This document shows positions 1-64,000 of a DNA stretch of 64,000 nt, one piece after another. The notes under the pieces are model-generated. The model was not told the origin of the DNA, did no database searches, and worked only from the letters and a program-made list of their open reading frames with translations. The translations under genes were made by a program, and so were the position numbers. The DNA is taken from positions 1 through 64,000 of the forward strand of contig JABWCL010000004.1 of assembly GCA_013360295.1 (NCBI GenBank), in the 5' to 3' direction. The first letter of the stretch is position 1. Every line of letters starts with the position of its first letter. Source of the stretch: Ignavibacteriaceae bacterium (GTDB lineage Bacteria; Bacteroidota; Ignavibacteria; Ignavibacteriales; Ignavibacteriaceae).

Positions 1-10
1 GTGGGTTTTG

Positions 11-48
11 CGGGGCCGATCCCGATGCATCGGGAAACTCGCGACCTC
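11..48 (-). pseudogene. Decayed tRNA-Asp 3'-end fragment with palindromic insertion
   Basis: Positions 1-19 are identical to 81-99 (terminator arm plus acceptor end of the intact tRNA-Asp), and 36-48 match the D-proximal side of the T arm at 110-122. Between them the normal T-loop sequence is replaced by a perfect 14-base palindrome, CCCGATGCATCGGG, at 21-34. The fragment lacks the anticodon and D arms, so it cannot be a working tRNA. It looks like a tandem duplication of the tRNA 3' half plus its terminator; the rest of the second terminator lies outside the window. It could also be a remnant of an integration or repeat-insertion event. Confidence 0.7.
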
Positions 49-65
49 AAAACCATTTAAAACAA

Positions 66-89
66 AAAACCCACATTGCTGTGGGTTTT
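66..89 (-). terminator. Rho-independent terminator of tRNA-Asp
   Basis: The inverted repeat AAAACCCAC (66-74) / GTGGGTTTT (81-89) has a six-base loop. On the minus strand it starts two bases after the tRNA 3' end and runs into a U-rich stretch, as expected for an intrinsic terminator. Confidence 0.8.
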
Positions 90-90
90 G

Positions 91-164
91 CGGGGCCGAC
101 GAGACTCGAACTCGCGACCTCCTGCGTGACAGGCAGGCGTTCTAACCAACTGAACTACGACCCC
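91..164 (-). tRNA. tRNA-Asp (anticodon GTC)
   Basis: Read on the minus strand, the sequence folds as a standard tRNA. The acceptor GGGGTCG (164-158) pairs with CGGCCCC plus discriminator G (98-91). The anticodon stem-loop CCTGC-CTGTCAC-GCAGG carries GTC, and the T arm has GTTCGAGTC. The CCA end is not encoded, so CCA must be added after transcription. A terminator follows immediately. Confidence 0.97.
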
Positions 165-268
165 GGATTTCAATTATAAATTCCGTACTAAGAATTAATA
201 ATTAGACCAGAAATATAAATAATTATTTTAAATTTCCCAATAACTCTTCCTATTTTCAAAAAAAATTT

Positions 269-1294
269 TTATTCCAGCTCCGGCTGCAGCTTCTTCAGAT
301 ATCTGAAACTTACCAGCTTTTTCTGGTTCTCATCCCATAAGACCAGAAACATACTTCTTAGGCTCGAAAGGAGCGTAAGAGTACGGGCTTTCTGTAGCTC
401 CGGATTCCTTTTATGGCACTTCTCAAGGTTATAATTCGGTATTTTTGGGCTTAAGTGATGAATGTGATGAAACCCAATATTGCCCGTAAACCACTGCAGG
501 ATCTTTGGCAGTTTATAAAACGAACTCCCTTCTATCGCGGCCCGGGCAAAATCCCAGTTTTCGTTATGATCCCAGTAAGTATCCTCATACTGATGCTGCA
601 CGTAAAACAGCCACAATCCGGCAGTAGAGGCAAGAATGGTTATCGGAAGCTGAATGGCCAGCAAATTTATAAATCCTATCCACCACCCAAGCAGTAAAAA
701 CAGCGCAAGTAACATTACGTCGGTATAATAAATACTAGGATAGGTTGGTTTCAGAACCTTCGCCCTGACCGTAGGGAACCGGTACATTACCAGGAATAAA
801 AATGTCGGAACGATAATGAACAGTATCAGGGGATTCCTGTAAAGGCGGTACTTGAATCTCCCCCACTTGCTCAGAGCCAGGTATTCGGACACAGTCATTG
901 TATAAATATCTCCGATTCCCCGCTGCTCGAGATTACCCGCGTTAGCGTGATGAATATTGTGGTTCAGTTTCCAGTAATGATAAGGAGTAAGAGTGAAAAT
1001 GCTGCAGAGTATTCCGACATTGTCATTCACTTTCCTAGAACGGAAAAAAGACCCGTGGCCGCAGTCGTGTTGGAAAATAAAAAGCCGGACCGTAAACCCC
1101 GCGGCGGGAATCGCCAGCAAAAGCGTAATCCAATAGCTCCAGTCCAGGCTTAAGTACATTAAGTACCAAAGCAGCATATAGGGTAGTAAAGAGTTCAGTA
1201 ACTGCCACGTACTTTTACCAGCGTGAGATTTTTGAAAGTCAGCAACCGCATTCCTCCAGTTCCAGCCATCAGCATTAAAGAAGTTATTGTTCAT
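269..1294 (-). CDS. Membrane fatty acid desaturase (delta-12/DesA-like)
   Basis: A 341-residue integral membrane di-iron desaturase. The three histidine boxes of the family are present: HDCGH at residues 76-80, HNIHH at 112-116 and HHIHH at 276-280. Hydrophobic membrane segments lie around residues 33-65 and 155-230. The length is normal for acyl-lipid desaturases that use reduced ferredoxin or a similar donor to place double bonds in membrane acyl chains. Regiospecificity cannot be read from sequence; resemblance to the DesA/delta-12 group is by the box spacing and the HQYEDTYW segment. The ATG start follows directly after a 270-base repeat-containing spacer. The gene stands alone and probably adjusts membrane fluidity. 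Confidence 0.9.
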   Translation of the reverse strand: MNNNFFNADGWNWRNAVADFQKSHAGKSTWQLLNSLLPYMLLWYLMYLSLDWSYWITLLLAIPAAGFTVRLFIFQHDCGHGSFFRSRKVNDNVGILCSIFTLTPYHYWKLNHNIHHANAGNLEQRGIGDIYTMTVSEYLALSKWGRFKYRLYRNPLILFIIVPTFLFLVMYRFPTVRAKVLKPTYPSIYYTDVMLLALFLLLGWWIGFINLLAIQLPITILASTAGLWLFYVQHQYEDTYWDHNENWDFARAAIEGSSFYKLPKILQWFTGNIGFHHIHHLSPKIPNYNLEKCHKRNPELQKARTLTLLSSLRSMFLVLWDENQKKLVSFRYLKKLQPELE

Positions 1295-1415
1295 CGTACC
1301 TATGGGAAATTTTCAGAAATGAATAATTAAAAAAAGAAGATAAACACATATTGGTAATCAACCAACATTATTCCTTCTCCCCCTCCATTAACTCAAACAT
1401 CCACTGACCCCACTC

Positions 1416-1504
1416 CTGACACTGATACTGACACTGTCACTGACACTGATACTGACACTGACACTGATACTGTCACTGATACTGATACTGACACTGATTC
1501 TGAT
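1416..1504. repeat. ACTGAY hexamer tandem repeat
   Basis: About fourteen consecutive 6-base units, mostly ACTGAC or ACTGAT with occasional ACTGTC, ending in TCTGAT. They fill the spacer between the desaturase start and the YciI-like gene. The array is upstream of the desaturase coding start, so it could sit in its promoter or leader. A three-unit version occurs at 20537-20554. Confidence 0.9.
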
Positions 1505-1547
1505 CCCTTATCTCCTGTTCATTGATATCTGTTTTCAGAAAAATTTT

Positions 1548-1582
1548 TGATCATTGATCATTGGTCATTGATCATTGACAAT
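1548..1582. repeat. TGATCAT heptamer tandem repeat
   Basis: Five near-identical 7-base units (TGATCAT, TGATCAT, TGGTCAT, TGATCAT, TGACAAT). The last units encode the C-terminal codons and stop of the YciI-like gene, so the repeat has overwritten or formed the end of that gene. Confidence 0.85.
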
Positions 1583-2002
1583 CCTTTCCCCCTTCTTTAG
1601 CACGGTAATTCCCTTTGCAGAGTACCAGGGCTTGATTTCTACCTTAAGTCTCCCGGCAATCACAGCGGGGTCGGTATTGCACAATGCTTCTGCCTCTTCC
1701 AGACTGGCAGTCTTCATCACGAAGATCCCGCGTAAATCCTTGCCATCCATAAAAGGTCCTGCAAGGATCAATTTACCCTCATTGCTCAGGCGTGTAATGT
1801 TTTCCATATGCCCTTTCTGGATCGCTTCCGTCTCCGGAGTCCTTTCCGGAGTCCATTTATCACCGCGATACAAAAAGACCATGTAGTAAGTCATCATTTC
1901 ATATTCCGGCTCTTTCGCTTTGGTAGTGTCATTCTGTCCAAACGAAGCAGGCGTCATAATCACAAACGCAAACAAACAAAACACTTTTATCATTTTTTCC
2001 AT
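1565..2002 (-). CDS. Exported YciI-like domain protein
   Basis: A 145-residue protein with an N-terminal hydrophobic signal-like segment ending near ASFGQ (residues 19-23), then a YciI-like ferredoxin-fold domain. The domain is recognised from the pattern of an early YMVFLYRG strand, a GHMENITRLSNEGKL helix, AGPFMDG and a C-terminal VEIKPW strand. YciI relatives are usually cytoplasmic with an unknown enzymatic role; here the leader suggests export to the periplasm. The C-terminal VNDQ codons fall inside a heptamer repeat. A start at the second Met (residue 4) is also possible. No catalytic function is assigned. Confidence 0.75.
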   Translation of the reverse strand: MEKMIKVFCLFAFVIMTPASFGQNDTTKAKEPEYEMMTYYMVFLYRGDKWTPERTPETEAIQKGHMENITRLSNEGKLILAGPFMDGKDLRGIFVMKTASLEEAEALCNTDPAVIAGRLKVEIKPWYSAKGITVLKKGERIVNDQ

Positions 2003-2017
2003 TTATACTCCTATTAA

Positions 2018-2054
2018 TAAAAAAAAGCCCCCTTCTCTTTCAAAGAGAAGGGGG
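2018..2054 (-). terminator. Intrinsic terminator after the propeller protein gene
   Basis: A nearly uninterrupted 13-base inverted repeat, CCCCCTTCTCTTT (2028-2040) / AAAGAGAAGGGGG (2042-2054). On the minus strand it is followed by a run of T (complement of the A run at 2018-2026). It lies 24 bases beyond the stop of the gene that ends at 2079. Confidence 0.85.
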
Positions 2055-2078
2055 TTGGGGGATGAGTTCCCTAAAAAA

Positions 2079-4382
2079 TTACTTCATCAAAACTAGTTTC
2101 CGTGTCTGAACCTTATCACCCTGTGTAAGTTTATAGAAATACACTCCGCTCGAAAGTCCGCCTGCATCAAAAGTAACTGAGTAATTTTCACCGGCGTTAA
2201 CCTTATCATTAAACAACGTCGCAACTTCCTTTCCAAGAGCATTATAGACTCTCAGTGTGGCGGTCGTGTTCTCATCGACTGAGAATCTGATCTGTGTGGT
2301 CGGATTAAACGGATTAGGATAATTCTGCTCAAGCGTGAACACAGCAGGAGCCGCGGTATAATCGCCGGATACCACTGAACTGAGTGCGAACGTCCCGTCA
2401 AAATCGACCTGCTTCAGGCGATAGTAATACGTCCCATAGGCATTAGGTTTGTCGTTATAACTGTAGTTCTGAATACTTGTTGATGTGCCTTTACCGTCAA
2501 CAAAAGCGATTACAGCATAATTTATACCGTCAGCACTTCTTTCAATTTCAAAACCTTTATTGTTTAGCTCGGTAGCGGTTGACCAGTTCAACTGTATTCC
2601 ATCCTTACCACCTGCTGCTGCAAACGAATTCAGTTCTACTGGAAGTGGCTGCGCGCCGGAATAGTATGGTCCGCCTGCGAGTGTAAGGAAGTTAGTATTA
2701 AATCCGGGGTTTCCACCGCTGACACTGCCGGGAATGGTAACATCACTGAAAAAAGCAGTCGACGAAACCACAGCCGCAAATACTGTTATATTGGTTGATG
2801 GTGTTGGATTTCCGATCTCTGAAAATGGAATCGCGATTTCAAACCCGCGGTTGTTACCGTATGCTGAATCAAAAGCAAATGCAATCGAGTTTGCTGAAAA
2901 GATTCCCGCCGAGGATGGCCCAATAGCCGTATTCCCGCTCTGCCTGCAAAAGCCGAGATACTGACCAGTCTTAGAAGTCGATGTATATTTCGCTGCATCC
3001 AGGTAGATCACTGAATCTGAACCGCCCGGATTAATAACAAAAGCGTAATTAACCGGGAATCCCATTTTATAATCAGCGTTGGTGGTAACACCAAACAGGT
3101 GACCGCCACCCGTTACGTTACCAAGAGATGAACCGGCAGGTGCAGCGTTACCGGACTGATTGCTCAAACCAATAAAGAAAACGATTCCGTTAGAATTTGT
3201 TTTATCAATCTTTCCTTCCACGCCAAGGTAAAGCTTCCCGGCTGTGAAATCATAACCGTATAATAATTTATTTACGTCAATATTTGACCCGAATCCAAGA
3301 TTATTATTTTGCTTGTTAGCGAGGTGTTTATAAAACTCGTGCATCCTGCCATTCATAATATACGGGAAACTCAGCTTGTATGCCCCGATACCATTGTTTG
3401 TCGCCAATACATATATCGTAATTGAGCCGTCAGGATTCGGCTTATATTCGATATCTCCCGTTCCGTTCAAGTTAGCATTTGATCCTGTGGTAGGGGTAAT
3501 TCCATAAGTTCTGAAATAATCAGGAGTTTCACCATCAGTATCTATTATTCTTACATTGTTCATTGCTGTACCATACTGGAAGGTCGCCAGGAAACCGCTT
3601 CTCGATTCCGGTATGTTCAGTAACCTTATTGTCGTTGCACCGGTTGCAACCACGCTGCCGGGAACAGTTCCCATATTAATACCCTGCATGTTAAATGCCT
3701 GAATCGATTTTCCGGCGCTTTTTGTGATCAGCATTGTATCCTGCCCGTCAATGGAAACGTCTACTGAAGGAGCTCCTCCCATTGTTCCAGGAGGTAATGT
3801 TACAGTTTTGGTTAGGGTCAGGTTTACTCCCTGATTGGTGGTGGTCAGGAAATAAATCTTGTGATTAAGTGTGGCACTCAAGTTCTGGTTGTCACAAACT
3901 GCCAGGAACATTGTATTATCCAACGCGTTTTTATGCAGGCTCAGGTTATCCCCGACTCGCTTAACGCCGCCAAGATCACCTTCAAAAGCTACTGTTGGGA
4001 CTGCCGCTTCATTCGCCCAGCGATAAATTTTAAAAACACTTGCGTCATTTACCAGATTAGAAGCAAAAATGACACCGTCATTCGTAACCTCGATGTCGTT
4101 AATTACAAGTGTACCTCCCGCTACACCCGTAAGATCCATTTGCCCCAGGTCGTTACCGTTATCAGCATCCAATATGCGGATCGAATTGCCGCCGTTTCTG
4201 CTTACGACTAAAAGATGGTTAGTGACAGGGTTATAAGCAAAACCCCGTTCAGAGTTACCGGATGCACTGAACCACGTTGGGAGATTATTGTTGATTGCGG
4301 TTTTAACCCAAATGGAATCGATTTGAGCAAACGCGGAAAGAGTCAGGACGAAGAAAACGAAAAGAAGTAGATATTTTTTCAT
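2079..4382 (-). CDS. T9SS-secreted protein with DUF4623-like propeller and type A sorting domain
   Basis: About 767 residues from the ATG at 4382. A TTG five codons upstream is in frame, but MKKYLLLFVFF starts a clear signal peptide ending at AFAQ. The first ~340 residues form a propeller-like domain with repeated short strands (INDIEVTNDG, YKPNPDGS, LATNNGIGAYK) that is also present in the giant protein at 58033. A middle beta-rich region follows. The end is typical of T9SS cargo: PVELNSFAA, an FN3-like segment with NWSTATELNNKGFEIERS, then YPNPFNPTTQI and a final LVLMK. Likely an extracellular or cell-surface protein of unknown ligand. A terminator follows at 2018-2054. Confidence 0.85.
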   Translation of the reverse strand: MKKYLLLFVFFVLTLSAFAQIDSIWVKTAINNNLPTWFSASGNSERGFAYNPVTNHLLVVSRNGGNSIRILDADNGNDLGQMDLTGVAGGTLVINDIEVTNDGVIFASNLVNDASVFKIYRWANEAAVPTVAFEGDLGGVKRVGDNLSLHKNALDNTMFLAVCDNQNLSATLNHKIYFLTTTNQGVNLTLTKTVTLPPGTMGGAPSVDVSIDGQDTMLITKSAGKSIQAFNMQGINMGTVPGSVVATGATTIRLLNIPESRSGFLATFQYGTAMNNVRIIDTDGETPDYFRTYGITPTTGSNANLNGTGDIEYKPNPDGSITIYVLATNNGIGAYKLSFPYIMNGRMHEFYKHLANKQNNNLGFGSNIDVNKLLYGYDFTAGKLYLGVEGKIDKTNSNGIVFFIGLSNQSGNAAPAGSSLGNVTGGGHLFGVTTNADYKMGFPVNYAFVINPGGSDSVIYLDAAKYTSTSKTGQYLGFCRQSGNTAIGPSSAGIFSANSIAFAFDSAYGNNRGFEIAIPFSEIGNPTPSTNITVFAAVVSSTAFFSDVTIPGSVSGGNPGFNTNFLTLAGGPYYSGAQPLPVELNSFAAAGGKDGIQLNWSTATELNNKGFEIERSADGINYAVIAFVDGKGTSTSIQNYSYNDKPNAYGTYYYRLKQVDFDGTFALSSVVSGDYTAAPAVFTLEQNYPNPFNPTTQIRFSVDENTTATLRVYNALGKEVATLFNDKVNAGENYSVTFDAGGLSSGVYFYKLTQGDKVQTRKLVLMK

Positions 4383-4443
4383 TGTACACCTTACCAAAAA
4401 AAATGTTAAAGATGATGGAAATTAAAGTAAAACCCAGAAATAA

Positions 4444-4468
4444 AAAAGCCCCTTCGTCAGGGGCTTTT
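4444..4468 (-). terminator. Intrinsic terminator after the rhodanese lipoprotein
   Basis: The inverted repeat AAAAGCCCC (4444-4452) / GGGGCTTTT (4460-4468) has a seven-base loop. It lies 16 bases past the stop of the rhodanese lipoprotein gene on the minus strand and ends in a T run. It closes the cytochrome/rhodanese operon. Confidence 0.85.
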
Positions 4469-4484
4469 AAGTCAGAATACGTTG

Positions 4485-5489
4485 TTATTTAACAAACGGA
4501 TAATACATGCATTCCGTGTCTTTCCAGGTGGAGAGATTGTTGGTCGTAAGCAGGTTATAATTCATTGTGCTAACGCCGAACATCAACGATTTTGCGTCGT
4601 AGCCAAGAACCTTAAGAATGGTGGCTACCTGGGCTGAAGTCTGGCCGGTATAGCAGTAGATCACAACCGTTTTATTCGTTGGTAAAGTTTTCAAAAAGGT
4701 TGAAAGCTTCAGGTCTGCTTTTGGAGTATACTGAATGGCTCCAGGAAGGTGACCGAGATTATAATGATTCAGCGGCCAGTAATTTACAATATAATAATTG
4801 GAGAATGCACCCGTTACAGTGGTATATGTGATCCTGGCATCACCAAACGGATCTGCTGATTTTAATAGAGAATCAATTCTGGCTTCGAGGATTTCTTTTC
4901 CGGTGGTTTTACCGGTTCTGAGAGTAGGAAGATTTCCCGCCGGGTTCTTGTCCGTAGGCGTAGTTACGAAATTTGTGTAGTTATTGCCTACCGCTGGTTT
5001 CCAGGAGTTTGCTACGGAATCATTCCAGGCTGACATTCCGAATTTCAAAGAAAATACGTTTGTATAACCGAGAAGCCTCAATAATGCGGTTGCGTAACCG
5101 GCAGTCTGGCCGGAATAGCAGGCGATGGCGATTTTCTCATAAGTTGCAGGAGTTATTGTGTTCTTAAAATACGTGACAATGTCCTTTACAGCCACGTTAA
5201 CCGCGCCTTCAATATGTCCTTTATTTGTAAAATCCGCTGATGACCTGATATCAACAACGTGAAGTTTCGTAGGGTTTGTTAATTGCAGTGTACGAACATC
5301 TGCAGCAGAAATAATCGCAGGAGCTGTCGCGTTAAGGTAATCGCCGTTAGCTTCAAGATATTCAACTAACACTTTTGATTCATCTACCGGAGTCGGGGTT
5401 GGTTCGGTTGTGGAATCTTCTTTACATGCCGATACCAAAAGAAGCATCGGAAGAACTAATAAGAGCAGGTATTTTCGGATATTTTTCAT
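4485..5489 (-). CDS. Lipoprotein with two rhodanese domains
   Basis: A 334-residue protein with a lipoprotein signal (LLLVSAC, lipid Cys at residue 22) and a Thr/Pro linker. Two rhodanese homology domains follow. Domain 1 has VVDIRSSADF, GHIEGAVNV and an active loop CYSGQTA with Cys124. Domain 2 has GHLPGAI and CYTGQTS with Cys279. Both keep the persulfide-forming cysteine, so both halves may be active in sulfur transfer. It would act outside the cytoplasmic membrane. It is the last gene after two multiheme cytochromes (spacing 54 bases), so a link between sulfane sulfur and electron transfer is plausible but not shown. Confidence 0.88.
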   Translation of the reverse strand: MKNIRKYLLLLVLPMLLLVSACKEDSTTEPTPTPVDESKVLVEYLEANGDYLNATAPAIISAADVRTLQLTNPTKLHVVDIRSSADFTNKGHIEGAVNVAVKDIVTYFKNTITPATYEKIAIACYSGQTAGYATALLRLLGYTNVFSLKFGMSAWNDSVANSWKPAVGNNYTNFVTTPTDKNPAGNLPTLRTGKTTGKEILEARIDSLLKSADPFGDARITYTTVTGAFSNYYIVNYWPLNHYNLGHLPGAIQYTPKADLKLSTFLKTLPTNKTVVIYCYTGQTSAQVATILKVLGYDAKSLMFGVSTMNYNLLTTNNLSTWKDTECMYYPFVK

Positions 5490-5543
5490 TTATTGATCCT
5501 TTAAGTTATGGAATTTGTTCATTGATAAACTATTAATCTTTTT

Positions 5544-6884
5544 TTATTGCCAGCCTGCGGGTAATTTACCGTCAACTACGATTCCTGTATTCGCGGGAAC
5601 CTCCCAGCTCTGCAGGTCAGAATTGAACAAATACAATTCTTTATTTCTGTAGTTATCATTTTTAATGATGTGGCAGTTATCGTAACAAGCCTTCCCGCTC
5701 GCAACTTGTGTTCTCGTTGTCCACTTAATAATATTGTGCGGTGTTGAGTACTTATATGTAGGCTTTGAATTAAACTGCGCCAGAGTCGGTACACCGTACA
5801 ATTCCCAGCTGTCAGGAGCAGAGAGTGAACGGCGAAGCGTGGCAAACTTATACGGTTTTGTTTCAGGAATCGGGTTCATACCAATTTTATAAGAAAGATA
5901 TGAAGGCACCCTGGCGCCGTCTCCGCCGATATGGCAGCTCCCGCAGTTGTTATAATTTTGTGAGTGACAGGTATTGCAGCTGAATGTCTTTATATGCATT
6001 GAATGGTACATATTAGAGGAATTCACATTAGAATGACAATCAGTGCATTCAGGCATAAGGGGCATTTTGTAGCGTTGATCGTATGTGTTGCCGTCTCCGT
6101 GGATTTCGTCTGTTTTATGGCAGTTCATACACTTATAACCAAGTTTCGTGAAATGAACATCCGGAACCGTTCCGACACCGACACCAAGATACGCGTGTCC
6201 GCCGCGGCTGGTATGGCAGGCAACACAATTATCAACCATATCCGGTTCTTTTGAAAATTTATGCCCTTTATAAAGTCCGCCGCCGCCGGCTTTAGGTCTG
6301 TTCACGTGGCAATCGCCGCAGGTACCGTGACATTTAGCGCAATTGGTTTTATAACCTGCCTTGAGGTCTGAGGGAAGAGCTTCAAAATTAGGAGCTCCAT
6401 AACGCGAATAAACCATTGCTTTCTGTCCCCAGCCTTGTTCGTGGAGACTGTTCTTTGTACGTGCAACAATATCCGGGTGGCAGTTGGCGCATTTTTCCTC
6501 AGCGTGCAGAGAAGGATGCGCAATAAAATCACCGCTGTGGGCAACTTTTTTATCGCCGACTTTATCCACACCGTTATGGCAGGAGATACACTGCATTTTC
6601 CCGTGATACGACTGCTTGAATTCAGTATAACCGCTGCCGCCCAGAAATACCCTGTCGTAGGGTTCAATATGGGGTATCTCGCCTCCGCAGCCTCCGCCGG
6701 CAGAAACCGTATCAGGTGAATGGATTGCTTTCAGAAGGTTATAGTCCGTGTGGCAGCCTTCGCAAGAGGCTTTGTCAGCAGGAACAATATTTTCAATTGG
6801 CGCTTTTGAGTCTTCTTTACAGCCAGTGATCAGCAGGGCTGTAAGTATAATCGGAAAAATTAATATGAATTTTTGGAACTTCAT
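5544..6884 (-). CDS. Multiheme c-type cytochrome lipoprotein (10 CXXCH + 1 CX3CH)
   Basis: A 446-residue lipoprotein (ITGC, lipid Cys22). Ten classical heme-binding motifs are visible, starting at residues 41 (CEGCH), 99, 132, 182, 189, 220, 252, 280, 303 and 314. An eleventh, CYDNCH at 400-405, has three residues between the cysteines. The 182 and 189 motifs almost touch, implying closely stacked hemes. It should be exported by Sec, matured by the cytochrome c machinery and anchored by lipid. Its role is electron transfer, to an extracellular or periplasmic partner that is not identifiable here. It sits between another heme lipoprotein and the rhodanese lipoprotein, all on one strand. Confidence 0.9.
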   Translation of the reverse strand: MKFQKFILIFPIILTALLITGCKEDSKAPIENIVPADKASCEGCHTDYNLLKAIHSPDTVSAGGGCGGEIPHIEPYDRVFLGGSGYTEFKQSYHGKMQCISCHNGVDKVGDKKVAHSGDFIAHPSLHAEEKCANCHPDIVARTKNSLHEQGWGQKAMVYSRYGAPNFEALPSDLKAGYKTNCAKCHGTCGDCHVNRPKAGGGGLYKGHKFSKEPDMVDNCVACHTSRGGHAYLGVGVGTVPDVHFTKLGYKCMNCHKTDEIHGDGNTYDQRYKMPLMPECTDCHSNVNSSNMYHSMHIKTFSCNTCHSQNYNNCGSCHIGGDGARVPSYLSYKIGMNPIPETKPYKFATLRRSLSAPDSWELYGVPTLAQFNSKPTYKYSTPHNIIKWTTRTQVASGKACYDNCHIIKNDNYRNKELYLFNSDLQSWEVPANTGIVVDGKLPAGWQ

Positions 6885-6900
6885 GTCTGATTCGGATTTT

Positions 6901-7746
6901 CTAGTAATTGATTATCCCGTTTACGTGTTTAGTGATATCCTTGAACGTATACGTAGTGTCTGTTGCCGTCGCAGTAACTATTATGGCTGACGAATGGCAC
7001 ATCTGGCAATTTTTCACCTGCGGGTGCGGTGATGGTGGAAGCGGGTTAGTCCCGCTGCCGTGACAGCTTCCGCAAGCAGCACCGCTCGGACCTGCAGTCC
7101 ATTTTGGGGCGTTTGTTTTATTGCCGCCCTTAAAGTATCCGTGGCAGTATGTATTTGCGCAGGTCTGAGTTGTTCTGCTGTAGGATGGATTTGGATTCAG
7201 TGTGTCGGTTTTAAATTTTGCCAGCGAGTCGAACATAATCTCTGCTCCCTGCACTGCATCGAGGTGTCCGGTGGCATTAACTGTTGCCGGTACCGTATGG
7301 CACCAGACACATTTAACTGCTGCGCCTATGTTTCCGCCATTCAGATGGATCTGATGAGCGCCCACACCGGCAGATGTATATGATATTCCGCCTGAAAGGT
7401 CACGCGGAGGCGCAATCTTACTTATGTCGGCAAATACACCGTGACAGGTATTACAGGCTTCCGGCCCCTGAACGGTATTGTGGCACCCTGCACCAAGGCA
7501 GCTTTGTCCTGCGGTCCCTCCTGAATAATTTGAAGCATGGCACTTCTGGCATTCGGTCATACTCCAATTATAGTTTTTAGAAAATTGTTTACCGTGAAAA
7601 TCAGGTGAGGCAAAATTGTTATATCCGGCAGGATGGATGGCAACAGATTGTGGAGATGTCACATCATTTTGTACCTCGCTGCATCCGGTTAGAAAAAATA
7701 CCAGTATACAGGAAATGAAAAGAAAAGAGATTTTGTACATATGCAT
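6901..7746 (-). CDS. Multiheme cytochrome c lipoprotein with CX4CH motifs
   Basis: A 281-residue lipoprotein (FLTGC, lipid Cys22). It has five CXXCH motifs (CQKCH 66, CNTCH 98, CVWCH 146, CGSCH 225, CQMCH 247) and two CX4CH motifs (CLGAGCH 83-89 and CANTYCH 196-202), so up to seven hemes. The alternation of CX4CH and CXXCH resembles the Geobacter-type CxxxxCH/CxxCH cytochrome family. It is the first gene of the operon, 16 bases before the larger cytochrome, and has operator-like repeats upstream. ATG at 7740 (MYKISF) is an alternative start. Confidence 0.88.
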   Translation of the reverse strand: MHMYKISFLFISCILVFFLTGCSEVQNDVTSPQSVAIHPAGYNNFASPDFHGKQFSKNYNWSMTECQKCHASNYSGGTAGQSCLGAGCHNTVQGPEACNTCHGVFADISKIAPPRDLSGGISYTSAGVGAHQIHLNGGNIGAAVKCVWCHTVPATVNATGHLDAVQGAEIMFDSLAKFKTDTLNPNPSYSRTTQTCANTYCHGYFKGGNKTNAPKWTAGPSGAACGSCHGSGTNPLPPSPHPQVKNCQMCHSSAIIVTATATDTTYTFKDITKHVNGIINY

Positions 7747-7901
7747 ATTTACTCTTAGTTAATTGCGTATTTACGTACAAATTAAATGCCAATTGAAATA
7801 ATTTGAAGTTTAAATTATTAACAGTCAAAAACTATTGAAAATCATCACTTTTCACAGGGTCAAGTTTTTTTAGCGGAGATAAAGCGTGGAGAATTTCTAA
7901 A

Positions 7902-7924
7902 AAATGATAAATAGTTTATCATTT
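7902..7924. promoter_or_regulatory. Inverted repeat upstream of the cytochrome operon
   Basis: A perfect 10-base inverted repeat, AAATGATAAA / TTTATCATTT, with a TAG centre. It is flanked by direct copies of ATTTCTAA (7892-7899 and 7921-7928). There is no T run after it in either direction, so an operator or regulatory hairpin is more likely than a terminator. It lies about 155 bases before the cytochrome start. Confidence 0.45.
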
Positions 7925-7953
7925 CTAAGGAAATAGCATTAAAAGATTAATAG

Positions 7954-7967
7954 TTGACACATGTCAA
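7954..7967. promoter_or_regulatory. CRP/FNR-type site candidate
   Basis: TTGAC-ACAT-GTCAA matches the symmetry and 5-4-5 spacing of FNR/CRP-family boxes (consensus TTGAT-N4-ATCAA) with one change per arm. It is in the spacer before the cytochrome genes, about 208 bases from the start codon, so it would have to serve a distant promoter. Redox control of the cytochromes would fit, but this is inference. Confidence 0.35.
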
Positions 7968-7978
7968 ATATTTAACCC

Positions 7979-9112
7979 CTAAGTATTTTGCTGCAGAGAA
8001 AGCGTAAAAGCGGCTTCTCCGTAGGACCGACCGTTAATTAAAATTTCCAGCTTGTGCTGACCAGGATAATGCTTGCGAGTGGTGATTTCCCCAAACGAAT
8101 GACACTTACTGATTTCCAGAGATTCACTCCTCCCGATTGTTTTCTGACTCAGCTTAAATACCTTTGGCTTTGTCCTTCCGTTGGCTTTCATATAGTGTAT
8201 TGCATAGTCAATCAGCAACCGTCTCGGTGATTTCCTGAGAGACTGGAGGGAGAAACTGAAACAAAGTTTCTCTCCCGTTACAATTTTTTTCGACGAGAGT
8301 TTCAGGTTTGTAAGTGAAACAGCCGGATCAGATGAAAAACCAAGCAGTTCCAGAGCGCCTTTGTTTCCGAGTTTGAGCAGCGTCCTTGCCGCGTGTTTCA
8401 CTAACCACTCCGTTTCCGGGGACTTTTTTTCAGCCCATCGCTTCAGAGTCTCAACTGCTATGTCCGGATTGTCTTTGGCGATGTCATTAATATTATTTGC
8501 GACAGACCTTCTGACCATAAGGTTGGGATCATTCACAAGCCTATCGAGCAGTTTAATCACAGGGCGCGGATCTTTTATGTAAACTTGCAGCCTCTGTCCA
8601 AGCGGAAGCCGTGGACGTGTGCCCTCGGAGGCAAGCCTGCGGGCAAACGGACTTTTGTCTTTTGTGAGTTTTTCCAGGAAGGAATAAGTTTTTTCAGGGT
8701 ATCTGATTATAAATGCCCTTATCTGTCCCTCTGCCGAAAACCTTTTTGTCATTTCGTAGAGAGCGTGCAGGGATTCATCGGGATACTCAATACCATACTT
8801 TGCGATAAAATCGCACTGCGGCATAATGATAAAACCATTATACCCGCTAAGGCTATCCCCTTCCGGTTCAGGCCCGAGAGAATTAACAAGAATCTCTAAA
8901 GCCTTTCTGAAATCACCGGGTAAATACTCCGCGAGTTTGTCACTGATCAGTGCGGACCTCGCCCCGAAGCTCAGCTTCCCTAAGTTGGAATTTATATCAC
9001 TTACGAACCCGGTTGCATCAAACCGGGGGTATGTCTTTTTAATCTGACCCGCCAGTTCCTCAACTACTCCGGCATTTAAAACTTCCCGGAATAAAAATTT
9101 CTCCTCACTCAT
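7979..9112 (-). CDS. AlkC-like DNA alkylation repair protein
   Basis: A protein of about 377 residues from ATG 9112; an in-frame TTG five codons earlier is possible. The middle is an ALK/HEAT-like helical repeat region with PFARRLASEGTRPRLP, NLMVRRSVANNINDIAKDNP and EWLVKHAARTLLKLGN. The last ~110 residues are beta-rich and Ig-like. This order is that of the AlkC subfamily of DNA glycosylases, which remove N3-alkylated purines and grip DNA with the Ig domain. It is cytoplasmic. The gene precedes the cytochrome operon but is separated by 232 bases with regulatory repeats, so it is probably independent. Confidence 0.8.
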   Translation of the reverse strand: MSEEKFLFREVLNAGVVEELAGQIKKTYPRFDATGFVSDINSNLGKLSFGARSALISDKLAEYLPGDFRKALEILVNSLGPEPEGDSLSGYNGFIIMPQCDFIAKYGIEYPDESLHALYEMTKRFSAEGQIRAFIIRYPEKTYSFLEKLTKDKSPFARRLASEGTRPRLPLGQRLQVYIKDPRPVIKLLDRLVNDPNLMVRRSVANNINDIAKDNPDIAVETLKRWAEKKSPETEWLVKHAARTLLKLGNKGALELLGFSSDPAVSLTNLKLSSKKIVTGEKLCFSFSLQSLRKSPRRLLIDYAIHYMKANGRTKPKVFKLSQKTIGRSESLEISKCHSFGEITTRKHYPGQHKLEILINGRSYGEAAFTLSLQQNT

Positions 9113-9183
9113 ATCCGGATCAATCAACCTGCAGGGAAACCCGGCGAATGCTCACCGGGTCTGCAGAGCCTGAAGCCCAACTG

Positions 9184-9447
9184 TTAAAAATCAAAAAAGT
9201 CATCAAGAAAACCGCCCCGCTTCTTTTTTTTGTACTCATAACCGTATTTATCGTAATCTTTTTCTTTATAGTGGTCTTTCTCCGGACGGGGAGAGGACTG
9301 CTGCCCGCCTCCTGCTGACCTCTCGATCAGTTTATCCAGTTCTCCCCGGTCCAGCCATACTCCGCGGCAGTCCGGGCAATAATCTATTTCGATCCCCTGC
9401 CTCTCGGTTATAACTAACTTAGCATCTTTACAAACAGGACAGTTCAT
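9184..9447 (-). CDS. Small TFIIB-type zinc-ribbon protein
   Basis: An 87-residue protein with one zinc ribbon: CPVC at residues 3-6 and CPDC at 24-27, followed by RGVWLDRGELDKLI. This is the signature of the bacterial zf-TFIIB (transcription factor zinc-finger) family. The C-terminal half is charged and rich in Lys, Tyr and Asp and is probably disordered, ending in FLDDFFDF. Function is unknown; nucleic-acid or protein binding is possible. Confidence 0.8.
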   Translation of the reverse strand: MNCPVCKDAKLVITERQGIEIDYCPDCRGVWLDRGELDKLIERSAGGGQQSSPRPEKDHYKEKDYDKYGYEYKKKKRGGFLDDFFDF

Positions 9448-9507
9448 TTTTAATCTCGCTTATTATTGATGTTCGCATTTTAAGAATTTTATTAATCGGA
9501 ATCAACC

Positions 9508-11814
9508 CTATTTTAAGACATTCATTTTGCCGGCGGCTGAGTGTTCGCTCGTCCGGAGGACATACAGGTAAGTACCGCTGCTGACATTCTCAGCGCTGAA
9601 ATATCGCTCATATACTCCCGGTTCCAGATACTGGTCATCTATCAGCGCAACCTGCTCGCCAAGAAGGTTATAAACCGCGAGATGGATTTTCGTCGCGGCG
9701 GGCAGCGTAAACCTGATCGTTGTTGATGGATTGAACGGATTCGGGTAATTCGGTTCAAGCGAAAAATCAGAAGGTATCTCACCCGCCTCAACAAGCAATT
9801 CTTGCGAATACTCAGAAGTACCGTCAAGGTCAATCTGCTTTAGCCGGTATATGTATTTACCGTAGCTTTCCACCGCGTCCATAAAGAGGTAATTATTAGG
9901 TGAGGCTTGTGTCCCTCTTCCGGTAATTTTCCCTCTCTCCGTCCATTTTTTTAATCCGCTTTCAGAATTGTAGGCGGATCTTTCAACTATAAATTCCTTG
10001 TTATTAATCTCGGTAGCGGTCGACCATTTAAGCGTAACCACCTTACCGTCAACTGACGAAGTGAACGATGTAAGTTCCACGGGCACCGGGGCGATCTGAG
10101 TTAAACTAGCATCCTTTATGATGATCTGATTATTCGGATCAAATACAATTGAGTTCGGCTGCCTGTTAAAGGTGAATAGGAACATCTGGTTATTCTGACT
10201 GTTGAACACCCTCACAGTGGTATCAGAACCCGTGGTGAAACCGATCTTGATTTCAAGCGGCATCTGGAAGTAAATACCCGACTGAGATTGTTTTGCGATA
10301 AAACCAACTTCCCAGTTACCTCCACCCTGGTTTGAAAAGAAGTAGTTGTTCTGGTAGAGCGGATGGTTGGGTGCGAATACCCACTGGTTAAAAAACCAGT
10401 TATAATCAGAACCTGTAGTCTGGTTGATCACATTAATCAGGTCGGCAATAACAGCAGACTTGTATTTTGTGTTCGGATCATTAGCATAGTTTTTTATGCT
10501 TCTGAAAAAGAGTGTATCACCGAGTGTGTACCTCAGAAGGTGAAGTACACAAGCACCTTTTGCATAAGTGATGGCATAATTAAACAGCGTGTTCGTTGAT
10601 GGAGTAGTAACTGCCCAGGAAGGATTGGAAATCGCCCACCCCGGATTACTGCCCATATACGAGTTCGCTTCGCTCTGTATATTGCTTTTATATGCCGGAT
10701 ATCCTCCTGTTGACTCCGCCCAGAGCGCCTCAGAAAAGGTAGCGAATCCTTCGTTAAGAAAGATATCCGCCCAGGTCGCGCACGTGATCATATCTCCGAA
10801 CCACTGATGTGCATACTCGTGCGCAACAAGGTATTCTGACCAGCAGTTTGGGCAAAGGCTGGTAAGCGTCTGGTTTTCCATTCCGCCCCAGGTAAATTGA
10901 TTATTGAGCGTGGCAAAACCATTTTTCTCAAAAGGATGAGGACCAAAAAGATTTGAAAACAAGGTGGTCATCGGGATAATTTTAGTTTTCATACTATTGA
11001 GATTAGTCTGGCTCTCCCCGGTATTCCAGTAAAATCGTATCGGAAAACTTTCCGAAGGATTGTTTGGATTAGTATAATTAACGATATCCAGATTGTAATT
11101 TACTTTCCCGGTCATTACGACAAGATAAGTTGCAACTGGATCGCGGCTGATCCAGTTATAATATATGGTATCTCCTGTACGGACGGAATCGGCAAGCCTG
11201 CCGTTAGAACCGAATTTAACCGTCGCCGGTACCTTCACACGCAGATTGGTCGTGGCTTTGTCTGAGGGTTTATCCCAGCAGGGGAACCACTTCCGCGCTC
11301 CTTCCGGTTCGCAGTCTGTAAAGAGAAAGCCGTTGCTGACGTACAATGCATTGTCCGTCACATTTTTGTGCTGATAGTATATCTTCACTTCCAGAGTTTC
11401 ACCCGGGGCGTAGGTCCTGTCAAGAGTTACGTTGAGCATGTTGGATGAGTGAGTAAAAGAAACGCCCGCCATCCTCACGGAATCAACCTGCAGCGATGTA
11501 TTCACTGCGTGCAGAGGAATCGAACTTAACGTGGAATCCACTTTCAGTTTAATGACCACACTCCCGGTAAAGTTCTTAGGGTAAGGTGAAATAAAATTCT
11601 GATAAAGATTTAGATCGAGCTTATAATCGAGCGCATCATAAGTATGCTTAATGTCTGCGAACTCAGTGCTGATGGTTCCGGGGGTATTGATTTTTTTATG
11701 CGAACAATACTCACTCCCCTTATCAAACTCGGGACGTTCCTGGGGAATCAGTAAAAAAGTGAAAATAAGCATTAAAAGAAGGGATGAATAAAGCGAATGG
11801 GTAAAATGGCGCAC
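9508..11814 (-). CDS. Secreted M1-family metallopeptidase with T9SS sorting domain
   Basis: A 768-residue protein: signal peptide, M1 N-terminal beta domain, gluzincin catalytic domain and T9SS C-terminal domain. The catalytic features are GGMEN at 310-314, HEYAH at 332-336 and the third zinc ligand Glu355 in NEGFATF. After residue ~570 comes PVPVELTSF, an FN3-like TATEINNKEFIVERS segment and NYPNPFNPSTTIRF, ending in MNVLK. It should be an aminopeptidase exported across the outer membrane and attached or released by T9SS. It is transcribed away from another M1-like gene at 12154. Confidence 0.92.
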   Translation of the reverse strand: MRHFTHSLYSSLLLMLIFTFLLIPQERPEFDKGSEYCSHKKINTPGTISTEFADIKHTYDALDYKLDLNLYQNFISPYPKNFTGSVVIKLKVDSTLSSIPLHAVNTSLQVDSVRMAGVSFTHSSNMLNVTLDRTYAPGETLEVKIYYQHKNVTDNALYVSNGFLFTDCEPEGARKWFPCWDKPSDKATTNLRVKVPATVKFGSNGRLADSVRTGDTIYYNWISRDPVATYLVVMTGKVNYNLDIVNYTNPNNPSESFPIRFYWNTGESQTNLNSMKTKIIPMTTLFSNLFGPHPFEKNGFATLNNQFTWGGMENQTLTSLCPNCWSEYLVAHEYAHQWFGDMITCATWADIFLNEGFATFSEALWAESTGGYPAYKSNIQSEANSYMGSNPGWAISNPSWAVTTPSTNTLFNYAITYAKGACVLHLLRYTLGDTLFFRSIKNYANDPNTKYKSAVIADLINVINQTTGSDYNWFFNQWVFAPNHPLYQNNYFFSNQGGGNWEVGFIAKQSQSGIYFQMPLEIKIGFTTGSDTTVRVFNSQNNQMFLFTFNRQPNSIVFDPNNQIIIKDASLTQIAPVPVELTSFTSSVDGKVVTLKWSTATEINNKEFIVERSAYNSESGLKKWTERGKITGRGTQASPNNYLFMDAVESYGKYIYRLKQIDLDGTSEYSQELLVEAGEIPSDFSLEPNYPNPFNPSTTIRFTLPAATKIHLAVYNLLGEQVALIDDQYLEPGVYERYFSAENVSSGTYLYVLRTSEHSAAGKMNVLK

Positions 11815-12153
11815 GGTACTAGTCCAATAAAAATAAATAAATGATATCCATATAAATTAACAAAAAAATTCACATACAACTATGTCGGTAATAATCTTAA
11901 ATACTTCCGTTTGACAAATCCTTAAAACGGATTCCATGCGGAGAAAATGAACTGATCACTCCTTGTTAAGATTTCCCTTCTCCGAATCCATAAATGAGGC
12001 ACTTCCTAATGATAATCATCCGGAGCAAAATCTTTATAAAATATCCCGGGCAAAACAAAACACTTTAATCTTATCCTTTTATAATTTAACTTTAATTCCA
12101 TAATTTAATTTTATTTGTAGCTTAATGTATCTTGAATTTATCCGGCTGATTTT
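11815..12153. other. Divergent intergenic region between two M1 peptidase genes
   Basis: This 339-base AT-rich spacer must hold the promoters for both divergent peptidase genes. A TTGACA hexamer is at 11911-11916 on the plus strand, but no good -10 lies 16-18 bases later. No ORF, hairpin with a T run or repeat was found. Confidence 0.6.
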
Positions 12154-14139
12154 GTGAAAAAGTATCTAAGGAAATTCTACCCTGGCATCATACTTTTCGC
12201 TTTCTTCGCTATCCTGACCGGTATCGAAGAAAAAGCCGGAAGCAGCAGCACCCCTCCCCCGCCCCAACAGGGAATGCTGAAGAAAAACAACGATAACAAA
12301 CGTCAGCTTTCCCCCGCTGTTACATATGCCATTAAAGCCGGATTAAACACATCCTCACACACTCTTACTGTCACGGAACGAATAGTATGGAAAAACCAGA
12401 CCAGGTTTGGAACAGATAAAGTATTCCTTCATCTTTATCCTAACGCGTACTCCTCATCTGAATCAAAATTTATGCACGGCAGGCCGCTTGATGAAGACCA
12501 GTCAACCCGTCTTTTGTTCAACAGGATATTAGTAAATGGCAAAACAAAAGAACTCTATTACCATTTCCCGGATGAAAATTATAAGGCTGACAGTACCGTC
12601 GGATATATCCGGCTTGACACCACACTTAATTCCGGTGATTCCGTTTTGATTGACCTGGATTTTACTCTGTTTGTCCCTAAAGCGTTTGGCAGGTGGGGGC
12701 GCGATACCGGAGATGACATTTACTTCTTCGCGCAGTGGTTCCCAAAAGCCGGAGTATTCAGGAATAAATACTGGTACTGTGAACCTTTCCACTCCTTTGC
12801 CGAGTTTTACTCTGATTTTGCGCGCTATGATTTAGAACTAAGTATCCCGGACGAATACACCGCCGCATCTTCCGCTGGCACAACCGGGGTTTCCAGGGAA
12901 AGCGGGATGGTAAAGTACAACTTTACGGCTGATTATGTAACTGATCTCTCTTTTGTTGTACATAGAAACCTTGAATATTTCCCGGAAAGATATATTAGCA
13001 AATCGGGAAAGACGATTAATATTTATTATTACCTGAGATCGATTAACAGTTCCAATCTCCCCAGGCTTTCACGGGCGGTCAGCAAATCCGTCGAATACCT
13101 CGAAAAGAATATCGGAGAATACCCTTTTACTAATCTCACAATCGTTGATATCCCCCCGGGTATGGGCGAAGTGGCAAATATGGAATATCCGGGATTATTC
13201 ACATTCGAAGCCGGTTTTTTCCCTGCAATAGAAACACGCTACCCCGAAAAAATAATTATCCACGAACTGATCCACCAGTACTTCTATGCAACAGTGGCAA
13301 ATAACGAAACAAAGGAAGCGTGGCTTGATGAGGGAATTACCAGTTTCCTCACCTCAAAGATTATCTCCGAAGTTTACGGGAGGCAAAATTCATCATTCCG
13401 TGTGTTTAACTACTATACTTTTGACGGGATAGAGTTTCTTAACCTTCGCGGGCTTCCTGTTATTTATACACTTACTTCGGCAGAAGTCCCTGTCTTTACC
13501 TCAGCGCTGGTTCCCTACTACAGATATGCCAGGGCAGGCTCCTTAAGTCAGCCGTCGGATCAGTTATTCAACGCAGGCACCTACTTTGCCATCACTTATT
13601 CTAAAGCCGAGTTACTATTCGCTACTATAGACCGTTACTTACCGGAAGGAAAACTGCTCAGAATTCTCTCAGAATACTACCGGACTTATAAGTTCCGCCA
13701 TGCTGCTCCGGAGGATTTACTCAAACTGATAAACAGGAACGGCTCGCCGGAGGTTGAACAGTTAATTAAAGTATTTTACAAAACTGCCGCCGCCTGTGAT
13801 TATTCTGTTACGGGAATCGAGGAAAGAGGAGATGTCGTAAATGTATTTGTTCAGCGGGTTGAGGATGCGGTAATTCCTATTAAAGTTGCTCTATACACTG
13901 AACGCGACACTTTGGTTAAAACGGTTACTCCCTCTGACAGGATCACCAGAGTGGTGTTCAATACGCCGGATAATATCATCGGTGCGGAAGTTGACCCCGG
14001 CAGAAGGAATATGCTGGATATCAATTTCGCTAATAACTCCTTCGCCTCAAACTACAGCGCGGAAGGTCTAATTTACATCACACTCCGCTGGTTCTTCTGG
14101 ATGCAGAGCCTGCTTATTGTCTCCGGCGGCCTGGCGTGA
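12154..14139 (+). CDS. M1-like gluzincin metallopeptidase
   Basis: A 661-residue protein starting at GTG, with an N-terminal signal/anchor (GIILFAFFAILTG). The catalytic motif HELIH is at 370-374 with the third ligand Glu393 (WLDEGITSF), giving the expected HEXXH-X18-E. The usual GAMEN exopeptidase loop is replaced by ANMEYPG at 341-347. A hydrophobic stretch near the C-terminus (YITLRWFFWMQSLLIVSG) may be a membrane anchor. The stop overlaps the start of the next gene (membrane protein), so the two are translationally coupled and may form one envelope proteolytic unit. No T9SS domain is present, unlike the gene at 9508. Confidence 0.82.
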   Translation: MKKYLRKFYPGIILFAFFAILTGIEEKAGSSSTPPPPQQGMLKKNNDNKRQLSPAVTYAIKAGLNTSSHTLTVTERIVWKNQTRFGTDKVFLHLYPNAYSSSESKFMHGRPLDEDQSTRLLFNRILVNGKTKELYYHFPDENYKADSTVGYIRLDTTLNSGDSVLIDLDFTLFVPKAFGRWGRDTGDDIYFFAQWFPKAGVFRNKYWYCEPFHSFAEFYSDFARYDLELSIPDEYTAASSAGTTGVSRESGMVKYNFTADYVTDLSFVVHRNLEYFPERYISKSGKTINIYYYLRSINSSNLPRLSRAVSKSVEYLEKNIGEYPFTNLTIVDIPPGMGEVANMEYPGLFTFEAGFFPAIETRYPEKIIIHELIHQYFYATVANNETKEAWLDEGITSFLTSKIISEVYGRQNSSFRVFNYYTFDGIEFLNLRGLPVIYTLTSAEVPVFTSALVPYYRYARAGSLSQPSDQLFNAGTYFAITYSKAELLFATIDRYLPEGKLLRILSEYYRTYKFRHAAPEDLLKLINRNGSPEVEQLIKVFYKTAAACDYSVTGIEERGDVVNVFVQRVEDAVIPIKVALYTERDTLVKTVTPSDRITRVVFNTPDNIIGAEVDPGRRNMLDINFANNSFASNYSAEGLIYITLRWFFWMQSLLIVSGGLA

Positions 14140-15053
14140 TCAAATTTTATAAAAATATACTGATTCAGACTGCCAGGTCTATCTTTTACCAGTTCAAATT
14201 TTTGTGGCTATTCTGGATTACCAATATTGTTTTCGCGGTTGTACTTACACTCCCCATTTCAACCCTGATCGGGCTCCACCTGGGTAATTCACTTATCAAC
14301 CACCGCCTCGCAGTTGAATTCGATTATCAGTGGTTCCTCCAATTCAGGTATGATCACCGCGGGGCAATAGCCGCCATACACCCCTTTGTCTTTTCGGTGG
14401 CGTTTGTATATATGCTCATACAATTGTTTTACACCGGGGGACTGCTCACCGTGATCCTTAACAGGTCAAAGAATCATTATGTGGATTTCTTCTACGGCGG
14501 CGTGAAGTATTTTATCCGTTTTCTTAAAGTATTCTTCGTAATGCTCCTTTTTTACATTGTCGCTTTTATGGTGGACGTACTGACGGAATTCGGGCTCAAC
14601 CTTTTTATTGACAGCTCTTATAATGAGTTCATATACGCATCGCTTACTACTTTAAGATACCTCCTCTTTCTTTTCCTGATAGTCCTGATCAATATTATGG
14701 CTGACTACAGCAAAGTGATAATTGCAGTTACCGACAGATATGATGCACTCGCTGTGATCAGGGATGCTTTTATCTTCATCAGAAAAAACGCGGATAAGGT
14801 GTTTATTGTCTACCTTACCATCTCCTCCTTCGTCGCGATCGCGGCAATTACTTATAATGTAGTTGATGGGTTTCTCCCAAAACGGCCTATGCTCCTGCTC
14901 ATACCGGTGTTTATTATTCAGCAAATACTGATTATCTTTAGAGTATTAATTAAGATGTTCTTCTTTACATCCGAAGTGTTTCTCTACCAGGATCTCTCAT
15001 CGGATGTATATGAGGTTGTTCCTGAAGAAATTAGTACCGGAGTTGATAAATGA
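14136..15053 (+). CDS. Multi-pass membrane protein, function unknown
   Basis: A 305-residue hydrophobic protein starting with GTG, overlapping the peptidase stop by four bases. About six membrane segments are visible (around 22-45, 82-107, 130-150, 170-190, 220-240 and 250-275), separated by basic loops. No family motif was recognised. Its ATGA overlap with the deformylase gene downstream ties it into the same transcript. Possible roles include a partner of the upstream M1-like peptidase; this is inference from gene order. Confidence 0.75.
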   Translation: MIKFYKNILIQTARSIFYQFKFLWLFWITNIVFAVVLTLPISTLIGLHLGNSLINHRLAVEFDYQWFLQFRYDHRGAIAAIHPFVFSVAFVYMLIQLFYTGGLLTVILNRSKNHYVDFFYGGVKYFIRFLKVFFVMLLFYIVAFMVDVLTEFGLNLFIDSSYNEFIYASLTTLRYLLFLFLIVLINIMADYSKVIIAVTDRYDALAVIRDAFIFIRKNADKVFIVYLTISSFVAIAAITYNVVDGFLPKRPMLLLIPVFIIQQILIIFRVLIKMFFFTSEVFLYQDLSSDVYEVVPEEISTGVDK

Positions 15054-15601
15054 CGATTCTGCCTATAACTTTATACGGCGATGAAATCCTGGAGAAAAAA
15101 ACCAAGCAGATCACGAAAGTTGACGACAAGATTATCAGACTCGTGAAAGATATGATTGACACGATGCATAATGCCAATGGTATGGGCCTGGCGGCGAATC
15201 AGGTCGGCAGCAATAAAGCTCTGTTCGTCACTGACCTTGGCGGAGTAAAAGGATACGAGGACGAAAGCCCAAGGGTTTTTCTCAATCCAAAAATAGTGGA
15301 ACAGTCTGAAGAAACCTCAGTAATAGAAGAGGGCTGCCTTAGCATTCCTTCTCTCAGAGGCGAGGTAGAACGTCCTAAGGGCATTAAACTAATTTATCAG
15401 GATCTGGAGCTGAAGGAACACGAACTTTACGATGAGGACCTGCTTGCCCGCGTTATTCAGCACGAATACGATCATCTTAACGGAAAATATTTTGTTGAGA
15501 GGATCGAAAAAGATGAATTTAAAAAACTCAAAAAATCACTGAAGAAAATTCAGGACCGTAAGATGGATGTTGATTACCCGGTGACACAAAAACCCAAATG
15601 A
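15050..15601 (+). CDS. def: Peptide deformylase
   Basis: 183 residues. It removes the formyl group from the N-terminal Met of new proteins. All three family motifs are present: GMGLAANQ (44-51), EGCLS (94-98, metal-ligand Cys) and QHEYDH (137-142, two His ligands and catalytic Glu). It starts inside the previous stop (ATGA) and ends in an ATGA overlap with fmt, the classical def-fmt pair. Cytoplasmic. Confidence 0.96.
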   Translation: MTILPITLYGDEILEKKTKQITKVDDKIIRLVKDMIDTMHNANGMGLAANQVGSNKALFVTDLGGVKGYEDESPRVFLNPKIVEQSEETSVIEEGCLSIPSLRGEVERPKGIKLIYQDLELKEHELYDEDLLARVIQHEYDHLNGKYFVERIEKDEFKKLKKSLKKIQDRKMDVDYPVTQKPK

Positions 15602-16521
15602 GTGTTGCAGGAGATCCGCTCAAAGTTGTCTTCTGGGGTACGCCGGATTTTGCCGTCCCCTCGCTGGACGCGATTTTCAACTCCAGGCACGAAGTCGTTG
15701 GTGTCGTAACCGCAACTGATAAAGCAAAAGGAAGAGGGCAAAAGGTTTCTTTCTCGCCTGTAAAAGAATATGCCGCGGAGAAGAACATTCCCGTCCTTCA
15801 GCCCGCAAAACTTAAGTCAAATCCAGGGCTGATAGAAAGCCTGAACGACCTTAACTACCACATTAATGTTGTTGTTGCATTCAGGATATTGCCGCCTGAA
15901 CTTTTTACTCTTCCACCGCTTGGTTCAATCAACCTGCACGGCTCACTCCTCCCTGACCTGAGAGGCGCAGCACCTATTCAGTGGGCTCTCATAAAAGGTT
16001 ATACTCAGACAGGACTCACAACTTTTAAAATAGAAGAAAAAGTTGATACCGGAAATATCCTCCTGCAGTCTCATCTTACAATCTTTCCGTTCGATGACTT
16101 CGGAACACTGCACGATAAAATGAGCTTCACGGGCGCGCACCTGCTTGTTGAAACTCTTGACCTGATCAGCGGAGGTAATTACAAATTATTATCCCAGGGA
16201 AACGGCAGGGTAGAAAACGCCCCAAAGATCACCAGGGATATTTGTACAATTAACTGGAGCAGGCCTGCTTCGGAAGTCCACAACCTTGTGCGCGGTTTAT
16301 CCCCCTTCCCCGGAGCTTTCTTTCTGAGGGATGGGAAAGTAATAAAGATTTATAAATCAGAACCGCTTCCCGAAACAAAACTCTCTCCGGGCGAAATTCT
16401 GCAAAATAAAAAAGAATTGATCATTGGCTGCGCTTCCGGCTCACTGAAAGTTCTCGAAATCCAGAAGGAAGGCCATAGGAGAATGCCTATTGATGATTTT
16501 CTGAGGGGCTCTTCACTTTAA
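15598..16521 (+). CDS. fmt: Methionyl-tRNA formyltransferase
   Basis: 307 residues. It transfers a formyl group from 10-formyltetrahydrofolate to initiator Met-tRNA. Seen: VVFWGTPDFAVPSL at the N-terminus, the hydrolase/formyltransferase motif INLHGSLLPDLRGAAPIQWA (catalytic Asn, His) near residues 118-137, TGLTTFKIEEKVDTGNIL and a C-terminal tRNA-binding OB-like part with NLVRGLSPFPGAF. It overlaps def by four bases. Cytoplasmic. Confidence 0.96.
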   Translation: MSVAGDPLKVVFWGTPDFAVPSLDAIFNSRHEVVGVVTATDKAKGRGQKVSFSPVKEYAAEKNIPVLQPAKLKSNPGLIESLNDLNYHINVVVAFRILPPELFTLPPLGSINLHGSLLPDLRGAAPIQWALIKGYTQTGLTTFKIEEKVDTGNILLQSHLTIFPFDDFGTLHDKMSFTGAHLLVETLDLISGGNYKLLSQGNGRVENAPKITRDICTINWSRPASEVHNLVRGLSPFPGAFFLRDGKVIKIYKSEPLPETKLSPGEILQNKKELIIGCASGSLKVLEIQKEGHRRMPIDDFLRGSSL

Positions 16522-16595
16522 GACCAGGCCCCGCTCGGTAATTTTCTTTTTATTCTTATCTTTATTCCTTGTGTTACAATAAAAAAGATAAATAA

Positions 16596-17966
16596 ATGAA
16601 GGTATACAACTCCATTCTTGAGGCGTTTGGGAACACTCCCCTCATTAAATTAAATAATATCAACCGCGGCTTAAAACCAGCGGTCTATGCGAAACTGGAA
16701 TCCGCGAACCCGGGCGGAAGTGTTAAAGACCGTATCGGGATCAGTATGATAGAGGATGCCGAGAAAACCGGTAAAATTAAACCCGGCGGCACTCTGATTG
16801 AGGCTACATCGGGAAATACCGGCATTGGTCTTGCGTTAGCCGCAACCGTTAAGGGATATAACACTGTCTTCGTGGTTACGGATAAGGTGAGCGTTGAAAA
16901 AGTGAATTATCTGAAAGCGCTCGGCGCCGAGGTTATCGTATGCCCGAATTCGGTGAAACACGACAGCCCCGACTATTATATAAATGTCGCCAAAAGAATC
17001 GCTGAGGAAACCCCAAATTCACTCTTTATGTATCAGTATTCTAACCCCGCTAACCCCCGTATCCACTACCAAACCACGGGCCCGGAAATATGGGAACAAA
17101 CCAAAGGAAAGGTAACTCATTTCATCGCCGGCATCGGTACCGGCGGCACAATTAGCGGCGTTGGTAAATTTCTTAAAGAAAAGAATCCTGATGTCAAAAT
17201 TATTGGCGCGGATCCGTTTGGCAGTATCTTCAGAGTATACCACGAACAAAGAAAACTTACCGAGGGTATCCCCTACCTCGTTGAGGGGATCGGGCAGGAT
17301 TGCATTCCGGAAAATGTTGACTTTACCTATATCGACAGTATCGTTAATGTTTCAGACATAGATTCCTTCGATGCCGCGCGCCGCCTTACGCGCGAAGAAG
17401 GAATTTTCTGCGGCGGAAGCACGGGAACCATCGTACACACCGCGCTGAAACTTGCGGAAAATCTTACTGAAAAAGATGTTATTGTTTTTATTGTCTGCGA
17501 CACAGGAGAGAGATATCTTAGTAAATTTCACAGTGAGGAATGGCTCAGGGAAAAAAGGCTTCTTAAGGAGTCGCCCCCGGTCTTGCGGGAACTGGTTTAT
17601 AAAAAGAGGCAGACGGTCAGGCGCCCGATAGTCTCCGTACACGCGAAGGATACCGTAAAACAGGCGGTTGCGGTTTTTAATAAAGATGGACTTTCACAGC
17701 TTCCGGTAATGGACTTTGGCGAGACTGTCGGCAGTCTTCGTGAGGCGAAAGTGATGGCAAGCCTCCTTGAAAATCCTGCTCTTCTTGAAAGTCATATTGA
17801 AGATATTATGGAGCCCTCTTTCCCCTGCGTTGATGAAAAAACTGACCTTCACGCTGTGAAAAAGCACCTTACTGAATCTCCGGCTATTTTGGTTACCGAG
17901 TACGGCAGGATTATAGAAATTATTACGAGATATGATATTCTCGAATTTAGTGATGATTTAATTTAA
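16596..17966 (+). CDS. Cystathionine beta-synthase with C-terminal CBS domains
   Basis: 456 residues. The first ~330 form a fold-type II PLP enzyme of the cysteine synthase/CBS group: [13 protein letters not shown] with PLP Lys44, [10 protein letters not shown] and [12 protein letters not shown]. Residues ~335-456 form a CBS-domain pair, with [18 protein letters not shown] as the first unit. This matches cystathionine beta-synthase (serine plus homocysteine to cystathionine) rather than plain CysK/CysM. The cystathionine lyase/synthase gene 12 bases downstream supports a transsulfuration operon. The regulatory ligand of the CBS pair is unknown. An 8-base inverted repeat (16556-16563/16584-16591) precedes the start. 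Confidence 0.88.
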
Positions 17967-17978
17967 TAAAGGATTTAT

Positions 17979-19112
17979 ATGGGATTCAGCACAGACGCTA
18001 TACACGCGGGACAAAAACCCGACCTTGAAACTGGAGCAGTTATTACTCCGGTATATATGACCTCCACTTATGCTCAGGAAGAACTTGGTGTTCATAAAGG
18101 TTATGAATACGGGCGCACGCATAATTTTACCCGGGCAGCTTACGAAAAAAATGTCGCCGTTCTCGAAAAAGGGAAATACGGTATCGCTTTTTCATCGGGA
18201 CTCTCGGCAGTAAATGCAATAATGAGCCTTGTAAAAGCAGGCGACCACGTAATAGTCGGCGACAATGTTTACGGAGGAACTTACAGGCTGCTGGAGCTGG
18301 TATTAAAAAACTATGGGCTGGACTTTTCCTGGATCGATACTTCCGAAATTGATAACCTGAAAAAAGCTCTGAAGCCTAACACAAAAATGGTTATCATCGA
18401 AACCCCGACTAACCCGATGCTCACCCTCACGGATATCAGCGCAACCGCGGAATTTGCAAAAGCAAATAATCTAATCAGCGTCGTTGATAATACTTTTATG
18501 AGCCCTTACTTTCAGAATCCCCTCACAATGGGGATAGATATCGTGCTCCATTCTGCTACCAAGTACATAAACGGGCACAGTGATGTTATCAGCGGAATAC
18601 TCATCACGAGCGACGATAAAATTTACGAGAGGTTAAAATACATTCAGAACGCGGTAGGTGCAGTCCCTTCCCCGTTTGATTGCTGGCTCTGCCTCAGATC
18701 AACCAAGACTCTTGCCGTCAGGATGGATCGCCATAATTTTAACGCTCAGAAAGTCGCGGAATTCCTTGAAAAGCATCCGCAAGTTGAAAAAGTGATTTAT
18801 CCTGGACTTAAGAGCCACCCTCAGTACGAACTCGCTAAAAAACAGATGCGGGGATTCGGCGGTATGGTTTCTTTCCTCGTGCGTGAACTGGAGATGACAA
18901 AATCGTTTCTTAAAAAAGTCAGTGTATTCACCTTAGCAGAAAGCCTCGGCGGTGTTGAAAGCCTTGTCTGCCACCCAGCGACGATGACTCACGCCTCAGT
19001 CCCAAAAGAAAAACGTGAATCCTTCGGGCTAACCGATACGCTGATAAGACTGTCAGTCGGAATTGAAGATATCGAAGACCTGATCGCCGACCTTGAACAG
19101 GCACTCGCGTAA
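17979..19112 (+). CDS. Cystathionine gamma-lyase/synthase family PLP enzyme
   Basis: 377 residues of the Cys/Met metabolism PLP family: SGLSAVNA, YGGTYRL, ETPTNPML, VVDNTF and the PLP-lysine motif HSATKYINGHSD (Lys195). Its partner upstream is a CBS, so the gamma-lyase direction (cystathionine to cysteine) is favoured. Gamma-synthase and methionine gamma-lyase cannot be excluded by motif alone. An AAAGGA ribosome-binding site precedes the ATG, and the next gene starts two bases after its stop. Confidence 0.85.
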   Translation: MGFSTDAIHAGQKPDLETGAVITPVYMTSTYAQEELGVHKGYEYGRTHNFTRAAYEKNVAVLEKGKYGIAFSSGLSAVNAIMSLVKAGDHVIVGDNVYGGTYRLLELVLKNYGLDFSWIDTSEIDNLKKALKPNTKMVIIETPTNPMLTLTDISATAEFAKANNLISVVDNTFMSPYFQNPLTMGIDIVLHSATKYINGHSDVISGILITSDDKIYERLKYIQNAVGAVPSPFDCWLCLRSTKTLAVRMDRHNFNAQKVAEFLEKHPQVEKVIYPGLKSHPQYELAKKQMRGFGGMVSFLVRELEMTKSFLKKVSVFTLAESLGGVESLVCHPATMTHASVPKEKRESFGLTDTLIRLSVGIEDIEDLIADLEQALA

Positions 19113-19114
19113 TA

Positions 19115-20515
19115 ATGGAGAAATTTGATCTCATAGTTATCGGTTCCGGCCCCGCCGGTGAAAAGGCAGCGGCTAAAGCTGCATATTTCCGGAAGAAAGT
19201 TGCGCTTATAGAAAAGGAATCAAGATACGGAGGAGCGGGTGTTAACACAGGAACCCTCCCCTCAAAAACTTTGAAGGAAACCGCGCTTTATATTTCGGGC
19301 AAATATGATAAAGGGCTTTTCGGAATAGATAAACAATTCACCTCTGCCGCTACTCTTGAACATTTTATGTACAGAAAAAATCTGATTGTCGACTGGCAGG
19401 GTGAAGAGGTCAGGCAGAACTTATTACTCCATAACATCCGGATATTTCACGGTGCGGCTTCATTCGTTGATTCACACATCGTCAGAATTGAGGGTAAAGA
19501 TGCCGGAGAAATTTACGGTGATTACATACTGATCGCTACTGGTTCATATCCCTTTCAGCCGGAGAATATTCCATTCGATAACGAGAGGGTGCTTGATTCG
19601 GATTCAATTCTGAGCATTAAAAAATTCCCTGAAAGCCTCTGTGTGGTTGGCGCGGGAGTAATCGGCTGTGAGTATGCCACTATCTTTGCCACAATGGGCA
19701 CAAAGGTTTTCCTGGTAAACCATTCGAAAGATATCCTCCCGTTTATTGACAGGGAGATCGCCTCCGCCCTTCTTGGCAATATGAAAGCTTCTGGCATAGA
19801 ACTGCTGTTTGATAACTCCGTTGAAAAAATTATTAAAGCGAATGATAATCAATTAAAGATTCATCTTGCTTCGGGCGCTGTTGTTGAAACCGAAATGTTC
19901 CTGTATGCAGCCGGAAGAAGCGCCGCCACCAATAATCTCAAATGTGAAAACGCCGGATTAAGCCTTGGTAAAAGAGGGGTGATTGATGTTGATCCGCATT
20001 ACCGCAGTACCGTCCCGAATATTTTTGCGGCAGGCGATGTGATAGGTTTCCCCGCCCTTGCAAGTACAAGTATGGATCAGGGACGTGTCGCTATCTCTCA
20101 TATGTTCGGCCTGAATGACCTTCCTGAAATCGCGCCTGAACTCCCATACGGTATATACACCGTTCCTGAAGTTTCAATGATAGGACTGACGGAGGAAGAT
20201 GCAAGAAAGAAAGGTATTGATTACTGCACAGGCTCTGCACGTTACTCTGATATGCCGCGGGGCAAAATAATGGGAGTAAAAGAGGGATTTCTGAAATTGA
20301 TCTTTGAAAAAAGTTCTAATATCATAATAGGGGTACATATTATTGGTCCGCTTGCAAGTGAATTAATCCACTACGGAATGAATGTCGTCCAAAACAAAGA
20401 TACCCTGAAGGATATCCTTACCGACGTATTTAACTACCCCACCCTTCACGATCTCTATAAGTATGCTTGTTACGACGGACTCGGCAACCTCTCCGGCCAC
20501 AAACTAAAAAAATAA
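19115..20515 (+). CDS. SthA-like FAD/NAD(P) pyridine nucleotide-disulfide-family flavoprotein
   Basis: 466 residues with two dinucleotide folds: FAD site IVIGSGPAGEKAA at the N-terminus, NAD(P) site VVGAGVIGCEYATIFA near 173-188, the second FAD motif IFAAGDVIG near 304, and a C-terminal dimerisation domain. The redox-active CxxxxC of dihydrolipoyl dehydrogenases is missing: the motif reads GGAGVNTGTLPSK, with Gly42 and Thr47 at the cysteine sites. That favours a soluble transhydrogenase (SthA)-like or other non-disulfide reductase, although SthA usually keeps the first Cys. It is two bases after the cystathionine lyase gene, so it is co-transcribed with transsulfuration genes. Confidence 0.75.
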   Translation: MEKFDLIVIGSGPAGEKAAAKAAYFRKKVALIEKESRYGGAGVNTGTLPSKTLKETALYISGKYDKGLFGIDKQFTSAATLEHFMYRKNLIVDWQGEEVRQNLLLHNIRIFHGAASFVDSHIVRIEGKDAGEIYGDYILIATGSYPFQPENIPFDNERVLDSDSILSIKKFPESLCVVGAGVIGCEYATIFATMGTKVFLVNHSKDILPFIDREIASALLGNMKASGIELLFDNSVEKIIKANDNQLKIHLASGAVVETEMFLYAAGRSAATNNLKCENAGLSLGKRGVIDVDPHYRSTVPNIFAAGDVIGFPALASTSMDQGRVAISHMFGLNDLPEIAPELPYGIYTVPEVSMIGLTEEDARKKGIDYCTGSARYSDMPRGKIMGVKEGFLKLIFEKSSNIIIGVHIIGPLASELIHYGMNVVQNKDTLKDILTDVFNYPTLHDLYKYACYDGLGNLSGHKLKK

Positions 20516-20536
20516 CCAAAACACTCCCTCTCTTTC

Positions 20537-20554
20537 ACTGATACTGACACTGTC
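20537..20554. repeat. Short ACTGAY hexamer repeat
   Basis: Three units (ACTGAT, ACTGAC, ACTGTC) in the 73-base spacer between convergent genes. They match the order of units inside the array at 1416-1504 and are likewise followed by pyrimidine-rich sequence containing CCTGTTC-type words. Confidence 0.75.
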
Positions 20555-20588
20555 ACTCCCCCTATTCCCTGTTCTCTGCTCTCTGATT

Positions 20589-21308
20589 TCACTTTCCCTC
20601 AATAAGCTCCAGCATCTCCTTTACAGCCCTGTCAACTCCTACGAACAGAGCCTTAGCAATCACCGCGTGCCCTATACTAACTTCATCAATTTCATTATTC
20701 AGTTCTCTGAAAAGTTTAATATTGTGATAATTAAGCCCGTGGCCGGCATTGACCCCCATACCGAGTTTCTTGGCGTGTTTTGCGGCGATGCTTATTCTTT
20801 CAAGTTCCTCAATTTTATCTTCTTCCCTGACGTAGTTTGCAAATACACCGGTGTGTATCTCAATGAAGTCAGCGCCGATTTCCTTTGAAGCATCGATCTG
20901 ATTTATATCCGGTTCAATAAAGAGCGAAACCTTTATATCGCTGTCGTGCAAACGGTTTATTGTATCCGATACCATCGCCATATTATCCAGAACATTCAAG
21001 CCCCCTTCGGTAGTCAGTTCCTGTCTTTTTTCCGGTACCAGGGTTGCAAGTTCAGGCACAATCTTTCCGGCAATTTTTATTATCTCATCACTGCAAGCCA
21101 TTTCGAGGTCAAGCTTTGTCTTAAGAAGATCACGAAGCAGGTAAAGATCCCTGTCTTTTATATGACGCCTGTCTTCCCTCAGGTGGACTACTACTCCGTC
21201 AGCACCCGCTTCCTCCGCCATTAAAGCAAAGGTCACCGGATCAGGCTGTGTTTCGCCCCTTGCGTTCCTTAATGTAGCAACGTGATCAACATTGATGCAT
21301 AATCTCAT
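20589..21308 (-). CDS. pdxJ: Pyridoxine 5'-phosphate synthase
   Basis: 239 residues, normal length. It condenses 1-deoxyxylulose 5-phosphate with 3-amino-2-oxopropyl phosphate to make PNP, a vitamin B6 precursor. Seen: LCINVDHVATLRNARG at the start, HLREDRRHI, the ELATLVPEKRQELTTEGGLN segment and AGHGLNYHN near 195. TIM-barrel protein, cytoplasmic. It supplies cofactor for PLP enzymes such as the two upstream transsulfuration proteins, but is transcribed convergently to them. Confidence 0.95.
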   Translation of the reverse strand: MRLCINVDHVATLRNARGETQPDPVTFALMAEEAGADGVVVHLREDRRHIKDRDLYLLRDLLKTKLDLEMACSDEIIKIAGKIVPELATLVPEKRQELTTEGGLNVLDNMAMVSDTINRLHDSDIKVSLFIEPDINQIDASKEIGADFIEIHTGVFANYVREEDKIEELERISIAAKHAKKLGMGVNAGHGLNYHNIKLFRELNNEIDEVSIGHAVIAKALFVGVDRAVKEMLELIEGK

Positions 21309-21365
21309 TTTTTCGTTCTCTCTTCAGTTTAAATAATAATCTTTTAAAATAATAAACAGTATGTG

Positions 21366-22223
21366 TTAAAACAGCAATATAAATAATACACCCAAAAACA
21401 TCAGCATCGCCCCAATGAAACGCCGCCTGATATTTTTTTCACCCATAAAAACTCCTCCGTAGGCTACCGAAATCAGGCCTCCCATTCGCTTAAACGCGAT
21501 GACATAAGCAACCAGCGTCAGCGAGAGCGCCGTCATATGAACGTAGAATCCGGCAGAAGTAAACAGCCCGACCATAAGCAGGTTAAATTTCTCAGCCCGC
21601 AACTGCGCAATGTCAAACTTTCTTTTTATCAGGATAATTGTCCCGATACCCAAAGTGACTAGCACGTTGACAGAAAAAGCATACTGCCAGATGGATGAAT
21701 TAGTTATTGCTATTTTATCAAAGTTTGCTGATATACTCCATATAAAAGCCACAATCAGCATGTAACGGGTACCCTTATTCCTTACGAGAGACCGGAGAGG
21801 ATTCAGCAATCCGCCTTTCACATTATTGATGTTCAGCAGGTAAGAACCGGCAACCATCAGGACTATCCCAATGATGCCGTAAATATTCGGAAACTCTCCA
21901 ACAAGCAGCGGTGAACTCAGAAGCAGAAAAAGAGGAGTGAAACTCAGCATCGGCACCACCTCAGAAATTTCCCCTTTTGAAAGCGCGCGGTGATACAGTA
22001 AAACCGCGGCGATATTAATTAGTGCTGAAATAATCAGTGCGGTGATAAATTCTGCATTAAACTTAAATTCGACGAAAAAAACCACAGGCGAGAAGATCAG
22101 CATTGGTATCCCGTTATTTGCAAGTGAGATAAGAATCGGATCAATATTCCTGGAAGCTCTTTTACTAAAAATGTTCCTGGTGGAATCAACAAACGGATTG
22201 AGTAAAGCAAAAATAACCCACAT
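21366..22223 (-). CDS. EamA/DMT-family transporter
   Basis: 285 residues with about ten hydrophobic helices, including LISALINIAAVLLYHRALSKGEIS and a second half with LMVGLFTSAGFYVHMTALSLTLVAYVIAFKR. The pattern is that of drug/metabolite superfamily transporters. Substrate unknown. It lies two bases downstream of the endonuclease III stop, so it shares that transcript. Confidence 0.82.
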   Translation of the reverse strand: MWVIFALLNPFVDSTRNIFSKRASRNIDPILISLANNGIPMLIFSPVVFFVEFKFNAEFITALIISALINIAAVLLYHRALSKGEISEVVPMLSFTPLFLLLSSPLLVGEFPNIYGIIGIVLMVAGSYLLNINNVKGGLLNPLRSLVRNKGTRYMLIVAFIWSISANFDKIAITNSSIWQYAFSVNVLVTLGIGTIILIKRKFDIAQLRAEKFNLLMVGLFTSAGFYVHMTALSLTLVAYVIAFKRMGGLISVAYGGVFMGEKNIRRRFIGAMLMFLGVLFILLF

Positions 22224-22225
22224 GT

Positions 22226-22948
22226 TCAGATCGTATCGAGCAGAAGAACCCTGGTATTAATTCTTTTTTCTCCGGGTGAGTTGTGCTTCATACCGTAGTC
22301 ACATAATTTCTTTATTGGGCAGATATTACAGGCCGGACTGGTGGGACGGCAAAACTCACGCCCCAGTTTCAGCATATTTGTATGCAGATGATATGCCCTT
22401 TCAGCCGGAACATACTGCGCTATTTCTTTAAAGGTCCTATCGGGTGAAGAGGTTTGCACTATGCCTGTTTTATTCATCACCCTGTGTACGTGCGTGTCCA
22501 CCGGACAGACATTCCTTCCGTAACCAAACAGAAGCAGGCACGAAGTTGTTTTCAGTCCGATACCGGGTATGGCTGTCATCTCGTCGATAATCTCTTCATC
22601 ACTCATCAATTTATGATGTGAGAGAGTGACTTCACCTTTCTCCTTTTTCAGGTAATTCAGCAGGTCTTTTATTGCTCTCGATTTTTGTTTCCCTAACCCT
22701 GCGACTTTAATGATCTTTTCAATCTTGCCGGCAGGTAATTCAGCAACCTGGTCCCAGGTATTAAATGCTTCTTTCAATTTGAGAAATGCCTTATAGGAAT
22801 TATCATCGTTTGTATTCTGAGAAAGTATAGTACCTATAAGAATGTCAAGCGGGTCAGCCTTCTTTACTCGGTCGGGAGTACCGTAGTGCTTATCAAGCTG
22901 TTTTTCGATTTTAAGAAGTCTTGTTTTGATCTGTGAGGGTATTGGCAT
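22226..22948 (-). CDS. nth: Endonuclease III-type DNA glycosylase/AP lyase
   Basis: 240 residues. Seen: the helix-hairpin-helix IPGIGLKTTSCLLLFG with PVDTHVHRV after it (catalytic Asp in the VDTHV segment), and a C-terminal 4Fe-4S cluster loop CRPTSPACNICPIKKLC with Cys spacing 6-2-5. It excises oxidised pyrimidines in base excision repair. In the HhH, the residue where Nth has the catalytic Lys is in GLKTTS, consistent with a bifunctional enzyme. Cytoplasmic. Confidence 0.92.
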   Translation of the reverse strand: MPIPSQIKTRLLKIEKQLDKHYGTPDRVKKADPLDILIGTILSQNTNDDNSYKAFLKLKEAFNTWDQVAELPAGKIEKIIKVAGLGKQKSRAIKDLLNYLKKEKGEVTLSHHKLMSDEEIIDEMTAIPGIGLKTTSCLLLFGYGRNVCPVDTHVHRVMNKTGIVQTSSPDRTFKEIAQYVPAERAYHLHTNMLKLGREFCRPTSPACNICPIKKLCDYGMKHNSPGEKRINTRVLLLDTI

Positions 22949-22961
22949 ATATAAAAAAAGA

Positions 22962-22988
22962 ACCGGCTCTGAGAGTGTCAGAGCCGGT
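22962..22988 (-). terminator. Intrinsic terminator of the PorV/TonB-receptor operon
   Basis: An 11-base perfect inverted repeat, ACCGGCTCTGA (22962-22972) / TCAGAGCCGGT (22978-22988), with a five-base loop. On the minus strand a run of seven T follows. It lies just past the stop of the PorV-like gene and just before the endonuclease III start. Confidence 0.9.
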
Positions 22989-22996
22989 GAATCAGA

Positions 22997-24031
22997 TTAA
23001 TATTTAATACTCAGATCAAGGAACTGAACTGACTTTAACCTTCCGTAATCAGCCCAGGCATAATTCAGGCAGAGTGTCACCATATCAGCGACTTCATAGT
23101 TCACTCCGCCGCCGAGGGTAAGCCCCTGTTCGCTGTCGCGCAGGAATAACGACTTATATCCTGCCCTGAACATAAGCATCTCATTAAACGCAACTTCAAC
23201 TCCGCCGTTAAGGTACTCGGTATTATCATTCGGATGAGTGGCGTCAAGCGCGGTGGTCACCCTGAAATACCTGTCCTTGTAAACGTTCATCGAAAGTCCG
23301 AGCCTGAAAGAAAGCGGCAAATCGAATGTACCCATTTCATATTTTGATAGCAGGTTATTCGAACCCTGAGCCGGATCACCATCTGGATCATAGTTAAATA
23401 AAATATCGCGCCCGTCCAGCTGCATCTTGGTCCCGAAATTCGAGAAACTCGCTCCGATCACCATATCGTTGAATGGAGAAATATAGTATGTACCGATATC
23501 TATCGCCATCGCGGATGCGCTAGTATTCCAGATGCTCTCTCTGATGTACTTCACGTGGAAACCGACAGAGAACCTGTCAGTTAACTGACGGGCATAACCG
23601 AGGCCAAACGCGAGAGATCCTGCATCCCAGACACGGCCGTCGCCTTCAGGAAATGCTTCTGTGCGCACTTTTTCCTCAGGGACACTGAGAGAAGTAACAG
23701 AAAAAGCAAGTGTTCCGATTTCCTCAATATTAATAGAAACAGCAGCGAAATCATACGAAATATCAGCCAGCCACTCGGCGTGGTTGAATGTAACTTCACC
23801 GTTTGCTTTTGAACGTGCTATCCCGGCAGGATTCCAGTATAATCCGTAAATATCGTCACTCACAGCCGAGTAGGCCCCTCCCATCGCGAGCGCCCTGCTG
23901 CCTGCTCCTATTTTAAGGAAAGAAGCAACGGTCGTACCCACTTTGGAGGTGTTTCTGAAAAGCTGTGCCTGCAAATTAATTGTACCTGCAATTACTGCAA
24001 GGAATAAGATCTTAAATAATGTATTTTTCAT
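22997..24031 (-). CDS. PorV/PorQ-family outer-membrane protein
   Basis: 344 residues with a signal peptide ending near INLQAQ. The mature start contains FLKIGAGSRALAMGGAYSAVSDDIYGLYWNPAGIA, the conserved N-terminal signature of the PorV/PorQ family (FadL-like barrels). Alternating strands fill the rest, and the protein ends in an aromatic-rich strand LDLSIKY. PorV proteins shuttle T9SS cargo to the attachment machinery. It is third in an operon after a TonB receptor and a 1200-residue secreted protein, so that protein may be its cargo. Several PorV paralogues are common in this group. Confidence 0.88.
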   Translation of the reverse strand: MKNTLFKILFLAVIAGTINLQAQLFRNTSKVGTTVASFLKIGAGSRALAMGGAYSAVSDDIYGLYWNPAGIARSKANGEVTFNHAEWLADISYDFAAVSINIEEIGTLAFSVTSLSVPEEKVRTEAFPEGDGRVWDAGSLAFGLGYARQLTDRFSVGFHVKYIRESIWNTSASAMAIDIGTYYISPFNDMVIGASFSNFGTKMQLDGRDILFNYDPDGDPAQGSNNLLSKYEMGTFDLPLSFRLGLSMNVYKDRYFRVTTALDATHPNDNTEYLNGGVEVAFNEMLMFRAGYKSLFLRDSEQGLTLGGGVNYEVADMVTLCLNYAWADYGRLKSVQFLDLSIKY

Positions 24032-24050
24032 TTTAAACTCCTTCAGCTTC

Positions 24051-27000
24051 CTATTTGATTAAAGCAAATCTGCCGATTTTTTCACCAACACCCGGTGCGT
24101 CTACGTGATAAATGTAGACACCATAGGCTGTCCTTTGCCCTTCCGAAGAGAGAAGGTCCCAGCTTACGTAACCGGTCAAATCATCCTTATACAGAGTCTT
24201 GACAAGTTCGCCGGTAAGAGTATATATCCTGATCGTACAGGTCGGCGGCAGATTACGGAATTGAATCTGTCTTTCGCCACGGGATGTTGGACTGAGCCCC
24301 GGCTCTTCTGCAACGCTGTAACCAACGTATGGATTAGGCACGACGATCACATCTTCAAGCATTCCCTTCGCTACCGATGGTTCGTACTTGATTTCTTTCG
24401 TTTCAAATTTGAAGCGGTCTCCGGCAGCAAATGGTTTTTTATTGAATAACGTGAACACATCCCCCTTCTTCGGATATACATCCGGAATAGAATCAACAGG
24501 AGGCCTGTTAATAATTATTTCGTAGCTTGTACGGAATCCTGCCTCACCCTGTGGCTGAAGCACAATCGTTTCACCCCACTCCCATTTATTTTTACGGAGT
24601 AAGGATTTTTCCTGTATGAGGTATGTGGCAGGAAGATTTTCCGTGACATTCACAATGCGGAAAGGTGTCATAATAGTGCGCTGAGCGGGGCTAAGCACCG
24701 AACGTGCTGAATCTCCGACCTCTAACCACTGGTAGAAAGTATCCACGCCGGCAACTGTCCTAACGCTGTCAAGCGAATTCCACCTGATCTCAAAATCAGC
24801 GCGGTATTTAACTCTGAGATTTGAACTGCCCACTGTATGATTCCAGTGCTGAGCGGTGAAACTGTTGTTCACACTCTTGTCTGAGAAACCGGTTTTGGCG
24901 TTATCAATCGTGAGCGAATCATTCATCACGTACACTCTCAGTCCGTCAAAGGTCCGGTTACCGTCTTCATTATTTATCAGTTTACTTCTGTAAACAGGAT
25001 AATACCTGTAATAAACATTGAAAGACTGCCCTGCAGCCAACAGGCCGTGATCCCTGGCTTTGATCTTACCTGCATCATAATTGATGATATAGTTCGTCGT
25101 GTCCACCAGGGTGTTACCTGAGGTATAAACCTCCACACTTCCTTCAACAATATTCTGCTTGGAAAGGTCAACGAAAACCGTATCTTTTGAAATGAAAGAT
25201 TCCTTTACCCCGGAAGAATCAAGAATATTATAGGTTGTATTATCAGTAAAATTAATGCTGTAAATCTTGTTCGGAACAACGTAATCCTCTAGAATACCAA
25301 CTTTTATCTGGCCTGTGGATATGGTTCCCGCCGATGGAGTCGGAGCCCCGGAAATACCCGCTTCCGCGCCCAGCACACCGCTTGGGACAGGATTCGGTGT
25401 TACTTCCACGGTATTCACATCGAATTTCAGCTTACCGGTAATCGGGTCTTTAGTAATAACAGACTGAGTCTCTGTAGGCGGAATTCCGAATCTCTCACTG
25501 CCCGCGTCATAAGCAACAACCGCGTAATAGTATCTTACGCCGTTGGTAACCGACGAGTCGACATACTCATGCACCAGACCGGTATTTGAACCGAGGAAAT
25601 ATTTGATACCGCGCCCGACGTATTCAATCGGATGGAAACCGCTGATGGTATCCTTCAGATCAAACTGGGCATATTTGCCGGTATTCTGATCGAACAACGC
25701 CTGGCCGAGATAAGGTACGCCGTTACCGTCTGTAATTGTATATACATCTGAAAACGTATAGTCCCGGCTGCGGTAAATTTTATAGCCCTGAAAATCAAAA
25801 GCCCTGAGGAACGGATCAAATGATCCTTCCGATTCAGTGTTCCAGTAAAGAGTAACTTTTTTGTCTCCCGCTACTGCTCTTACCACAGGTTTATCCGGTG
25901 GTTTCGCAAAACGGTAATCAGATTCAAGTACTCTCGAAGAAGTCTCAGCGTTTAAAACAAGATCATTCAGATTATCACCAAAGAGTATCGCCATCGAAAA
26001 TCTCTGTGTCTCGCCCTGGGCTAAGTAAAGCGGACCGGTACCGAAGTTAAAGATATTATCTCCGGGTTGACTTAGTAACTCCTGATTAGGATCAATCGTG
26101 TTCGATGAAAGCCACTGCCACATAAGAGGATCGTTATTCGGGAAGTTTGTTCCGCCGTATTGAGCGGCATAGAAACTGGAAAGTCCTATCTGATCTGATT
26201 CGGTGATGTCACGTATTCCGAAGTTTGGTTCTGATCCTGCCCATTTATATCCCGGCAGGTGATCATCACTGATCGGTTCACTCGCCTCATACTTATTATT
26301 TCCGTTAACGTCGAGATAGAATCCCTGAGAGGGATATCCGTCACCTTCGCCATAATCAGCGCCCGGATAGTTTGGTGAATCAGGTCCGATACCGTCAATA
26401 CCGATATCATCCTTGGTCACATCCCAGTCACCATCCTCGTCACCGCTCCATCTCTGTCTTGGCGCGCCGTATACAGTGGTATACTTTGTAACATCAGCAA
26501 TCCCGAATGTAAGCGGAGTAGTAATACCATCAATAAAGATACCTTTTTTATTAAAAGGAGATTCATCCGCTAATCCGTCATCATCGTTATCAAGACCGTC
26601 CTGGCTTTTAGTTGGTGACTCGAGGAATTTCCAGCCGAAATAACCGCACTTCTTGCCGCCTTCGCCCTTACCATCTTCATCCCAGGCGTAAACCATATTT
26701 CTGGCTCGCTGTGGATAATCTTCAGCAAGGGTTCCTAAGGCTGGAATAAAATACGCGCGGTCATCACCCCAGTCATTCGGACCGCCTACGTGAGGATCAC
26801 CCTGCATACCAAAATAAATCTTCGGAATATCCTTTTCGCTCGCGTTTGTTACCTGGTACACCAGGAACACTATATCTTCAGCAAGTGGGTTATTGAATTG
26901 TAGTGTCCTGACTTCCATATCCAGACCTAAACCGCGTTTTGAAGAATCACTAGGGAATGGATAATACGCGAACTCAGCGTTTGTATAATCATCTACAACG

Positions 27001-27641
27001 TAATACACTTCTTCGTCAGGAGCGGTTGCCTGGTCGCCGAGGAAAGCAGGCCAAATATATTTCCCGGCGCCCGGTGAATACCATCTCTCAGGCCAGGAGT
27101 CCGGTTTCCCGTCCCTGTTATTATCAGGAGCATTTAGTCTGGCGATCTCATTCGAAGTCGGATCAATATAGCCCGGCTTAGGGAGCCATCCCCATTTGAG
27201 CGTACCATCGGGGCTATAATCACCCTGCGATGTAAGAATGTAAGAATCAGAAGTGATCCTCAATGTATCGTTAGGCAGTCCGGGCCGAAAATTGACGACC
27301 TCACCTGCCGCCAGGGGACCGAATTCAAATCCGTATCCTAACCCATTCCATACAAGGTCGGCTTTGTTGCCAAGGTAATTAGGCTTCGTAATCGAACCGT
27401 AATTGAACAGTACGGTAGTGATCTTATTCCCGTTTACTATAACTTCACGGATTTCCCTGCTGTCGCCCTGAGTTTTGAACACACGGTTACTTTTGTAATT
27501 GTCTCCGAAGATCCTTACCATATCTTCATAACTCAATCCTTTGAGTTTATTATTTAACTTAGCGTCAGCCTCTGTCTGCGAATAAATTATATTTGCGGAA
27601 ATAAGGCTCAGAAGGACTATTAAAATTTTCAGATTTTTCAT
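24051..27641 (-). CDS. Large secreted protein with FN3-like and C-terminal T9SS/FlgD-like domain
   Basis: About 1196 residues from ATG 27641 (MKNLKILIVLLSL); a TTG four codons upstream is possible. A signal peptide ends near IYSQ. Around residues 410-470 there are clustered acidic motifs (DEDGDWDVTKDDIG, DVNGNNKYE) that could bind calcium. Near 610 an FN3-like segment (FDFQGYKIYRSRDY) appears. The end has NPYVGYS, IRIYTLTGELVKTLYKDD and a final GRFALIK, like a FlgD-type or T9SS type A sorting domain. It is surface or secreted, of unknown function. It lies between the TonB receptor and the PorV-like gene with gaps of about 18 bases. Confidence 0.82.
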   Translation of the reverse strand: MKNLKILIVLLSLISANIIYSQTEADAKLNNKLKGLSYEDMVRIFGDNYKSNRVFKTQGDSREIREVIVNGNKITTVLFNYGSITKPNYLGNKADLVWNGLGYGFEFGPLAAGEVVNFRPGLPNDTLRITSDSYILTSQGDYSPDGTLKWGWLPKPGYIDPTSNEIARLNAPDNNRDGKPDSWPERWYSPGAGKYIWPAFLGDQATAPDEEVYYVVDDYTNAEFAYYPFPSDSSKRGLGLDMEVRTLQFNNPLAEDIVFLVYQVTNASEKDIPKIYFGMQGDPHVGGPNDWGDDRAYFIPALGTLAEDYPQRARNMVYAWDEDGKGEGGKKCGYFGWKFLESPTKSQDGLDNDDDGLADESPFNKKGIFIDGITTPLTFGIADVTKYTTVYGAPRQRWSGDEDGDWDVTKDDIGIDGIGPDSPNYPGADYGEGDGYPSQGFYLDVNGNNKYEASEPISDDHLPGYKWAGSEPNFGIRDITESDQIGLSSFYAAQYGGTNFPNNDPLMWQWLSSNTIDPNQELLSQPGDNIFNFGTGPLYLAQGETQRFSMAILFGDNLNDLVLNAETSSRVLESDYRFAKPPDKPVVRAVAGDKKVTLYWNTESEGSFDPFLRAFDFQGYKIYRSRDYTFSDVYTITDGNGVPYLGQALFDQNTGKYAQFDLKDTISGFHPIEYVGRGIKYFLGSNTGLVHEYVDSSVTNGVRYYYAVVAYDAGSERFGIPPTETQSVITKDPITGKLKFDVNTVEVTPNPVPSGVLGAEAGISGAPTPSAGTISTGQIKVGILEDYVVPNKIYSINFTDNTTYNILDSSGVKESFISKDTVFVDLSKQNIVEGSVEVYTSGNTLVDTTNYIINYDAGKIKARDHGLLAAGQSFNVYYRYYPVYRSKLINNEDGNRTFDGLRVYVMNDSLTIDNAKTGFSDKSVNNSFTAQHWNHTVGSSNLRVKYRADFEIRWNSLDSVRTVAGVDTFYQWLEVGDSARSVLSPAQRTIMTPFRIVNVTENLPATYLIQEKSLLRKNKWEWGETIVLQPQGEAGFRTSYEIIINRPPVDSIPDVYPKKGDVFTLFNKKPFAAGDRFKFETKEIKYEPSVAKGMLEDVIVVPNPYVGYSVAEEPGLSPTSRGERQIQFRNLPPTCTIRIYTLTGELVKTLYKDDLTGYVSWDLLSSEGQRTAYGVYIYHVDAPGVGEKIGRFALIK

Positions 27642-27659
27642 ATAAAACAGCAAACCTTA

Positions 27660-30503
27660 TCAATTAAATATTAAGGAAAAACCAAGCCTGACTTCGCGCG
27701 GTGCCCCGACACGCTCCGGCCTCTGTGAGTAGTACCCGTCTAACTGGCTCATTCCGAAGAGTCCGACGTCACCGCGGGTGATCCTCCTTCTCAAATCATT
27801 GAACTGTATCGCGCTCTGAACCTGTTCAACATTGGAAAGAGCTCTTCCAGAACTTGCGTACACAAAATATTCATTCTCCGTGTCAAAGAGGTTCTCAACC
27901 TGCAGGAACACTGTCAGGTCAAAGGCACCAAGGGTGAAGAATTTCTCGAACTTCATATTCACGTTCCAGTTCAGAGGCTGGTTATCTGAGTTCTGATCAT
28001 ACCTTACCTGAACAAGGTTGGATGGAAGTGATACTGTATAAGGGGTACCTGTCTCAAGGGAGAATACAACGCCGAGATTCCAGTCATCGGGTTCGGTCAA
28101 AGCCATCGTGGCGTTGATTACGTGTGTCCTGTCAAATGAAAGCGGCACAAGATAAGTCTCGCTCTGTTTCCCTGAGATCTCACTGAAGAATATTTCATCA
28201 GCCGGTTCGGTTCTGCTCCCTTCAGCCACTGAAAATGTATAATCAAGTGATGCTGAGAACATACTTCCGGGCGCTCTCTTCTTCAAAAATGAAAGTGTAA
28301 CACCCCTCGAATTTGAATAAGCAAGGTTTGTTAGGAGATAATATTCTCTTCCCGTACTTGTGAACATTGTCTGGGTGTAAATATAATTCTTAACGTCTTT
28401 GTAGTAGGCAGTGAGATCAAATTTAAAATCTTCAGTTAACTGCTGTTGTAATCCGACTTCGTACTGAACTGATCTTTGCGGTTCAACGTTAGTGTTACCA
28501 AATGTAGGCGTGGAACCGAAGTTGGTTACATAGTTACTGTGATTGGAATACAGCTGTGAGAGCTGTCCGATCTGGTAGAAATGACCGTAAGATAATCTTA
28601 TTACCGCTCTGTCGGTTATCGGATAAGACATACTGATGCGCGGAGACAGCGTATGTTTAACTTCAGCGTCCTCGTTATAAGCTGTTATGAATCCGAAAAG
28701 CGAATCAACCAGGTTCTGGGAAAGTGACGGATTGTACTGCGACGCAGGATCAAACATCTCATATCTCAATCCAGCGTTAAGGATAAAAGAAGACTCAAAT
28801 TCTATTTTATCCTGAAGATAGAAAGCAAAATTAAACGGATACTTTGTATAATTATTATAAAGTGAAGGAGATGTAGGTATTCTCCTCACAAGCTGCAGAG
28901 TGGAATCATAGAGCAAATCGGAAGTGTTGATCGTTGCAAAGTCACCTGTTGACGAAAGCTTTCCGATCTCGATCGTATATGATTCAACCCATAGTTTGTG
29001 AAGTCTTAATTCAAATCCTGATTTCACTTCATGAATATTGAATAATTGAGCTACAAGATCGGCCTTGAAGCCTGTCGTATTTGTTTCTCTCTGGATTCTG
29101 TAGTTATCAGTACCGCCCGCATAAAAGAACGTATTTCCGATCGTTCTGAGGTAAATACTCGGCAGGTAACGAGGATCATTATAATCTTCATATAAATAGT
29201 ATTTGGACCTGTTTGTACCGTGCGAAGCCTTTAAGGTGTAGAACATCTTTTCCGATACTGTATGAGTAAAATCAATCGAGTTTACTAGTCCGTCACTATA
29301 ATTGGTTCCCACTCCGTCAGGGTTATATTTAAACGAATTGCTGTAACTTTTTGATTCACCGTTATCGTAAACAAATTCGTATTTCAGTTTCAGAGTAGGA
29401 GTGAACTTGTAACTAAGATTACCCTGGAAGTTAAAACTTGTAAAGGGATTCATCGGAACGGGTGCGCCGTCTCCGGTGGGGGCGCCGTTACTCGTATTGT
29501 TGTATGGATTAAAATAATAGGATTCAGTCGTGTTGCCGTATCGCGGATCAGTCGAACTGAAATTATCGCGGGTCAGGTAAGAATCGGTTGTGTTATAAAG
29601 GCGATTTCCGTACAGCCGCCCCATAAAATTCTCGAAAACGCTGGAGAAATAAAATTTCGCGTCTCCCGGTATAGGGATGGGTCCGCCTACAGTTAATTCT
29701 GTTCTGGCACGGTTAAGCGGCTGGATGACACCTATCTGAGAGAAAAGCTCATCTCTCCCTGAAAGATAATCACCGACATAACCTCTGACACCGAAGGTGT
29801 ATTTTTCACCTCCTTCTTTTGTTACATAATTTACAACGCCGCTGAGCGCGTTTCCGTACTGGGCGCTGAAGGTTCCGGTTGAAACAGAAACTTCCTGCAC
29901 CGCGTTCGTCGCGATTCCGATGGAATTCTGATTTCCATACGGATCATTAAGCGAAATTCCGTTCAGCGTGAAAGCGATCTCATCACTTCTTCCGCCGCGT
30001 ATGTGCAGTGTTCCGCTGTTGCTTACAACGACTCCAGCCTGAAGCCTTATCACATCGCTGATCTGATCAACCGGCAATTCCTGAATGCTCTCGGCATTGA
30101 TCGCCACTGTTGGATTTGTAAGATCTTTTCGTATCAGAGGGTTCCTGTCTCCCTGAACGATCACAGGAGGCAGATCAATAGATCCGGAACTCAGTTCAAA
30201 ATTTAGTTTTGTTGTAAAATCAACATTCACCCGGATATCTTTGACAGTCATTTTCTGGTATCCCACAAGACTGGCAGTCAGGCTGTAGACACCGGGGGGA
30301 ACATTCAAAATAACATAATTGCCGTCAACATCGGCTGCGGCGCCAAGTGTTTTTCCTTCAATTTTAACGGCTGCAAAAGGGATCGGTTCACCTGTTTCTT
30401 TGTCTTTAACGGTGCCGGCAATTTTACCGCTGGCTTGGCCGAAAAGAAAAGGTGAGGAAAAGAAAAGTATGAGCAGGAAGAGGGAGGGTAACAACCTACG
30501 CAT
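27660..30503 (-). CDS. TonB-dependent receptor with carboxypeptidase-regulatory-like domain
   Basis: 947 residues. A signal peptide ends at LFGQA. Residues ~25-115 form a CarboxypepD_reg-like domain (GTVKDKETGEPIPFAAVKIEG, GNYVILNVPPGVYSL). The plug domain follows (ISDVIRLQAGVVVSNSGTLHIRGGRSDEIAFTLNGI, VSTGTFSAQYGNALSGVVNYVTKEGG), then a 22-strand-type barrel ending in LGFSLIFN. There is no SusC-like hallmark, so the substrate is unknown. It is the first gene of an operon with a secreted protein and a PorV-like protein. Confidence 0.92.
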   Translation of the reverse strand: MRRLLPSLFLLILFFSSPFLFGQASGKIAGTVKDKETGEPIPFAAVKIEGKTLGAAADVDGNYVILNVPPGVYSLTASLVGYQKMTVKDIRVNVDFTTKLNFELSSGSIDLPPVIVQGDRNPLIRKDLTNPTVAINAESIQELPVDQISDVIRLQAGVVVSNSGTLHIRGGRSDEIAFTLNGISLNDPYGNQNSIGIATNAVQEVSVSTGTFSAQYGNALSGVVNYVTKEGGEKYTFGVRGYVGDYLSGRDELFSQIGVIQPLNRARTELTVGGPIPIPGDAKFYFSSVFENFMGRLYGNRLYNTTDSYLTRDNFSSTDPRYGNTTESYYFNPYNNTSNGAPTGDGAPVPMNPFTSFNFQGNLSYKFTPTLKLKYEFVYDNGESKSYSNSFKYNPDGVGTNYSDGLVNSIDFTHTVSEKMFYTLKASHGTNRSKYYLYEDYNDPRYLPSIYLRTIGNTFFYAGGTDNYRIQRETNTTGFKADLVAQLFNIHEVKSGFELRLHKLWVESYTIEIGKLSSTGDFATINTSDLLYDSTLQLVRRIPTSPSLYNNYTKYPFNFAFYLQDKIEFESSFILNAGLRYEMFDPASQYNPSLSQNLVDSLFGFITAYNEDAEVKHTLSPRISMSYPITDRAVIRLSYGHFYQIGQLSQLYSNHSNYVTNFGSTPTFGNTNVEPQRSVQYEVGLQQQLTEDFKFDLTAYYKDVKNYIYTQTMFTSTGREYYLLTNLAYSNSRGVTLSFLKKRAPGSMFSASLDYTFSVAEGSRTEPADEIFFSEISGKQSETYLVPLSFDRTHVINATMALTEPDDWNLGVVFSLETGTPYTVSLPSNLVQVRYDQNSDNQPLNWNVNMKFEKFFTLGAFDLTVFLQVENLFDTENEYFVYASSGRALSNVEQVQSAIQFNDLRRRITRGDVGLFGMSQLDGYYSQRPERVGAPREVRLGFSLIFN

Positions 30504-30664
30504 TCATAAACCTCAATTATGATAAATAAGAAAATACATATCTTTAAATATATGTAGGATTATTAATGAATGCCAAATTTTATTTGTAAATATATAGAAT
30601 ATCCTGACTTAAAATTTAGCCGGAAAAATCGTATATTAATAGTTTAAATTATTTTGGAATTTGA
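30504..30664. promoter_or_regulatory. Divergent promoter region, TonB receptor / ychF
   Basis: A 161-base very AT-rich spacer between two divergent starts. It includes an imperfect inverted repeat, ACATAT / ATATGT, around 30534-30553. No reliable -35/-10 pair could be fixed by eye. Confidence 0.4.
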
Positions 30665-31744
30665 ATGCAAATCGGTTTAATAGGATTACAAAATTCAGGG
30701 AAAACAGTACTCTTCAAAACGCTGTTAAACAGTTCCGGCAGCGCCGCGCAGGGGAAGGCTGATCAGACTCGTACAGTAGTTAAGGTTCCCGACCAAAGAC
30801 TTAACAAACTCACTTCCATCTTCAATCCTAAAAAGCAGGTTAACGCGACTCTTGAAATTGATGACGTTGCAGGCTTGCAGGTCGGAGACGACGGTAAGAT
30901 CAGGATTACCTCCGATTTTCTGAATAAAGTGAAAAACTGCGACGCGCTTCTGCACGTTGTTCGTCAGTTTGAGAACGATGCTGTCCCGCATCCCGAAAAC
31001 TCAATTGACCCGCTCAGGGATATTAATTTCCTTGAGACTGAATTCCTGTTTTCCGATATGGCAATGATTGAGAACCGCCTTGAGAAAATAAAAAAGGATA
31101 TGCTGAAATCGAAAACTGATCAGCTTCAGAGGGAACTCCCTGTTTTCACAAAGCTCCAGGAACATGTTAATAAAGAACTTCCCATCCGTCTTCTTAGCCT
31201 GGATGAAAATGAAAAACGCACGCTCTCAGGTTATCAGTTCCTTACCCTTAAACCGATGATCAGAGGAATCAACTTTGATGAAAATTCTAAAGATAAAGTC
31301 GGATCTATGGTTAAACAAATCGAGGACAGCTTCCCCGAACATAAACCGACAATCGTCCCCTTCTTTGCCCAGTTTGAGTTCGAACTATCTTCACTCTCCA
31401 AAGAAGAAGCAGAAGTATTTATGCAGGATTTTGGTATAACCGATTCGGCACTTGACCGTATACTCGGTTCATTTTATAATATGCTCGGACTACAGTCTTT
31501 CTTCACCGTCGGGGAAGATGAGTGCAGGGCATGGACAATAACAAAAGGAATGACTGCGCAAGAATCGGCAGGAGTTATTCATACGGATTTTTACAATAAA
31601 TTTATCAGGGCGGAAGTCGTGGGTTATGAAGATTTTATAAACCACGGTTCAATCGCTAAATGCAAGGATGCCGGGGCGTGGCGCCTTGAAGGAAAAGAGT
31701 ATATCGTCAAAGACGGTGATATACTTAATATAAGGCACAACTAA
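30665..31744 (+). CDS. ychF: YchF/OLA1-family ATPase/GTPase
   Basis: 359 residues. The N-terminal P-loop is GLQNSGKT (residues 6-13). The G3-like motif is DVAGL, and the family-specific NxxE motif that replaces NKxD appears as NFDE. A coiled-coil insertion lies around 125-165. The C-terminal TGS domain has EDECRAWTITKG, AGVIHTDF, FIRAEVVGYEDF and WRLEGKEYIVKDGDI, all typical of YchF. Family members bind the ribosome and hydrolyse ATP. The P-loop differs from the common GLPNVGKST and lacks its final Ser/Thr pair (GKTV). The next gene, typA, is 41 bases downstream. Confidence 0.88.
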   Translation: MQIGLIGLQNSGKTVLFKTLLNSSGSAAQGKADQTRTVVKVPDQRLNKLTSIFNPKKQVNATLEIDDVAGLQVGDDGKIRITSDFLNKVKNCDALLHVVRQFENDAVPHPENSIDPLRDINFLETEFLFSDMAMIENRLEKIKKDMLKSKTDQLQRELPVFTKLQEHVNKELPIRLLSLDENEKRTLSGYQFLTLKPMIRGINFDENSKDKVGSMVKQIEDSFPEHKPTIVPFFAQFEFELSSLSKEEAEVFMQDFGITDSALDRILGSFYNMLGLQSFFTVGEDECRAWTITKGMTAQESAGVIHTDFYNKFIRAEVVGYEDFINHGSIAKCKDAGAWRLEGKEYIVKDGDILNIRHN

Positions 31745-31785
31745 TTTTTTTAATTTAAGCATTTTACTACAAGGACAGGACATTT

Positions 31786-33612
31786 TTGAATACACCAGAG
31801 AAGATCAGGAACATCGCGATTATCGCTCACGTTGACCACGGAAAGACAACATTAGTTGACCATATACTCAAGCAGACAGGGGCTTTCAGAGAAAATCAGC
31901 AGGTCGAAAAAAGGGTTATGGACTCTAACGCCATAGAAAAAGAAAGAGGAATTACCATCCTCGCAAAAAATCTCAGCGTAAAGTACAAAGATTATAAGGT
32001 TAACATTGTAGATACACCCGGACACGCGGACTTTGGCGGCGAAGTCGAAAGAACTCTTAAGATGGTAGAAGGCGTGCTTTTACTGGTTGATGCCGCGGAA
32101 GGCCCTCTCCCACAGACAAAATTCGTGTTACGTAAATCACTTGAACTGGGTCTAAAACCCATTGTCGTTATTAATAAAATCGACAGGAAAGATGCCCGCC
32201 CCGACGAAGTTCTCAACGAAGTTTTCGACCTGTTTGTAAGTCTCGGCGCTGATGACGACCAGTTGGATTTCCCGTATGTTTACGCGATTGCCAAGCAGGG
32301 AATCGCGAAAATCCATTTGACTGATGAGAGTGTTAACCTTCACCCGCTTCTTGATCTTATAATAGAAAAGATTCCGCACCCTGATGTTCCGGTGGATGAA
32401 CCTTACAGACTATTAATCTCCGCGATTGATTATAATGACTACCTGGGCAGGATTGGCATAGGCAAACTTCATTCCGGTAAACTATCCGTTGGAGATGAGA
32501 CAATCCTTATTCCCGCAAGCGGCGATAGGATCAAGTCAAAGATCAGCAAGATGTATGTTTACGAAAACATCAAGCGCATCGAGACTGAAGAGGCTTACGC
32601 CGGTGATATCATTGCGATCGCCGGACTGGAAGACCTCGATATCGGCGATACGCTTGCGCATCCTTTAAATGCTGAACCCCTTCCTACTCTGGCGGTGGAG
32701 GAGCCCAGAATCACGATGAATTTTATCGTCAACAACTCCCCTTTCGCGGGTAAAGAGGGGAAGTATGTTACCACCAGAAATATCAGTGAAAGGCTTTCCC
32801 GTGAGCTAAAAACCAACGTAGGACTGAGAGTCGAAATGACTGACTCCCCGGATACATTCAAAGTAAGCGGCAGAGGCGAACTTCACCTCGCGATTCTCAT
32901 CGAAAATATGCGCCGGGAATCTTATGAACTTCAGGTCAGTAAACCGCAGGTTATCCTTAAAAAAATCGCTGATGTAATGTGCGAACCCGTTGAACATGTA
33001 ATAATAGATGTACCGGAAGCGTTTGTAGGGACTGTTATAGAAAAACTCGGCAAAAGAAAGGGTGAACTGAAAAATATGATTACTTTTAATGACTTTACCC
33101 GCATCGAATTCTTCGTTCCTTCCCGCGGATTAATTGGCTACCGTTCCGAGTTTTTAACTGACACAAAAGGTGAAGGTATTTTACATCATAACTTCCACGG
33201 ATATGAACCTTTCAAAGGAGAAATTGTCCAGCGTCAGCGCGGCGCGCTTGTCGCGATGGAAGAAGGTACAGCCTCCGCTTACGCTATGTTTAAGCTTCAG
33301 GAAAGGGCTGTATTTTTTATTGACCCGGGGATTAAGGTCTATGAGGGGATGGTTGTCGGGGAAAATTCCCGCGATAACGATATGCGCGTTAACGTAACTA
33401 AGACTAAACAGCTCACGAATATGCGTGCTTCCGGAGCCGACGAAGCAATTCGCCTCGAACCGCCCACAATTCTTACTCTAGAACAGGCACTGGAATGGAT
33501 TACGGACGATGAACTCGTCGAAATTACCCCAAATTCCATCCGGCTTAGGAAGAAATACCTGACTGAACTTGATAAGAAGAGTGCCAGGCTGGCACAAAAG
33601 GTTGAAAACTAA
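31786..33612 (+). CDS. typA: Ribosome-associated GTPase TypA/BipA
   Basis: 608 residues, starting at TTG with an AGGACAGGA ribosome-binding stretch upstream. Seen: G1 AHVDHGKT, switch [10 protein letters not shown]3 [14 protein letters not shown] and G4 NKID. The EF-G-like domain 5 and the BipA-specific C-terminal domain follow, with [15 protein letters not shown] and [15 protein letters not shown]. TypA helps ribosome assembly and stress adaptation. Length and motifs are normal. Confidence 0.96.
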
Positions 33613-33762
33613 CAAATAAAACCCGTCCGGACGGAAGAAAAACTTTATTTTTGGGTTTTGGGGAAGTATAGGGCTTTCCCCTTGTTTATCAGTGGTAAAG
33701 AAGCTAATTTTAAACAATGATTTTTTTAATTTTATCACTTTAAATAACAATCCGGAAAATTT

Positions 33763-34980
33763 ATGAGCTTAAGTCAAATCGCTCGAGCCCTCAAACCTTC
33801 ACCAACCTTATTACTAAATGAAAAAGCAGCTATTCTCAGAGATAAAGGAGAACCTGTTATTCATCTTGGTGGAGGTGAACCTAAAAGTAAAGTACCAATT
33901 GACGCGTTACTGGCAGCAGCCAGCCATATCAACACGGGTGAGATCAGGTATACACCCGCTGATGGAATACCCGCGCTAAAAAAAGCAATTATCAGATACA
34001 CCGAAGAATTTTATCACCGCAGTGTAGCACCCGAAAACGTAATCGTTTCAGGCGGAGCAAAGCAGGCGATACTCTGTGCCCTTCAGGCTATTCTCAATCC
34101 CCAGGAAGAAGTAGTTTATCCTGCACCATATTGGGTGAGTTACCCCGAAATGGCAAAGCTTTGCGGCGCGATCGGAGTTCCGGTTCTCCCCGAAGACGGA
34201 ACATTCTATCCGCGGATCCAGGATATTGAACAGAGAGTCGGAAGCTACACCAAGGCAGTCATTATTAATAGTCCGAATAATCCTTCCGGTGCTATGTACA
34301 GCGAACAGTTCATTTCTGATATAGTAGACTTCTGCGAACGCAGAGGACTTTGGCTAATCATGGATGATATATATCACCGCCTTATTTTTGACGGAAGAAA
34401 ACCTTTAAGCGCATTTGATTACGCTAAGGATCTTTCAGAGAATTCGAAAATTATTATTATCAACGGCGTATCAAAGCAATACGCAATGACTGGCTTCAGG
34501 ATTGGCTGGGCAGTAGGGAATAAAAAAGTTATCGAAGCTATGACAAACATCCAGGGACACCAGACCTCAGGACCAAGCGTTCTCCTGCAGAAGGCAGCTG
34601 TGGGGGCTCTTAACGGAGTACAGTCGAGTGTTGAAAGCCTCCGTGTTACACTCGAAAACAACCGGAACGTCCTTGTTGACAGGCTTCAGGCTTTTGACGG
34701 AATCCACGTCACAAAACCTGACGGAACATTCTACTGCTTCGCTGACTTCAGTGCATACGAAAAGAATTCCAATAAACTTAGCCAGTTACTTGTTGATAAA
34801 GTTATGGTACTCACTGTGCCAGGCGCCGAGTTCGGGCTTGAAGGATACCTCAGGTTAAGTTACTGCGGTTCAATTAAAGACATTACCGAAGGTATTGAGA
34901 GAATTAAGTGGGTTCTCGATCCAAACTCCCCAAATGAATTATATATTGGAGACCGTAAATTAGTGAGGGATTGGTCATGA
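33763..34980 (+). CDS. Class I/II PLP aminotransferase (aspartate aminotransferase type)
   Basis: 405 residues. Seen: SGGAKQAILCALQAI, PAPYWVSYPEM (Tyr/Trp stacking on PLP), NSPNNPSGAMYS, the PLP-lysine motif GVSKQYAMTGFRIGWAVG, and a C-terminal Arg in GYLRLSYCGS for the substrate carboxylate. This matches the Igamma-type aspartate aminotransferases of bacteria. It overlaps pckA by four bases (ATGA), pointing to joint control of oxaloacetate: transamination to aspartate and decarboxylation to PEP. Confidence 0.88.
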   Translation: MSLSQIARALKPSPTLLLNEKAAILRDKGEPVIHLGGGEPKSKVPIDALLAAASHINTGEIRYTPADGIPALKKAIIRYTEEFYHRSVAPENVIVSGGAKQAILCALQAILNPQEEVVYPAPYWVSYPEMAKLCGAIGVPVLPEDGTFYPRIQDIEQRVGSYTKAVIINSPNNPSGAMYSEQFISDIVDFCERRGLWLIMDDIYHRLIFDGRKPLSAFDYAKDLSENSKIIIINGVSKQYAMTGFRIGWAVGNKKVIEAMTNIQGHQTSGPSVLLQKAAVGALNGVQSSVESLRVTLENNRNVLVDRLQAFDGIHVTKPDGTFYCFADFSAYEKNSNKLSQLLVDKVMVLTVPGAEFGLEGYLRLSYCGSIKDITEGIERIKWVLDPNSPNELYIGDRKLVRDWS

Positions 34981-36638
34981 GTAAATATCTCGAATTCAAT
35001 ACCCCCGCATCCAAGGAAGCCAGGGAGCTGGCGGCGGATTTCAAACTCGAAAATATGGGGCTGACCCATCTGGACAGAGTGTATTGGAATTTGCCAGATG
35101 AAGCACTGTATGAAGAGATCATTTTCAGGAATGAAGCGAAGCTTTCTGTTGATGGTCCGATAGTAGTTAAGACGGGTAAATGGACCGCCCGTGCAGCTTC
35201 CGATAAGTATATAGTAAAAGAAGAAAGCACGGAAAATAATATCTGGTGGGGACAATACAACCGTCCATATAGCCTGGAGAAATTCAATTCCCTTCTGATG
35301 AGGGTTCAGGCTTATGCCCAGGGTGAAGAATTTTTTGTTCAGGACTGCTACGCCGGTGCGGATCCCGATTACCGTTTGCCCATCAGAGTGATCACAGAAA
35401 AAGCCTGGCATAGTCTTTTCGCCAGGAATATGTTTATCTGCACAAACGATAAAGATACCCTGAAAAAGTTCACTCCCGAGTTCACAATCCTTTGCGTACC
35501 CGGATTCAAAGTTGACCCCAGGGTTGACGGGACATCCACAGAAACTGCAATAATTCTTAATTTCGACCAGAGGATAGCAATTATTGCTAACACACTCTAC
35601 GGCGGAGAAATTAAGAAATCAGTATTCACTGTTCTTAATTTCCTGCTGACCTTCCAGGACGTGCTGCCAATGCACTGTTCCGCGAACGTCGGCGACTCCG
35701 GTGACGTTGCTCTCTTCTTCGGGCTTTCAGGTACCGGTAAAACCACTCTCTCCGCTGATCCGAAAAGAAGGCTGATCGGCGACGATGAGCACGGATGGGG
35801 GCCAAACGGAGTATTTAATTTTGAAGGCGGATGCTACGCGAAAGTTATACGACTCTCCGCGGAGCATGAACCTCAGATATACGCCTGTACACACAGGTTT
35901 GGTACAATCCTCGAAAATGTCGTTTGTGATCCCGTAACAAGGAAAATTGACCTGGATGACGATTCTTTAACGGAAAACACTCGCGCAAGTTATCCGCTGG
36001 AATTTATTCCTAATGTAGTACCGGATAAAATGTCACGCACTCATCCGAAGAATATCATATTCCTTACCTGTGATGCTTCAGGCGTTCTGCCTCCTATAGC
36101 AAGGCTTAATCCTCATCAGGCACAGTATCACTTCATAAGCGGTTACACTTCCAAGATCGCCGGCACCGAACTCGGCCTCGGCATTGAACCGCAGATCACT
36201 TTCAGCGCTTGCTTCGGTGCTCCTTTTATGGTAAGGCAGCCTTTCGAATACGCAAGGATGCTGAGCGAAAGAATGACTAAATATGACGCCCAGTGCTGGC
36301 TCGTAAATACCGGATGGGTCGGAGGAAGATTTGGCGTGGGAAAACGTATCAGCATTCGGCATACACGAAACCTCCTGAATGCCGCACTTGATGGACAACT
36401 GGATAAAGTGAAATACAGGAAAGACAAACTGTTCGGGTTCGAAGTTCCTCTTTCCTGCCCGGATGTACCACAGGATGTGCTTGATCCTTCTGCCTCCTGG
36501 GGGAATAAAGATGAATACTGGAAAAAATATGATGCTCTCGCTGCCCGATTCATCGAAAACTTCAAACTGTTCAAAGAAGGATGTTCCCCTGAGGTGATTA
36601 AATCAGGGCCAAAACGTCTTTCGCAGGTGAAAGTATAA
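34977..36638 (+). CDS. pckA: Phosphoenolpyruvate carboxykinase (ATP)
   Basis: About 553 residues from the ATG that overlaps the previous stop; a TTG two codons upstream is in frame but less likely. Seen: MHCSANVGDSGDVALFFGLS, the kinase-1a P-loop GLSGTGKTTLSAD, kinase-2 GDDEHGWG, and a late TRNLLNAAL segment. The enzyme converts oxaloacetate and ATP to PEP and CO2 in gluconeogenesis. Cytoplasmic. The Asp aminotransferase upstream provides or uses the same oxaloacetate. A stem-loop follows at 36652-36688. Confidence 0.95.
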   Translation: MSKYLEFNTPASKEARELAADFKLENMGLTHLDRVYWNLPDEALYEEIIFRNEAKLSVDGPIVVKTGKWTARAASDKYIVKEESTENNIWWGQYNRPYSLEKFNSLLMRVQAYAQGEEFFVQDCYAGADPDYRLPIRVITEKAWHSLFARNMFICTNDKDTLKKFTPEFTILCVPGFKVDPRVDGTSTETAIILNFDQRIAIIANTLYGGEIKKSVFTVLNFLLTFQDVLPMHCSANVGDSGDVALFFGLSGTGKTTLSADPKRRLIGDDEHGWGPNGVFNFEGGCYAKVIRLSAEHEPQIYACTHRFGTILENVVCDPVTRKIDLDDDSLTENTRASYPLEFIPNVVPDKMSRTHPKNIIFLTCDASGVLPPIARLNPHQAQYHFISGYTSKIAGTELGLGIEPQITFSACFGAPFMVRQPFEYARMLSERMTKYDAQCWLVNTGWVGGRFGVGKRISIRHTRNLLNAALDGQLDKVKYRKDKLFGFEVPLSCPDVPQDVLDPSASWGNKDEYWKKYDALAARFIENFKLFKEGCSPEVIKSGPKRLSQVKV

Positions 36639-36651
36639 AGCTATTAAACTA

Positions 36652-36688
36652 AACCGCCTGCGGATTTTTAACCATTCCGCAGGCGGTT
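36652..36688 (+). terminator. Stem-loop after pckA
   Basis: A 13-base inverted repeat, AACCGCCTGCGGA (36652-36664) / TCCGCAGGCGGTT (36676-36688). No clean T run follows on the plus strand. On the minus strand it is followed by a T-rich stretch, so it may work in both directions or as an mRNA 3' stabiliser. Confidence 0.65.
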
Positions 36689-36749
36689 AAAGGCAAAAAT
36701 TACTCTATTTTAATTCCGGGGATTCTTTAGCAATTTTAAATCAGTTTTT

Positions 36750-36837
36750 CGGGTAGCATTTGACAAGCAAGTACCCAACCCCGTCAGGTCCGAAAGGAAG
36801 CAGCGGTCAGTATTTTGTTTGGGTAAGTGCTTACCCG
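36750..36837 (+). ncRNA. ffs: Signal recognition particle RNA (small bacterial 4.5S type)
   Basis: The conserved SRP domain IV apex GTCAGGTCCGAAAGGAAGCAGC is at 36783-36804, split here as symmetric-loop strands around a GAAA tetraloop (36792-36795). The RNA ends pair: CGGGTAGCA at 36750-36758 with TGCTTACCCG at 36828-36837. A T run follows immediately (36838-36846), so the terminal stem doubles as a terminator. There is no Alu domain, as in 4.5S RNA. It binds Ffh for co-translational membrane targeting. Confidence 0.93.
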
Positions 36838-36846
36838 ATTTTTTAT

Positions 36847-37326
36847 TTAAACCAAAGCTTTTAATGGTATCGCAAAATCAAGTGCCCCGGCTCCGCGTCT
36901 CGCTTTACCCGCGAACGAAATCCTGACAAGCATCCCTTTCTTAAAATTCATAGCCATCCCTGAATTCGTAACCAGTTCCGAGACATATTCAGAAAAATCC
37001 GGCTCGTGCCCGACAATCATTACACTTTCGGCTTTGAGCGAATTCACAAGTTCAATAATATCCTCGGTCGTTCCGATCCCTGACAACCGTTTGTCAGTAA
37101 TAATATCTTTTGTATGATTAAGAACTTCCTGGGCGATCTTTGCGGTTTCATATGCTCTCACTTTTGGAGACGAAACTATATAATCTATCTGTTTTATAAG
37201 CGGGATCCATCGCTTACACCCGGTATAAAGGCTCTCCTTCCCCTCCGTTGTAAGTTTCCGCTCGGAATCCTGTTTCCCGATCAATATGTTTTCAGCCTCA
37301 CCGTGCCTGACTAAGTACAGCTTCAT
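36847..37326 (-). CDS. sixA: SixA-like phosphohistidine phosphatase
   Basis: 159 residues of the histidine phosphatase superfamily. Seen: the catalytic LVRHGEAE at residues 4-11 (phospho-His9 type), SSPKVRAYETAKI with the second Arg, and VGHEPDFSEYV with the second His. The small size and lack of a lid domain fit SixA, which dephosphorylates phosphohistidine proteins. Its start codon abuts the stop of the upstream lipoprotein gene, so they are co-transcribed. Confidence 0.88.
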   Translation of the reverse strand: MKLYLVRHGEAENILIGKQDSERKLTTEGKESLYTGCKRWIPLIKQIDYIVSSPKVRAYETAKIAQEVLNHTKDIITDKRLSGIGTTEDIIELVNSLKAESVMIVGHEPDFSEYVSELVTNSGMAMNFKKGMLVRISFAGKARRGAGALDFAIPLKALV

Positions 37327-38529
37327 TTAACACTCCACTCCGAATGAATTTATAATATCCGAATACATCTGCTTGTTTTTTTCGTATGAAAAGATTGGCG
37401 CTTCAAATATGATTAAATATTTTTTATCTATGCAACTTATCTCAAAGAAACGGACATAGTTCTTCTTAACCACAACATTATCATTAAACCTAACCGTGTA
37501 ATAACGCTGCACGCTTTGGTCAAGAATATAATCCACGTGATTTTCCGCCATATCATCCCCGCCGATCTCAATTACCGAGATTGAGGCGCCCTGACTGATA
37601 TTCGAATATAAGGCTCCCTTCATCGGTTTCTTCAGGAATTTTGAAATAAACACATCCCTCCCGACACGCCACCCTTCAGGAATAAATATCGAAAAACCCG
37701 CTTTTTTATTTTTTTCGTTATTGAATTTATGCACGGAATCCACCGAAGTGGTTGTCCCGATTGATCTCAGAGCCGAGGCAAGATCCGTGATCTGAGAATC
37801 GCTGACATTCTTTTTGTATTTTGCTACCCAGCCATCAACAAGCCGGTCAAACACCCTTTTATTACTTTCATAACTGTTGGTTGTTGAATCGAAAAAGAAA
37901 GTATCCTTAAAATCTACGAGTTTTAATTTTGGCTCCACTTCAATCCGGGTGGTTATTATTGCCGGTGTAAGCGCTTCAATTAACTGCTGCCTGTACTCCG
38001 TTTCAATCGCGTATTCAATATAACTCCTCCAGGCCAGTTCAAATTCATTTTTTCTCAGGGTATATATACTCAGTCGTTTCAGATTAATATCATCCTTAGA
38101 CCGGAAGTTCTCCAAAACCTCGAAATACTGTATTGAATCAATCGAGCCTTTACTGTACGATAAATAACCATTCAGCGATTTATCCATCAGGTAAAGATTA
38201 TAAGCGCTGTCATAAACGGCAAACCTGTTAAAAACAGGATTTTCATATTCTATTAGAACTGAATAGAGGTGCTTCCTATCTTTGGTTAGGATACTGTCAA
38301 AAACCATTTTATTATATTTTATTTGCTGTGGCAGTGTTAAATCAACAATACCCCGCAGCGAATCATTCAGAACCTTGTCACCGCTTTTGGCTTTCTCATA
38401 GAATAATTTAAAATTCTCTGCACTGAATGGCGGCCCCGGTCTTTTTTCAGCCTCGCAACCTCCTGCCAGGAGTATCGCAGCCAATAGTAAAAACAATATT
38501 CCGGCCCGGCTTCTGTAACCAATGATCAT
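37327..38529 (-). CDS. Lipoprotein of unknown function
   Basis: About 400 residues from ATG 38529 (MIIGYRSRAGILF); an in-frame TTG lies seven codons upstream. The signal ends in a lipobox LLAGGC. The N-terminal half is helical and charged. The C-terminal ~130 residues (from FSIFIPEGWRVGRDVF) resemble a PsbP/DUF1795-like alpha-beta fold often seen in lipoproteins, ending at SDIINSFGVEC. No enzymatic motif was found. The sixA gene begins directly at its stop. Confidence 0.7.
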   Translation of the reverse strand: MIIGYRSRAGILFLLLAAILLAGGCEAEKRPGPPFSAENFKLFYEKAKSGDKVLNDSLRGIVDLTLPQQIKYNKMVFDSILTKDRKHLYSVLIEYENPVFNRFAVYDSAYNLYLMDKSLNGYLSYSKGSIDSIQYFEVLENFRSKDDINLKRLSIYTLRKNEFELAWRSYIEYAIETEYRQQLIEALTPAIITTRIEVEPKLKLVDFKDTFFFDSTTNSYESNKRVFDRLVDGWVAKYKKNVSDSQITDLASALRSIGTTTSVDSVHKFNNEKNKKAGFSIFIPEGWRVGRDVFISKFLKKPMKGALYSNISQGASISVIEIGGDDMAENHVDYILDQSVQRYYTVRFNDNVVVKKNYVRFFEISCIDKKYLIIFEAPIFSYEKNKQMYSDIINSFGVEC

Positions 38530-38659
38530 ATTTTTTGTTTTCAGGATCAACTTAAAAATTACCTTATTAATAAGGGAAATAAATTCATTTAAATTATTAT
38601 CTTGGCTAAATTAATAATTTCTTTCCAAGTATTCACAGGAAATAATTTAACATTTGATA

Positions 38660-41071
38660 ATGATGAAGTTAACAATTGCTCTGATTTTCACGCTCATCTG
38701 TTCCGTCCCTCTGAACGGGCAAAATGAACTTTTGAACGAAAAGACAAGGGATTATGATCAGTTGCATATCAGTCTGGAAATTACACCGGACATTCCTGCC
38801 GCCAAATTAACCGGTAGGGCAAAATATAAGATCGTCCCACTGACCGACAATTTTTCTCTTATCAGGTTTCATTCTCTCAGTACTGAAGTAAGCCGGGTAG
38901 TTTTTGGTAACCGCACCCTTTCTCACAGAACCGAGAAAGGCACCCTTTTTATTGACCTCCCCGGTACATATACCAGTAAAGATACTCTCAATTTTGCAAT
39001 AGACTACACTTCGAAACCTGCGAGGGGAATTTATTTCTTCGCTCCTAAGGATAAATATCCGTCAAAACCCCTTCAGGCGTGGACACAGGGACAGGGCGAG
39101 AATAACAGGCATTGGTACCCCGCGTACGACCTACCGGATGACAAACTGACCAGTGAATTGAGAATGACCGTTCCGAAAGAACTGAAAGTGATCGGAGTCG
39201 GAGAGCTTTTCTCGATTGAAAATAAAGGTGATCACTCAACCTATCACTGGAAAATGAATGACCCTCACCCGAATTATTTAAATAGTTTTATCGCGGGGAA
39301 ATTCTCCACCCTGAAAGAAACTTTTATGGATGTCAGCCTTGAATACCACGTGCCGGAAAAGTATTTCAGCACTATCGATCTCTACTTCGGTAAGACTCCG
39401 AAAATGCTGGGATTTTTCTCTGATTTTATTGTTCCCTATCCTTACAGCAGGTACGCTCAGACAACAGTTTGGGATTTTGAGTACGGAGGAATGGAAAATA
39501 TCACTTCAACAACGATGAACCAGAGAATGATCCACGATGAATTCGCGTGGCCAAACTATTCCGCGGAGGGGCTTGTAGCTCACGAACTGGCACATCAATG
39601 GTTCGGAGATCTGCTTACCTGCTATACCTGGGATCATATCTGGCTGAACGAGGGATTCGCAACTTATTTTGATAACCTCTGGGAAGAATATGAACACGAT
39701 AAAGCTCATTATATCTGGGCAATGAACGGCTCGCAGGGAGGAGCGAGGAGTGAATCCGACCGGGACACTTCCTTCTACTCAGACAGTTTGATCATCAAAA
39801 AAATACCCGCGGAATTATCAGGCGGCAGAGCTTATTCAAGGGGCGCTTCAATTCTGCATATGATGCGCGGTAAACTGGGTGATGAAAAATTCAAAAATGG
39901 AATAAAGGAATATACCCGTAAGTATGCCCACAAATCTGTAGTTACAGATAATTTCAAAGTTGAGATGGAAAAAGCTTCCGGCATCAGTCTCACGAACTTT
40001 TTTAACGAGTGGGTGTACGCTCCCGGTTACGCTGTATTCTCTATCAATCACCGCTATAATCAGAAAGATAAAACCCTTCTCATTAATGTGTCGCAGCGAT
40101 CATCACATAAGAATGGTCCTGAGTTCTATAACATCGGACTACCTGCAAGAGTATACGCCGGCAAGCAGATAATTGACACACTCCTGCAGTTGAACGGAAA
40201 AGAGAACTCGTTTACCATCCTTGCGGAAGACAGTGTTGATCTTGTCGTGTACAACCGTTTTGCTCACTTGCTCTGCAGGATTGAGATAGATTATTCCTAC
40301 GACGAATTAGTATATATGCTCCGTTACGAAGATGACAACGTTTCAAAATTATATGCCCTGGGGAAACTGAAGAGCCAGGGTGAGAAGATCGTTCCGGAGC
40401 TAGCCGCCTCGTTTAAGAGGGAAAAGTTTTTTGGAATTAAGGTAAATCTTATTGAGCAGTTAGCACAGTTCCGGGATGCCCTCGCCGAAGAAATAATTGC
40501 CGGAGCCCTTAACGAACCGGACGCGAGAGTAAGAGAAGCTGCAGCAATGGCTCTGGAAAAAGTAAGTACACTGCAAGTAATGAAGATTATTGACCAGGCT
40601 TTAAAATCTGAAAAAAATTATTACGTTCGCGCCGCGCTCTATTACAGTTCATTTGTGCATAACAAAGGCGGACTCAGGGAGCGGTTCCTTGCCTTGCTCT
40701 CTGAAAACTCCCATATGGACATAAACAGGCGAAGGGCTTATGAATACGCAAAGAATTACAAAGATCCCGTCGGAATGGAGTTCGCCGTAAAATACCTTAA
40801 CTATAATATGGGCAGCGGAGATAACCGGCTGGGTGATGCAGCCATACTGGATTATGCTGCTGTTATGCTTGATTCTCACAGGAAAGATGTGATCAACATA
40901 ATAGAGAATGGACTGGAAAATTATTACTTTAGGACCAGAAATTATGCTGCTGATCTCGCGGCAAGGTTTCGCCTTGCGGAACTTAAACCAAAAATTGAAC
41001 GGATACTGGCTGAAGAGCAGCGGATTGTAGTAATAAACCCTTTGAAAAGCGCAATTAAAGCACTTGAATAG
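38660..41071 (+). CDS. Exported M1 aminopeptidase with C-terminal HEAT-like repeats
   Basis: About 803 residues from ATG 38660; a second Met follows immediately and an in-frame TTG lies two codons earlier. A signal peptide ends near LNGQ. The M1 motifs are GGMEN at 276-280, HELAH at 308-312 and Glu331 in WLNEGFATYF. After residue ~535 come helical repeats (IIAGALNEPDARVREAAAMALEKV) of the HEAT type instead of the ERAP1-like domain. It has no T9SS domain, so it is probably periplasmic. Metal-dependent aminopeptidase activity is expected. The next gene begins six bases after its stop. Confidence 0.9.
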   Translation: MMKLTIALIFTLICSVPLNGQNELLNEKTRDYDQLHISLEITPDIPAAKLTGRAKYKIVPLTDNFSLIRFHSLSTEVSRVVFGNRTLSHRTEKGTLFIDLPGTYTSKDTLNFAIDYTSKPARGIYFFAPKDKYPSKPLQAWTQGQGENNRHWYPAYDLPDDKLTSELRMTVPKELKVIGVGELFSIENKGDHSTYHWKMNDPHPNYLNSFIAGKFSTLKETFMDVSLEYHVPEKYFSTIDLYFGKTPKMLGFFSDFIVPYPYSRYAQTTVWDFEYGGMENITSTTMNQRMIHDEFAWPNYSAEGLVAHELAHQWFGDLLTCYTWDHIWLNEGFATYFDNLWEEYEHDKAHYIWAMNGSQGGARSESDRDTSFYSDSLIIKKIPAELSGGRAYSRGASILHMMRGKLGDEKFKNGIKEYTRKYAHKSVVTDNFKVEMEKASGISLTNFFNEWVYAPGYAVFSINHRYNQKDKTLLINVSQRSSHKNGPEFYNIGLPARVYAGKQIIDTLLQLNGKENSFTILAEDSVDLVVYNRFAHLLCRIEIDYSYDELVYMLRYEDDNVSKLYALGKLKSQGEKIVPELAASFKREKFFGIKVNLIEQLAQFRDALAEEIIAGALNEPDARVREAAAMALEKVSTLQVMKIIDQALKSEKNYYVRAALYYSSFVHNKGGLRERFLALLSENSHMDINRRRAYEYAKNYKDPVGMEFAVKYLNYNMGSGDNRLGDAAILDYAAVMLDSHRKDVINIIENGLENYYFRTRNYAADLAARFRLAELKPKIERILAEEQRIVVINPLKSAIKALE

Positions 41072-41077
41072 ATAACG

Positions 41078-41497
41078 ATGCAAGTAAACGGAAAAATATT
41101 ATTTCTTTTAGTATTTCCTCTAATGCTTCTTTCAGGATGCCGGGAGGATATCCTCCCGCCGGAAGCATTTATTGGGACTAAAAACTCGGCTGTGGTGGAT
41201 AATTTCCGAAGTTATTATAATCTTCAGATCGACGCTGAAAATCTCGATATGATTATTTCCGACAGCCTTAAATTCCGTACGAACAATGCATATATTGAAA
41301 TACTGAATTTTGATTATTCGGCGGGAAACGTGGATGTGAGTCTCTTTAACGGTCTCAGCCTGCTTTATGTTTCCAGCATTAACTCAAATAAAAATAATTA
41401 TAAATTTTCCATCGAAGGGCAGGTCCCAAGCAGGGTCACTCTTCGTTTCAGCAATTTCACAGGGAAGTTCAAAATAAAACTATTACCATATAATTAG
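41078..41497 (+). CDS. Small lipoprotein, function unknown
   Basis: 139 residues with a lipobox LMLLSGC (lipid Cys near 21). The mature part is mainly beta: LQIDAENLDMIISD, NVDVSLFNGLSLLYV and a final FTGKFKIKLLPYN. No family was recognised. It lies between the M1 peptidase (6 bases) and a T9SS cargo gene (4 bases), so it belongs to that operon. Confidence 0.75.
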   Translation: MQVNGKILFLLVFPLMLLSGCREDILPPEAFIGTKNSAVVDNFRSYYNLQIDAENLDMIISDSLKFRTNNAYIEILNFDYSAGNVDVSLFNGLSLLYVSSINSNKNNYKFSIEGQVPSRVTLRFSNFTGKFKIKLLPYN

Positions 41498-41501
41498 AAT
41501 T

Positions 41502-42653
41502 ATGAAAAAAATATTTTTTGTTGCTTTTATAATACTGTCCGGCGTTATTGATCTGCGTGCCCAGACTGCGTCAACTTATTTCCCCGCGGCAACGGGCCAC
41601 AAATGGTTCTTTAAAAACGAAGTGCTCGATACTCTGAATAATCCGGTTGACTCACTGACGACGTTCACTATTGACTCATTTGCCACCACAATCACATACA
41701 AGGAGAAAGAAGCAAACGTAGTCCTTTCCAAAACCGGCCCTGAAGCTACGGTTCTCTTCCAGCCTTATCTCGATACAGGTTACGTCAATTTATCCGGTAA
41801 TGACGGAAACGTCTATTTCTCTCCCGCTGACCTGAACGGGTTACTTTCCCTGATTGATACCACCGGTTTTGATACAACTCTTGGCGGTATTGGCAACCTT
41901 TTAAATACTCTTGCATCGTTCGAAAAGTGGTATGCTTTTTATAAGTTCAGTAATATAGTAAATGTATCTTATACAATTTTTAGTTATGATACTACCATAT
42001 CATTTGATACGCTCACTCTTCCCCTGCGGTTTGATGTTACTAACAGAAGGCTGTCGGATGGCACCCTGGCAACTCCGATAGGAACCTTTACTTGTAAAAA
42101 ATTCCTTCCGCAATACAGGATCTCTTACAGAGTGGTTTTGCCTCCGCCGTTGCCGCCGCTGCTTGTACCGCTCCTTACCGTCCGGGATACTATTTATATC
42201 GCACCCGGTAACTGGATTGTACAGAGCACCATACCATCAACTGTTCTTGATCTCTCATACCTGGAACTACCGACTTTCAGCCTTCCGGGTTTCAAAGTGT
42301 CTTCCATTCCCGAGATTCTGCCGCCGGTAAGTGTGGATGAGAACTACCGCGAAGTATCAGGTTTGTCAGTCACCAATTACCCTAATCCTTCCTCGGGGGA
42401 TACCAGAATTGTTTTTAACCTTCCCGGCTCATCAGCCTCAGGCAAATACGATCGTGTAACCATTAGGCTCTATGATTTGCTGGGGAATGAAGTCGCTCTT
42501 ATTATGGATGAATTAAAAGTGCCCGGAACATATGAAACCGAATTAACCAACTTTAATACAGTTGACGGATTCACTCTTAGCAGCGGAGTCTATTTTTACA
42601 GACTAACATACGGGGATGCATCTGTCACTAAGAAACTAGTTGTAGTAAGGTAA
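41502..42653 (+). CDS. T9SS cargo protein, function unknown
   Basis: 383 residues. A signal peptide ends at LRAQ. The mature N-terminal part is beta-rich and begins with YFPAATGHKWFFKNEV, a start often seen in secreted Ignavibacteria-type proteins. A long Pro-rich turn (LPPPLPPLLVPLL) lies near 210. The C-terminal ~85 residues are a T9SS type A domain: NYPNPSSGDTRIVFNLPG, VTIRLYDLLGNEVA, SGVYFYRLTYGD and KKLVVVR. Secreted or surface-bound; no catalytic motif was found. Confidence 0.8.
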   Translation: MKKIFFVAFIILSGVIDLRAQTASTYFPAATGHKWFFKNEVLDTLNNPVDSLTTFTIDSFATTITYKEKEANVVLSKTGPEATVLFQPYLDTGYVNLSGNDGNVYFSPADLNGLLSLIDTTGFDTTLGGIGNLLNTLASFEKWYAFYKFSNIVNVSYTIFSYDTTISFDTLTLPLRFDVTNRRLSDGTLATPIGTFTCKKFLPQYRISYRVVLPPPLPPLLVPLLTVRDTIYIAPGNWIVQSTIPSTVLDLSYLELPTFSLPGFKVSSIPEILPPVSVDENYREVSGLSVTNYPNPSSGDTRIVFNLPGSSASGKYDRVTIRLYDLLGNEVALIMDELKVPGTYETELTNFNTVDGFTLSSGVYFYRLTYGDASVTKKLVVVR

Positions 42654-42661
42654 TTCTCCGG

Positions 42662-43612
42662 TTGACCTTGACGCCCAAAGACCAGGCACATAAACTGGCA
42701 CAGGATTTATATGTGCAGATAAAACAGGAATCCGGTTATCTGTCTAAACTTATTGAAGAGCAGAACTCCTTTTCAGTGGTCATCTCCGCGGCTAATGAAA
42801 AAGTCAAGGCAGCATTCTTTTTTGGTAAGGGAGGGGTTAAATCGCTTCTTCAGGGGGATATGTCCACCCCGCTTTATAAAGAAATAAGAAATAAATACTA
42901 CAATGCAGATTCGCCTGTAACCTCTGTCTCAGGCACCTCTGGTAAACAATCAAAAGAAGATGAACCGCTAACTTATATTGGCACCGATGAGTCTGGAAAA
43001 GGCGATTACTTTGGCCCACTGATTATAGCAGGCACAGGTGTTGATAGCAGCACCGCTGAGGCGCTTAGAAAAATCGGTGTCAGGGATAGTAAACAGTTAA
43101 ACGATTCTGATATTTCGCGACTATATCCGCTTATACTTGGGATTTGCAAAGACAATTACAACATCATCACTATCAATCCCCCTAAGTACAATGAGTTGTA
43201 CGCAAAGATAAAGAACCTTAATAAACTTCTTGCCTGGGGACACGCAAAAACGATAGAAAATATACTAACAAAGAAAAATTACCCGCAGGCAATAAGCGAC
43301 AAGTTCGGCGATGAATCTTATATCATAAATTCTTTACAGAAACTCGGCAAACAGATAAATCTGCACCAGGTAACCAAAGCTGAGCGATACACCGCGGTTG
43401 CCGCGGCTTCAATCCTCGCCAGACACACATTTAATTCCTGGTTTATAAACAGTAAAAGCAAATACGGTTTTGAGTTAAGGAAGGGGGCTTCGAAAGAGGT
43501 GGAAAAACTCGCGGGGATAATCATCAAAGAACGCGGGGTTGATTACCTCTCGTCAATCGCCAAGGTACATTTTAAGACAACTGTAAGCGCAAACAATCTA
43601 TTCAATCAGTAA
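42662..43612 (+). CDS. rnhC: Ribonuclease HIII
   Basis: 316 residues from TTG; no other early start leaves an intact N-terminus. Residues 1-90 form the TBP-like substrate-binding domain of RNase HIII. The catalytic domain begins with YIGTDESGKGDYFGPLIIAG, containing the DEXGKG motif (active-site Asp and Glu). It continues with RDSKQLND and the HQVTKAERYTAVAAASILAR segment. It cleaves the RNA strand of RNA-DNA hybrids during replication and repair. It starts nine bases after the T9SS cargo gene but is functionally unrelated. Confidence 0.93.
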   Translation: MTLTPKDQAHKLAQDLYVQIKQESGYLSKLIEEQNSFSVVISAANEKVKAAFFFGKGGVKSLLQGDMSTPLYKEIRNKYYNADSPVTSVSGTSGKQSKEDEPLTYIGTDESGKGDYFGPLIIAGTGVDSSTAEALRKIGVRDSKQLNDSDISRLYPLILGICKDNYNIITINPPKYNELYAKIKNLNKLLAWGHAKTIENILTKKNYPQAISDKFGDESYIINSLQKLGKQINLHQVTKAERYTAVAAASILARHTFNSWFINSKSKYGFELRKGASKEVEKLAGIIIKERGVDYLSSIAKVHFKTTVSANNLFNQ

Positions 43613-43677
43613 GATTGGTTTTCTCTTCTGTTTTATAAACAGTGATTCCTGAAACTTTACAGTCCTGTGAGTCAGTG

Positions 43678-44709
43678 TCAGAACGTGTAAAATATCCCTG
43701 CTTCTATCGAGAAATTTCCATCAATATTCCCCCATTCCATTGGCACCGGGGATTTTTCTTCTCCCTTCCTGGAAATAAAATCATATCTCAGTTTCCATTG
43801 CGCAGAAAAGGGGGAATGTTCCGAAAACCGGTATGAAAGCCCCAGATCAAAACCCGGAACCAGTTTTATAAAATCAAAAGTCTGTTCCAGGTTTTCCTCT
43901 GTTGTTATCTTTATTCCGTCATCTGTCGTGCGCGTGAATTTGCAATAATCTTCCACTGAATAAATTGCACCGAAAATCCCAAAGTGCAAGCCGACTGTGT
44001 TAGTCGAAAATAGCGAAGGCATAATCCTGTAGATTGCCCCTATTCTGATTATTTCAGCGGAGTAAGAAATGTAATTGGGTGAGTCCTGTATCGTTTTGAT
44101 CAGAGTACCGTTATCAGTTACTTCTGACGAATAATCATATTTTGGCCCGCCGATTGATGCCTGAAGTTCATAACTTATTTCAACACCAAATCCTTTTTGA
44201 ATGATATAAGCACTCCCCAGACTTATACTGAATCCGGCGTTATATTCCTCGCTTATCGAACCGCCTAAAAAATTAGGGCCCAAATTAAGGCTTACCATTA
44301 GTCCGGAATAAGGAAGATAATTATCACGTGTAACTACAATTCCCGTATCACTTTTACGGAACTCAGTATTAGTAAGAGTATTGTATAAACCCACAGTTGT
44401 ATTAATGACAAACTTACTCCCCCAATCCCACATACACATAAAAGGATCACTGCCACCTGTATTATTAAATTGAATGTAGTCATAGCTGTCGGATTCAGAT
44501 CCTTCATCTCTTTTTGGCGCGTTATTCTCTCCTTTAGGAACACGCTCAGTTTTAGTTTTTTCACCGCCGCCACGCCGGGCAGAGTCTGCAGGAGTACTAT
44601 TAGCATAAGCAGTCGCGTCAGCAGGATTAGCCACTAGCGGAAATGCATAAAGCATTCCGGTAATCAGGATCGGTAAAAATAAATGTAGCGTTTTCATTTT
44701 TGTGTTCAT
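43678..44709 (-). CDS. Outer-membrane beta-barrel-like protein, function unknown
   Basis: About 343 residues from ATG 44709; ATG 44697 and a TTG at 44733 are alternatives. A signal peptide (LFLPILITGMLYAFPLVANPADA) is followed by a charged, low-complexity linker of Gly, Lys, Glu and Asp up to residue ~75. The rest alternates amphipathic strands with aromatic ends and finishes in SIEAGIFYTF, whose terminal Phe is typical of barrels inserted by BamA. Function unknown. A TTGCCAATTGGCAA palindrome lies 140 bases upstream. Confidence 0.72.
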   Translation of the reverse strand: MNTKMKTLHLFLPILITGMLYAFPLVANPADATAYANSTPADSARRGGGEKTKTERVPKGENNAPKRDEGSESDSYDYIQFNNTGGSDPFMCMWDWGSKFVINTTVGLYNTLTNTEFRKSDTGIVVTRDNYLPYSGLMVSLNLGPNFLGGSISEEYNAGFSISLGSAYIIQKGFGVEISYELQASIGGPKYDYSSEVTDNGTLIKTIQDSPNYISYSAEIIRIGAIYRIMPSLFSTNTVGLHFGIFGAIYSVEDYCKFTRTTDDGIKITTEENLEQTFDFIKLVPGFDLGLSYRFSEHSPFSAQWKLRYDFISRKGEEKSPVPMEWGNIDGNFSIEAGIFYTF

Positions 44710-44848
44710 TTTCTTGATGCGAAAATAATTCAAATCGTGTTTTCAATTGTCACGAAAATGTAAAAAGTTATTTAACGGGAGAAAAAATTGCAGAGGAAAA
44801 GGTGATGAGGTAAGTTAACATATCTCAATAATTGATATTTAGCATATT

Positions 44849-44862
44849 TTGCCAATTGGCAA
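44849..44862. promoter_or_regulatory. 14-base perfect palindrome, operator candidate
   Basis: TTGCCAATTGGCAA is its own reverse complement. It sits between the DUF6232-like gene's terminator and the barrel protein start, in the upstream region of the barrel gene. The symmetry suggests a dimeric repressor site; no regulator gene is adjacent. Confidence 0.4.
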
Positions 44863-44881
44863 TTATTAGCAGGGGTATAAA

Positions 44882-44921
44882 AAAACTCTTCAAGAAATAT
44901 TAAGTTTTCTTAAAGAGTTTT
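44882..44921 (-). terminator. Intrinsic terminator after the DUF6232-like gene
   Basis: A 16-base stem, AAAACTCTTCAAGAAA (44882-44897) / TTTCTTAAAGAGTTTT (44906-44921), with one G-U pair. It lies 11 bases after the stop on the minus strand and ends in a long T run. Confidence 0.88.
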
Positions 44922-44932
44922 TTGAGGGAAAT

Positions 44933-45295
44933 CTATCCTCTGGCAGCCATTGCTTCTTCGATCTTGTTTTTCAGTTCGAAGCACATATCAGGTTTACCCT
45001 GGTAAGCCTGAACTGCTCCTGAGGCTGTATCAAAGTGAAGATAATACTTCTTGAAACCGAGAAAATACCCAAGTGCGCCAAGTGCTGCGCCAATTACCGC
45101 CATCATTATTCCTTCACTCAGTCCGATTAAGAGAAGAATAACGCCGATAACTACCAGCCCGATCGCCAGTTTGTTAAGTTCTCCGATTACTCTTATTCCG
45201 GTAATATTCGCGAGCGAATATGTGTTTGCGCCAAGAACTACGCGCGTAGTGGTGATCTTTATATCACCTGATTCATGAATGACTTGTTCTGCCAT
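44933..45295 (-). CDS. DUF6232-like membrane protein
   Basis: 120 residues. A short PH-like N-terminal part (VIHESGDIKITTTRVVLGANTYSLANITGIRV) precedes two hydrophobic helices (LAIGLVVIGVILLLIGL and a Gly-rich second helix near 68-85), then a beta strand with YYLHFDTASGAVQAYQ. This matches the small membrane proteins annotated as DUF6232. Function unknown. It lies 123 bases downstream of the PP2C gene, in the same direction as the signalling operon, but the gap could hold its own promoter. Confidence 0.75.
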   Translation of the reverse strand: MAEQVIHESGDIKITTTRVVLGANTYSLANITGIRVIGELNKLAIGLVVIGVILLLIGLSEGIMMAVIGAALGALGYFLGFKKYYLHFDTASGAVQAYQGKPDMCFELKNKIEEAMAARG

Positions 45296-45418
45296 GAAGT
45301 GCTCCTATATTGAATGGATAGTGTATTAAAGGATATAATTATGTATAATAAATAACTAAATTAACTATGATATAAAATTAGGTAAATATATTTTTATATG
45401 AAACAAAAATCGGAATCA

Positions 45419-46189
45419 CTATGCCAATTCTTTAACGCCAACTGAAAGCTTCAAAAGTATAATCGAAATGTTATCCGCTCCGCCGGCATCAAGCGCCGCT
45501 TGAAGGAGAGGCTCACATACTTCCGATTCGGTCAGTGTTTTTTCAATCGCGTCGTCTTCAACCATATCGTGCAGTCCGTCACTGCACAGAACGATCGTAT
45601 CACCATCCGTAAAACTTGGCGTTACATCAATAAAATCTATAAATACGGATTTACCGCCGCCGACGGAATTGATGAGTGCCTTCGAGCTTTTTCTCTCTAT
45701 GCCCGTGATGGCGGATAATGAATGATCATTCGAGAACTGCCTGAGTATTCCGTTTCTGAACCGGTAACACCTGCTGTCCCCTGCATTAATCAGAAAAATC
45801 CTGTTTTCGTAAAACACTACACTAACAAGCGTTGAGCCCATGCTCCTCAATCCGGGATCTGACTCACTCTTTTCCATTAGTTTAGTATGCAGTAAAGAAA
45901 TTTCATTCTCAAAATACTCTTTAACTTCATTATTGGTTTTCCCTGTCCCGATTCTTTTCACGCTTTCCCTCATTCCTTCGGCAACATACTGTGAAGCCAG
46001 GTCACCCGACTTATGCCCTCCCATTCCGTCCGCAACCGCGAAAACAAAGGGAGAGGATTTCGAAACCGCAATCTCCGATTCATATTCCCCGTTACGGATA
46101 AACTGGTCCCCGATCAGGATCATATCCTCGTTATTTTTTCTTTTTAATCCTGTGTGACTAACTGAACGGATTCTGACTGTCAGGCTCAT
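45419..46189 (-). CDS. PP2C-family serine/threonine phosphatase
   Basis: 256 residues. The metal- and phosphate-binding motifs of PPM phosphatases are all present: RKNNEDM (residues 17-23), VADGMGGHKSGD (52-63), GSTLV, INAGDSRCYRF, CSDGLHDMVEDD and GGADNISIILLK at the end. It dephosphorylates Ser/Thr residues and is expected to oppose the kinase encoded at 50152 in the same operon. It is cytoplasmic. The FHA protein gene ends four bases upstream, so the two are co-translated. Confidence 0.92.
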   Translation of the reverse strand: MSLTVRIRSVSHTGLKRKNNEDMILIGDQFIRNGEYESEIAVSKSSPFVFAVADGMGGHKSGDLASQYVAEGMRESVKRIGTGKTNNEVKEYFENEISLLHTKLMEKSESDPGLRSMGSTLVSVVFYENRIFLINAGDSRCYRFRNGILRQFSNDHSLSAITGIERKSSKALINSVGGGKSVFIDFIDVTPSFTDGDTIVLCSDGLHDMVEDDAIEKTLTESEVCEPLLQAALDAGGADNISIILLKLSVGVKELA

Positions 46190-46193
46190 ACTT

Positions 46194-46796
46194 TTATAAC
46201 CTTACTGTTTTTTCATCATCTCCAGCCGGTTCATCAAATTCAATCAGGAACTCGATATTCGCGAAGATGATATTAGTGCCGTTGAATAATTTCTGTGCGG
46301 CGTTTGGAGCTAACTGCGCGCCCGCGTATTTCGTTCCGTTTGAAGAGCCCAGGTCTGAAACATACCAGCCGGTCGGGTCGTTATATATCCTGGCGTGCTT
46401 TCCTGAGATCTGGCTGAACTTATTAAAAATTGGTTTATGCGGCCCGTCTTTCCTTCCGATGATATCACCGCTGCTGACTTCGATACTCAGGCCAAGAGAT
46501 TCATTTGAGAGCCTTAGTTTTTGCGTCGCACTTACCACAGAAGGCGATGGCATTGCAGGAGTCGCCGGCTGCGCGGGTGCAGGTACTGGTTTTGGAGTAA
46601 CCGTTTTAGGAGGTTCAGCAGCAGCCTGCGTGCCGCCTGCTAATTCCCGTACAGTTATCAGCTTGCTGCCATCGTTTGTGCATCTCTTTCCCTTCGCAAG
46701 GTTTTTGCAAACCGGGCAGATCAGCAATTCTTCACCGCACTGATCACAGAAATTCGAATCTTTTTCTATATCGTTTTTACAAAATGGGCATATCAT
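46194..46796 (-). CDS. Zinc-ribbon FHA-domain protein with C-terminal TVR motif
   Basis: 200 residues. The N-terminus is a double zinc-ribbon-like segment (Cys 3, 6, 17, 20, 27, 30, 39). A Pro/Ala-rich linker covers 55-90. The FHA domain covers ~95-190, with GRKDG (114-118), SGKHARI (131-137, phosphothreonine-binding) and SDLGSSNGT (147-155). The last eight residues, DDEKTVRL, match the acidic D-x-T-V-R motifs at the N-terminus of the neighbouring kinase. Thr197 could be phosphorylated and bind the FHA domain in cis or trans. It overlaps the AAA+ gene by four bases. Confidence 0.88.
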   Translation of the reverse strand: MICPFCKNDIEKDSNFCDQCGEELLICPVCKNLAKGKRCTNDGSKLITVRELAGGTQAAAEPPKTVTPKPVPAPAQPATPAMPSPSVVSATQKLRLSNESLGLSIEVSSGDIIGRKDGPHKPIFNKFSQISGKHARIYNDPTGWYVSDLGSSNGTKYAGAQLAPNAAQKLFNGTNIIFANIEFLIEFDEPAGDDEKTVRL

Positions 46797-49700
46797 AAAC
46801 TCAGATCCTCTGCGATAATGTTATTCATCTCTGATGTATCATTTCCAGCCGCGTCAAGCATCTTCGCGACTCTCCTGCTTTGATTCTGCAGAGTCTTTTC
46901 AAACAGATTACGGACTGTTCTCGCGTTACCAAAGTTCTGGTCACGGTTATTATACAGATCACTGAAATGTCTTAAGAGCAGTTCCTCCGCCTTCCCGTCA
47001 ATACTCATTTCTTTGTCCCTGATCATCTTCCCGAAAATCATAAGCATTTCCTCAGGTAAATAATCCGCGAAGTTTATCCGCTTGGTAAAGCGGGAAGAGA
47101 GTCCCGGATTCATATTCAAAAATGTCTCCATCTGCTCAGTATAACCAGCGGCGATTATTATAAATTTACCCCGGTCATCCTCCATCCGTTTAAGTATAGT
47201 ATCTATGGCTTCCTTGCCAAAATCACTTCCTGACTCACTGTAAAGCGTGTACGCTTCATCAATGAAGAGGAGGCCTCCCATCGCTGAGTCGACCACCTTA
47301 TTTGTCAATTTCGAAGTCTGCCCCACATAAGACGCAACCAACTGGGATCTTTCCACCTCAACAACATGCCCTTTCGGAAGCAGCCCGAGCGCTCTGAATA
47401 CATTTCCCAAAATCCTCGCGACTGTCGTCTTGCCTGTTCCGGGATTACCTGTAAATACAAAATGAAGATTTAACTGAGTGGTTTTACCTCCCATCTCAGC
47501 GCGCCTCGCTTCGACTTTCAGGAAGTCAATTAATTGTGAAATCTCTTCTTTTATTTCTTTTAACCCGATCAGCGAATTAAGCTCTCTGAATATCTCCTCG
47601 ATAGTATAAACTTTTTTCTCATCCTGGGGAATGTCTTCTTTTGTCAGAATGTTGAACTGATCGGGAGCAACTTCGCCCAGTTTCATCATTCCGGCTAATC
47701 GCGTGCTTTGTTTCTGCAGGCTCTTCTCGAATATATTCCTGACCTCCCTGGCGTTTCCGAAATTCTTGTCACGCCCTTTATGAACTGCGTCAAAAAATTT
47801 GGGCAGGAATTCATCCATATCAGCGGCGAGTGTAAGTTTCTTCTTCCCGGCCATCATCTTAAATATGCTTACCATATCCGGCGCGGAATAATCACCAAAA
47901 TGAATTGTCCTTGTAAAGCGCGACTGGAGTCCCGGATTCGTACTGAGGAATTCTCTCATTTCATTTGTGTAGCCCGCAATTATCGCAATAAACTTTCCTC
48001 TGTCGTCTTCCACCCGCTTCAGCAAAGTATCAATAGCCTCTTTGCCGAAACTGTTGTCACCTCCTGATGACAACGTATAAGCTTCATCAATAAACAAAAC
48101 GCCCCCCATCGCGCTGTCAATAAGGTTATTTGTTTTGATCGCGGTCTGCCCGATATAACCGGCAACAAGTTTGGAACTGTCAACCTCTATCAGTTGTCCC
48201 CGTGAGAGGAGTCCAAGTGACTTAAATACATTCGCGAGTATCCTGGCGACGGTAGTTTTTCCGGTGCCGGGATTACCTGTAAATACAAAATGCAGGCTAA
48301 GTGATGTCTCCTTACCTCCGGCCTCCGCTCTTTTCTTTTCAACTTCAAGATAACTAATCAGTTCATTCACTTCTTGCTTAATGTTCTTCATTCCGATCAG
48401 TTCATTAAGCTCTTTGAGCACGTCTTCTATCTTAACTTCCTGTTTTTCCTTAACAGGCAAGTCATCCGCAATGATCGTGGTCAGCGCCTCATCCGTCTGC
48501 TCATCAACAGGCAAAGCCGTAATCCTTGAAGAAAATCGTGAAATTGTCTGTTCAAAGAGGCTTCGCATCTCCCTTCCGTTCGCGAAGTTTTTGTCCCTTG
48601 AATCGTAGATCGCTTTAATGGCTTTCTTAGCGGTTTCCTCCGCTTCGGCGTGAATGTTGTACTTCCTTGTTCTGAAAAAGTTTTTAAAGATCAGATACAG
48701 TTCATCAGGAGTGTAATCCTGAATGTTCAGATACCTGTTAAACCTGCTCTTCATACCGGGATTTACATTAATAAATCTTTCCATCTCATTCTGGTATCCC
48801 GCCGCAATGACTACGAACTTACCCCTGTCATCCTCCATACGTTTCATAAGTGTTTCAACTGCTTCTTTACCGTATTGGTCCGTGGAACCGCCGTCTGATG
48901 CCGGTGCAAGCGTGTATGCTTCATCAATGAAAAGAATACCGCCGACAGCCTTATCACAAGCGGCCGAAACCAGTTTAGGAGTTTCTCCGAGATACTGCCC
49001 CACAAGTGCGCTCCGGTCAACCTCAACAACGTGGCCGCTGTCCAGGTAATTTATCGCTGCAAAAATTTCTCCCAGTTTTCGTGCGATTGAAGTTTTTCCT
49101 GTTCCCGGATTCCCGGTAAGTACAAGATGAACACCTATCTTCTCGTCGCTTCCCAATCCCCGCAGTACCCGCTGCTGAGCGGCCTGAACCTGCTGTGCAA
49201 TTTCTTTGACGGCATTCTTAACATTATCCATTCCCACAAAATCATCAAGTTCCGCGAGGATAGTCTCAAGGGATTTTTCCTCCGGTATCTTCCCTTCAAT
49301 ATCATCCGGATGCACGATGTTATCATCTGCTCCTCCGCCAGTTATCCTTGAAAGATAACATTTGAAAATATTCTCCGCGGCAGTAATAGCGTAATGCGCG
49401 TTACCGAATGAATCCGTTTTAGTTTTGATCGCGAACTTGAAAAGCCTGTGAAGTTTATCAGACGATTCATCATTCAGCGACAGATTATATGACTTAAGTT
49501 TTTTCTGGCAGATCTGGAATAATTCGGGTGAGCTGTAATCCGGAAGCCTGAAATAATACTGAAACCTGTTTTTAATTGAAGGATTCTTCGCAAGGAAATC
49601 TTCAAATCCCTGCGGAAGCCCGGCAAGAATAACGATAGGATCGAAGCCAAATTTATCCATCTCCGAAAACAATTTATCAAGCAGGTTTATTTCCGAGGAG

Positions 49701-50134
49701 AATCCGCCCGGTACAAGTTTCTGCACATTATCAATAAAAAGAATACCGCCTTTGGCCTTCTGAAGATTAGTCTGAAAATCCTTTGTGAATTCCTGGTAAT
49801 CAACCGCATCTACATACTGCGCCGTGGCTTTGGATATTATCCCGTTCTGGAAGAACAGTTGCTGAAGTATGTTCGCCAGGGTGCTCTTCCCGGTTCCTGA
49901 GGTTCCGGTAATGACCGTGTGCATATTTATCTTGATATCGGCGCCGGCTGCCGCCTGTCTCGACTTAATTGTCTTGCTGATCGTAACAAGCTTTACAATC
50001 TCATCCTTGATCGCGTTCAAACCGATCAGGTCAGTGAAAACATCCCCGATCGAGCTCGTGATCTTTTCTCCGCAGCTTTTACAAAACTTCGCGATATCTC
50101 TGTTGCTAGTACCGCACTTGGAACATTTTGCCAT
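46793..50134 (-). CDS. Zinc-ribbon protein with four tandem CbbX/SpoVK-type AAA+ domains
   Basis: 1113 residues. A zinc ribbon (Cys 4, 7, 18, 21) is followed by four AAA+ modules with Walker A at 77-85 (GTSGTGKST), 341-349, 620-628 and 896-904 (each GNPGTGKT). Walker B is FIDE in modules 2-4 (402-405, 681-684, 957-960) but FIDN in module 1 (133-136), which lacks the catalytic Glu and is probably inactive in hydrolysis. Modules 2-4 share the EAYTL, EDDRGKF and NPG..SRF features of the CbbX/SpoVK/EccA clade. Modules 3 and 4 are closest to each other. Likely a remodelling ATPase; its substrate is unknown. It overlaps the FHA gene and lies 17 bases after the kinase. Confidence 0.9.
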   Translation of the reverse strand: MAKCSKCGTSNRDIAKFCKSCGEKITSSIGDVFTDLIGLNAIKDEIVKLVTISKTIKSRQAAAGADIKINMHTVITGTSGTGKSTLANILQQLFFQNGIISKATAQYVDAVDYQEFTKDFQTNLQKAKGGILFIDNVQKLVPGGFSSEINLLDKLFSEMDKFGFDPIVILAGLPQGFEDFLAKNPSIKNRFQYYFRLPDYSSPELFQICQKKLKSYNLSLNDESSDKLHRLFKFAIKTKTDSFGNAHYAITAAENIFKCYLSRITGGGADDNIVHPDDIEGKIPEEKSLETILAELDDFVGMDNVKNAVKEIAQQVQAAQQRVLRGLGSDEKIGVHLVLTGNPGTGKTSIARKLGEIFAAINYLDSGHVVEVDRSALVGQYLGETPKLVSAACDKAVGGILFIDEAYTLAPASDGGSTDQYGKEAVETLMKRMEDDRGKFVVIAAGYQNEMERFINVNPGMKSRFNRYLNIQDYTPDELYLIFKNFFRTRKYNIHAEAEETAKKAIKAIYDSRDKNFANGREMRSLFEQTISRFSSRITALPVDEQTDEALTTIIADDLPVKEKQEVKIEDVLKELNELIGMKNIKQEVNELISYLEVEKKRAEAGGKETSLSLHFVFTGNPGTGKTTVARILANVFKSLGLLSRGQLIEVDSSKLVAGYIGQTAIKTNNLIDSAMGGVLFIDEAYTLSSGGDNSFGKEAIDTLLKRVEDDRGKFIAIIAGYTNEMREFLSTNPGLQSRFTRTIHFGDYSAPDMVSIFKMMAGKKKLTLAADMDEFLPKFFDAVHKGRDKNFGNAREVRNIFEKSLQKQSTRLAGMMKLGEVAPDQFNILTKEDIPQDEKKVYTIEEIFRELNSLIGLKEIKEEISQLIDFLKVEARRAEMGGKTTQLNLHFVFTGNPGTGKTTVARILGNVFRALGLLPKGHVVEVERSQLVASYVGQTSKLTNKVVDSAMGGLLFIDEAYTLYSESGSDFGKEAIDTILKRMEDDRGKFIIIAAGYTEQMETFLNMNPGLSSRFTKRINFADYLPEEMLMIFGKMIRDKEMSIDGKAEELLLRHFSDLYNNRDQNFGNARTVRNLFEKTLQNQSRRVAKMLDAAGNDTSEMNNIIAEDLSL

Positions 50135-50151
50135 ATTTCTGAAATTCCGTC

Positions 50152-53100
50152 CTATCTGAAGCTGTTGATGAGTTTCTCTAACATATCAGAGATGGTGTAA
50201 TACTTCGGATTATAGTAAAGCATAAGCTCAAGCAGAGCAAGCAGAGTGATAGAGCCAAGAGCGCTGTACTTAAAGATCTCATACTTCGCTTTTCTTCTAA
50301 GCTTCACGTAATCACTGAATAATTCCTCACGCGAACTTGTGAATGCCTCATCTTTGCTGAAAGCGTGTTTTAATGGTTCCCATACCATTGTAGACTTATC
50401 ATTCTCATCAAACAGTTTGGCCTTTACTTCATTGCTGGTATAAGTGCTGAGATAAATTTTATATATAAAAAATCCGAGCAGAGCCACTGTAAGTGATATG
50501 AATGCTATCGGGTAAGAGAATGTAAAATAGATAACATAATAGAGAAGCACCGCGGCGATTAATCCAATTATCGGTCCCCCAATACAGCCTGTACTCAGCT
50601 CTATCTTCCCCTCCTGTTTCATCCCGATAAACGTAAATATGACGAGAATGCCCATAATTACCAGGTAATAAAGCGCCGATACTTCCCAGAACTTTCCGGG
50701 GAGCGGATTGGTATCCAGTTTCATATAGAAGAAAACTACAAGGGCGGCGATAATCGCCGGAATGACCATCGCTCCTATCCATCCGTAGATGAACCTGCCG
50801 TCAATATTTTTGTTTTTATCCATCAGCTTTTTGACTGAGCCCGATGCATTCATAAATCTCTGCGAGATTGTGTTATCAGGATTGATCTCAGTCAGTTTGT
50901 CCAGGTATTCTTTCAACTGAACTTCATAACCCTTTTTCGTAAAAGGATCTTCGTGGAAGAACACGCTTATCCAGGCATTTAGCTTGGATCCTCCGTCAGA
51001 AAGGCTGTCAAGAATTTTTTTCCGGATTACTGGATCGGCTTTTACAAGGTCATCCGGTGTTGCGAACTTCTTGCCATCAACCTCATATTCAGGCGTGACT
51101 CCAAGAAGTTTTATGATCTTCATAACCGCGATATTGACGTTGTAGTTACCGATCTTCTTTTTATGATCCTTTTTATTGAAGCAGTATTTTGCGTAGTCTA
51201 TAACGTCATCCCACCTGCGCGAGAGGAAAAACATATACATTATTTCTTTTTGGTTTTTCAGTATTGTTTTATGCTTCTCAAAATGATTCCATATTTCCCA
51301 TCCGAAGTCCTCTTTTTCCATACACTCCGTTTCTCCGTCCTCACCGTAATATGGAAGCTGATCATCCAGCACATAACTGCCAAGCATAATTGCGCTGTAA
51401 ATATCATCCTCAGGGAAATCGGTCTTAATAAAATCAATCCACTCAGCCAGGTTCTGCTCTTCTCTGTAAGTTAGCCACGCGGAAATGCTTCCGTTCGTAA
51501 GGTATACATAGCCCTCTTCATTATAAGTCAGCAAAAGCTGCCTGAATTCATAAGGTTCGTTTACGAGAGTGAATGTGTTTCCTTCTTCGTCCTCCGGATG
51601 GATGAATTTGAATGGTTTATCCGGATTGAGAATATATATGACGTGAGTCAGCGCGAGCTCGGGATCGTAATCCTTAAATAGCTTACGCAGCTTATCAGCC
51701 TGTTTTTTATTTCCTTTACTCGTCAGATACAGATAGAAATCATCATTTTTATTCTGAAGTTTCTCCGAGTATTTTTCAAAATCATCTTCAAATACATCCG
51801 CGAATTCTTCAAGCGTGCGGCATTTTCGGCCGTCCACCGCTTCGTATGGAAGGTCAGGATCAATGACATAGGCGGTAAGTTTAAGACCGGCGTTCTCATC
51901 CTTCGGATACAGCTTCTCAACTATCTCATCTATTTCAAGCGCGAACTTCTGGTTCTTCGATTCTTCAAACCACTTCGATACTTTACCGCGATACAGGTAC
52001 CTGATACCAAGCTGCGGATCCTTAACTAAAAGCGCGGCTAATTCTTTTGGATTGCCTGCAATCAGATTCCGGTCGGTATCAAAGTAAAAAGGTTTATAGT
52101 CCATTGTTACTTTTTCTTCCCACACCTCAATATCTTCCCCTTTAAGCCACCGCTTCACTTCACTGGCACCCCACCTTTTCTCTTTATTAACTACAGTTAA
52201 TCCGCGCACGAGGGTGTGTAATTCTTTTGGAAGCGATTCCGGGATCGGGATCTTACCGTCATTCTTGAGCCTCATAAGCGATAGCTCGTCAAGTCCCTTG
52301 AACGGATTCTCTCCGAGCCAGATGAACATAAGCGTTACGCCGAGAGAATAATAATCAATCTCCCTTGAAATTAAAGTCTGTCCGCCGATACTCTGATACA
52401 ACTCCGGAGCCGCATAGATGGCGGTTCTTGCCTGGCCTGTCTGCTGCATCGAAAGATCTTCATCGAGCAATGATGAAATGCCGAAATCACCGACAAGTAT
52501 ATCGGAACCATTAGCGTTTTTATAAAAAATATTTCCGGGTTTTATGTCTCTGTGTATAATCCCGTTTTTATGGCAGAACTCTAACGCGTTGGTAGTTTCC
52601 GCAATGATCTCTTTAAGTTTTGAGATGTCTCTGATAGGAAGGTATTTATCAACCGTGCCCCCGGCTGCAAACTCTAACAGCTCAAAAAACCTGCCGGCAT
52701 AGTAACCAAAGTCCAGTACCTTAATGATATCTTCGTGTTTTATTTCTCTCAGTTTTTTCAGCAGGGCTTCTTTTGGCTTAATGTTTGGGTAGTAAAGTTT
52801 CAGGACAGATTGAGCGCCGGACTCACTTTTAATAAGATATATCTGCGCTTCACCGGTACTCTCTGAAATAGTTTTTTCGACTTTATACTGTTTCTCATTC
52901 AGAACGAATGCATCCTGTTTGATCGCGAGCGGGGCGTTTGTCGGAATAAACTGCTGCGCGGGCTGTGTGGGGATACCGGATTCGGTTACTAATGTTGTTT
53001 TATCATCATCCGGTTCATCTTTTGCTTTTATTATTTCTGAATCGCTGCGGACAGTAGCGTCATCATCATCAATAGCTTTAGGCTGTTTGTTTCGTTTTGA

Positions 53101-53184
53101 GGAAATGATATTTTTGTCTGCTCTGACCGTCCTGTCGTCAGATTCTTCGTCCAATCGGACTGTTTTATCATTGTCATCGCTCAT
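50152..53184 (-). CDS. Membrane Ser/Thr protein kinase with N-terminal TVR motifs and tandem repeats
   Basis: 1010 residues. The acidic N-terminus has three D-x-T-V-R motifs (Thr8, Thr19, Thr44) and DKTT (63-64). The Hanks-type kinase domain covers ~100-350: Lys129, HRDIKPGN (211-218), DFG (233-235), APE (259-261); all catalytic residues are kept, and the Gly loop is weak. Residues ~366-670 hold four repeats of 65-88 residues with the pattern Y-V/I-x-D/N-P-D-x-P near each start and YLYRG or YLTNG later. About five membrane helices follow from ~785 to the C-terminus. It is probably the signal input of the operon, opposed by PP2C. Confidence 0.88.
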   Translation of the reverse strand: MSDDNDKTVRLDEESDDRTVRADKNIISSKRNKQPKAIDDDDATVRSDSEIIKAKDEPDDDKTTLVTESGIPTQPAQQFIPTNAPLAIKQDAFVLNEKQYKVEKTISESTGEAQIYLIKSESGAQSVLKLYYPNIKPKEALLKKLREIKHEDIIKVLDFGYYAGRFFELLEFAAGGTVDKYLPIRDISKLKEIIAETTNALEFCHKNGIIHRDIKPGNIFYKNANGSDILVGDFGISSLLDEDLSMQQTGQARTAIYAAPELYQSIGGQTLISREIDYYSLGVTLMFIWLGENPFKGLDELSLMRLKNDGKIPIPESLPKELHTLVRGLTVVNKEKRWGASEVKRWLKGEDIEVWEEKVTMDYKPFYFDTDRNLIAGNPKELAALLVKDPQLGIRYLYRGKVSKWFEESKNQKFALEIDEIVEKLYPKDENAGLKLTAYVIDPDLPYEAVDGRKCRTLEEFADVFEDDFEKYSEKLQNKNDDFYLYLTSKGNKKQADKLRKLFKDYDPELALTHVIYILNPDKPFKFIHPEDEEGNTFTLVNEPYEFRQLLLTYNEEGYVYLTNGSISAWLTYREEQNLAEWIDFIKTDFPEDDIYSAIMLGSYVLDDQLPYYGEDGETECMEKEDFGWEIWNHFEKHKTILKNQKEIMYMFFLSRRWDDVIDYAKYCFNKKDHKKKIGNYNVNIAVMKIIKLLGVTPEYEVDGKKFATPDDLVKADPVIRKKILDSLSDGGSKLNAWISVFFHEDPFTKKGYEVQLKEYLDKLTEINPDNTISQRFMNASGSVKKLMDKNKNIDGRFIYGWIGAMVIPAIIAALVVFFYMKLDTNPLPGKFWEVSALYYLVIMGILVIFTFIGMKQEGKIELSTGCIGGPIIGLIAAVLLYYVIYFTFSYPIAFISLTVALLGFFIYKIYLSTYTSNEVKAKLFDENDKSTMVWEPLKHAFSKDEAFTSSREELFSDYVKLRRKAKYEIFKYSALGSITLLALLELMLYYNPKYYTISDMLEKLINSFR

Positions 53185-53206
53185 TATCGGGTCCTTTTAT
53201 TTAATT

Positions 53207-54136
53207 CTAAAAACTTCCATACTCCCAGTGAATATGCCCCTCATATACTATCCACTTGCCGCCAAGGTTTGGCTTGGCGCAATCGTGAGGAGCGGGATGG
53301 ATTGCGTGTACGTAGTTACATTCCCAGACAAGGTTTCCGGGAGGTTTGATAGCGTTATAAAAACATCTGGCTTTTTGCGGCGTATCAAAAGTTTTGTCCT
53401 GAGCATTTTCAAGTTTCTCAAGCATCTGTTTCTTCCTGGCGTCTAGTTCAGCCTTTTTTCGCGCGACTGCATCCAGGCGCTTTTCATCGCCTGCCCCGAA
53501 TAAAGATTGTGGCTTTGACTGAGCTTTTTCCTTCGGCTGCTCATTGCCGGACTTTTTGTAGAATCCTTCAAGGTTCCTTAACCTGTTCAGCTTTGCCTCT
53601 TTTTCAGCGTCACTCTTTTGCTGCTCGGCGGCCTTCTGCAGTTCCTCTTCAATCTCCTTTTCGAGCGCCCTGATTTCCTCCAATCCTTTAATTGCCTCCC
53701 CGATCTGAGGCTCATTCTTCAACTGGTCAAGCGCCTCCGCTGCAGCTTCGGTAAGCGCCGTATTACACTTCGTGCAAAAATCAAAATGATTATTCTCGCC
53801 GCAATTCGGGCACTTAATTCCTTTCGCGGGGTTACCACACTCTGGGCAGAACTGGTCGTCATCCGATAATTCACCGTAGCAAAATCTGCATTTGCCGGGC
53901 AAGAGCCACATTCCGCATTTCTCACAGATATCAGCATCCGGATAAACTTCCGCTTTGCAATGAGGGCATTGAAGCGCGTCAAGTGAAGCCCCGCACTCTT
54001 CACAGAATTTCGCCGAAGCAGGGTTGATATGTTTACATAACGGACATAATTTCCCCTGCTGGCTTTCGGGTTGCTCAGCCTGTTTTGACTTTGCCTTCTG
54101 CTGTTCCTGTTCCTGTCTTCTAATATTTTCCTGCAT
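53207..54136 (-). CDS. Protein with four zinc ribbons, coiled coil and Cys/His C-terminal domain
   Basis: 309 residues. Four successive zinc ribbons use Cys 31/34/45/48, 57/60/71/74, 83/86/97/100 and 109/112/121/124. Residues ~130-250 are strongly charged and probably coiled coil. The last ~55 residues form a separate Cys/His-rich, aromatic domain (CFYNAIKPPGN, WECNYVHAIHPAPHDC, HIHWEYGSF) that was not recognised. It is the first gene of the signalling operon, 22 bases before the kinase. Zinc ribbons are also found in the FHA and AAA+ partners, suggesting an assembly hub. Confidence 0.8.
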   Translation of the reverse strand: MQENIRRQEQEQQKAKSKQAEQPESQQGKLCPLCKHINPASAKFCEECGASLDALQCPHCKAEVYPDADICEKCGMWLLPGKCRFCYGELSDDDQFCPECGNPAKGIKCPNCGENNHFDFCTKCNTALTEAAAEALDQLKNEPQIGEAIKGLEEIRALEKEIEEELQKAAEQQKSDAEKEAKLNRLRNLEGFYKKSGNEQPKEKAQSKPQSLFGAGDEKRLDAVARKKAELDARKKQMLEKLENAQDKTFDTPQKARCFYNAIKPPGNLVWECNYVHAIHPAPHDCAKPNLGGKWIVYEGHIHWEYGSF

Positions 54137-54348
54137 TGTAACTTAGTTCAGGTAGTGATTGCGTTAAGAAGAAATGAGTGCGTTAATATTTTTTGATATA
54201 CGGGTATCGTTAAGAAGGGATTCTTAGACGAGGTAACAGTGGGAAATTTTTTATTATACAGCATTTAATCGTGAAACAATAATAAAAAAAGAAAACGCTC
54301 TACTAAGTTAAAGTTAATTCAAGAAAGAAAAAACAAAAATCGGAAGGA
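54137..54348. other. Spacer upstream of the signalling operon
   Basis: This AT-rich region separates the iron-sulfur gene's stop from the first gene of the signalling operon and should contain that operon's promoter. No clear terminator, inverted repeat or promoter pair could be assigned. Confidence 0.4.
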
Positions 54349-55893
54349 TCAGAATGGAAATTCTTCCAGGACTTTCTCCTCTTTTATCTTTTTCTTTTCC
54401 AGATTTTTCTCCGCAATTTTATGCTCGGCGTTACCTTCTACATAAATAGATTTGTATGGTTTCGTCGGGCAGGCCTTCTCGCACGCACCGCATCCGACAC
54501 AATATTTCTCCCTCACCTCCGGAAGCATCAGCCCTTCGTATGGTATCATTGTTACGGCCTTTGTCGGACAGTGCTCTGAGCAGGCGCCGCATTCCGTCTT
54601 CTGAGTAATGACAACGCAATTATCTTTAATGAACACGGCTTTCCCCAACTGCGATACCTTTTTTGCTTCGATGCCCATTGGGAGCAATGCCCCTGTCGGG
54701 CAGATCAGCGTGCATAAATTGCATTCGTAATTACAAAAGCTTTTTTCAAAATCCAGCACGGGCTGCAGCGCCCCTTCTGTTCCGTAGGCAAATAATGCTG
54801 GCTGAATAACGTGAGTAGGGCAGGTGCTCACGCACAACCCGCAAGCGGTACACCGGGAAGTAAAATGATTAAGGCTTACTGCACCGGGAGGAGTAACAGG
54901 AGTCTTTCTGATTACAGGGATTTTATTGAGCACGTACACAATTATGCTGTCCTTCATTGAATAGAAGAGCAATAGTCCGGGGAGAAAACTTCCGAGTTTA
55001 TTAATAAAGACACGTCTTTCGCTGCTGAATTTTGGCCCTTCGCGGCGGTAGCGGTTTGTTAAAGTAATCGCTGAAGAATTGCAAACAGTAGTACAGTTAA
55101 AACATACAACGCAACGCTCCATATCAATTATCTTCTTCTCCGTATCTATGCATTCAGACTTGCACATCTTGCCGCAGGCTCCGCATTCGGTGCAAAGCGG
55201 ATGGTTTATTTCAAATTTGTAAATAGAAAACTTTGAAATGAGCCCTAAAAAAGTACCGACCGGGCAGATAACATTACAGTACCACCTTCCGCGGTAAACC
55301 GCCAGCACGGTAATTCCGATAAAACAAAATGCGGTAAAAGCAAGCACCGGGGAACTTACAAAGTAAAACTCCTGCGGGTAGACTGAGTAATTCCCGAATC
55401 TGGATAAAACAAATGAGATCACATTATTGACGCCAATGGATAAAGGGCGGAAGATCTGAAAAGTGATCCTGCCAAAGAGGCTGAAAGGATCGAATAAATT
55501 TACCGCGGCCATCGTCCCTGATACGAGTGAGATAAGAAGTATAACCAGCAGGCCATACCTGATCACTTTATGGGGTTTCTTAAAATCAAACCTGTTCCTT
55601 GAGAACAGCTTTCTTTTAAGGTACCCTGCAATATCCTGCAGTATCCCCAGCGGACAGATGGTGGAACAGTACGCTCTTCCCGAAATTATTGTGAGCAATA
55701 AGATGAGGATGAAACCCCCGGCAAGGAGTGATGGTATGGTTAGAAATTTAATAATTGACGGAATGAACTGAAGAGAAGTGAGTAAGTTCTTAAAGTATTC
55801 TCCCGTGATTCCCGTGAAATCAATAAAGATAAAAAAGAGAGGCGCAAAGAAAAGTATCTGTGTTATGATCCTTGCTTTTCTTAACGCCTTCAT
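54349..55893 (-). CDS. NapH/CcoG-like membrane iron-sulfur protein with several ferredoxin domains
   Basis: 514 residues. Four to six membrane helices in the first 230 residues carry two CX3CP motifs (CSTICP 76-81 and CNVICP 206-211), the marks of NapH/YccM-type proteins. Ferredoxin-type 4Fe-4S motifs follow: CTECGACGKMC (234-244), CVVCFNCTTVC (261-271), CTACGLCVSTCP, CNYECNLCTLICP, CGACSEHCP and CVGCGACEKACP. It should move electrons at the membrane. Its partner DUF362 gene lies 11 bases upstream, a pairing seen in many anaerobes. The electron donor and acceptor are unknown. Confidence 0.88.
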   Translation of the reverse strand: MKALRKARIITQILFFAPLFFIFIDFTGITGEYFKNLLTSLQFIPSIIKFLTIPSLLAGGFILILLLTIISGRAYCSTICPLGILQDIAGYLKRKLFSRNRFDFKKPHKVIRYGLLVILLISLVSGTMAAVNLFDPFSLFGRITFQIFRPLSIGVNNVISFVLSRFGNYSVYPQEFYFVSSPVLAFTAFCFIGITVLAVYRGRWYCNVICPVGTFLGLISKFSIYKFEINHPLCTECGACGKMCKSECIDTEKKIIDMERCVVCFNCTTVCNSSAITLTNRYRREGPKFSSERRVFINKLGSFLPGLLLFYSMKDSIIVYVLNKIPVIRKTPVTPPGAVSLNHFTSRCTACGLCVSTCPTHVIQPALFAYGTEGALQPVLDFEKSFCNYECNLCTLICPTGALLPMGIEAKKVSQLGKAVFIKDNCVVITQKTECGACSEHCPTKAVTMIPYEGLMLPEVREKYCVGCGACEKACPTKPYKSIYVEGNAEHKIAEKNLEKKKIKEEKVLEEFPF

Positions 55894-55904
55894 CAGATCC
55901 GGAA

Positions 55905-56816
55905 TTAAATTTTAATACGGTTTATTTTCAGGTTTTGAAGATCGGTCCTACCGATTCCCGTCTCGCCCGCAATCTTAATATATGAGACATCCTTGGGCTC
56001 GAAATCAAGCAGTTTTGCCGCGGCAGTGTCCGCTGCAACCATATCCGTCGAGATTATCATCGCTTTCATCAGGATAACATCCTCTTCATCCACTCCGCGC
56101 GGACCGTTTTGTTTCATCACATTGTATGCGTCCACGATATTCAGGTCAGGTTTCCTGAAAGCAGAAAAATCAGCAATACACTGATGAAGATTGTTCCTGT
56201 GCCAGTATCCCCTGTCCCATACTATCCCCATCAGGTTCTTCATACATATTGTCAGCTTCGCGGACCCGTGATTCTTCAGCACGGGAACGTTTATAAAAAC
56301 ATCCGACTCAAGTATCAGTTCGTGAACTTTGGCCGAAGTCAGTCTCTTCCCTCCTGGAACGCTGACACTCTGATAATAAGACTCGGTATTTCCGGGAGCG
56401 ATCTTTCCGCCGCTTTCTTTCACCGCTTTTTCTATTCCGCTGTTTTTGTAACACCGGATCCAGTTGTCGCAGGTATTATCAAAAACCACGACCTCTTTCG
56501 CGCCTGCATTGATACAGTGCTGGATGATCCTGCCGACCAGCGCCGGATTTGTATTCGCCGCTCTTTCCGGAACGACATCCCATCCTATATTGGGCTTAAC
56601 AACCACTCTCTGTCCTCTTTTTACAAACGAACTTATCCCGCCAAGCGATTTGATGCCTTCGTCGAACATCGCGGTGGCTTCTCCGCCGCGCACAGCAACG
56701 AGATCAAAAGGTGTATTCGGATTTGCATAGTTATGGGAAGTCTTTGGGAGAGTCTTGATAAATGGGGCTGCGGCAATTCCCGCGCTAACCAGTGAAATAA
56801 ATCTGCGTCTGTCCAT
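55905..56816 (-). CDS. Tat-exported DUF362-family protein
   Basis: 303 residues with a twin-arginine-type leader (MDRRRFISLVSAG). Then a DUF362 domain: VVVKPNIGWDVVPERAANTNPALV, VVFDNTCDNW, INVPVLKNHGSAKLTICMKNLMG and NIVDAYNVMKQNGPRG. These are family-specific motifs with conserved His, Asp and Asn, but no established reaction. Export with a cofactor or cluster partner is implied by the Tat leader and the downstream iron-sulfur membrane protein in the same operon. Confidence 0.88.
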   Translation of the reverse strand: MDRRRFISLVSAGIAAAPFIKTLPKTSHNYANPNTPFDLVAVRGGEATAMFDEGIKSLGGISSFVKRGQRVVVKPNIGWDVVPERAANTNPALVGRIIQHCINAGAKEVVVFDNTCDNWIRCYKNSGIEKAVKESGGKIAPGNTESYYQSVSVPGGKRLTSAKVHELILESDVFINVPVLKNHGSAKLTICMKNLMGIVWDRGYWHRNNLHQCIADFSAFRKPDLNIVDAYNVMKQNGPRGVDEEDVILMKAMIISTDMVAADTAAAKLLDFEPKDVSYIKIAGETGIGRTDLQNLKINRIKI

Positions 56817-56936
56817 TGAATCATTCTATTTTTGATTTATAACTACAACTTACAAACAGAAATTTTTATTGGCAATGAAAATCGGTAACTTATGGGAATA
56901 AATCTGAAATAATTCTTTTTTCTTCCGGAGTTAAAA

Positions 56937-57719
56937 TTGTTTGACATAAATAAAAAAGTTATTGCGATGATCCACCTCGACGCCCTTCCGGGTACACCCT
57001 CGTACAAAGGGAGCGTAAGCAGCATTAAGAAAAAAGCGATCGAAGAAGCGGATATTTTTTTCTCCGAGGGGATAAATACTGTACTGATCGAAAATATGCA
57101 CGATACACCTTACCTTAACCGGGAAACCGGTCACGAAGTGTCCGCGCTGATGGCAGTAATCCTTAATGATATCGTGAACAAATTCCCACTTACAGCAGGG
57201 ATTCAGATCCTCGCCGGAGCCAATAAAGCCGCGCTTGCCGCAGCACACGCGGCCGGAGCCTCATTTATCCGTGCGGAAGGATTTGTGTTCTCTCATATCG
57301 CTGATGAGGGGCTGTTTAATTCTGACGCCGGGGAATTACTGAGATACCGGAAAATGATCGGTGCGGAAAACATCCTCATCTTCACCGACATTAAAAAGAA
57401 ACACAGTTCCCACACCATCACCGCGGATGTCAGTATTCTGGAAACCGCGAAAGCCGCTGAATTTTTCCGGAGTGACGGAATAATTATCACCGGATCATCA
57501 ACAGGAAATGCACCCGCGCTCAAAGAACTCAAGGCACTGAGAGGGAAAATTTCCATACCAGTTATCGCCGGTTCCGGTATTACATCAAAGAACTTCACAC
57601 AGTTTTCCCCCTTTATTGACGCGGCTATTATTGGCTCAGACTTCAAACTTGAAGGGAAATGGTTTAACGCGGTGGATAAAAATCGCGTGAAAAAGTTCTT
57701 AAAAATTCCAGGATTATGA
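56937..57719 (+). CDS. BtpA/SgcQ-family TIM-barrel protein
   Basis: 260 residues, starting at TTG with a GGAG ribosome-binding site six bases upstream. Seen: VIAMIHLDALPGTPSY, VLIENMHDTPYL, ILAGANKAALAAAHAAGASFIRAEGF and a final PVIAGSGITSKNF. These are the BtpA (photosystem I biogenesis)/SgcQ signatures. In non-phototrophs such proteins are of unknown function, probably phosphosugar-related TIM barrels. No phototrophy gene is seen nearby. It is divergent from the DUF362 gene. Confidence 0.85.
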   Translation: MFDINKKVIAMIHLDALPGTPSYKGSVSSIKKKAIEEADIFFSEGINTVLIENMHDTPYLNRETGHEVSALMAVILNDIVNKFPLTAGIQILAGANKAALAAAHAAGASFIRAEGFVFSHIADEGLFNSDAGELLRYRKMIGAENILIFTDIKKKHSSHTITADVSILETAKAAEFFRSDGIIITGSSTGNAPALKELKALRGKISIPVIAGSGITSKNFTQFSPFIDAAIIGSDFKLEGKWFNAVDKNRVKKFLKIPGL

Positions 57720-58032
57720 TATCTGAAAGACTGAGTTTCCCGTAAATCAAGGAATGTCTGGAAGGATGATCGCGCCTTTTAAGAGGATAATTATCCATCA
57801 TTGACCACTCGGGAGTGCTATTTTTTTAATTTATGGACCGCTGGGTTTCATCACCCCCTATTTTAGTCGTTTTTGGGGTCCTCCCGCCTGGTAAAAAACT
57901 GTAAATTCCTTTTTTTATTGCTTCTGATAAATATTTCACTTAATTTTGGATGTTACCCTAATAAGGAAAACACAATTTTAGTTTGAATATTAAATTCACT
58001 AACACAATCCATAAACAAACGGAGTAATCCAA
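57720..58032. other. Intergenic region before the giant beta-helix gene
   Basis: 313 bases without a gene. It holds a 12-base palindrome, GGATAATTATCC (57785-57796), and a CACTC-GG-GAGTG hairpin (57806-57817) followed by a T run; the hairpin is a weak terminator candidate for the BtpA-like gene. There is also a longer complementary pair around ACCCC (57853-57857) and GGGGT (57875-57879). A GGAG ribosome-binding site precedes the next ATG. Confidence 0.5.
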
Positions 58033-61000
58033 ATGAGAAAGTATATACTTTCAATTGTTCTACTTCTCGTGTGTTTGGCGTTGCCTCTGAATGCTCAGAT
58101 TAAGTATCAGTATTCAGTAGGACAAACAACATTCACACCTATCAGTGGAGGGAGTAATTTCGTCACCGGATTTACCGGCAATAGCAATGACGGTTACTCA
58201 GCTCCTGTCGCGATCGGCTTCCCATTTTCTTATGCCGGCGCATCCTACGATTCTTTTCAGGTCTCAACTAACGGCTTCATAAGGCTTGGCAGCGGCTTAA
58301 CTTCAGCAACTGCAACCAATGCTCTTGCCGGGGTTATGAGAAGAGTAATCGCCCCCCTTTGGGACGATCTCGCTGTTATCGACAGCAGCTTAGACCTGAA
58401 GTATGATTTAAGCGGTACTACCCCTAACAGGGTTCTAACCGTAGAATGGCGTAATGTAAAATGGCCTCCAGCTAATGCCACAGTCAACGCCGAATTTCAG
58501 GTAAAATTATATGAAACCGGTGGAAAGATCGAGTTCATCTACGGAACTTTTGGCACACCTGGTACGGTTTCTGCTTCGATCGGTATGAGTGATAACAGCA
58601 CTCTTAGCGCTGCAAACAGAGGCACAGGCACTTTCCTGAGTTTTAATATAGGCGGTACCGCGGGTGCACGCACATTTTACCAGACTCAGGGTCTTGAATT
58701 TGCTTCAGTGGCAAATGCTCCGGATAACAACACCATAATTACTTTCACTGCTCCGGGCGCGCCGCTGACAGGTACCTATACCGTAGGCGGAACTACCCCT
58801 GATTTTGCGACTTTATCTGAAGCCGCAAACGCTCTGAATGTTCGCGGTGTTAGTGGCCCGGTTACCATCAATATCAGGCCCGGAACATATGAAGACGTTT
58901 TCCACGTTACAAATGTTACCGGCGCTTCACATACCAACCGGATCACCGTTAAAAATGAAAGCGGTATTGTAACCATTTCTCCAAGATATGGCGCAAGAAC
59001 TTCCGGTACCGTTTTAGCAGGTGACGGTATGATCAGGCTCGATGGCGCAAGCTATTTCACATTTGAAGGATTAAACCTTGTCGACAACGCTCTCAATACA
59101 ACGACCACTCTGAAGTATGAAATGGGCATTGTTATTTCAAACGCCGAAGTTGCACCTCTCGTAACCAGCGGTTCAAGATTCAACCTCTTCAAGAATCTCT
59201 TTATTGACCTCGATGCTAATACTGTGGCAAATACCAACGCTATTGGTATCAGGATGGGTACCACTGTTGGTTCGTCTGCGGTAGATACCTCATTTACGAA
59301 CAGTTACAATACATTCCAGGATATCACGGTTGAAAGATTCTGGCGTGCTGCTATCCAGATGTATGGTTTCTCAGGCTTTGTTCCGGACCGCGGAAATAAA
59401 ATTACTGCAGTTTCCGGCAGGAATGCTTTCAAAAACGTTACTGTTATTTCAACAGGTTCAGATATCAGAGCGATCGAAGCTAACGCCCAGGCTGACCTTT
59501 TAGTTGAAAAAACGGATATATATGACCTGATTGTTACCAGTACCGGCTGGACTACAAACGTTGTCTCCGGATTCAGGTACAATCCTGCAAACAGTACAAC
59601 GGACTTCAACAGAGGTAATCTGGTGATAAGAGATGTTAAAATCTACAATCTCGAATTGCAGCAGACCCAGGCAACCTCAGGGTCGGTTGTGGGTATTGAA
59701 GTCATTCGCTTGTTCGAAAATTCAACTCTTACAATCAATAACTGCGCTATTTATGATCTTTACACAAATGGCAGCACTACTTCTCTCGCCCGTGGTATTG
59801 CTATAAATGCCGGCGGCGGTACTGGTGTAACCACCACTGTTAATGTTTATAACAACCTCATTTACGATATTCGTGCACCCCGTTCAACCAGCGCTCCTTC
59901 TGTAAGGTCTTTCGACGTTCAGAATTCACCCGGCGGTGTAATGTACGCGAACCTATATTACAACACAGCGTATCTTGATAACTCTGTTGCGCCGACTAAC
60001 GCGACACATTCGTCCGCGAACATTTACTGGGCAAATTTCGGAACATCTAATCTTGACCTCAGAAACAATATATTTGTAAATACTATGGTTTCCGGCACAA
60101 GAGCCGTCAACCTCTGGCCATCGGCAAACTCCAATATGCTCAGGCTGACTCCGACATCAAATAATAACTTATATTATGCCGGTACACCCAGTGCAACCAG
60201 TCTTATTGCATATGACGGTGCCACATCGCATCAGACACTCGCTACCTACAAATCAGCAGTGTTCAGCGGCGGTCTTGGCGGGCCTCGCGAACTTCAGACA
60301 GTTTCCGAGATGCCTCCGTTCGTTAGCGCAGTGGCTCCCTATGACCTTAACCTTCAGACCAGCGTTCTTACCGCTGCTGAAAGCGGTGCAAGGCCGGTTA
60401 CAGGAATCACCACGGATTATGCCGGTGGTGTAAGAAGCACTACTGTACCTGATATTGGAGCTTATGAATTTGGCGGTACAGGCGCAGATGTTCTTCCTCC
60501 TTATATGGCGTTTACTCCGCTCTCAAATACAGGCGCTCTCGGCGCTCGTACATTAGTTGTTAATGTTACAGACCGCAGTGGTGTCCCAACAGTTACTCCG
60601 GGCTGGCCGACATTATACTGGAAAGTCGGTGCCTTAGGCTCATATACCGCGGCAACGCCTACTAATGTTGCCAGTGGTAATTACACTTTCAGTTTTGGTG
60701 CTACAGCTGTTCAGGGCGACACAGTATTCTATTATGTCGCTGCTCAGGATAATGCAGGTACGCCAAACGTTGGAGTTATTCCTTTCAACGGCGCTGATGG
60801 CTTTACTGCCAATCCGCCCGCTGTTTCAACTCCTCCGACAAATCCTTACGGATATATTATAACCAGTACTGCATTAGCCGGTGATTACACAGTCGGCACT
60901 GCCACCTTCAACAGGCTAACCGGAAGAAATATTTATTTCGAAAAATCAGTCCGCAAGGTAATGAAGGAAGTATGGCACTGGAATGAAAGAACTGATAAAG

Positions 61001-64000
61001 AAGCTGAAGAACATCCTTTCATCTTCGGTCAGTACGATGAAACCAGAGGTTCTTTCAGGTTAACAGAAGTTGAAGAAGTTGGCTGGACACCAATGGAAAA
61101 CGGCGCTCCTTATACCGGTTCGCTGGTTGTAAAGAAAGCTGATAATCCGCAATTCAACTACCCCACAGGTGTTGAAGGTGTTTATGCGACTCTTACAGCG
61201 GCTCTTGCAGATCTTGGTGCCCGCGGAGTCTCTGCCAATGTTAATTTCCTGCTTACAGATACTCTCTACACAGCAGGTGAAACATTCCCTTATATTCCTT
61301 TCATCAACAATGAGAATCAACCGTCCTCAACCAAAAGAGTGACAATTAAACCTGCAACCGGTGTAACCGCAAAGATTTCGGGAACTTCAACAAGTGGTAT
61401 TTTTGCTAACTACGTTGATTTTCTGACAATTGATGGGTCAAATTCCGGCGGATCAGACAGGAGCCTGACGATTGAAAATATTTCAACAGCTACCAGTACA
61501 TACGTTTTTGGTATTTTCAATAATCTCAATACAGATCCCACTACCGATAACGTTATTAAAAACACAATTATCCGTGGTGGTATCAATACCGGAGCTTCAA
61601 CTGCCGTAAATTACGGTATCATTATGAACTATGCCGGTGGTGGTTTTAACAACACAGTTATTACTAACAATGCTTTCCAGAAACTCCATACAGGTATTCA
61701 GTTTGTCGGCGTCAGTAATAATCTTTCCGCAAACTGCACTGTAACAAACAATATCTTCGGTGATGATGATCTTGCTCTGACAATAGGTAACACCGGTATG
61801 TTTACTTCATACGTTACCGGCGCTACCATATCAGGCAATACTTTCAAAAATTTCCGTAATGCTTCAACCAACCTCAGAGGTATCTGGGTATATTTCGGAA
61901 CGGTAAACACAAGCATAACCGGTAATACAATTAGCAATTTCGCATATACCGCTACAACTGGATACGGCAGTAAGGGTATTGATGTTCAGACTGCGAATAT
62001 GGCGTCAAACGTCACCATTGCGAATAATGTGATTGCAGGTATGGGCGGTGACGGCTGGAGTACTCTTGGTACCGATGCTAACGTTGGTATCAGGGTAATT
62101 GGTTTCTCCGGTGGCATTAAGATTTATTACAACAGTATTAATCTTTTCGGAACCTGGAGCAGAACAACCGGTACACTCTCAGCGGGCATCTATGTTCAGA
62201 ACGGTGCGGCTGCAATTGAATTGAAAAACAACACGGTTTCAAATTCGATTTTTAACGCATCCACAACCGGTGTTCCAAAAGCTTATGCGATTGCTTTTGA
62301 CGGAAATGTTAATCCGTTCACCGGAACTAACTATAATAACTACTTCGTCAGCGGAGCACAGAGTGTTCTTAGCCTCTATGGTCTGACTGACAGGGTAGCT
62401 CTAGCTGACTGGCAGGCTGCAAGCGGCAGCGATGCTAACTCCAAGAATGTTGATCCTCAGTACACTGATACACTTAACCTGCGTCCTATTCAGGGTTCAG
62501 GCGTGTTCTTCGCAGGTACACCTGTCCCCGGTATTACTACCGACATTTTGGGTGCAACAAGAACTGCTACCCCGTCTATGGGCGCTTATGAATTCCCTGC
62601 CGGCGTTACCGTTGGCTGGGCTAACTTACAGTGGCCTGGTACGGCTTCCGTGATCGTTGGAAGAAATACTACAGTTTACGGTCAGATATGGGTCAATAAT
62701 ATAACTAATCAGCCTGGACAGGCAGTTGGTATCAACGCTTGGCTCGGCTACAGCACAGAGAACACAGACCCGGCAACCTGGACTAACTGGGTTCCTTCTA
62801 CCTTTAATGTTGACGTTGGTAACAACGACGAATATATGACCAACATTGGCGCCACCCTCCCGACCGGGACTTACTATTATGCTTACAGATGGCAGGTTTA
62901 CGGCGGTGACTACTATTACGGTGGTTACAACCAGGGCGGCGGCGGACAGTGGAACGGTACAACTAACGTTTCCGGTGTCCTTACTGTTCAGGCTCCTTTC
63001 TCAATTAATTGGGAGTTCTCAGCTGCCGGTTCAACTTTACCTTCCTGGTTCTCCGGTTCAGCAAGTACTGAAAGAGGACTTGCCTGGGGTATGGTAAACT
63101 ACCCGACTGAAGGCTTAATGCCAAGAGTTGTCGTTCCAAGCAGAACGTTTGGAATTAACTCGATTAGACTATTGCACGACTCAACCGGGGTTTTCACTGA
63201 CAGCCTTAATGTTACCGGTATTACCGGCGGCACGCTTGCTATCAACGACGCTGAAGTTGATCATCTCGGCAGGATCTATGTATGTAACCTTACGACAGGA
63301 GCAAATTCAACTCCGTTTAAGGTTTATCGCTGGGATAATGCGGCAAGTGAACCTAAACTTGTCCTCAACTATACCGGTGATGCAGTCAGGTTAGGCGATA
63401 AATTCACAATCGATAATGACGGCACAACAAATGAAATCAGAATCTGGGCAGCCAGTGCTACTACAGGACAGCCAAAAGTATATAAATGGAAATATCTGCC
63501 TGGTCAGGATTCCATTAATCAGGTTCCTGAAGTGGTTCTTCTTAGTGACAATATTACCACTGGTATAGGTTCTGCTTCAGTAGGTCCGTTACCAAACGGT
63601 GATTTCTACTGGAATGCAGGCGGACAAAGCGCCAGGAAATATCAGGCAAACGGTACGCTTATTGGTATCGTTCCCGGTACGGTTGTTGCAACCGGAAGTA
63701 ACGCGATCAGATTTATCGGCACATATAATGGTTCTGAATTCTTCACCACTTTCCAGTATGGTGCCGGAAACCAGAATGCCCGCGTTGTTGAAGTTCCAAA
63801 CGGTGATCCTACCTTAGCTATCACCTATGGCGTTTCAACTCCTCTTGGATCAAATTCAAATGCTAACGGTACCGGTGATGTAGCTGTAAAGAATAATTAC
63901 GACGGTTCGAAGACTGTATTTATTCTTGCAACAAATAATGGTCTCGGTTCGTATAAAGCTATCCAGGTTATCCCTGTTGAACTTACCTCATTCAAAGCAG
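58033..64000 (+). CDS. Giant T9SS-type secreted protein with two beta-helix regions and a propeller (partial)
   Basis: The frame from ATG 58033 stays open to the window end (about 1989 codons, no stop), so the 3' end is missing. A signal peptide ends at LNAQ. Residues ~30-240 form a beta-sandwich. Parallel beta-helix regions follow at ~250-810 and ~1025-1515, each opening with TYTVGG or a similar strand and closing with GAYEF. An Ig-like module separates them, together with a charged insert (residues ~958-1035). Residues ~1657-1970 match the propeller domain of the protein at 2079. The window ends at VIPVELTSFKA, the lead-in to a T9SS sorting domain. Probably a cell-surface adhesin or polysaccharide-acting protein. 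Confidence 0.88.
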   Translation, partial: MRKYILSIVLLLVCLALPLNAQIKYQYSVGQTTFTPISGGSNFVTGFTGNSNDGYSAPVAIGFPFSYAGASYDSFQVSTNGFIRLGSGLTSATATNALAGVMRRVIAPLWDDLAVIDSSLDLKYDLSGTTPNRVLTVEWRNVKWPPANATVNAEFQVKLYETGGKIEFIYGTFGTPGTVSASIGMSDNSTLSAANRGTGTFLSFNIGGTAGARTFYQTQGLEFASVANAPDNNTIITFTAPGAPLTGTYTVGGTTPDFATLSEAANALNVRGVSGPVTINIRPGTYEDVFHVTNVTGASHTNRITVKNESGIVTISPRYGARTSGTVLAGDGMIRLDGASYFTFEGLNLVDNALNTTTTLKYEMGIVISNAEVAPLVTSGSRFNLFKNLFIDLDANTVANTNAIGIRMGTTVGSSAVDTSFTNSYNTFQDITVERFWRAAIQMYGFSGFVPDRGNKITAVSGRNAFKNVTVISTGSDIRAIEANAQADLLVEKTDIYDLIVTSTGWTTNVVSGFRYNPANSTTDFNRGNLVIRDVKIYNLELQQTQATSGSVVGIEVIRLFENSTLTINNCAIYDLYTNGSTTSLARGIAINAGGGTGVTTTVNVYNNLIYDIRAPRSTSAPSVRSFDVQNSPGGVMYANLYYNTAYLDNSVAPTNATHSSANIYWANFGTSNLDLRNNIFVNTMVSGTRAVNLWPSANSNMLRLTPTSNNNLYYAGTPSATSLIAYDGATSHQTLATYKSAVFSGGLGGPRELQTVSEMPPFVSAVAPYDLNLQTSVLTAAESGARPVTGITTDYAGGVRSTTVPDIGAYEFGGTGADVLPPYMAFTPLSNTGALGARTLVVNVTDRSGVPTVTPGWPTLYWKVGALGSYTAATPTNVASGNYTFSFGATAVQGDTVFYYVAAQDNAGTPNVGVIPFNGADGFTANPPAVSTPPTNPYGYIITSTALAGDYTVGTATFNRLTGRNIYFEKSVRKVMKEVWHWNERTDKEAEEHPFIFGQYDETRGSFRLTEVEEVGWTPMENGAPYTGSLVVKKADNPQFNYPTGVEGVYATLTAALADLGARGVSANVNFLLTDTLYTAGETFPYIPFINNENQPSSTKRVTIKPATGVTAKISGTSTSGIFANYVDFLTIDGSNSGGSDRSLTIENISTATSTYVFGIFNNLNTDPTTDNVIKNTIIRGGINTGASTAVNYGIIMNYAGGGFNNTVITNNAFQKLHTGIQFVGVSNNLSANCTVTNNIFGDDDLALTIGNTGMFTSYVTGATISGNTFKNFRNASTNLRGIWVYFGTVNTSITGNTISNFAYTATTGYGSKGIDVQTANMASNVTIANNVIAGMGGDGWSTLGTDANVGIRVIGFSGGIKIYYNSINLFGTWSRTTGTLSAGIYVQNGAAAIELKNNTVSNSIFNASTTGVPKAYAIAFDGNVNPFTGTNYNNYFVSGAQSVLSLYGLTDRVALADWQAASGSDANSKNVDPQYTDTLNLRPIQGSGVFFAGTPVPGITTDILGATRTATPSMGAYEFPAGVTVGWANLQWPGTASVIVGRNTTVYGQIWVNNITNQPGQAVGINAWLGYSTENTDPATWTNWVPSTFNVDVGNNDEYMTNIGATLPTGTYYYAYRWQVYGGDYYYGGYNQGGGGQWNGTTNVSGVLTVQAPFSINWEFSAAGSTLPSWFSGSASTERGLAWGMVNYPTEGLMPRVVVPSRTFGINSIRLLHDSTGVFTDSLNVTGITGGTLAINDAEVDHLGRIYVCNLTTGANSTPFKVYRWDNAASEPKLVLNYTGDAVRLGDKFTIDNDGTTNEIRIWAASATTGQPKVYKWKYLPGQDSINQVPEVVLLSDNITTGIGSASVGPLPNGDFYWNAGGQSARKYQANGTLIGIVPGTVVATGSNAIRFIGTYNGSEFFTTFQYGAGNQNARVVEVPNGDPTLAITYGVSTPLGSNSNANGTGDVAVKNNYDGSKTVFILATNNGLGSYKAIQVIPVELTSFKA

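Follow-up and report, generated by a model that had tools for sequence, protein, structure and literature searches.

A conserved kinase, PP2C, FHA, AAA+ and zinc-ribbon gene cluster of Ignavibacteria and Spirochaetota with a threonine tag common to kinase and FHA protein

Among the described systems closest to the locus presented here (their sources being cited from excerpts), the kinase PknG has a disordered N-terminus with all autophosphorylation sites, a kinase domain and a helical TPR domain, and recruits its FHA partner in an autophosphorylation-dependent manner (PMC8546545). In type VI threonine phosphorylation, TssL phosphorylated by PpkA is bound by Fha (PMC3953482), and the members of the SpoVK/CbbX/EccA clade of AAA+ ATPases are dedicated chaperones with a GY signature in sensor-1 (PMC10659427). 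Here we describe a cluster in which genes of these kinds stand together. Our literature searches turned up no account of the five genes as a set, and a figure of clade operons in the excerpted PMC10659427, whose legend names zinc-binding proteins, may draw a similar one.

The window, i.e. the whole analysed stretch of 64,000 nucleotides of an Ignavibacteriaceae bacterium (contig JABWCL010000004.1), carries between positions 45419 and 54136 five open reading frames on the minus strand in the order ZR, KIN, AAA, FHA and PP2C (Table 1). They are spaced, in this order, by 22, 17, -4 and 4 bases, which bears out the reading frames, gene order and tight packing (gaps of 4 to 22 bases or overlap) given in an earlier sequence-only reading, as well as its zinc ribbons in three of the five products (ZR, FHA and AAA), that of AAA being read directly from the sequence. 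The Pfam scan covered eight window proteins, the five operon products and three neighbours. A DUF6232 gene at 44933-45295 was considered as a sixth member and dropped, since none was seen adjoining the other loci. The GC content of the operon (0.42-0.45) does not depart from that of the flanks (0.40-0.46), and the promoter and terminator scan was uninformative, with 24 and 13 sites versus 21.5 and 11.0 in shuffled sequences.

Table 1. Positions in the window of the five genes and of the features discussed
Feature	Position	Strand	Basis
ZR, 309 aa; four N-terminal zinc ribbons and C-terminal W-C-H-C-GG-W domain	53207..54136	-	Pfam DZR
KIN, 1010-aa membrane Ser/Thr kinase	50152..53184	-	Pkinase
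First phospho-tag copy, DNDKTVR (Thr8), KIN N-terminus	53155..53175	-	sequence
Second tag copy, DDRTVR (Thr19), loose form only, KIN N-terminus	53122..53142	-	sequence
Third tag copy, DDDATVR (Thr44), KIN N-terminus	53047..53067	-	sequence
Kinase catalytic domain, about residues 92-350	52135..52911	-	structure comparison
Helical repeat domain after the kinase domain, some five 80-residue units	50818..52098	-	structure model
C-terminal membrane segments, short loops	50221..50778	-	hydropathy scan, helices in model
AAA, 1113 aa; N-terminal zinc ribbon and four SpoVK/CbbX/EccA-type AAA+ modules	46793..50134	-	PF00004, NCBIfam
AAA zinc ribbon C4, C7, C18, C21	50072..50125	-	sequence
Module 1 Walker B, ILFIDNVQ, Asn for catalytic Glu	49721..49744	-	sequence
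FHA, 200-aa zinc-ribbon/FHA reader	46194..46796	-	PF00498
FHA C-terminal phospho-tag, DDEKTVRL-COOH (Thr197)	46197..46220	-	sequence
PP2C phosphatase, 256 aa	45419..46189	-	PF13672

The set was assembled in 13 genomes, eight of Ignavibacteria and five of Spirochaetota, with the gene order rearranged; genome G573, with a 35-residue match at E 8e-4, was left out of this count. The five proteins have correlated pairwise distances (r 0.81-0.93), none of 2000 permutations being as high for any of the 10 protein pairs. For these two reasons the cluster is a real conserved system, beyond chance, while the correlations show shared descent and not by themselves co-adaptation. A search of 294 Ignavibacteria genomes found the C-terminal region of the kinase in seven and the AAA module with its zinc ribbon in the same seven, so that the scattering of single homologues, named in the sequence-only reading as evidence against a system, was not seen there. 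The conserved co-occurrence which that reading looked for holds in all seven Ignavibacteria, and in Spirochaetota it holds in five of the eight genomes with a zinc-ribbon AAA module but not in the other three, which have a short AAA without the other genes. Sister clusters were found at three Bacillota loci, two of them with a ClpB-like AAA protein by scan, and one Bacillota sister kinase carries seven tandem QQTRR repeats. The kinase C-terminal region had no match on 72,556 plasmid records, nor had the FHA protein a plasmid match, and on these grounds, together with the flank-like GC content, a mobile-element reading was rejected. A viral-contig scan with the FHA alignment gave two weak loci.

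KIN matches Pkinase (Pfam, E 2e-32), and its catalytic residues, HRD (D213), K215, N218, DFG (233-235) and K129, are invariant in 13 aligned rows. In the structure model (mean pLDDT 80) solved kinases align to residues 78-351 with a best Z of 27.3, and a fold search with the whole model returned kinases only, while residues 1-85 are predicted to be disordered (pLDDT under 50). The modelled post-kinase repeat domain (pLDDT 89.6, pTM 0.82), predicted to be cytosolic, has no Pfam family, no match in BFVD and none in the PDB under E 0.001 (best Foldseek E 0.83, best VIA Z 5.4), a lack of structural match that does not prove a new fold. A sliding-window scan gave four hydrophobic segments with loops of 13, 13 and 84 residues, the last one basic and probably cytoplasmic if one allows for a fifth, weaker segment. 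As the loops are short or basic, no extracytoplasmic sensor domain is apparent, and the envelope sensing proposed from sequence alone is not supported. Kinase C-termini differ between loci, with ankyrin repeats in L081 and MORN repeats in L084.

The FHA domain (PF00498, E 8e-11) keeps the phosphothreonine-pocket residues G114, R115, S131, H134, S151 and N153 invariant in 13 rows, and its N-terminal ribbon (E 1e-5, below Pfam's cut-off) has cysteines invariant in 13/13. The phosphatase matches PF13672 (E 2e-13) and reaches 163 bits with the NCBIfam Stp1 model, under the cut-off of 230. ZR is a double zinc ribbon protein (Pfam DZR, E 1e-19) with eight CxxC, in which W271, G292 and G293 are invariant in 13 rows and C273, H280 and C286 only in a six-row alignment. 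In AAA, PF00004 was found in four stretches (E 1e-63) and AAA_lid_6 in three; scores of 892 bits for SpoVK (cut-off 423), 751 for EccA (467) and 692 for CbbX (459) are sums over four modules and so inflated, and the CbbX/EccA likeness noticed earlier therefore stands at the level of the SpoVK/CbbX/EccA clade only. The ribbon cysteines of AAA are invariant in seven rows and their equivalents in eight rows including five Spirochaetota. Sensor-1 reads AGY in modules 2-4 and AGL, invariant in seven rows, in module 1, whose Walker B is DN in 8/13 genomes, DE in 4/13 and degenerate in G277. The chains contain from three to six modules per protein.

The tag common to the kinase N-terminus and the FHA C-terminus is, as far as the sequences tell, a new observation. 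Its strict form, Dx[DE]xT[VI]R, is present in two to five copies in the kinase N-terminus of 7/13 genomes and ends the FHA protein in 7/13 (loose T-x-R in 9/13). Two further genomes have looser forms, among them G277 with degenerate tags only, and four Spirochaetota (G621, G560, G672 and G678) have no tag in either protein, so it is not essential to every version of the system. In each of seven kinases none of 5000 shuffles of the linker gave as many copies, and the strict tag was absent from the remainder of these kinases and from the ZR, AAA and PP2C proteins of the 13 genomes. In a genome-wide search of six genomes with the operon, the lysine form matched 24 times, 22 of these matches being in the operon and 21 at tag sites, with two for the reversed-pattern control; nine genomes without the operon gave eight matches versus eight for the control. 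The idea that many other substrates carry the tag was rejected for this form, as the two matches outside the operon and the eight in the nine control genomes fell in unrelated proteins or were at background.

From what the sequence shows, namely the component proteins and their linkage, a tag common to kinase and FHA protein, intact kinase and FHA binding residues and an altered first AAA module, we propose that a self-contained, membrane-anchored phospho-switch gates a dedicated AAA+ remodelling chaperone, a proposal to which we would give an even chance. The kinase would be activated by a signal that either its cytosolic repeat domain or its membrane helices perceive, and would autophosphorylate the threonine tags of its own disordered N-terminus, where several copies of the FHA protein could dock per kinase. 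The FHA C-terminal tag would then be phosphorylated by the kinase, a step modelled on PknG acting on GarA/OdhI, its tail folding back on its own FHA domain or bridging to the next copy, and this may alter the hold of the FHA protein on AAA. The contact might run through the zinc ribbons of these two proteins, with the four-ribbon ZR as a scaffold, which is a guess, as is whether the AAA modules would be turned on or turned off in their action on a specific client at the inner membrane. ATP is probably bound but hardly hydrolysed by module 1, which would act as a regulatory unit, and PP2C would reset the system. We favour this switch because the same 7/294 genomes have both the repeat region of the kinase and the AAA module with the zinc ribbon, and because of the tag statistics, the disordered residues 1-85 of KIN, the invariant FHA pocket and the PknG and clade chaperone precedents. 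Four of 13 genomes without tags, three Spirochaetota with the short AAA alone, and G277, whose membrane part forms a protein of its own and whose module 1 lacks a proper Walker A, count against it. Of the phospho-switch driving a AAA+ complex suggested by the sequence-only reading, the conserved kinase, PP2C and FHA switch linked to AAA+ is retained and the envelope sensing is not.

The same four functions as in PpkA, PppA, Fha and ClpV, with the TssL precedent cited above, would also fit a control module in the style of type VI threonine phosphorylation for a secretion or translocation machine whose genes lie in another part of the genome or escaped recognition. EccA has its role in type VII secretion, and a VirD4/TraG-like coupling ATPase adjoins the operon in three Spirochaetota (PF02534, E 4e-60 in L084; proteins 60% and 92% identical in L083 and L085). 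However, this gene was seen at 3/13 loci, two of them near-identical, AAA is not ClpV (TIGR03345, 40.5 bits versus a cut-off of 885) and none of the eight scanned window proteins was recognised as a secretion component. We hold a secretion role to be unlikely.

Somewhat less probable still is a phage-defence or conflict system, in which a kinase-phosphatase balance would control a AAA effector with accessory genes. That a kinase-phosphatase module is able to act in defence is known from KKP (PMC11341870, in excerpt), and the sporadic presence (7/294), the variable kinase C-termini (L081, L084) and a SUKH-type immunity-like gene at 3/8 Ignavibacteria loci, one below Pfam's cut-off, speak for it; several accessory genes gave nothing in Pfam. 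In PADLOC the kinase matches MADS mad6 and PD-T4-6 best, but the PADLOC scans yielded generic kinase and AAA matches only (MADS6, 84 bits versus a cut-off of 460), the operon is without a nuclease or evident toxin, its recognised window neighbours are housekeeping genes, and the plasmid records gave no match to the C-terminal region of the kinase. To the same low degree we would credit quality control of an envelope enzyme, with AAA activating or repairing a single biosynthetic enzyme of the cytosol or the membrane at times set by the kinase circuit. The clade precedents SpoVK-MurG and CbbX-Rubisco (PMC10659427) and the membrane anchoring of the kinase speak for it, yet the loci read have no linked enzyme gene in common, and this explanation is a special case of the switch-gated chaperone with the client named.

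If the switch-gated chaperone is right, the cluster offers a compact, genetically linked case of phosphorylation gating a dedicated AAA+ chaperone, whose kinase-reader wiring can be read from sequence because both proteins bear the same tag, and which lends itself to direct tests with purified proteins and peptides. The AAA chains of three to six modules with an altered first module form a natural series for the study of tandem-module cooperation, and the post-kinase repeat domain is matchless in the libraries searched. More tentatively, we consider it possible, though doubtful, that a general device is seen here: kinase and reader would share a repeated private tag whose phosphorylation builds a multivalent membrane patch, the patch would recruit and gate a AAA+ remodelling machine, the AAA part could be exchanged, being of the tandem SpoVK/CbbX type in Ignavibacteria and Spirochaetota and similar to ClpB-D2 in Bacillota, and the sensing part would be a new helical repeat fold.

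Compared with known systems, KIN is not a PASTA kinase of the PknB/Stk1 type (no PASTA match in Pfam; NF033483 81 bits versus a cut-off of 450). TerY triads and GAP1-N2 GTPase systems likewise bring a kinase together with zinc ribbons and PP2C in a single neighbourhood (PMC7159879, in excerpt), but the former have a vWA protein and the latter GTPases, neither found by Pfam among the operon products; a TerY-P triad was rejected, as no vWA match was obtained in these or the three neighbours. KKP and MADS join one or more kinases to PP2C or AAA partners, with FHA in the PfkB of KKP (PMC11341870), in different architectures: in KKP, PP2C precedes two kinases that carry CSD and FHA domains, unlike the one kinase and separate FHA protein here, and KIN scores far below the MAD6 equivalog cut-off. 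The type VI pathway also encodes membrane kinase, PP2C, FHA protein and AAA+ ATPase together, whereas AAA here is of the SpoVK/CbbX/EccA clade, and no Tss gene was recognised among the eight scanned window proteins. With that clade it shares multi-module sums above all three NCBIfam cut-offs and GY in modules 2-4, and it differs in the number of modules per chain, the N-terminal zinc ribbon, and the Walker B Asn and AGL for AGY of module 1. The PknG family proper, soluble kinases with TPR and usually rubredoxin, does not include KIN, which has membrane segments and, in the Pfam scan, neither TPR nor rubredoxin. PknG-GarA/OdhI of Actinobacteria is nonetheless alike (PMC8546545) in its flexible kinase N-terminus whose autophosphorylation sites recruit an FHA protein, in the helical repeat domain after the kinase, and in an FHA partner with its own threonine motif, phosphorylated by the kinase there; here the N-terminus, predicted to be disordered, bears several candidate threonine sites, and the FHA motif is strict in 7, loose in 9 and absent in 4 of 13. 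The operon differs from it by the repeated Dx[DE]xT[VI]R tag, placed also at the FHA C-terminus, the membrane-bound kinase, the FHA zinc ribbon, and the PP2C, ZR and multi-AAA genes.

The five-gene set is real and conserved in at least two phyla, and by the tests run it fits no named system; no description of it was found in the PMC literature searched. Domain and family-model scans bore out the content that the sequence-only reading had assigned to the five products: a zinc-ribbon protein (ZR), a membrane Ser/Thr kinase (KIN), a multi-module AAA+ protein (AAA), a zinc-ribbon/FHA reader (FHA) and a phosphatase (PP2C). Their genes are spaced by 22, 17, -4 and 4 nucleotides, and the contig that carries them, 151 kb long, belongs to a genome of 4.46 Mb (G000).

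Coordinates of the operon genes, their neighbours and related loci
Feature	Locus	Coordinates	Strand	Remark
ZR	window	53207-54136	-	first in transcription order
KIN	window	50152-53184	-	second
AAA	window	46793-50134	-	third
FHA	window	46194-46796	-	fourth
PP2C	window	45419-46189	-	last
DUF6232 membrane protein	window	44933-45295	-	directly 3' of operon; outside conserved set
SUKH (SMI1/KNR4)	L003	5203-5997		within/just 3' of operon
SUKH	L074	4665-5198		within/just 3' of operon; under Pfam's cut-off
SUKH	L048	10445-10966		within/just 3' of operon
DUF123 (GIY-YIG-like)	L001	15498-15947		immediately 3' of operon
DUF123	L002	15577-16035		immediately 3' of operon; 54% identity to L001 gene
VirD4/TraG-like ATPase	L083	15958-18066		adjoins operon
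VirD4/TraG-like ATPase	L084	12764-14908		adjoins operon; PF02534 E 4e-60
VirD4/TraG-like ATPase	L085	460-2568		adjoins operon
Solo two-module AAA	L134	9546-11381
Solo two-module AAA	L135	9126-10973
Solo two-module AAA	L136	8744-10579
Kinase, PP2C, ribbon-FHA	L121	5363-13606		Bacillota
Kinase, PP2C, ribbon-FHA	L122	9250-16590		Bacillota
Kinase, PP2C, ribbon-FHA	L123	8390-15817		Bacillota

Conserved co-occurrence, which the same reading had named as support for a system, was found in 13 genomes: eight Ignavibacteria (G000, Ignavibacteriaceae ACE_BAC35 at L001, G355 at L002, G070 at L003, G066 at L004 and L074, G216 at L047, G116 at L048 and G277 at L072) and five Spirochaetota (G660, G621, G560, G672 and G678, at L081-L085). 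In G066 the genes are split over two contig ends and are presumably linked. Ignavibacteria keep the order ZR-KIN-AAA-FHA-PP2C; Spirochaetota show ZR-AAA-FHA-PP2C-KIN, AAA-FHA-PP2C-ZR-KIN or, in three of five, KIN-ZR-AAA-FHA-PP2C. AAA, FHA and PP2C are adjacent in 12/13 genomes, the exception being G277, where a 207-aa gene separates AAA from FHA and the membrane part of the kinase is a separate 418-aa protein. Operon neighbours include SUKH genes in three Ignavibacteria, DUF123 genes in two loci and, in three Spirochaetota, a VirD4/TraG-like coupling ATPase gene, separated from the operon by that of a small multi-pass TPR-like membrane protein.

An alignment of the kinase post-domain region (A5) matched 7/294 genomes of class Ignavibacteria, and one of the zinc-ribbon AAA module (A4), searched in 294 genomes drawn likewise, gave full-length matches of at least 271 bits in the same seven and at most 154 bits elsewhere among the matches listed; all of the seven except G277 had supplied rows to at least one of the two alignments. 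Across the whole phylum A5 matched 5/247 genomes, all of the window's order, and in Spirochaetota 6/198, namely the five with the set and a 35-residue scrap in G573. A zinc-ribbon AAA alignment built with those five Spirochaetota (A10) recovered them together with G549, G577 and G572, whose two-module zinc-ribbon AAA has no partner genes within 20 kb save one orphan 60-aa ribbon ORF resembling the FHA N-terminus (G572, L136). These solo genes share a common neighbourhood. None of 194 genomes from the phylum of a Pontiellaceae genome matched, and among the A10 matches listed for 106 Bacillota genomes none reaches the ribbon. The five proteins give concordant pairwise distances (r 0.81-0.93), which is what genes that descended together as a unit should show; within the nine-genome group, resolution of the trees is poor.

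Four Bacillota loci were opened from the best FHA matches in 199 genomes. Three (L121-L123) combine PP2C and ribbon-FHA with a KIN-related kinase (BLAST E 4e-79, 6e-48 and 8e-48), a radical-SAM-like protein (NrdG-like by a scan of L121 only) and a different, ClpB-D2-like AAA (scanned in L121 and L122); at the fourth, L120, a kinase, FHA and ribbons are present but PP2C and AAA are not. The L121 kinase starts with a zinc ribbon common to it and its FHA protein and with seven QQTRR repeats; the L122 and L123 kinases have one TVR/TIR site each, which is not significant. A DnaK-like gene lies near L122.

AAA has four modules in G000, G216 and all five Spirochaetota, five in L001, G355, G070 and G116, six in G066 and three, including a degenerate first, in G277. 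Walker B of module 1 reads DN in 8/13 genomes and an intact DE in 4/13, both Walker motifs being altered in G277; the remaining modules read DEAY or DEVY. In a seven-row alignment module 1 carries AGL where the clade has AGY. The window's genome encodes two more tandem SpoVK/CbbX-type AAA proteins, ribbon-free and of ~1,260-1,345 aa (L045, G000 C60; L046, G000 C48), and such types occur at L051, L052, L058, L059 and L062. Genes for a 240-aa protein and a 560-aa, 12-14-segment membrane protein come after the C60 type in several relatives and look like an ABC exporter pair. Multi-AAA proteins of the same clade are also encoded on Streptomyces plasmids, where their annotation is right-handed beta-helix repeat protein.

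In the kinase model, built from 13 rows, a disordered-scoring start (residues 1-85, pLDDT <50) leads into a predicted kinase fold (Z up to 27.3), after which come the helical repeats and the helices of the membrane part; the window's kinase has short membrane loops. A separate prediction of the repeat region from 6 rows reached pLDDT 89.6 and pTM 0.82; the units of ~80 residues superpose only loosely. For this region no PDB structure came under E 0.001 (the lowest value was 0.83), profile search picked up no PDB chain, and BFVD yielded nothing; against 731 VIA chains the best Z was 5.4 over 69 residues. The C-terminus is variable, with ankyrin repeats in G660 and MORN repeats in G672.

The firmest mechanistic clue is a putative phospho-tag common to kinase and FHA. 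In seven Ignavibacteria of the window's and its sister family, L001 included, the kinase start carries 2-5 strict Dx[DE]xT[VI]R copies, a count reached by 0/5000 linker shuffles, and 3-6 of the looser [DE]xTxR, and the FHA C-terminus is the same tag plus one extra residue. G660 has four DSTQR in its kinase (0/5000) and an FHA end GTARI; G277 has a single loose copy (66/5000) and KTERV. G621, G560, G672 and G678 have the tag in neither protein, the last three having other threonine-rich kinase starts. It was not found in the remainder of the tagged kinases, nor in ZR, AAA or PP2C of all 13 genomes. A genome-wide search with its lysine form gave 24 matches in six operon genomes, against 2 with the reversed pattern. 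Of the 24, 22 fall inside the operon: 21 occupy tag sites and one lies in the G070 kinase's repeat domain. In nine operon-free genomes the lysine form and its reversal gave 8 matches each, so these searches reveal no broader set of lysine-form substrates.

We infer a link between FHA and AAA from three features, namely the operon, the gene overlap and the zinc ribbons common to both. The phosphorylated GarA/OdhI motif reportedly binds that protein's own FHA domain, and the title of Nott 2009 agrees. Members of the AAA clade are dedicated chaperones, according to PMC10659427. In PknG-OdhI/GarA, as PMC8546545 describes it, a flexible autophosphorylated kinase N-terminus recruits an FHA substrate, and phosphorylation of the substrate's ETTS motif follows. 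From the match between that arrangement and the operon's kinase and FHA, we would expect FHA to dock on the kinase and its C-terminal tail to be phosphorylated, with closure or chaining as the outcome.
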